22,864 nt of DNA from a virus, in IMG/VR virus record IMGVR_UViG_3300031825_000376, positions 1 through 22,864 of that record. One strand, 5' to 3'. This document shows positions 1 to 22,864 of this stretch, one piece after another. The notes beneath the pieces are model-generated. The model ran no database searches, had not been told where the DNA came from, and saw only the letters and a program-made list of their open reading frames with translations. Position 1 is the first letter of the stretch, and every line of letters starts with the position of its first letter. Made by a program: the position numbers and the translations under genes.

Positions 1-231
1 ATCCAGCGCGGGCCCGACCAGCAGGCGCTGCCCAGACTGATCGAGGTGCATACGAGATTCCGGCTCCGTTCGGCCTCGACCGCGGATGGACGTACCTATC
101 TCCCGGACTTCATCGTCTGGAACGGCGATAATTTCTACGTCAACCGGGTCTACGACTATTCGAAGTTCGGCCGCGGTTTCGTCCAGGCGGATTGCTCATC
201 GCAGCCTACGATCGCGACGGCACCGTTCTGA
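1..231 (+). CDS. Phage neck/head-completion protein, C-terminal fragment
   Basis: The frame is open from the first base to a TGA at 229-231, so only the last 76 residues are visible. The fragment contains PDFIVWNGDNFYV followed by VYDYSKFGRGF. This resembles the C-terminal half of small head-completion or head-tail adaptor proteins that lie just before the neck terminator in DUF3383-type phages, where a similar 'nature of the value, then Y-x-V, then DYS' arrangement recurs. Its stop overlaps the next ATG by one base (TGATG), which suggests translational coupling to the neck terminator. The family assignment rests on position and weak resemblance; the missing N-terminus prevents a firm call. 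Confidence 0.5.
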   Translation: MQRGPDQQALPRLIEVHTRFRLRSASTADGRTYLPDFIVWNGDNFYVNRVYDYSKFGRGFVQADCSSQPTIATAPF

Positions 232-815
232 TGACGGACTCGAGCACCGGCGGCTTCCTCGCCCCGATCTCCACACCGCCGATCAACGACACGGCGCTCT
301 ATGTCGCGCTGCAAGCCACGGTCACCGGGATCACCGGACTGCCGGGCAAGCTCGTCTGGCCGCGCTGGCAATCCAACCCGGCAGGCCGGCCGTCGATCGA
401 TGTCGACTGGGCAGCTGTCGGCACGACGACGCTCATCTCGGACGCCTTCCCGTTTGAAGGCCATGACCCGACCGGAGAGGGATCGAGCACGCAGCAGGCG
501 CATGAGGAGATCGATGTCCTGATCTCCTTCTATGGCCCGAACTGCGAGACGAATTCGAAGCTGCTGCGGGACGGCCTGAAGATCAGCCAGAACCGGGAAG
601 CGATGTATGCCTTCGGCCTGAAGCTGATCGAATGCTCCGGCCACACCAAGTCCGCTGATCTCGTCAATAACCAATGGTACCCGCGTGCCGATCTCACCGT
701 GCGTGTCCGCCGGCAGGTCGACCGGACCTATCGGATCCTCAATCTCGAATCGCTGGACGCCGCGCTCATCTCCGACGCGCTCGCCGAGCCGATCACCGCT
801 TCCACCGCGCCGTAA
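231..815 (+). CDS. Phage neck terminator protein (gp12-like / LIC_12616 family)
   Basis: This 194-residue protein has the family hallmarks: STGGFL near the N-terminus, GITGLPG around residue 45, then LVWPRWQ, a central SFYGPN, LLRDGLKISQNREA, and a C-terminal basic strand with LTVRVRRQVDRTY. Proteins of this type cap the tail tube and join it to the neck in myoviruses. I chose ATG 231 rather than TTG 192 because ATG 231 overlaps the upstream stop (TGATG) and leaves the family's usual short N-terminus before STGG. It sits directly before the sheath gene, as expected for a neck/tail terminator. The family is recognised from memory, and I consider it firm. Confidence 0.8.
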   Translation: MTDSSTGGFLAPISTPPINDTALYVALQATVTGITGLPGKLVWPRWQSNPAGRPSIDVDWAAVGTTTLISDAFPFEGHDPTGEGSSTQQAHEEIDVLISFYGPNCETNSKLLRDGLKISQNREAMYAFGLKLIECSGHTKSADLVNNQWYPRADLTVRVRRQVDRTYRILNLESLDAALISDALAEPITASTAP

Positions 816-850
816 ACAGCGCCCCACCCCTTTTCGAGGGATCGACGTAA

Positions 851-2365
851 ATGGCCATTGGTCTTTCCGTATCGCGCGTCATCGCGGTCAGCCTCAGCCT
901 CACCAGCCCGGGCGCCCAGTTCGCGAACTTCAACTCCCTGCTCGTCATGGGCCAGTCGGATGTCATCGACACCCAGACCCGCATCATGTCGTTCAGCAGT
1001 CTGGCCGGCGTCGCCGCCGTCTTCGGTACGACCGCGCCGGAATATCTGGCTGCAGTGGCCTATTTCAGCGCCAGCCCGCAGCCGACGCAGCTGTATATCG
1101 GCCGCTGGGCCCAGGCCGCGACCAATGGCAGGATGTTCGGCGGCACGCTCAGTGCGGCACAGCAGCTGCTCAGCATCTTCACCGCGGTCTCGTCGGGCGG
1201 GTTCAAGATCCAGGTCGATGCGGCTGCGTCACCGGTCAACGTCGCGTCCATCAATCTCTCCGGCGCGGCAAACCTCAATGCGGTCGCGACGCTGATCACG
1301 ACCGCGCTGACCGGCGCCTCGATCGGCGCGACCTGCACATGGACGGGCGCGAACTTCGTGTTCAAGTCGACCACGACCGGCGCGGCATCGAAGGTCAAGC
1401 CGCTACAGGCGCCGACCTCGGGCACCGACCTGTCCGCGCTGCTCGGCTGCACTGCAGCCTTCTCCGGAGCCTATGAGGTCGACGGCATCGCGGCGGAAAC
1501 ACTGCTCTCGGCAGTCAACACGCTGGACAGCCTCTCGACCTACTGGTTCGCGCTGAACGATGATGCCTGCACCAGCGCGGTCGACGCGGACCGCCAGGCC
1601 GTTGCCGCCTATATCGAGGCGTCATCCCTCCCGCACATGTACGGGTTCACCTCTACTGCTGCCGCCGCGCTGTCGACGGCCACCTCGACCGATATTGGGC
1701 CGGTGCTTCAGGCGCTGGGCTATCAGCGGACCTTTGTCGTCTATTCGAGCAAGAGCCTCTACGCCGCCTGCGCGGCCTGGGGTGATCTGCTGACGATCAA
1801 TCTCGCCGGTTCCGACACGATGATCACGCTGGCGTTCAAGCCGATGACGGGCATCGGTCCCGAACTGCTCAACGCCAACCAGGCCGCTGCGCTCGACAGC
1901 AAGGGCTATAATTATTACGCGACCTACCAGAACGGCGTCTCGATCATCAATAATGGCTGGTGCGTCTGTTCCTCACCAACGGCGAACCAGATCTTCATCG
2001 ACGAGATGTTTGGCGCGCTGGCGCTCGCGAACCAGATCCAGACCAACGGCTTCAATGCCCTGGTCGCGCAGAAGAAGATTCCGCAGACTGATGCGGGTAC
2101 CCATCTGCTGGCCAACGCGCTCGAAACGGCATGCCTTGCCTTTGTGGCCAACGGCTATCTCGCGGCCGGGACGTGGACTGGTTCTGGCTTCGGCCAGCTT
2201 TCGACTGGCGACCGGCTGCCCAAGGGCTATTACATCTACCAGCCCCCGGTTTCGTCGCAGCAGGCGGCCGACCGGGTCGCGCGCAAATCCGTTCCGCTCC
2301 AGATCGCAGCCAAGACCGCGGGCGCGATCCACAGCGCGAATATCGCGCTGACGGTCAATCCCTGA
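851..2365 (+). CDS. Contractile tail sheath protein, DUF3383 family
   Basis: This 504-residue protein has the length and motifs of DUF3383 sheath proteins (Leptospira phage LE1 type). The N-terminus runs S-R-V-I-x-V-S-L-S with ANFNSLLVMG. An early block holds VFGTTAPEYLAAVAYFSASPQP, and a C-terminal region carries LPKGYYIY, QQAADRVARKS and AKTAGAIHSANIAL. Subunits stack around the tube and contract to drive it through the host envelope. GAGGG at 835-840 lies about ten bases before the ATG. The gene heads the sheath-tube-chaperone-tape measure order typical of contractile tails. No truncation or frame break is seen. Confidence 0.88.
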   Translation: MAIGLSVSRVIAVSLSLTSPGAQFANFNSLLVMGQSDVIDTQTRIMSFSSLAGVAAVFGTTAPEYLAAVAYFSASPQPTQLYIGRWAQAATNGRMFGGTLSAAQQLLSIFTAVSSGGFKIQVDAAASPVNVASINLSGAANLNAVATLITTALTGASIGATCTWTGANFVFKSTTTGAASKVKPLQAPTSGTDLSALLGCTAAFSGAYEVDGIAAETLLSAVNTLDSLSTYWFALNDDACTSAVDADRQAVAAYIEASSLPHMYGFTSTAAAALSTATSTDIGPVLQALGYQRTFVVYSSKSLYAACAAWGDLLTINLAGSDTMITLAFKPMTGIGPELLNANQAAALDSKGYNYYATYQNGVSIINNGWCVCSSPTANQIFIDEMFGALALANQIQTNGFNALVAQKKIPQTDAGTHLLANALETACLAFVANGYLAAGTWTGSGFGQLSTGDRLPKGYYIYQPPVSSQQAADRVARKSVPLQIAAKTAGAIHSANIALTVNP

Positions 2366-2391
2366 GCCTCACCCCGTTCACTCTTGCTGAC

Positions 2392-2405
2392 AGGAGGCGA
2401 CCATC
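2392..2405 (+). promoter_or_regulatory. Strong Shine-Dalgarno paired with a non-canonical ATC start
   Basis: A perfect AGGAGG (2392-2397) is followed after five bases (CGACC) by ATC at 2403-2405. This decides the start of the tube gene, because no conventional start codon exists in the frame for the first 43 codons. The ideal site could offset the weak codon. It lies in the 37-base interval after the sheath stop. Confidence 0.7.
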
Positions 2406-2858
2406 GCCGCATATTCATTCCTCGACGTCGCCGCTTCGTTCGGCGGCCCGACAGGTTCCTTCTCGCTTGGCGCCGGCTCCGGCAACGCCGAGGAGGGCAT
2501 CACGATCGATGCCATCGAGGACAAGAACTCGATGTCGATCGGCGCCGATGGTAAAGGCATGCATTCGCTGCATGCCGGAAACGCCGCGACGGTCACGATC
2601 CGGCTGCTGAAGACGTCGCCGCGCAACCAGCAGCTGCGTGCCGCCTACAATGCCCAGAAGGCATCGAGCGCGCTGTGGGGGCAGAACCTCATCACCGTCT
2701 CGGACATCGCGCGCGGCGACACGACAACGCTGCGTGACGTCGCGTTCAAGAAGCCGGCACCGATCAACTACGCCAAGGACGGCGGGACGATGGAATGGAC
2801 GTTCGACGCGATCGTCGCCGACGTCCTGCTCGGCTCCGGCGCTCCGAGCCTGTTCTAG
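2403..2858 (+). CDS. Tail tube protein, DUF3277 family, apparent ATC start
   Basis: This frame gives a 151-residue tail tube protein of the DUF3277 type: x-AAYSFLDV at the N-terminus, GSGNAEEGITI, the conserved DKNSMSIGADGKGMHSLHAG, VTIRLLKTSP and a C-terminal GGTMEWTF. The tube is the inner channel around which the sheath contracts. The frame is closed by TGA at 2388-2390. No ATG, GTG, TTG or CTG occurs between that stop and ATG 2532, which would delete about 43 conserved residues. AGGAGG at 2392-2397 stands five bases before ATC 2403-2405, exactly where the family's initiator Met belongs. An ATC start is therefore the best reading; a start-codon mutation or sequencing error is the alternative. 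Confidence 0.8.
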   Translation: MAAYSFLDVAASFGGPTGSFSLGAGSGNAEEGITIDAIEDKNSMSIGADGKGMHSLHAGNAATVTIRLLKTSPRNQQLRAAYNAQKASSALWGQNLITVSDIARGDTTTLRDVAFKKPAPINYAKDGGTMEWTFDAIVADVLLGSGAPSLF

Positions 2859-2868
2859 GAGCTGACTG

Positions 2869-3285
2869 GTGCAGAATTTCAACATCGGCGATCATGCATT
2901 CCGCGCCAATGGCCTGACGCCGCGCAAGGCCTTTCATGTCGCCCGGCGACTCGCCCCCTTCCTTGCCATGCTCAAGGACCTGTCTCCGTTCCTGAAGGGT
3001 ACCGAGACGCTCGACAAGGACGATCCCATCTCGATTGAGAAGGTGTTGCGCCCGATCGGCGCTGCCTTTGCCGAAATGCCCGAGGATGATGCCGACTACA
3101 TCCTCGATACCTGCCTCGCCGTCGTCGAGCTCAAGTTGCATGGTGACTCGGGCTGGCAATCGATCTGGGTGGCCGGTGAACCTATGTTCGCGTGGATCGA
3201 CATGCCCATGATGCTCCGCATCGTCTGGCACGTCGTACAGGCGAACGTCGCAAGTTTTTTGTCCGCGGGGCCCCCGGCTGGGTAA
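2869..3285 (+). CDS. Tail assembly chaperone (G-like, short form)
   Basis: This 138-residue protein starts with GTG ten bases after the tube stop, preceded by GGAGCTG. It has QNFNIGDHAFRANGLTPRKAFHVARRLAPFL, an acidic middle (MPEDDADYILDTCL) and a long helical end. This is characteristic of the tail assembly chaperones that coat the tape measure protein during tail assembly in contractile phages. It lies between the tube and tape measure genes, the position of chaperone pairs in most tailed phages. Near its end a T-TTT-TTG heptamer (3255-3261) could move ribosomes to the -1 frame and extend the protein, as in lambda G/GT. The chaperone role comes from position and general resemblance. Confidence 0.75.
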   Translation: MQNFNIGDHAFRANGLTPRKAFHVARRLAPFLAMLKDLSPFLKGTETLDKDDPISIEKVLRPIGAAFAEMPEDDADYILDTCLAVVELKLHGDSGWQSIWVAGEPMFAWIDMPMMLRIVWHVVQANVASFLSAGPPAG

Positions 3286-3506
3286 GCCGGCGGCCTGAAA
3301 CAAGCGTGCCAGGGGGGCTAGTCAGCATGCCCGACGGCTTGGACTGGCTGTGGCGCCCGGTGGCGCGCAAGATGCTGCGGGCGGAAAGTCTCGATGACCC
3401 GGCGGTGACCCTCGACCTCATCGCGGAATGCAACGAGATGATAGATGTGCTCGACGAGAACGAGTTCAGGCTGGCTCCGCCGGCACCGGGAGGGAGTGAC
3501 CGATGA
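2869..3506 (+). CDS. Predicted -1 frameshift fusion of the tail assembly chaperone (GT-like)
   Basis: Slipping by -1 at heptamer T-TTT-TTG (3255-3261) joins the first 131 codons of the chaperone to the DUF6889-like frame, giving about 212 residues instead of 138. After the slip the protein reads through FFVRGAPGW into the DUF6889-like part. In lambda, and in many myophages and siphophages, an equivalent low-frequency fusion (GT) is needed to load the tape measure with tube subunits. The slippery codons TTT and TTG re-pair well in the new frame, and a stem-loop follows at the usual distance. Independent initiation at ATG 3327 is the alternative. Fusion production is inferred from sequence only. 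Confidence 0.6.
3255..3294 (+). promoter_or_regulatory. Programmed -1 frameshift signal: slippery heptamer plus stem-loop
   Basis: The heptamer T-TTT-TTG at 3255-3261 is in the correct phase for the upstream frame (codons AGT TTT TTG). After an eight-base spacer comes a stem: GCC 3270-3272 pairs with GGC 3292-3294, then a C/C mismatch, then CCGGCT 3274-3279 pairs with AGCCGG 3285-3290. The loop is GGGTA and includes the first bases of the zero-frame stop TAA 3283-3285. Heptamer, spacer and GC-rich stem together match classical bacterial and phage -1 sites. Confidence 0.65.
3327..3506 (+). CDS. DUF6889-like small protein / T-domain of the tail assembly chaperone
   Basis: This 59-residue frame contains LDWLWRPVARKMLRAESL, then LIAECNEMIDVLDENEFR. 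The pattern recalls the DUF6889 phage family, whose members sit between the chaperone and tape measure. It could be made alone from ATG 3327, with AGGGGG at 3311-3316 about ten bases upstream. It could also be made as the C-terminal part of a frameshift product, because the same frame is open back through 3192 and meets the slippery site at 3255-3261. Its stop overlaps the tape measure ATG (ATGA). The protein is real in either case; the mode of expression is unsettled. Confidence 0.65.
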   Translation: MPDGLDWLWRPVARKMLRAESLDDPAVTLDLIAECNEMIDVLDENEFRLAPPAPGGSDR

Positions 3507-5155
3507 GCGACGCATCGGTGCTCAAGGAATATCTCATCTCTCTGGGCTTCCAGATCGATGACGGCTCGTACAAGAAGTTTCAGGGTGGTCTCGACGGCAT
3601 CACGGTCAAGGCCGTCGCGCTGGGCGAGATCATTGCCGATGTGGCCGAGAAGGTCGCGGCGGGCGTCCTCAAGATGGCGCAGAATCTCGACACCCTCTAT
3701 TTCACGTCGCGGCGCGTTGGCGACAGCGCCGAGAATATCAGCGCGTTCGGGTTCGCGATTTCGCAGATGGGCGGTAGCGCCGAGAGTGCGACTGCCAGCC
3801 TAGAATCCCTCGCCTCCAAGATGCGGTTCACGCCCGGCCTGATCAATGCCATGCAGGGTTGGGGCATCAAGACGACCGATTCCAAGGGCGCGCTGCTCGG
3901 CACCTCCGAATTGCTCATCAGCGCAGGCCGCTTCTGGGCAGCGCAGAACAAGCGGCTCGGCATGGCCGCAGGTCAGGCGATCGGCCTTCGCCAAGCCCAG
4001 CTGATGGGCATCGACGAAAAGACATTCCTCCAGCTTTCGACCGATCCGGATCGGCTCGAACTGGAGATGCAGAAGTACAAGGAGATGGCCGACGCGCTCG
4101 GCTATAATGTGGATGCCGCCAACCGCTTCGAAACGTCGATGCGCGACCTCAAGGCAGAGTTGGGGCTGTTCGCCTCGGTCGTCGCCTTGCAGGTCATGGA
4201 CAAGCTCCAGGGACTGATCGACAAGTTCGAGGAACTATTCCCGGGTGTCATGAAGTTCCTCGGCACCAAGGAGGAGATCGACGCCTTCGCCGATGTCGTG
4301 ATCGCTGCGCTGGCGGCACTCGCCATCGCGACGATCGCCGCGACATGGCCGTGGCTGCTGCTCGCTGCGGCCATCCTCGGCGTGATCGAGGCGGCGAAGC
4401 ACTGGAACGAGCTCGTCCCCAAGATCAAGCATCTCACGCCTGACGAGATGAAGAAGTTTGATGCTGACCGGGCCAAGAAGAACGCGGAGAATCCCTACGC
4501 CTGGTATGACCCGCGCGGCTGGATTCGCATCCATCGCGATACCTCTGGCGATCCCGGCTCGTTCGGCGAGCCGGCAAAGAACTATCTCGGCTCCTCGACC
4601 AGCAAGCAGCAGCAGGGCAGTCGCCCGGCGATGCTCGATCAGGTCAAGGCCTATTTCATGGCCAACGGCTTCACTGAGGCGCAGGCCTCGGGCATCGCGC
4701 GCGGCGTCTTCGCCGAGGGCGGTGGTGTCGATGTCAAGAACCCGAATTCGTCGGCCTATGGCATCGGCCAGTGGCTGAAGCCGCGGCAGCGCGACTTCAA
4801 GCGCCTATGGGGCAAGGACATCCATGGCTCTTCGCTGATCGATCAACTCGGGTTCATGCTCTGGGAGTTCAACAATACCGAGAAGGGGGCCGGTGACGCG
4901 ATCCGCGGCTCCGGTGACGAGAAGACCGCGTTCATCCACTACATCACCAAGATGATGCGTCCAGGCGCCGGGACTGCGGGCGATCTGCGCCGCGGCCTCC
5001 ATCCGAACGCCACCAAGCACATCACCATGCACCACAAGACCACGATCCACATTGACGGGGCGAAGGACCCGAAGGCGACCGCATCGGCCACTGCCACTGC
5101 GCAGGATCGGGTCTGGGCGAACGCGCTCCGCAACGCGAAATCGACGCTGAACTGA
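3503..5155 (+). CDS. Tape measure protein with C-terminal tail lysozyme domain
   Basis: At 550 residues this is short for a tape measure, which suggests a short tail. Residues 1-250 are helical, with an early LISLGFQIDD-x-S-Y-K-K-F motif common to tape measures. Residues about 262-297 form a long hydrophobic stretch with WPWLLLAAAIL, likely one or two membrane segments. From about 376 a phage_lysozyme2-type domain follows: ASGIARGVFAEGGG with probable catalytic Glu405, then SSAYGIGQWLKPRQ around 416-429. The lysozyme would open peptidoglycan locally during DNA entry. The ATG overlaps the upstream stop by four bases. The C-terminal 40 residues are His/Ala/Thr-rich, including HITMHHKTTIHIDG. 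Confidence 0.85.
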   Translation: MSDASVLKEYLISLGFQIDDGSYKKFQGGLDGITVKAVALGEIIADVAEKVAAGVLKMAQNLDTLYFTSRRVGDSAENISAFGFAISQMGGSAESATASLESLASKMRFTPGLINAMQGWGIKTTDSKGALLGTSELLISAGRFWAAQNKRLGMAAGQAIGLRQAQLMGIDEKTFLQLSTDPDRLELEMQKYKEMADALGYNVDAANRFETSMRDLKAELGLFASVVALQVMDKLQGLIDKFEELFPGVMKFLGTKEEIDAFADVVIAALAALAIATIAATWPWLLLAAAILGVIEAAKHWNELVPKIKHLTPDEMKKFDADRAKKNAENPYAWYDPRGWIRIHRDTSGDPGSFGEPAKNYLGSSTSKQQQGSRPAMLDQVKAYFMANGFTEAQASGIARGVFAEGGGVDVKNPNSSAYGIGQWLKPRQRDFKRLWGKDIHGSSLIDQLGFMLWEFNNTEKGAGDAIRGSGDEKTAFIHYITKMMRPGAGTAGDLRRGLHPNATKHITMHHKTTIHIDGAKDPKATASATATAQDRVWANALRNAKSTLN

Positions 5156-5156
5156 T

Positions 5157-5714
5157 ATGCCGGAATTCATCACCATAAGCCCCATGCGCTTCTTCGGGCC
5201 GATCACCGCACTAGTGACCTTCCGTGAGAACCACACCGACAGGCAGACGATCACCTCGCATCCCGTCGAGCAGGGCGCGGAGATCAGCGATCACGCCTTC
5301 GACGATCCAGCCGAGGTGCAGATCGATTTTGGTGCTACCAATTCGAGCGCTGAAGCTGGTGGTGACGAAGGCTATGTCACGAACCTGTACCAGCGCATCC
5401 TGGCACTGAAGGCCAGTCGGACCCCGTTCCGGATCCAGACCGGCAAGCGTCTCTACAGCAACATGCTGCTGGCCGAGATCACGGTCACGACCGATGAGCG
5501 TTCCGAGGCGGCGCTGATGTTCACGGCGCATTGCCGCCAGATCATCATCGTCCAGACGCAGGTCGTGGCCGTGGCACCGGCGGCCAACCAGGCAAACCCG
5601 AAGGCGACATCTGCGGTGACGACGAGCGGGACCAAGCAAGCCCAGGCGTCGACGGCTACCGTTCCGTCATGGCAGACCCCGCCGGATCGTTCCGCGATAT
5701 CGGCATCGGTATGA
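5157..5714 (+). CDS. Dit-like baseplate protein
   Basis: This 185-residue protein matches the Dit_like N-terminal domain found next to the tape measure in many phages: an early TFRENHTDRQTITSHPVEQG, then ISDHAFDDPAEVQIDFG, a central LYQRILALKASRTPFRIQTGKR, and SNMLLAEITVTTDERSEAAL leading to CRQIIIVQTQ. Such proteins form a ring between tube and baseplate hub. The last 50 residues are low-complexity Ala/Thr/Gln and probably disordered. It starts one base after the tape measure stop and overlaps the next gene by ATGA. Confidence 0.8.
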   Translation: MPEFITISPMRFFGPITALVTFRENHTDRQTITSHPVEQGAEISDHAFDDPAEVQIDFGATNSSAEAGGDEGYVTNLYQRILALKASRTPFRIQTGKRLYSNMLLAEITVTTDERSEAALMFTAHCRQIIIVQTQVVAVAPAANQANPKATSAVTTSGTKQAQASTATVPSWQTPPDRSAISASV

Positions 5715-6034
5715 GCGATCCCCTGCTCATCCCGCTCTCTGGCGTCAACGAGACGTTCAGGATCGCGCTGGCTGGCGTCGCCTATCGCTTCACCGTCATC
5801 TGGCGGGACGATCCCGGCGGCCTCGGCGGCTGGTTCCTCGATATCGCTGACGATAGTTCAGTGCCGATCATCCAGGGTATCCCGCTGGTGACCGGCGCCG
5901 ACCTGCTCGAGCAACATGCGGCCGATGCTGGGATCGCGGGCGCGCTCTACGTCCAGACGGTCCAGGACCCGATCGCCGCACCGACGTTCGGCAATCTCGG
6001 CACTGACGCCCAGCTGTTCTTCGTGCCGGCATGA
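5711..6034 (+). CDS. Baseplate plug protein (Pam3 gp18-like)
   Basis: This is a 107-residue protein. Its pattern (IPLSGVNETFRIALAGVAYRFTVIWRD, then GGWFLDIAD, GIPLVTGADLLEQ, and a final LGTDAQLFFV) is that of the small baseplate plug family named after cyanophage Pam3 gp18. The plug closes the hub before contraction. I took ATG 5711 because it overlaps the upstream stop as ATGA; the longer in-frame reading from 5531 runs inside the Dit-like gene. It overlaps the hub gene by ATGA. Gene order Dit, plug, hub, spike matches Pam3-type baseplates. Confidence 0.78.
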   Translation: MSDPLLIPLSGVNETFRIALAGVAYRFTVIWRDDPGGLGGWFLDIADDSSVPIIQGIPLVTGADLLEQHAADAGIAGALYVQTVQDPIAAPTFGNLGTDAQLFFVPA

Positions 6035-6945
6035 CCCAGCAATATCTTCGCAAGGTCCAGCTGGTCGTGGCCGATGACGCAACTGGCCTCGATCTCTCCG
6101 AACTCCACATCAAGTTCGCGATCAAGCAGCATGACCTCCAGACCCCGAATGTGCTGCAGGCCCGGGTCTACAACGTCAAGGAATCGACCGCCGCACAGAT
6201 CCAGAAGGAATTTTCGAAGATCATCCTCTCGGCCGGCTACGAAGGCGGCGAGCTCGGGACCATCTTCGATGGGACGCTGGTCCAGGTCCGGAAGGGCCGC
6301 GAAAGCAACGTCGACACCTATGTCGATCTCAGCGGTGCCGACGGGGATATCGCGCTCAACTTCGGCACGATCCAGATCGCGCTGAAGGCGGGTAGTTCGT
6401 TCTCCGACCGGGTCGACGCACTGGCCAAGGCGATGAACGTCAAGAAGGGTTATATCGCGCCGCTGCCCGACGATACGCTCCCGCGGGGCAAGACGATGTT
6501 CGGCATGGCACGGGACCATCTTCGCGACCTCGCGATGGCGACCGATACCAACTATTCGATCCAGAACGGCGTGCTGCAGATCCTGCCGCGAAAGGCGGCA
6601 CTCCCCGGCGAGACGATCGAGATCAATTCAGCGACCGGCATGGTCGGGTTCCCGGAGCAGACCGAAGACGGGATTCAGGTCAAATGCCTGCTCAATCCCC
6701 AGATCAAGGTCGGGTCCCAGGTCAAGATCAACAATGCCGACATCCAGCAGGCCGAGTTGGGCCTAAGCCTCTCCTCTACCCAGACCAACGCGTTCCTTCC
6801 ATCGATCGCTGCGGACGGCCTCTACCGTACATTGGTCGTCGAGCATTCCGGCGATACGCGCGGCCAGCAATGGTACACCGATATAGTCTGCATCGCGATC
6901 GGGCAGGCCGCGACACCGGGATTGCTATCGCGGGGGTATAGCTGA
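6031..6945 (+). CDS. Baseplate hub protein
   Basis: This 304-residue protein lies between plug and spike, the hub position. It opens with YLRKVQLVVADDATGLDLSELHIKFAIKQHDLQTPN and VYNVKE, a β-rich beginning seen in small hub proteins of the gp27/gpD class, where the tube-like domain copies the symmetry of the tail tube. A middle SFSDRVDALAKAMNV and a late GFPEQTEDGIQVKCLLNPQIKVGSQVKI, resembling the OB/swivel part of hubs, support this. It starts within the plug stop (ATGA) and ends one base before the spike ATG. The role is firm from context and pattern; no enzymatic domain is seen. Confidence 0.75.
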   Translation: MTQQYLRKVQLVVADDATGLDLSELHIKFAIKQHDLQTPNVLQARVYNVKESTAAQIQKEFSKIILSAGYEGGELGTIFDGTLVQVRKGRESNVDTYVDLSGADGDIALNFGTIQIALKAGSSFSDRVDALAKAMNVKKGYIAPLPDDTLPRGKTMFGMARDHLRDLAMATDTNYSIQNGVLQILPRKAALPGETIEINSATGMVGFPEQTEDGIQVKCLLNPQIKVGSQVKINNADIQQAELGLSLSSTQTNAFLPSIAADGLYRTLVVEHSGDTRGQQWYTDIVCIAIGQAATPGLLSRGYS

Positions 6946-6946
6946 C

Positions 6947-7603
6947 ATGGACCAGCGCGAGAGATCGCACGATCTGGACGAGGTCCTGCGCGCCGCGCTC
7001 GACGGCCGCCAGTCCAAGATACAGACATCGATGCCGGGCATCATCCAGAGCTTCGATGCTGCCACCATGACGTGCGTCGTGGCTCCAGCGGTCAAGGGTA
7101 GGCTCGCCGACAAGGACGATAAGGTCTCGCTGGTCGCGCTCCCGTTGCTGCTGGATTGCCCCTGCCAGTTTCCATCGGGCGGTGGCGTGACCCTGACCTT
7201 CCCGGTCGCAGCCGGCGACGAATGCCTTGTCGTTTTCGCCTCGCGCTCGATCGACAGCTGGCACCAGTCCGGTGGTGTACAGGCGCCGGTCGAGGCGCGG
7301 ATGCATGATCTGTCCGATGGCTTCGTGATGCTGGGCTTTCGGTCGAAACCCCGGGTGCTGTCGAATATCTCGGTCACGGCGGCGCAGTTGCGCAGCGATG
7401 ATGGCGCGACCGTGGTCGAGGTCGACCCGACTGCCCAGACGATCAAGCTGACGGCGCCCGGCGGGATCACGCTCGACGGCCCGGTCGCCGCGACCTCGAC
7501 GATCGATGCTGCCGGCGAGGTCACCGGGAACGGGACCGCGCTGCATACCCATACGCATTCGGGCGTCACGGCCGGCGGTGATGATACCGGGCCACCGGTC
7601 TAG
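6947..7603 (+). CDS. Baseplate central spike, Gp138 family
   Basis: This 218-residue protein has the Gp138 layout. An OB-fold N-terminal region includes PGIIQSFDAATMTCVV, LPLLLDCPCQFP and VAAGDECLVVFASRSIDSWHQSG. A β-helical part built on short repeats follows, with TIKLTAPGGITLDG. The tip motif LHTHTHSGV has His200, His202 and His204, the kind of His cluster that binds iron in membrane-piercing spikes such as P2 gpV and phi92 gp138. The spike trimer caps the hub and penetrates the outer membrane. It begins one base after the hub stop. Confidence 0.85.
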   Translation: MDQRERSHDLDEVLRAALDGRQSKIQTSMPGIIQSFDAATMTCVVAPAVKGRLADKDDKVSLVALPLLLDCPCQFPSGGGVTLTFPVAAGDECLVVFASRSIDSWHQSGGVQAPVEARMHDLSDGFVMLGFRSKPRVLSNISVTAAQLRSDDGATVVEVDPTAQTIKLTAPGGITLDGPVAATSTIDAAGEVTGNGTALHTHTHSGVTAGGDDTGPPV

Positions 7604-7615
7604 GGAGGTCCACTG

Positions 7616-7966
7616 ATGCGATACCGCGCGCTAGACGCCGATCTGGATTACAGTTTTGGGCAAGGTGCATCGAACTTCCTGGCGAACAGCCCGGCCTGCG
7701 TCGGGCAGGCAGTCCTGACCCGCCTGAAGCTGATGCGCGGGGAGTGGTTCCTCGATCAGACCGTCGGCATGCCGTACTCGACCGAGGTCTTCGTCGAAGG
7801 TGGCCGGCAAACTGCCGACCAGGCAACGCGCGCCGTGATCCTCGGTACGCAGGGCGTCAGTTCGATCGAGAGCTATTCGAGCAGCTTCACGGCGAACCGC
7901 GCATGGGTCGTGTCTGCGGTGATCAATACGATCTACGGGGCGCTGCCCTTCACGGTATCGCTGTAA
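7616..7966 (+). CDS. Sheath initiator / baseplate wedge protein (gp25- or GPW-like)
   Basis: This 116-residue protein has GGAGG at 7605-7609 six bases before the ATG. The pattern DLDYSFGQGASNFLANSP, AVLTRLKLMRGEWFLDQTVGMPYSTEV, then TRAVILGTQGVSSIESY is that of the phage W/gp25-type small baseplate protein, which nucleates sheath polymerisation on the baseplate. Its place between spike and baseplate J matches P2- and Pam3-type gene orders. Confidence 0.72.
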   Translation: MRYRALDADLDYSFGQGASNFLANSPACVGQAVLTRLKLMRGEWFLDQTVGMPYSTEVFVEGGRQTADQATRAVILGTQGVSSIESYSSSFTANRAWVVSAVINTIYGALPFTVSL

Positions 7967-7978
7967 GGGGATGGGAAA

Positions 7979-9169
7979 TTGACGACGTTCCCACTCGCCA
8001 CCTTGGCCGCGACGGTGACGGCCGAAGGCATCAGCGCGCCGAGCTATGCTGACGTGCTTGCCTCGCTCAAGGCGAGCTTCCAGCTGATCTACGGAGCCGA
8101 TGCGTATCTGGAGCCGGATTCGCAGGACGGCCAGCTAATTTCCGTCTTCGCCGCCGCGATCAATGACTGCAACAGCGCGGCCATCGCAGTCTATAACTCG
8201 TTCAGCCCCGCGACTGCCGTCGGCGTCGGGCTCTCGAATGTCGTCAAGATCAATGGTCTCCGCCGCCTTGTACCAAGCAATTCATCGGCTGATCTGACGC
8301 TTGTCGGCCCCAACGGCACCGAGATCGTGAACGGCATCGTCGAGGATACGGTCGGCCACAACCAATGGCTCCTCCCCCCGCTGGTGACGATAGGCGGCTC
8401 CGGCTCCGTGGTCGCGACCGCGACATGTTCAGTCGCTGGAGCGATCACCGCTCCGGCCGGCACGATCAACGAGATCGTCAACCCGCAGCGCGGCTGGCAA
8501 TCGGCCACGAATGCCGCTGATGCCACGGTGGGGGCACCCAAGGAGGTGGACGGCACGCTCCGCCAGCGGCAGGCGGTATCGACGTCCCTGCCTGCGCAGA
8601 CGCGTCTGGAAAGCATCGTCTCGGCGGTGCTCAATCTGTCTGGGGTCCAGGTCGTCAAGCCCTACGAGAACGATACGGGCGCGACTGACGGCAACGGCAT
8701 CCCCGGGCACTCGATCGCGCTGGTTGTCATCGGCGGCGACAGTATCGCCATCGCCACCGCCATCGCTCGCGGCAAATCCGGCACCGGGACCTATGGTGCC
8801 ATCTCCGAGACCATCATCGACCAGAACGGCGTGCCGGATACGGTCTGGTTCAGCCGCCCCACTGCCAGGCGGGTCATCGCCGGCCTCAGCATCACCGCAC
8901 TGACCGGCTACGTCTCGACCACGGGCGCGCTGATCAAGGCAGCGATGACCGCATGGGTTGCCGCCCTCCCGATTGGTGGCAGCGTCAATATCGGCGACAT
9001 GTTCGCCGCGGCGAAGCTGCCGGGCGCGCTCGGGGCAACCTACAAGATCGAATATGGCAATCTGCTGATCGCGCTGTTCGGCAATTCGCCCGGAACAGCG
9101 GATCTCGCCATGGCATGGAATGAAGAGGCGGCGCTCGCCATCTCGGATATCAGTCTCTCGGTGCTCTGA
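7979..9169 (+). CDS. Baseplate J-like wedge protein
   Basis: This 396-residue protein has the baseplate J domain pattern: SYADVLASLKASFQLIYG near the start, DSQDGQLISVFAAAINDCNSAAIAVYNSFSPATA, a β-rich middle with GTEIVNGIVEDTVGHNQW, then a central DGTLRQRQAVS-x-SLPAQTRLESIVSAVLNLSGV and NDTGATDGNGIPGHSIALVVIGG. Wedges of this family connect the sheath initiator to the fibres and transmit the contraction signal. The only workable start is TTG 7979, because ATG 7971 runs into TGA after three codons; AAGGGGA lies just upstream. It overlaps the next gene by TGATG. Confidence 0.85.
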   Translation: MTTFPLATLAATVTAEGISAPSYADVLASLKASFQLIYGADAYLEPDSQDGQLISVFAAAINDCNSAAIAVYNSFSPATAVGVGLSNVVKINGLRRLVPSNSSADLTLVGPNGTEIVNGIVEDTVGHNQWLLPPLVTIGGSGSVVATATCSVAGAITAPAGTINEIVNPQRGWQSATNAADATVGAPKEVDGTLRQRQAVSTSLPAQTRLESIVSAVLNLSGVQVVKPYENDTGATDGNGIPGHSIALVVIGGDSIAIATAIARGKSGTGTYGAISETIIDQNGVPDTVWFSRPTARRVIAGLSITALTGYVSTTGALIKAAMTAWVAALPIGGSVNIGDMFAAAKLPGALGATYKIEYGNLLIALFGNSPGTADLAMAWNEEAALAISDISLSVL

Positions 9170-9840
9170 TGGCAGCGGCGATCGATGCCTATACCAGCCT
9201 CGTCACGTCAGAGCACCAGGGCAAGCCGAATTTCGCCGCTGTGCTGGCTGCCATCCTGCAGCCGGTTGCCGATATCGGTCGGACCATCGGGGCACTTCCG
9301 ACCGCGTTCGACATCGATGAAGCGGTGGGCGTGCAGCTGGATATCGTCGGGCTCTGGGTCGGCATCTCGCGGCAATTGCTCGAGCCGCTGGTCGGCGTCT
9401 ATTTCAGCTTCGATACGCTGAACCTCGGTTTCGACCAGGGCACATGGCAGGGACCATTCGATCCGACCTCCGGCCTCGTCTCGCTCCCCGACGATGCCTA
9501 TCGGGCTTTGCTCTACGCGACGATCGGTTCCAACCAATGGGATGGAACGATCCCGGGCGCCTATGGCGTCTGGCAGCTGCTGTTCGGTTCGTCGGAAAAG
9601 GTCCTGATCCAGGACTTCGGCGACATGTCGATGCTGACCGCGCTGATGGACAAGAGCGCGAACGCGACGATCAATGCGCTCTTCACGACCGGCGCGGTCA
9701 GGCTGAAGCCGGCCGGTGTCCGGCTCGTGACTGCGGTGCCGAGCGTGGCGCTCTCCCCCCTGTTCGGGTTCGACGTCCAGAACGCATCGATCGCCGGGTG
9801 GGACAGCGGATGCTGGCCGACCATTCTCGAAACCTTCTGA
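9169..9840 (+). CDS. Baseplate-associated protein, DUF2612 family
   Basis: This 223-residue protein follows baseplate J with a one-base overlap. It has the DUF2612 pattern: YTSLVTSEHQGKPNFAAVLAAIL, then FDIDEAVGVQLDIVGLWVGISR, a central YFSFDTLNLGFDQGTWQGPFD, LPDDAYRALLYATIGSNQWDG and MDKSANATINALFTTGAVRLKPAGV. The family replaces or extends gpI-type wedge proteins and is usually the last baseplate gene before the fibres, as here. It probably attaches fibres to the baseplate periphery; this is inferred from position. Confidence 0.82.
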   Translation: MAAAIDAYTSLVTSEHQGKPNFAAVLAAILQPVADIGRTIGALPTAFDIDEAVGVQLDIVGLWVGISRQLLEPLVGVYFSFDTLNLGFDQGTWQGPFDPTSGLVSLPDDAYRALLYATIGSNQWDGTIPGAYGVWQLLFGSSEKVLIQDFGDMSMLTALMDKSANATINALFTTGAVRLKPAGVRLVTAVPSVALSPLFGFDVQNASIAGWDSGCWPTILETF

Positions 9841-9854
9841 CCGAGGCCTGATTG

Positions 9855-10877
9855 ATGACCACAACGGTAGACTACAAGCCGGTAGCGATCGGCGGCGCGG
9901 CCAATGTCGAGACGCAGGCGGCCTTTGCCGGCGATACCGCTATTCTGAACAACGGCTTCACTGCCGGCACTGCGCTATCGGCCAAGGTCAACAAGATCCT
10001 GCGCCAATCCTCGATGAGCGCGGCAGCACTCGCGACCTTCATCAGCAACGCACTGAATGCCGATGTCCTCGATGACGGCAACCTCTCGGGTCTCGTCGCT
10101 CAGCTGACCTCGGCGATCACCACCATCGCGACCGGCTCTGTCGCGACACCGGGCTATTTCTCAGCCGATAGCGGATCGGCGAATGCCGGCATCGTCACGC
10201 TGTCCCCCGTTCCGGCAAACTATGCCGCGCTTGCCGGCAAGGTCATCACCGTGCTCAAGGCGGCGGCCGATAATACCGGCGCCTACACCCTCAACCCGAA
10301 TGGCCTCGGTGCCGAGCCTGTCGTTCTCAATGGCGTCGCGCTACAGGCCGGCATGCTGCCCGCCAGCTGCATGTTCCAGGTCGTCTGGAACAACACCGCG
10401 ACCCGGTTCGAACTGATCTCCGATGTCGCTGCCCTGCCTGCCAATTTCGTGACCAATGCGATGGCGGCGCAGGCACCGGCGAACACGCTCAAGGGCAATC
10501 TGACCGGCGGCACCGCGAATGTCGGCGACAACACCCGTGCTGCGGTCCTGACCTGGCTGGGATTTGCGAGCAGCATCGGCTCGGCGACCTATTTCCTGCT
10601 GCCGGGCGGCGGGATGATCCAGCTCGGATATGTCTATGTCGGCTCGAATTTCGAGGGAAATTATGCGCTCAGTTTCGCCACATCCTTCCCGACCGCCTGC
10701 CTCGGCGTTGTCCCCGGAACCTATCTCCCGTCCGCCAACGTCAACATGGATATGTGGGGGCAGGTCGATGAAAGCTCGATCTCGACGACGGGTGTGAGCC
10801 TGTATCTTCAGTTCGCGGGCGGCGGCCAGCGGACGGGTACGGTTTCGAAGATGTCCTATATCGCATGGGGGTATTGA
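9855..10877 (+). CDS. Tail fibre protein with gp53-like C-terminal domain
   Basis: This 340-residue protein has an N-terminal part (to about 110) that is Ala/Thr-rich and likely helical. A middle domain around 120-195 reads NYAALAGKVITVLKAAADNTGAYTLNPNG. From about 245 a β-rich end, including LLPGGGMIQLGYVYVG, ALSFATSFPTACLGVVPG and the terminal YIAWGY, matches the putative tail fibre gp53-like C-terminal domain. That domain is usually the receptor-binding tip. ATG 9855 is preferred over TTG 9852. The following gene is a tail fibre assembly protein, supporting the role. Confidence 0.78.
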   Translation: MTTTVDYKPVAIGGAANVETQAAFAGDTAILNNGFTAGTALSAKVNKILRQSSMSAAALATFISNALNADVLDDGNLSGLVAQLTSAITTIATGSVATPGYFSADSGSANAGIVTLSPVPANYAALAGKVITVLKAAADNTGAYTLNPNGLGAEPVVLNGVALQAGMLPASCMFQVVWNNTATRFELISDVAALPANFVTNAMAAQAPANTLKGNLTGGTANVGDNTRAAVLTWLGFASSIGSATYFLLPGGGMIQLGYVYVGSNFEGNYALSFATSFPTACLGVVPGTYLPSANVNMDMWGQVDESSISTTGVSLYLQFAGGGQRTGTVSKMSYIAWGY

Positions 10878-10879
10878 GC

Positions 10880-11347
10880 GTGGCGAAGCCGGAAAACGAC
10901 GTGATCATGATCGATGCACCGGAGCCGGAGACCGCGACGGATGGGGCCGGGGCCGTGGAAGCCATCGCGCCCGAGCCCGCGCCGGATTCGGTCTACTACT
11001 CGCCATCGACGGGCGGCTTCTATCACGATGTCGTTCACGGTACCGCCATGCCCGATGATGCGATCGAGATCGGGCATGATGCCCACCGCGATCTCATAGC
11101 GGCGCAGGGCATGGGCAAGATGATCGTGCCGGGCAAGGATGGCGCCCCGGTTGCGGTGGAGCGCCCGCCCCTATCACCGGAGCAGCGCGCCGCGCAGACC
11201 GGGCGTTTCCGCGATGCCGCCTTGCGCGATACCGCATGGCGCGTCGCCGAGGACGAGCCAGACCGGGAGGTATGGATCGCCTACCGTGCTGCGGTCCGCG
11301 CGGTCGATCTCATCGATCCGGTCTGGCCTGACACGCCGGCCGCCTGA
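10880..11347 (+). CDS. Tail fibre assembly-like protein
   Basis: The C-terminal two-thirds carry the tail fibre assembly signature: SVYYSPSTGGFY, IPDDA-like MPDDAIEIG, HRDLIAAQGMGKMIVPGKDGAPVAVERPP. These proteins help fold or trimerise the fibre made just upstream. GTG 10880 is chosen because GGGGG (10867-10871) lies eight bases before it; ATG 10865, inside the fibre gene, has no ribosome site, and TTG 10874 overlaps the fibre stop. From GTG the protein is 155 residues. The N-terminal 30 residues are Pro/Glu/Ala-rich and probably unstructured. Function follows from pattern and position; the exact start is uncertain. Confidence 0.68.
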   Translation: MAKPENDVIMIDAPEPETATDGAGAVEAIAPEPAPDSVYYSPSTGGFYHDVVHGTAMPDDAIEIGHDAHRDLIAAQGMGKMIVPGKDGAPVAVERPPLSPEQRAAQTGRFRDAALRDTAWRVAEDEPDREVWIAYRAAVRAVDLIDPVWPDTPAA

Positions 11348-11375
11348 TCCGTACTCAGAATCGAAAGGCCCGTGC

Positions 11376-11765
11376 ATGACGCCTGCGCAATGGGATCTGT
11401 GCGCCTATCGAAATACCGTCTTCGCCGAAACCTATACGTTCGGCATCGACGGTGCCCCGCTCGACATCACCGGCAACAGCTTCCGCATGCAGATCCGGGG
11501 CTATGCCGGTGATCCGGGATCGCCGCTGATCGATCTCGCGACGGTCGGGTCAGGCGATGTCCAGGGCATCTGCATCATCAGCGCGGCCGAAGGACTGATC
11601 TCGATCAGGATCGAAGAGGCGGCGCTTGCGGCCCTGCCTGAGATCGTCCCGCCGCCGCTCGCCTCGGTCTTCACCTATGATCTCGTCGTGGTCGATACCG
11701 ATGGCGACGATCTCGGGCCGGTGATGCAGGGCGAATTCACTCTCTACGAAGGCGTGACCGCATGA
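11376..11765 (+). CDS. Fibre-associated β-rich protein (BppU-like), unassigned
   Basis: This 129-residue protein has GAAAGG about eight bases before the ATG. The outline is an early TVFAETYTFGIDGAPLDITGNSFRMQIRG, then GLISIRIEEAAL and a final strand VMQGEFTLYEG. This resembles the small N-terminal adaptor module (BppU-like) found before collagen-like or repeat fibres in many phages, with 'input, then G-x-P-L-D-I-T-G, then x-M-Q-I-R'. It overlaps the next gene by ATGA, so it is probably the adaptor linking the second fibre set to the baseplate. I am not certain of the family. Confidence 0.55.
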   Translation: MTPAQWDLCAYRNTVFAETYTFGIDGAPLDITGNSFRMQIRGYAGDPGSPLIDLATVGSGDVQGICIISAAEGLISIRIEEAALAALPEIVPPPLASVFTYDLVVVDTDGDDLGPVMQGEFTLYEGVTA

Positions 11766-12322
11766 GCTTTCCAACTGGCACGGTCATCGTCGATCTGTCC
11801 GGCGCGGGCGCTCGTGGGCCAAAGGGCTCGCAACTCCTGAAGGGGGCTGGTTCCCCTGCGTCCAGCCTTGGCAACGCCGGGGATTATTATTTCGACACCA
11901 CATCGCGCCAGATCTACGGCCCAAAGGCCGCCGGGGCATGGGGCACGCCAACATCGCTTGTCGAGCCTGAAACGATCATTGTCGCGGATAACATCTCTGA
12001 TGTTCGGGCAGTAGCAGGCAGCATCACTTCGGTCACGGCGGTCGCCGCCGATCTCGCGAACGTCAATTATGTCGGTGCGTCGATCACCAATGTCGGCCTC
12101 GTCGCCGGCTCGATCGCCAATGTGGACACGGTGGCAGGCTTTATCCTGGCGGTCGGGACCGTTGCCGGCTCGATCTCCGACGTCACGGCTGTGGCGACAA
12201 ACATCGACGCGGTCATCGCGGCTGCCGGCGCGACGGCCAATATCGTTGCCGCCCTCGCCAACATCTCCGCCGACATCATCGCGACACAGCAGATGATCGT
12301 CGATGGTCTCGCTTTCGCATGA
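11762..12322 (+). CDS. Repeat fibre/adaptor protein with decapeptide repeats
   Basis: This 186-residue protein starts with a short collagen-like GARGPKG segment, then GNAGDYYFDTTSRQIYGP, a module common at the start of phage fibres that carries the fibre's connecting domain. From about residue 78 it has nine consecutive decapeptides of pattern x-x-V-x-x-V-A-x-x-I, for example TSVTAVAADL, TNVGLVAGSI and ANVDTVAGFI. The repeat equals the one in the larger fibre downstream, so the two probably co-assemble or are products of an internal duplication. It overlaps the upstream gene as ATGA. The C-terminus ends with a short helix, not a receptor domain. Confidence 0.65.
   Translation: MSFPTGTVIVDLSGAGARGPKGSQLLKGAGSPASSLGNAGDYYFDTTSRQIYGPKAAGAWGTPTSLVEPETIIVADNISDVRAVAGSITSVTAVAADLANVNYVGASITNVGLVAGSIANVDTVAGFILAVGTVAGSISDVTAVATNIDAVIAAAGATANIVAALANISADIIATQQMIVDGLAFA
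12024..12270 (+). repeat. 30-bp coding repeat, decapeptide array (small fibre gene)
   Basis: About nine tandem 30-base units encode decapeptides of the pattern x-x-V/I-x-x-V-A-G-x-I/L. Spacing stays exactly ten codons with no insertion, but base identity between units is low, so selection is on the protein. Boundaries are approximate. Confidence 0.6.
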
Positions 12323-12332
12323 GGAACCCATA

Positions 12333-15284
12333 ATGCCCGCCACCCTGGATGATGCGATTGTTGCTCTCGAGAATGCCACTGCCGCGACGACTGCCCTGAC
12401 CGGAGCCGTGAACGTCAAAAAGGCGGTGCTCGACGATGCGGTGGCTCTGGTTACCACCAATCCTGACCTGATCGCGGTCGGGAATGATCTGGCCGGCGCG
12501 AATACGATCGGTACCGTGGCTGGTGGAATCGCGAATGTAGCGACTGTCGCAGGGGCGGTTACGGACATCGGCATCGTCTCCGGGATCACCGGCAGCATCT
12601 CCGCCGTGGCTGGCATCTCCGCTTCGGTGACGGCGGTCGGCTCGGTATCCTCGTCCGTCACGACGGTGGCCCTCATTGCCCCATCGGTGTCGACGGTCGC
12701 TTCGAACGCGGCAACTGTTGCAACCGTCGCTGCCGTTGCCACGGAAATCGCCACTCTCGGGCCGATCGCCGGATCGATCACCGCCGCAGCTGGCAACGCC
12801 ACGAATATCAACGCGGTCGCGGCGAACGCCACGAATATCAACTCCGTCGCTGGTAACGGCACCAATATCAGTGCCGTGGCCGGGGCGGTGACAGCCATTA
12901 CCACGGTTGCGGGAAATCTAACCAATATCAATGCTGTGGCGGCCAACAACGCCAACATCAGCACCGTGGCGGGCATCGGCGCTGCTGTTTCCACCGTTTC
13001 TGGCATCAGCGCTGCCGTCTCTACTGTTTCCGGCATTTCGGCGAACGTGACGACGGTGGCCGGGATAGCGGCCAATGTTACTACGGTGGCGACTAATATC
13101 GGTTCGATCACCGCCGCAGCCGGCCTCCTGGCAGCAAACGCGACGACCGTCATTTCCGCCAGCGTTGTCGATGCCCTGTCGAATGGCGTCATCGGCAATG
13201 GTGCGATCACCGGCGGCTCTGGCGGCACGAACGGGACGTTTCTCGGTTCGCTCACTGGCGGTGCCGGCTCCGGTGCCGCCTTCCAATTCGTCGTCTCCGG
13301 CGGCGCGCTGACCTCGATCATCTGGCTCGCGAAGGGGCGCGGCTACACGAGCGCGCCAACCCTCGTCTTCACCGCATCATCCGGGCTCACCGGCGCCTCG
13401 GCGACCGCAATCATTGGCCCGAACAGCGTCGATGGTCAGTCGGTCAATGTGTCGATGGGCGATGGGCTCGGGTTCAACACCTACACGAACGTTGCCGGTG
13501 CGCTGGCCTTGCAGTCGCAGACCCTTTCGAATGGCGGCGTCGCGCTCGGCCAGAAGATCGCGCTGCTTTCCGCGCCTGGCGCGGTCACGCTCTTGCCTTC
13601 CGCACCGATCGTATCGCTTGACCCGGTGATGGCGGCCATCACCGATGATCGGTACGTGCCGACCAGCATGGCCGCGACGGTGACGCATAACGCCCATCCT
13701 GGCGGCGCGGAGCAATACAACGTCACCAATGGCGGGGTGCTCACCAAGAATTATGCGACCGACAGCGGTTTTGCGGTTCATCGCCTGCAGATGTCTGCGC
13801 ACAACCAGCTTTTTTCGCTTTCCGCAGCGCTTGCGGCCGGCTTGATCAAGGGCAAGTTCCTGATCAAGAGCACCCCGGGAGCGGGTAACCAGAGCATCAC
13901 GGCGGGGCTCTACCCGAGCTTCATGGATGTCTATGCGATCACCGAAGGCGCTTGGACGACGGTCAGCTTCAGCCGCACCACGACGATCAACAACAACGTC
14001 AATATCTGGAACAGCGCCGATGCCTTCCCGCTCGACGTGATCTTCCGCGAAGATGTGCAGATATACCTGGATGGGGAAAGCATCCCGGCGGCCGAGCCTT
14101 CCCGAGTGGGAACTGCAATCCGGCGCACGAGCATCACCAAGGCGGGCGCGATCACGCGCGGCACCGGAAATTCCGTCGTATCGCCCTTCATCGGGCGCAT
14201 CCCCCTTTCCACCCGTGATGACAATGGCGTGACCTTCACGGAAGGCACATGGATTTGCGCGCTTCGGGAGGATGTTGCGCAAGGTGCCAACGCGTGCGGC
14301 GTGCTGTTTGCGCCGCTGTTGGGAGGTCTCACCGGCTATAATGGCAATGGCGTTGTCATCGGCACGCAGGGCAGCAGCCTTGACCTGAATGCGAATGGCC
14401 TACGGCTGACCAGTTATGTCGGCGGCCCGATCACGGGGAAGGGTTGGGTGATCGGGGCTGTCCGGTTCGGCCCAACCGGCCGCTCGCTGCACTTAAACGG
14501 CGTTCAGATCGCAGAAGATACGACCGCGTCGACCCCATTTACGATTCCGTACGCCAATTGGGGAGGCGGGGGATACCTAGACAGCCAGCCGTTCAATGGC
14601 CGGGTGGGTATCCCGCTGATTTACTCGACGGCACTCTCTGACGACGCCCTGACTCAAGCCTGCAAGAACGTGCGCGACAGGCACTTGGTCATGGGCGACA
14701 CGTTCCAAACTTGGAACTTCGTGATCCCCGAGGGCGACAGCATCACGGCGGGCACAACCAGCACCTATGCTTTCAAGGCCCGCGATACCATGGGCCTCAA
14801 GCCATTCTGGCGGATGACGGCCGCCTCCGGGTCGACGCTGGATGCGGCAACGCCGATGACTGGTCGCTTGTCGCTTGTCCTGAAGATGATCCGCGCCGTC
14901 GTAGCTATGGGCGGTCGCCCAATCCTCACGATGATGATTGGCGCGAACGGGCTCCCGACGCAGACCGCGCTGCGGTCCTACTGGTCTCAAGTGCGCGCTG
15001 CCGGGGCCAAGATTTTGGTGCAGCCCCCGACCTATCGCACGGGCGGGACGTTCACGAACTCCCAGGCTGACACATTCCGTGCGATGCTTGTCTCGGAGTT
15101 TGCGCTCGGCAATTTCGATGCTTATTCGGACATCTACACGCTGCCGCTGATCGCCAGTCAGACATTCGCCACCGACGCGCCGGGCGGGGTCCCGAACACG
15201 CTGGACGGCCTGCACTGGACCGATGCTGTCCACACCCTTGTCGCTCCGGTTTACCAAGCCGCCCTGCAGACGTTGATGATCTAA
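12333..15284 (+). CDS. Tail fibre with decapeptide repeats, LamG-like region and SGNH hydrolase tip
   Basis: This is a 983-residue protein; GAGGA (12321-12325) sits seven bases before the chosen ATG. Residues 57-266 are 21 uninterrupted decapeptides such as TNINAVAANA and ANVTTVAGIA. A β-domain follows with GRGYTSAPT near 335, a motif of fibre beads. Around 620-770 a LamG/concanavalin-like region appears, with TWICALREDV, SLHLNGVQIAEDT and GRVGIPLIYSTALSDD. The end (790-983) is an SGNH/GDSL esterase: GDSIT with Ser803, Gly833 in ASGST, GAN with Asn872, and DGLH with Asp958 and His961. All catalytic residues are present, so it may deacetylate or de-esterify surface polysaccharide during adsorption; the substrate is not inferable. 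Confidence 0.82.
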   Translation: MPATLDDAIVALENATAATTALTGAVNVKKAVLDDAVALVTTNPDLIAVGNDLAGANTIGTVAGGIANVATVAGAVTDIGIVSGITGSISAVAGISASVTAVGSVSSSVTTVALIAPSVSTVASNAATVATVAAVATEIATLGPIAGSITAAAGNATNINAVAANATNINSVAGNGTNISAVAGAVTAITTVAGNLTNINAVAANNANISTVAGIGAAVSTVSGISAAVSTVSGISANVTTVAGIAANVTTVATNIGSITAAAGLLAANATTVISASVVDALSNGVIGNGAITGGSGGTNGTFLGSLTGGAGSGAAFQFVVSGGALTSIIWLAKGRGYTSAPTLVFTASSGLTGASATAIIGPNSVDGQSVNVSMGDGLGFNTYTNVAGALALQSQTLSNGGVALGQKIALLSAPGAVTLLPSAPIVSLDPVMAAITDDRYVPTSMAATVTHNAHPGGAEQYNVTNGGVLTKNYATDSGFAVHRLQMSAHNQLFSLSAALAAGLIKGKFLIKSTPGAGNQSITAGLYPSFMDVYAITEGAWTTVSFSRTTTINNNVNIWNSADAFPLDVIFREDVQIYLDGESIPAAEPSRVGTAIRRTSITKAGAITRGTGNSVVSPFIGRIPLSTRDDNGVTFTEGTWICALREDVAQGANACGVLFAPLLGGLTGYNGNGVVIGTQGSSLDLNANGLRLTSYVGGPITGKGWVIGAVRFGPTGRSLHLNGVQIAEDTTASTPFTIPYANWGGGGYLDSQPFNGRVGIPLIYSTALSDDALTQACKNVRDRHLVMGDTFQTWNFVIPEGDSITAGTTSTYAFKARDTMGLKPFWRMTAASGSTLDAATPMTGRLSLVLKMIRAVVAMGGRPILTMMIGANGLPTQTALRSYWSQVRAAGAKILVQPPTYRTGGTFTNSQADTFRAMLVSEFALGNFDAYSDIYTLPLIASQTFATDAPGGVPNTLDGLHWTDAVHTLVAPVYQAALQTLMI
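12501..13130 (+). repeat. 30-bp coding repeat, 21 decapeptide units (large fibre gene)
   Basis: Twenty-one consecutive 30-base units encode residues 57-266 of the large fibre. Consensus is about [ST/A]-N/x-I/V-x-x-V-A-G-x-x. Some neighbours are near-identical (AAVSTVSGIS occurs twice in a row) while others differ at many bases, suggesting both old divergence and recent unit duplication. No unit is disrupted. Confidence 0.75.
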
Positions 15285-15301
15285 CCGACCACTTTCTCCA
15301 A

Positions 15302-15341
15302 CCCCGGCGATGTGTTAGCCGCATCCAGAACGTCACCGGGG
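15302..15341 (+). promoter_or_regulatory. Nested inverted repeats covering the methyltransferase ribosome site
   Basis: CCCCGG (15302-15307) is complementary to CCGGGG (15336-15341), which contains the GGGG ribosome binding site of the methyltransferase gene. Inside, GATGTG (15309-15314) pairs with CGCATC (15320-15325) around loop TTAGC, with one G-U pair. If formed in mRNA, the outer stem would hide the ribosome site. There is no downstream T-run, so it is not a classical terminator. The function is inferred. Confidence 0.35.
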
Positions 15342-15346
15342 ACAAC

Positions 15347-15952
15347 ATGCAGCAAATCGCTCGATACGGCTGGACTGACCACGCGCCGCACACCGGCGCT
15401 TATCTCCACCGCGCGGTGATCGATATGGTGCGCAGCGCTGCCCCTAGGACGGTTCTGGATGCCGGATGTGGCAATGGTGTGCTGGCATCCAGCCTGGCGG
15501 CCTGTGGGTTCGCGGTGACGGGCATGGACGGAGATGCGGGCGGGATCGAGATCGCCAGTCGTAAGTTCCCGGGCATCCGCTTCAAAGTCGGGAACTTCGC
15601 AGATGCGCCGGCCGAGACGTTCGATTGCGTCGTATCAACCGAGGTCATCGAGCATCTGTATGCCCCGCATGAACTCGTGCGCTACTGCTGGGACGCGCTG
15701 AAGCCCGGCGGGACACTCGTGATCTCGACGCCCTATCATGGCTATCTCAAGAACCTCGTGTTCGGGCTGCTCGGCGCATGGGACCGGCATTTCACGGTCA
15801 GCTGGCACGGTGGCCATATCAAGTTCTGGAGCCGGGCGACGCTGACTGCGGCGCTTGAGCGGCAGGGCTTCAGGGTAACAAAATTCGCAGGCGTCGGCCG
15901 ATTGCCCTGGCTCTGGAAGAGCATGGTTCTGGCAGCGGTAAAAAGCGACTGA
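15347..15952 (+). CDS. Class I SAM-dependent methyltransferase
   Basis: This 201-residue protein has the full Rossmann methyltransferase core. Motif I is VLDAGCGNGVLASSL (about 36-50), then an acidic GMDGD (59-63), FDCVVSTEVIEHLYAPHELVR (89-109) and LKPGGTLVISTPYHGYLKNL. The final GHIKFWSRATL and GVGRLPWLWKSMVLAA are typical of a widespread UbiG-like bacterial family often found beside glycan or lipid genes. The substrate cannot be read. It lies between the fibre genes and small accessory genes, a place where phages carry cargo. It could alter host envelope or metabolites, or modify the phage's own proteins. The fold is firm; the role is speculative. Confidence 0.8.
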   Translation: MQQIARYGWTDHAPHTGAYLHRAVIDMVRSAAPRTVLDAGCGNGVLASSLAACGFAVTGMDGDAGGIEIASRKFPGIRFKVGNFADAPAETFDCVVSTEVIEHLYAPHELVRYCWDALKPGGTLVISTPYHGYLKNLVFGLLGAWDRHFTVSWHGGHIKFWSRATLTAALERQGFRVTKFAGVGRLPWLWKSMVLAAVKSD

Positions 15953-15985
15953 AGACAGCATATGAACACGAAGGATATCTGAGCC

Positions 15986-16267
15986 ATGAGCTTTTCATTC
16001 AACGTCCGCGCCGACAGCAAGGCCGGTGCGCTCGCCATGATCGCCACTGAACTCGACAGCGTCGTTGCGGATCAACCAGATTTCGCCGCCGATCGCGCGC
16101 AGGTGGAGGCAGCGGCATCGGCATTCATCGCCCTGTGCGTCGATCCCGGCGATGGCGACGAGGTGTTTGCCGCAGTCAGCGGATGGGTCGATACGCTGCC
16201 AGATGCAGGAGGTGTATCCGGTGTGGGCGTTGGCGTACAGGTGACGGTCAAGGCAAAGCCAGCCTGA
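15986..16267 (+). CDS. Small phage protein of unknown function
   Basis: This 93-residue protein has AAGGAT about ten bases upstream of the ATG. It begins MSFSFNVRADSKAGALAMIATELDS, has an Ala/Asp-rich helical middle and ends in a Gly/Val stretch (GVSGVGVGVQVTVKAKPA) likely to be a β-hairpin. No enzyme motif is visible. Similar small proteins beginning with a 'F-x-F-N' strand and an A-rich helix occur in alphaproteobacterial phages, but I cannot name a family. It ends two bases before the convergent stop of the inverted island, so no terminator room exists between them. Confidence 0.6.
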   Translation: MSFSFNVRADSKAGALAMIATELDSVVADQPDFAADRAQVEAAASAFIALCVDPGDGDEVFAAVSGWVDTLPDAGGVSGVGVGVQVTVKAKPA

Positions 16268-16269
16268 TT

Positions 16270-16731
16270 CTATGGCGGACCGATTTCCTCGCGGATAACC
16301 TCGCGGATAGTCTGGCGCTCGCGATCATCGGAATACGTGGGCGCCATAGGGCTGACCCTCCGGGCGAAATCGGCTGCTTGCTGCCCAAGACTCCGGCATG
16401 CCTGAAGCGCTGCCTCGATCACGTCGCCGCGCCGCGCTGAAGGATCGGCCTGCCGGACAACATTGCGGATGCATAGTCTATTATAGTTCGCAGCCGCCAG
16501 CTGGGCATGAAGATAGGCATCTATCTGTTGTACGCTTTGAGTTCCGCCGGGGATGAGCGGGCGGTCATCCTCAGGGACTGAGGCTGCTGCTATATTGGAA
16601 CCGGCCATTGAAGGTGGCCGCGATTCCTCTGCTGCATTGCCACCCTCTCCGGCTGACTTGCCGACGCCATAGAGCAGGAGGGCGGCAAGTATGATGCCGA
16701 AGACGATCAGACAGCCTGTGCGATTTTTCAC
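16270..16731 (-). CDS. Membrane-anchored hypothetical protein (inverted island)
   Basis: This 153-residue protein is read opposite to the flanking late genes. GTG 16731 is preceded by AGGGA at a good distance. Residues 6-24 (GCLIVFGIILAALLLYGVG) form a single membrane segment or uncleaved signal; a Gly/Glu/Ser-rich linker follows. The soluble part has two Cys (IRNVV-flanked Cys and ALQACRSLGQQ) that could pair. The C-terminus is charged (DDRERQTIREVIREEIGPP). I recognise no family. Its minus orientation and membrane anchor fit cargo expressed in the prophage state, for example envelope-exclusion genes, but nothing in the protein proves this. Confidence 0.6.
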   Translation of the reverse strand: MKNRTGCLIVFGIILAALLLYGVGKSAGEGGNAAEESRPPSMAGSNIAAASVPEDDRPLIPGGTQSVQQIDAYLHAQLAAANYNRLCIRNVVRQADPSARRGDVIEAALQACRSLGQQAADFARRVSPMAPTYSDDRERQTIREVIREEIGPP

Positions 16732-16764
16732 GTAGGTTCCCTGCTGAGGCGGGTCGAACTAGCC

Positions 16765-16896
16765 TTACCAGATCCGCAAATCCGCGCATTCCTCATGAAG
16801 GATGAGCCCGGCAGCCACGGGCTTGCCGCAGTCCGGACACGTGCCGGCGGGGGTTTTGCGCGTCAGGGCGCGCCAGAGCTTTCGTAGGAATGCCAT
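16765..16896 (-). CDS. Tiny Cys-rich (zinc-ribbon-like) protein, 43 aa
   Basis: The frame runs from ATG 16896 to TAA 16765-16767. The N-terminus is basic and Trp-containing (MAFLRKLWRALTRKTPAG), followed by TCPDCGKPVAAG and LHEECADLRIW. CPDC (Cys20, Cys23) with His34 and Cys37 makes a plausible single metal site. It lies 33 bases upstream of the membrane-anchored gene on the same strand, so the two probably form one transcript. No good ribosome site is seen before the ATG. The Cys/His arrangement and the absence of anything else in this stretch make it likely to be real, though small-ORF calls are uncertain. Confidence 0.55.
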   Translation of the reverse strand: MAFLRKLWRALTRKTPAGTCPDCGKPVAAGLILHEECADLRIW

Positions 16897-16936
16897 CGCG
16901 GCAAGATATTCCCATCACCCCGAAGGAGCAAGGCCA

Positions 16937-17107
16937 ATGGATTTCACCGGCTACACCTGCGAGCAGCTGCTCGCCTTCATCGCCGACCCCGGAAACAGTC
17001 CGCTCGACCGCGCCAGTGCGCAGGCGGTCTATGATGCGCAGTGCGGCACCGGTACCGACCCGACCGGGCAGAGCGGCGGCGGCGGTCATTCGAAGCCGCC
17101 TGCATGA
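16937..17107 (+). CDS. Small protein of unknown function at the start of the lysis region
   Basis: This 56-residue protein has AAGGAG at 16923-16928 and AAGG at 16930-16933 before the ATG. It reads as a helical part (CEQLLAFIADPGNSPLDRASAQAVYDA) and a Gly/Ser/Thr-rich tail ending GGGGHSKPPA. The tail is probably flexible. It overlaps the next gene by ATGA, so it is likely co-translated with the membrane protein. Divergent from the inverted island with only about 40 bases between, the interval must hold promoters for one or both directions; none is convincing by eye. Confidence 0.55.
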   Translation: MDFTGYTCEQLLAFIADPGNSPLDRASAQAVYDAQCGTGTDPTGQSGGGGHSKPPA

Positions 17108-17622
17108 TGCTGGCGGAATGGCTCCCGAATCTCGGGCTGATCCTGCTGGCATTGCTGTTCGCCTGGCACGCGCCGGACGAACAGCGCCGGCAGGCATTGT
17201 CCTGTTGGGCGGTGATCGCCGCCGACTGGCTGGTCTATGTCACATCATGGACGCCGTTCGCGCTGCATTTCGCGCTGAAGGCGGTCGGAATCGGCATCCC
17301 ATCGGAGGATATTTGGCCCGTTGTGGATGCTGTTGCAGCAGCACTTGTTGTCGCGATTGCCTATAATCGCGGCTGGGCGCTGGTCCTCTGGTGCTGCCTC
17401 GCGGTGCAGGTCTGCCGCCACGCCGCGCACCAGATATTCGGCGGGGGGTTCGATCCATATACCCAATTCCTGGATCTGTTTTTCTGGGGGCAGATCGCCT
17501 GCTTCCTCATGATCGGAGGCCGAGGTGTCGGGGATGTGGTCGCTCATAATTATCGCCGCCTCCGGAATGGTCTGGGTACGGCTCTGGCAACGCCGGCACG
17601 CCAAGCACGACGGCGGCGCTGA
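17104..17622 (+). CDS. Polytopic membrane protein of the lysis region
   Basis: This 172-residue protein is very hydrophobic and Trp-rich. Likely membrane segments lie at about 9-22 (LGLILLALLFAW), 33-50, 70-90 (VDAVAAALVVAIAY), 92-105 (ALVLWCCLAVQVC) and 122-140 (LFFWGQIACFLMIGG). The C-terminal 25 residues are strongly basic (RRLRNGLG to ARRRR), consistent with an inside tail. Position at the head of a lysis region makes a holin or a membrane partner of one possible, but length and five segments are unlike typical small holins. The start ATG 17104 overlaps the previous stop as ATGA. Confidence 0.6.
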   Translation: MMLAEWLPNLGLILLALLFAWHAPDEQRRQALSCWAVIAADWLVYVTSWTPFALHFALKAVGIGIPSEDIWPVVDAVAAALVVAIAYNRGWALVLWCCLAVQVCRHAAHQIFGGGFDPYTQFLDLFFWGQIACFLMIGGRGVGDVVAHNYRRLRNGLGTALATPARQARRRR

Positions 17623-17624
17623 CC

Positions 17625-18092
17625 ATGACAGGGATCGACCTTGACTGGCTGAAAGGGCTCGGCGGCTACACCACGACCGTGACGCTGATCATCGGTGGCC
17701 TGCTGACGTGGTGGAAGGTCCTTCCGTCCCTGATCGATGCGATTTCCAACCGGCAGTCGAACATCGAACACCGCATGGGCGAATTGCTCGCCTCGGCGAC
17801 GGAGCGGTTCGAGAAGCAACTCGCCTCGGCCGACAAGCGGCATGACGACTGCATGGCCGGGCAGGAGCGCCTGGTCGCCCGCATCAACGAGCAGGACGTC
17901 AAGATCGCGGAGCTGTCGCGTACCGTCGAGGCGCGGGATGAGGTGATCGCGGGGCTGCGCAAGCAGTTCACGCAGCTTCAGACCACCGCGATCCGCGAAG
18001 AGGGCAAGCACCCCGTACTGGCGCCCATGGCTGCCGCCGCGATCGAGGCGCTTGGGTCGGTCCACTACGAGATCAAGAAAAAGAACGGCTGA
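17625..18092 (+). CDS. Membrane-anchored coiled-coil protein of the lysis region
   Basis: This 155-residue protein begins two bases after the upstream stop. Residues about 14-33 (GYTTTVTLIIGGLLTWWKVL) form one membrane segment. Residues 38-115 are a charged, heptad-like coil (NRQSNIEHRMGELLASATERFEKQL, then LVARINEQDVKIAEL and VEARDEVIAGLRKQFTQL). The layout is like small phage membrane proteins beside holins and like i-spanins, but a separate i-spanin/o-spanin pair exists at 19040-19913. I can name no family; a lysis accessory role is inferred from position. Confidence 0.55.
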   Translation: MTGIDLDWLKGLGGYTTTVTLIIGGLLTWWKVLPSLIDAISNRQSNIEHRMGELLASATERFEKQLASADKRHDDCMAGQERLVARINEQDVKIAELSRTVEARDEVIAGLRKQFTQLQTTAIREEGKHPVLAPMAAAAIEALGSVHYEIKKKNG

Positions 18093-18130
18093 GTCGCCGG
18101 CCCTACCCCTCACATCGCTGGAGAACCATC

Positions 18131-18178
18131 ATGGATGCCAGAGCCATTCGTCCCCGCGCGCCCGGTGCGGCGCGATGA
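18131..18178 (+). CDS. 15-codon ORF overlapping the endolysin start (leader candidate)
   Basis: GGAGAA (18120-18125) stands five bases before ATG 18131, whose frame reads MDARAIRPRAPGAAR and stops at TGA 18176-18178. That stop overlaps the endolysin ATG (18175) as ATGA. The endolysin ATG itself has no evident ribosome site. The mini-ORF may therefore act by translational coupling, not by making a functional peptide. It could be chance. Confidence 0.35.
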   Translation: MDARAIRPRAPGAAR

Positions 18179-18783
18179 ACAGCAACGCCCGCTTCTTCGA
18201 TGCGGTTCGCAAGGGGCTGCTCGGCCCGACGCTGACCCCGAGCGAGGTCACCGGCTGTTCCGCGATCCTCGACGCCATGGCGGGCGCCCCGCTGTCGTGG
18301 TGTGCCTACGCGCTGGCGACCGCCTACAAGGAGACGGCGCACACCATGCAGCCGATCGAGGAGATGGGCGGCAACGCCTATTTCTTCCGGCGCTACGACC
18401 CGCAGGGGCAGCGCCCTGATATCGCGCGCCAGCTCGGCAACACGCAGCCCGGCGACGGCGTGAAGTTCCATGGCCGCGGTTACGTCCAGATCACCGGCCG
18501 CAAGAATTACACCAAGGCGTTCGCGAAGATCGGCGTCGACATCGTGTCCCATCCCGAGCTGGCGCTCGGCGATGACGTCGCGGCCAAGATCATGCGCCGT
18601 GGGATGCAGGAAGGCTGGTTCACCGGCAAGAGCTTCGCGAGCTATCTGCCCGGCAGCGGGCCGGCGACGGTCGAGGCGTACACGCAGGCCCGGCGCATCA
18701 TCAATGGCACGGACGCGGCTGGAGAAATCGCCGGATACGCGATGCAATTCCAGGTCGCGCTTCAGGCGGGAGGTTGGGCATGA
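18175..18783 (+). CDS. Endolysin, glycoside hydrolase family 19 (chitinase-like)
   Basis: This 202-residue protein has the GH19 lysozyme/chitinase pattern. LSWCAYALATAYKETAHTM contains the putative catalytic acid Glu53. Then come QPIEEMGG (59-66) and the signature HGRGYVQITGRKNY (99-112), followed by HPELALGDDVAAKIM and GWFTGKS. In phages this domain cleaves peptidoglycan at the end of the lytic cycle. No signal peptide is visible, so a holin should release it. ATG 18175 is used; it overlaps a 15-codon upstream ORF. It overlaps the downstream membrane protein by ATGA, which supports a lysis operon. Confidence 0.85.
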   Translation: MNSNARFFDAVRKGLLGPTLTPSEVTGCSAILDAMAGAPLSWCAYALATAYKETAHTMQPIEEMGGNAYFFRRYDPQGQRPDIARQLGNTQPGDGVKFHGRGYVQITGRKNYTKAFAKIGVDIVSHPELALGDDVAAKIMRRGMQEGWFTGKSFASYLPGSGPATVEAYTQARRIINGTDAAGEIAGYAMQFQVALQAGGWA

Positions 18784-19043
18784 ACACCGAAGCCCGCGAC
18801 TGGCCCCGCCTCGTCTTCGCTGCCGCTGTCGTCGTCTATTTCGGCTACGCGCTCGGCTTCCACTGGACGAACGGGATCGAGGAAACGCTGAAGAACATCA
18901 CCATGCTCGTCGTGGGCTATTTCTTCGGGTCGTCGAAGGGATCGAGCGACAAGGACAAGCTGCTCGCGGATTCGCCCACCGGGACGCCGGCTGATCCGGT
19001 GAGCGTGACGCCGGCACCTGATGCAACGGAGACGACACAATGA
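18780..19043 (+). CDS. Small membrane protein, holin candidate
   Basis: This 87-residue protein has two hydrophobic segments, about 11-28 (RLVFAAAVVVYFGYALGF) and 38-52 (KNITMLVVGYFFGSS), and a hydrophilic, acidic tail (SDKDKLLADSP, then DATETTQ). Length, topology and position between the endolysin and the spanins fit a small phage holin; the segment VVGYFFGSSKGS recurs in small alphaproteobacterial phage membrane proteins. No experiment or family name is claimed. ATG 18780 overlaps the endolysin stop as ATGA, and its own stop overlaps the i-spanin ATG in the same manner. Confidence 0.6.
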   Translation: MNTEARDWPRLVFAAAVVVYFGYALGFHWTNGIEETLKNITMLVVGYFFGSSKGSSDKDKLLADSPTGTPADPVSVTPAPDATETTQ

Positions 19044-19513
19044 CCCTCCTCGCAATCCGCCTCCTCCTCGGCGGCTGGCTCAAATCCGCGCTCGCCTTCG
19101 CCCGCACGATCCCGCCGAAGGTCTGGTATGCGCTGGCTATCATCGCGGCGGTGCTGCTGCTCTGGCACATCCACACCGGGTGGGAGAAGCGTGCGCATGA
19201 CATCGCCTATGCGGCGGGGGTTGCGGCCGAGAAGGTCAACACCGATCGCGCCTTAGCCGCCAACGCGATTCAGCGGACATCGATCGCCGATCTGGAAGCT
19301 ATCATCCGCGCCAAGAATGCGGAGAGCGATGCCCGCGCCCGCGCGCTGGCCGACAGCAAGGTCCAGGACGCGACGGATGTCAGCAAGGCAGACGCGGCGC
19401 AGAAGGCTGATGCGAACCGCCGGGGCACGCTGGAGGGCATCCGCGATGGTGCGGCGCTGAAACCGGCCTGCAAGGTGCCCGATGCCCTGCTGGCGTCGCT
19501 GGAGGGGTTGTGA
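19040..19513 (+). CDS. i-spanin (Rz-like)
   Basis: This 157-residue protein has one N-terminal membrane segment at about 29-45 (WYALAIIAAVLLLWHIHTG), then a long Ala/charged helical periplasmic part with coil character (VAAEKVNTDRALAANAIQRTSIADLEAIIRAKNAESDARARALADSK), ending near ALKPACKVPDALLASLEGL. This is the layout of an inner-membrane spanin subunit. It overlaps the holin candidate as ATGA. A small lipoprotein follows, as expected for the o-spanin, though 121 bases separate the two genes instead of the usual nesting. Its stop lies inside the 5' strand of the predicted structured RNA. Confidence 0.75.
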   Translation: MTLLAIRLLLGGWLKSALAFARTIPPKVWYALAIIAAVLLLWHIHTGWEKRAHDIAYAAGVAAEKVNTDRALAANAIQRTSIADLEAIIRAKNAESDARARALADSKVQDATDVSKADAAQKADANRRGTLEGIRDGAALKPACKVPDALLASLEGL

Positions 19514-19600
19514 TGCTGCGGCGGCCTCCCATCCTCACGGGTAGGGACAACTGCGATCTGGTGGGTATCGCAAGGGCCGTATGTTCCACCGCAGCATCAC
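19510..19600 (+). ncRNA. Predicted three-way-junction RNA between i-spanin and o-spanin genes
   Basis: The + strand can fold into four helices. P1 is a perfect 12-bp stem, 19510-19521 with 19589-19600 (GTGATGCTGCGG / CCGCAGCATCAC). P2, 5 bp, is 19522-19526 with 19575-19579. P3, 8 bp, is 19527-19534 with 19539-19547, with A19543 bulged and tetraloop TCAC. P4, 6 bp, is 19552-19557 with 19567-19572, with a nine-base loop. Linkers are 0, 4 and 2 bases; a nine-base bulge 19580-19588 separates P2 from P1 and contains an in-frame ATG (19581) of the o-spanin with AAGGG just upstream. No T-run follows, so it is not a simple terminator. Family unknown to me. Confidence 0.5.
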
Positions 19601-19634
19601 TGACGCTCATCCTGTGGCGGAAGGGAACTCTACC

Positions 19635-19913
19635 ATGAAATACCTCGGAATCGCAACCCTCGTGCTCCTGTCCGGATGCGCGACCGACAGCGCACCACCA
19701 CCCGCCGTCGAGGTGCATACCGTCACCCGCACGGTCGAGGTGCAGCGCCCGTGTCAGGCGACGATTCCCCAACGCCCTGCGCCGCTCGCCAAGCTGCCGA
19801 CCGATGGCGTCGCGCTCGCCGCCGAGCTCGCGCTCAAGCTGGCGGAATATTCCGGGCCCGGCGGTTTTGCCGACCGGGCGATGGCGGCGCTGAAGACGTG
19901 CACCAAGCCATGA
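19635..19913 (+). CDS. o-spanin candidate lipoprotein (Rz1-like)
   Basis: This 92-residue protein begins MKYLGIATLVLLSGC, a lipoprotein signal with lipobox L-L-S-G-C (Cys15). It continues with a Pro/Thr/Val-rich segment (APPPAVEVHTVTRTVEV, then TIPQRPAPLAKLP), as expected for an outer-membrane spanin. AAGGGA (19621-19626) lies eight bases before ATG 19635. An in-frame ATG at 19581, with AAGGG 19572-19576, would add 18 residues (MFHRSITDAHPVAEGNST) before the signal; I prefer 19635 because it places the signal at the N-terminus. The last 80 bases overlap, on the other strand, the open end of the minus-strand gene. Confidence 0.7.
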   Translation: MKYLGIATLVLLSGCATDSAPPPAVEVHTVTRTVEVQRPCQATIPQRPAPLAKLPTDGVALAAELALKLAEYSGPGGFADRAMAALKTCTKP

Positions 19914-20451
19914 CCAAAGGACCCCCGATGAAGAAGCTGCTCGCGATCCTCACCCTCGCGCTCTTCCGACGTCCGGGCGCATCCTCGGGATATTTGCGGT
20001 CCATGTGCTCGTTCATGTCATGGTCCGTCTCGAGGTCATTGAGCCAGTCGGCTTCCCATCGGCCCAGCGGCTTCCGCCAATGGCCGAGCACCACCACCTC
20101 GCGGAACATCTTGCCGCGGAACGCTCCGCATTTCCGGCACCAGCCTGCACCGTTGAGATAGGTGCCCCGCCGCGCATGATGCCGCCCCCAGACGTGGTGG
20201 CACTGAAACTCGCTCTCATATTGCGCGAACGCCTTTGCCTCGGCTTCGGCGATCGAGGCACCCTCACCTCGAATGAACGTGCCAGGCGGGAATGCCTCGA
20301 AGAACGGCACGGCGGAAACGATGCCGTGGCCCCATTGGACCATACAGTCATCCGGCCACGCGCAGGCCGGGGTATATTGCTGCGTGCGGCCCAGGAGTTC
20401 GGAGAGGCGATGCTCCGGAGTGCCGGCGCGATGGTGTGCCGCGATCCTCAC
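19834..20451 (-). CDS. Phage hypothetical protein with CxxC motif, C-terminus possibly extended by a junction
   Basis: This is a 205-codon frame starting with GTG 20451 inside the previous stop (GTGA). The body has FPPGTFIRGEGASIAEAEAKAFAQYE, then an FQCHHVWGRHHA and GWCRKCGAFRGK pair, which could bind zinc, and RKPLGRWEADWLNDLETDHDMNEH. After about residue 155 the protein turns Arg/Ser-rich (GRRKSARVRIASSFFIGG) and is antisense to the signal-peptide ORF and o-spanin end. The native C-terminus was probably lost at the junction near 19.97 kb, and the frame now runs on to TGA 19834. Function unknown. Confidence 0.6.
   Translation of the reverse strand: MRIAAHHRAGTPEHRLSELLGRTQQYTPACAWPDDCMVQWGHGIVSAVPFFEAFPPGTFIRGEGASIAEAEAKAFAQYESEFQCHHVWGRHHARRGTYLNGAGWCRKCGAFRGKMFREVVVLGHWRKPLGRWEADWLNDLETDHDMNEHMDRKYPEDAPGRRKSARVRIASSFFIGGPLVMAWCTSSAPPSPGRQNRRARNIPPA
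19928..20161 (+). pseudogene. Truncated gene: signal peptide start cut at a mosaic junction
   Basis: AAAGGA (19915-19920) stands seven bases before ATG 19928. The frame begins MKKLLAILTLALF, a typical secretion signal start, then from about 19966 becomes Ser/Arg-rich (RRPGASSGYLRSM, then SVSRSLSQSASHRPSG) with no natural look, because it is antisense to a conserved-looking minus-strand gene. The best explanation is a gene whose 5' end remains and whose body was lost when the minus-strand cassette joined here. The stop at 20161 has no biological meaning if so. Confidence 0.4.
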
Positions 20452-20672
20452 CTACCCTCTCCCTTAACCCGCTCGATCTCGGCGAGGGCCTGCAGCTTCT
20501 CGAGCAAGTCCCGCAGCGCCGTGGTTGCGCCGATGACCAAGGCAAACGCCAGTTGGTATTCCCGCGATTTCATCTCGCGGCCCTTTGCCTCATACCAGTT
20601 GATCTGGCGGGTTATCTCGGCGCGGATCGCTTGGTCATCGAGGGTCGCGGGGCGTGTAACATCCTCGGTCAT
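20448..20672 (-). CDS. Small helical hypothetical protein
   Basis: This 74-residue protein begins MTEDVTRPATLDDQAIRAEI, then IEAKG-like and REMKSREYQLAFALVIGATTALRDLLEKLQALAEIE. It is mainly α-helical, with a hydrophobic part near 45-55 too weak for a membrane span. ATG 20672 overlaps the upstream stop as ATGA, and its stop overlaps the next GTG. No family is recognised; it resembles small phage early-region proteins. Confidence 0.6.
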   Translation of the reverse strand: MTEDVTRPATLDDQAIRAEITRQINWYEAKGREMKSREYQLAFALVIGATTALRDLLEKLQALAEIERVKGEGR

Positions 20673-20908
20673 ATCGTCTCCTTGGGGGTGGGGAGTGCCG
20701 TCAACTGGATGCGAACCGGCACGATCGAGCGTTTTGATCTGAACAGCGCGCGCTCTTGCTCATTTGCATGCCAAAATCCCGCGATGTGTTCCTCGGCCTT
20801 CTGCTCGCTATGGAATGCCAACGGAGTCCAGAACTCGCCCTGTGCATTGAGAATGCCGTAGAACGTGTGCTTGTAATCGGCGCTGTCGATGGTGGCGTTG
20901 TCACTCAC
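20669..20908 (-). CDS. Small hypothetical protein
   Basis: This 79-residue protein starts with GTG 20908; AAGGAGAGAAGG lies just upstream, inside the 19-codon ORF. It reads MSDNATIDSADYKHTFYGIL, then WTPLAFHSEQKAEEHIAGFW and a final strand VPVRIQLTALPTPKETI. The pattern of a short β-strand, then 'S-E-x-x-A-E-x-H-I' helix suggests a compact α/β protein. No motif identifies it. The GTG overlaps the mini-ORF stop (GTGA). Confidence 0.6.
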   Translation of the reverse strand: MSDNATIDSADYKHTFYGILNAQGEFWTPLAFHSEQKAEEHIAGFWHANEQERALFRSKRSIVPVRIQLTALPTPKETI

Positions 20909-20964
20909 ACCTTCTCTCCTTCCAGAAAATCAATGGCCCGGGCGCAGGGGGTTGGGCACGTCAT
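20905..20964 (-). CDS. 19-codon mini-ORF tiling two genes with 4-nt overlaps
   Basis: ATG 20964 lies in the methyltransferase stop (ATGA). The frame reads MTCPTPCARAIDFLEGEKV and stops in a GTGA overlap with the next gene's GTG. GGAG is placed about eight bases upstream of the ATG. Without it, the 52-base gap would be the only one in the operon. It may exist to carry ribosomes to the downstream start or encode a tiny peptide with two Cys. It also contains the next gene's Shine-Dalgarno. Confidence 0.4.
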   Translation of the reverse strand: MTCPTPCARAIDFLEGEKV

Positions 20965-21746
20965 GCGGCCATCTCCAATTCGAACGCTGGCGGCAGGCCG
21001 AGAACATGCCGGCCCCATTGATCAGCGCACGCCTCCGACATGCCGGGAAAGAACGTAGACCGATCGCGGGCACGATTCGGCCCGGGTGGGGCGCGATGCA
21101 CCAAAGACCACGCCTTGTGCTCATCGGTCCCCTTTGCTGGCGGCTTGAGCTTGTTGGTCGGCACGAGATTGGGGAGCTTCCGCAGATACCAGCCTGTGCC
21201 CTTGAACTGCGGATCTCCGAACCACCACGGCTGAACAGTCTGTGCAGCAGGCTCGTAATTCTCGATCCGCTCTTTCGCATGGCGGTGCATAACGGGGTTC
21301 TCCGCCGCGACGTGCTCGGCATCTGCATTCCAGACATCCGAGAAAAGCCGCGCGCCTTCGTCCAGCGATGCCCACATGAATTCGAGGCGAGCATCGCGGT
21401 CCATCAGTTCATAGGCCCCGATCTCGTCCAAGGTATAATGCGCGGGGTTGAGCTTCGTCGGCGGCTCGCTGAGCCAGCGCACGCCGCTGTTGCAGAGCCG
21501 GGTGCATGGCGGGTGCGCCACAATGATCAGGCGCCACCTGCCCTTGCCTAGCTGGTCGCGCAGGTCACCGCGGATATGGCGATTGCTGCCGTTCCGGTCA
21601 GGCGCGCGGTCGCATGACCATGCATCGAAGCCGCGTGCCAGGAACGCGTCACGGACGGTCCCGCTTTCTTCGCAGCCGATCAGCACCGGGCAATCTGCTG
21701 CGCCGGGGAATCGGTCGGGCCAATCCAGATGATATATTTTGCTCAC
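20961..21746 (-). CDS. Cytosine-C5 DNA methyltransferase-like protein
   Basis: This 261-residue protein starts at GTG 21746 in a GTGA overlap; a longer reading to 21869 runs in the shadow of the upstream gene. Motif-like elements occur in C5-methylase order: VLIGCEESGTVRDAF (about 21-35, SAM loop), WSCD (43-46), IIVAHPPC with candidate catalytic Cys81, AAENPVMH with Glu148 (ENV-like), and a late GPNRARDRSTFFPG near the usual Q-R-R site. The family is frequent in phages and is often annotated as DNA cytosine methylase, although the target-recognition region is small. It may protect phage DNA from host restriction. Activity is inferred. Confidence 0.7.
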   Translation of the reverse strand: MSKIYHLDWPDRFPGAADCPVLIGCEESGTVRDAFLARGFDAWSCDRAPDRNGSNRHIRGDLRDQLGKGRWRLIIVAHPPCTRLCNSGVRWLSEPPTKLNPAHYTLDEIGAYELMDRDARLEFMWASLDEGARLFSDVWNADAEHVAAENPVMHRHAKERIENYEPAAQTVQPWWFGDPQFKGTGWYLRKLPNLVPTNKLKPPAKGTDEHKAWSLVHRAPPGPNRARDRSTFFPGMSEACADQWGRHVLGLPPAFELEMAA

Positions 21747-22021
21747 GCCACCCCCGGCACAAACACCGCCACATCGCCAGCCCGCCAAGCATCGGGCGCA
21801 CCAGCCCAGACCTTGCCGTTGTAGGAGACATGCCCGACGACCTCGCCGCTGCCGGTCGTGATCCGGCACTCCGGGACCGTCGAGGCGCCACCACGCCCGG
21901 TCTCGCGGTCGTAGCGCTCGATCGCCTCGCGGTAGATCCGCGATGCCAGTTCCTCGCCGGGATAGGGCAAGCTGGTGGTGGCGATCTGGAGGTAGAGCGG
22001 GGTGGTGGGGAGATGGCTCAC
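21743..22021 (-). CDS. Small hypothetical protein
   Basis: This 92-residue protein starts at GTG 22021. It has PLYLQIATTSLPYPGEELASRIYREAIERYDRE, then a β-rich second half with VPECRITTGSGEVVGHVSYNGKVWAGAPDAW and VAVFVPGVA. The first half looks like a helix with an acidic/basic face, the second like a small β-barrel. No family is recognised. Both ends overlap neighbours by GTGA. Confidence 0.6.
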   Translation of the reverse strand: MSHLPTTPLYLQIATTSLPYPGEELASRIYREAIERYDRETGRGGASTVPECRITTGSGEVVGHVSYNGKVWAGAPDAWRAGDVAVFVPGVA

Positions 22022-22233
22022 ATCACCACCTCAACGCTAGCCCGCGACACAAACACCCGATTGAGCACGCCCTCGATCGCAATCTCGACGTCGCCGGCAT
22101 AGTCAGGGTCGTTCTGAACGCAGGGGTCGAGCACCGTCGCGATATCCGCGACCGGCTCCCATCCGTTCGGCGTCCAGCGGTTGCTGTGAGCGATGACCTT
22201 TTGGCCGGGGTGGAGGGCCGGGGTCGCGCTCAC
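22018..22233 (-). CDS. Small β-rich hypothetical protein
   Basis: This 71-residue protein starts at GTG 22233 in a GTGA overlap. It reads LHPGQKVIAHSNRWTPNGWEPVADIATV, then VEIAIEGVLNRVFVSRASVEVVM, with alternating hydrophobic residues that suggest an SH3-like or small barrel fold. No family is named. It lies between two other small genes in the operon. Confidence 0.6.
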   Translation of the reverse strand: MSATPALHPGQKVIAHSNRWTPNGWEPVADIATVLDPCVQNDPDYAGDVEIAIEGVLNRVFVSRASVEVVM

Positions 22234-22586
22234 AGCGGCACCTGATCTTCAATACGCTTGGCATCCGGCAGCGGCGTCCACCAGAGGTGCGCATGATCCG
22301 ATGAATGGAATGGCCAACCGCCAACATCGATGCGCAGCGTGTCGAAGGTCTTGCCCGCCACCTCAATGTTGATCGGGACCGTAAAGCCCATATCAAGCGG
22401 GCTGCCCACATAAGGCGCCTCGCAGATCGGGATGCGCCACCAGAGCACATCACCCCGGTCCTCGTGCCAGTCGCAGAACGGGCGTGGGCGGTGTAGGTCG
22501 TCGCCTTGGCAGTGCGGGCACATGCCGGAACGAACAGCATCGTCAAACGAGTCGTAGCGGGCTTGCATGGCGTCATCGGGGCTCAT
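22230..22586 (-). CDS. Hypothetical protein with CxxC motif
   Basis: ATG 22586 is preferred because it overlaps the upstream stop (TGATG); the longer reading to 22652 runs inside the upstream gene. The 118 residues include SPDDAMQARYDSFDDAVRSG, MCPHCQGDDLHRPRPFCDWHEDRG, where Cys, Cys and later His/Cys could bind zinc, and a β-rich end with MGFTVPINIEVAGK and GGWPFHSSDHAHLWWTPLPD. No family is recognised. It is the second gene of the visible minus-strand operon. Confidence 0.6.
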   Translation of the reverse strand: MSPDDAMQARYDSFDDAVRSGMCPHCQGDDLHRPRPFCDWHEDRGDVLWWRIPICEAPYVGSPLDMGFTVPINIEVAGKTFDTLRIDVGGWPFHSSDHAHLWWTPLPDAKRIEDQVPL

Positions 22587-22864
22587 CAGTATTCCTCCCG
22601 CCCGCAGGCGCCGCATTTCATCTTTGGTCCCTCCATCGGGATCGGACGCCAATCGTGGTCACAACCCTTAGACCGAAGCGCGCGGCCCACAGGAGTGAAG
22701 AACGCCGCCTCCAGTTCCCGCTTCGTGGCCATCACCTGATCACCGGCAACGCTGAAGCCGAGTGCTTGCGCATCGGCCATGAACTTCGCCGCGCCGGTGG
22801 CGCTGCCAACAAAGGCGGCGTTCCAGTGCCTGTCCAGCACCACTGTTTCATCTGCGCCGATCAT
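22586..22864 (-). CDS. Hypothetical protein with C-terminal zinc-ribbon motif (possibly partial)
   Basis: The first codon, ATG, is at the window edge, so an upstream start cannot be excluded. From it, 92 residues read IGADETVVLDRHWNAAFVG, then an α/β part (KFMADAQALGFSVAGDQ), and end SKGCDHDWRPIP and KMKCGACGREEY. CDHDW and CGAC form a likely zinc site common in phage small proteins. It overlaps the next gene by one base (TGATG), the only junction in this operon not of 4 bases. Confidence 0.6.
   Translation of the reverse strand: MIGADETVVLDRHWNAAFVGSATGAAKFMADAQALGFSVAGDQVMATKRELEAAFFTPVGRALRSKGCDHDWRPIPMEGPKMKCGACGREEY

Follow-up and report, generated by a model that had tools for sequence, protein, structure and literature searches.

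The stretch of DNA analysed here, called the window, is a 22,864-bp virus record from IMG/VR. Its + strand carries a putative tail-fibre ORF of 993 aa that includes an extended series of short V/A/I/T-rich repeats (12303–15284), a frame with what may be a class I SAM-methyltransferase-like motif, LDAGCGNG, located between the tail-fibre and lysis genes (15347–15952), an endolysin of the family 19 chitinase type (18175–18783; phrog_181, PF00182) and genes for an i-spanin and an o-spanin lipoprotein (Table 1). The two spanin genes are separated by 121 nt, since the i-spanin stop codon ends at 19513 and the o-spanin ATG lies at 19635, in agreement with an earlier reading made from the sequence alone. 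That reading regarded the gap itself as unusual, but 118 of 528 two-component spanin systems have been classed as ‘separated’ (PMC6139136). In two loci containing relatives of the o-spanin retrieved by protein search (L002 and L003), the spanin genes overlap as ATGA and the element described below is missing; in other lysis modules examined, the spanins are nested or abutting and the element is likewise absent. The spanin proteins are too diverged to help directly, and a scan with the i-spanin for homologues usable in covariation analysis gave no relative.

The 91-nt segment 19510–19600 folds into a three-way junction of -46.4 kcal/mol, compared with -32.0 ± 3.5 kcal/mol for dinucleotide-shuffled sequences, a control proposed in the sequence-only reading (z = -4.10, with 0/200 shuffles equally good). 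The z value is -3.0 when 30–40 nt of flanking sequence are added, and it ranges from -1.3 to -5.1 among individual copies of the family. The segment is closed, as had been described, by a perfect 12-bp stem (P1, exact pairing of 19510–19521 with 19589–19600), and its 5′ strand was correctly said to start inside the i-spanin stop codon. Two hairpins are indeed present, but the sizes first attributed to them (8 bp with a bulge, and 6 bp) are corrected to 7 bp with one bulge for P2 and 8 bp (6 + 2) with one bulged U for P3. The inner helix, announced as 5 bp, is a single-sequence prediction for the window (5–6 bp), whereas in the predicted folds of L087 and L076 this place is taken by an extension of P1.

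Table 1. Features of the spanin interval in the window (all on the + strand; L numbers designate IMG/VR loci)
Feature	Position	Strand	Remarks
i-spanin gene	19040..19513	+	51% identity to the i-spanin of L076
Structured RNA element, three-way junction, whole	19510..19600	+	fold z -4.1; matched by covariance models R1/R2
P1 5′ strand GTGATGCTGCGG	19510..19521	+	covarying stem
i-spanin stop codon	19511..19513	+	overlaps ATG 19513-19515 as TGATG; position matched in most homologues
Bridging reading frame, 41 codons	19513..19638	+	begins at TGATG and crosses the element; stop codon overlapping the o-spanin ATG; groups of copies share no conserved peptide
P2 hairpin, UCCC/GGGA and inner AUCC-UCAC-GGGU	19527..19547	+	helix kept via compensatory changes (hand-aligned)
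Junction CAAC	19548..19551	+	CAGC in L076 and L116/L140; CGC in L142
P3 hairpin UGCGAU...AUCGCA	19552..19572	+	100% paired; outer three pairs covary
Invariant 15-nt core GATCTGGTGGGTATC	19555..19569	+	identical in 12/12 copies
Junction J3/1, starting with AGGG	19573..19585	+	AGGG/AGAGG/AAGGU-like in most copies
P1 3′ strand CCGCAGCATCAC	19589..19600	+	covarying stem
Right flank, Shine–Dalgarno-like AAGGGA and o-spanin ATG (19635)	19621..19637	+	
o-spanin lipoprotein gene	19635..19913	+	67% identity to the o-spanin of L076; weak PF23793 Rz1-like match below cut-off

IMG/VR phage contigs yielded eleven additional copies, nine of them distinct, which with the window makes 12 copies in all, ten of them distinct. 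The first search specified only the closing stem, as GATGCTGCGG followed after 52–78 nt by CCGCAGCATC, and matched five IMG/VR loci; three of them (L074, L075 and L076) also hold GATCTGGTGGGTATC at the position of P3, a sequence that was no part of the search pattern. Patterns covering the P3 region then added L087, followed by L100, L104, L110, L116, L133, L140 and L142. A covariance-model search, proposed in the earlier reading, recognises the other copies: model R1, trained on the window, L087, L074 and L075, scores the eight untrained copies at 39–74 bits with E values of 3e-6 or better. In a control on 56 newly fetched loci containing the exact 15-mer, seven fell below an E value of 0.01 with R1 and the next, L126, reached only 0.045; in the remaining loci of this kind the core nearly always lies inside longer stop-free frames. 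Each record contains one good match to the element.

Several candidates were rejected. Relaxing the core pattern at two positions yielded no new member, and two loci that it matched (L171 and L177) scored weakly and were taken as chance matches, as were L077 and L078, where the P1 pattern is matched and the core is absent. The fold is missing from L084–L086 and L088–L092, which match a core-plus-P1 pattern, and from L126 and L139, in which the core lies within a stop-free frame; matches in E. coli phages have nothing but the core in common with the family. One further weak match, L204, was seen in another family. A match in Rfam, for which the sequence-only reading had proposed a test, was not found: Rfam 15 gives no match at the gathering cut-off in the window or in nine homologous loci, and the sub-threshold matches are at chance level. 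The element belongs to a structured RNA family that is apparently unrecorded.

All copies are built alike: P1 closes the element, P2 is a variable hairpin, the junction reads CAAC or CAGC, or in a single copy CGC, and P3 is a second hairpin. In all of them P3 carries the invariant 15-nt core GAUCUGGUGGGUAUC, an invariance to be read with the mode of retrieval in mind, several copies having been obtained with the 15-mer itself and L074, L075 and L076 without it. Compensatory changes, which the sequence-only reading had suggested seeking in homologues, are found in P1, P3 and P2. In an alignment fitted to the structure with R1, 96.6% of the P1 and P3 cells are paired, against 77.7 ± 1.8% in shuffled versions, and both sides have changed in 12 of the 18 pairs, against 4.5 after shuffling (0/500 shuffles as good, and at most 5 pairs in slid versions). 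The corresponding covariation score is 0.458, against 0.107 for shuffled and at most 0.083 for slid versions. Two caveats on these counts are the fitting of the alignment to the structure and the small number of distinct copies, ten. The output of RNAalifold on a first alignment, in which P3 was misplaced, was set aside. In hand-aligned P2 sequences, 4–5 pairs are kept through the changes CUCCG/CGGAG, UUCCG/CGGAA and CUCUG/CAGAG. It is highly probable that the family represents a real covarying structure.

The orientation of this structure is indicated by wobble pairs, namely an invariant U·G pair in P3 and U·G pairs in the outer part of P3 in L074, L100 and L142. These would be A·C mismatches on the opposite strand, so the strand that folds must be that from which transcription also yields the message of the upstream gene. 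Furthermore, the core is identical even at third positions that are four-fold degenerate, and its reading frame differs between copies, which indicates that selection does not act on a protein. A frame conserved at the protein level, regarded from the outset as evidence against a structured RNA, was not found, nor was a conserved peptide in one frame in a small-gene test (DLVGI versus IWWVS). The many invariant positions that are unpaired or non-canonical (the core, CAAC and AGGG) within a compact three-way junction might recall a self-cleaving ribozyme or a ligand-binding RNA whose active site is the P3 core. However, the family has no likeness to Rfam ribozymes or riboswitches, no catalytic motif was recognised and no gene occurs consistently downstream for a switch to control, making such a function quite improbable.

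The genomic contexts of the copies are diverse. The element lies at an i-spanin/o-spanin junction in the window and in L076, between a holin-like ORF and an i-spanin-like ORF in L087, between the genes for tail-tube A and tail-tube B in L074, L075, L110 and L104, and between a large portal-like ORF and a scaffold-like ORF in L100 (names given from size and order). In L116, L140 and L133 it is located between convergent genes, with nothing co-directional downstream. The sequence-only reading had envisaged a regulatory leader of the o-spanin, in keeping with the position in the window and L076. However, the other copies lie at unrelated junctions, where they precede other genes or none, and the convergent copies already largely refute the proposal, which is now extremely improbable. 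The ATG at 19581, presented in that reading as the start of an extended o-spanin, exists and is in the o-spanin frame, but there is no ATG at this position in L087 and L076, so the extended protein is unsupported. Such an N-terminal extension, stop-codon readthrough and translational bypassing were all rejected, since the frames downstream give them no support when the copies are compared. The right flank of the window is similar to that of L087 as far as the ATG of L087, despite differing downstream genes.

A more constant feature is the docking of the element on a stop codon. The foot of P1 coincides with a TGATG stop in the window, L087, L076, L074, L075, L110, L116 and L140, and with a TAG stop in L100. 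There are three exceptions: in L104 the distance from stop to core is ~90 nt instead of ~44 nt, L133 fits docking only if a short upstream ORF is real, and in L142 no gene can be clearly recognised upstream. On the - strand of L104, upstream of 5101, ~80 extra nt separate the tail-tube A stop (TGATGCTGGG) from P1, as if an insertion had split the foot. In every stop-docked copy, the frame starting at TGATG (GTG in L100) is open through the element for 26–42 codons, an openness expected by chance in 0.27–0.57 of shuffles for each copy, with copies that are not independent. At most co-directional junctions this bridging frame ends at, or a few nt from, the following ATG. Such an arrangement suggests, without proving it, that translation of the operon is maintained.

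Docking could also denote a cis-acting element of the stop codon. A terminating ribosome would have to melt P1, and the element would thereby stall ribosomes, set reinitiation at TGATG or protect the 3′ end of the upstream mRNA. The location of P1 at or a few nt from the upstream stop in the nine docked copies is consistent with this role, as is the bridging frame open in all of them; in addition, REPs located <16 nt from a stop lower translation (PMC12306157). However, there is no relationship among the genes that precede it (i-spanin, holin-like, tail-tube A, portal-like and an early gene), each record has one copy, and a close relative is without the element after the same gene, so that a role in cis is regarded as doubtful. 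REP/BIME palindromic elements of E. coli, as analysed in the RepRanger study (PMC12306157), likewise place a stem directly 3′ of stop codons, but they are short hairpins present many times per chromosome, whereas the phage element is a three-way junction with a 15-nt core and one copy per record. Many dispersed copies in one genome, as in REP/BIME families, were not seen in any of the 385 + 348 sampled genomes. The former are alphaproteobacterial genomes, a sample in which the element was not found (the filters of one screen being strict); the latter are a sample of Caulobacteraceae genomes, with the same outcome. Chromosomal pattern matches had no fold on reading, and their frequency was about that of a reversed-pattern control.

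Comparison of related phages makes it very likely that the element occupies different sites in close relatives. The tail-tube A protein of L140 is 97% identical to that of L074. In L074 the element sits between tail-tube A and B, whereas in L140 these genes overlap as TAGTG without any element and the element is found elsewhere in the contig. In turn, the convergent arrangement at which L140 and L116 carry the element is present in the L074 contig, but without the element. In Sinorhizobium phage phiM5 and in a Microcystis phage, related genes for tail-tube A share 4 nt with the gene that follows. Neither a target-site duplication nor a recombinase was identified, so movement may be by rare capture and not by active transposition.

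Such displacements, together with a left boundary between TGAT and G in most copies, would also be expected from a mobile DNA element (MITE-like or IS200/IS605-like) that acts as a folded DNA single strand and inserts behind TGAT, in which case the RNA fold would be incidental; G·T pairs restricted to one strand fit the folding of that DNA strand as well. However, no Y1 transposase (PF01797) is present in the 12 records, most of which are possibly fragments, with a transposase acting from elsewhere being possible; each record has a single copy and the sampled bacterial genomes contain no repeat. The long-range closing stem is also unlike the separate end hairpins of IS200/IS605, and a mobile DNA element is considered unlikely. 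Integron attC sites and IS200-IS605 ends are imperfect palindromes adjoining stop codons or short target sequences. The phage element resembles them in this respect, but differs by its three-way junction and by the lack of a Y1 transposase in its records.

The explanation judged best, with for and against about evenly balanced, is a relocatable phage RNA cassette that would act as RNA in trans. A phage-borne cassette of ~90 nt, composed of P1, a variable P2 and P3 with its invariant core, would change position between phage genomes, its P1 foot docking on a stop codon, typically TGATG, leaving the gene before it undamaged. Where the following gene runs in the same direction, the TGATG frame would usually end near its start, and operon translation could continue. 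The RNA would be made from whichever operon hosts the cassette, the P3 core may bind a single conserved partner, be it a protein, an RNA or the tertiary fold of the element itself, and any benefit would be exerted in trans, since neighbours, and even the presence of a downstream gene, do not matter. This independence from neighbours, with the convergent copies and the single copy per record, argues against a leader and favours an RNA working in trans or for itself; the ‘phage small RNA’ listed earlier as an alternative is one of the open readings. Against the cassette, fixed docking on stop codons would also fit an element that acts in cis on termination or on the decay of the mRNA. A more specific version, in which a mobile RNA cassette landing on stops leaves both neighbours expressed via the bridging frame and acts in trans through the P3 core, for example in anti-defence or host takeover, is doubtful.

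Mobile regulatory cassettes, described by Arbiol et al. 2010, reportedly occur in T4-type phages as small intergenic stem-loops at different gene junctions, and are said to carry early promoters and to occur several times per genome. The present element gives no indication of a promoter role, has one copy and possesses a conserved RNA core. Structured RNA candidates from comparative genomics likewise have a covarying fold of unknown function (e.g. PMC2864571, PMC8040213). Neither docking on stop codons nor change of position between relatives is a known feature of such candidates. If the cassette reading is correct, a compact RNA is exchanged among phages as a self-contained cassette, whatever the order of the genes, the docking rule makes insertion into tightly packed operons harmless, and the invariant core offers a direct bait for the partner of the RNA.

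A partial relative of the element is found in Brevundimonas phage Bajun, a 207-kb phage (ON529858, 102412-102511; L093:2497-2596), where it is unannotated and precedes the portal gene. This copy retains the P2 region as well as CAACTGC...GCAAGGGC, P2 and the junctions being near-identical over 35 nt, and P3 is replaced by a different, larger helix.
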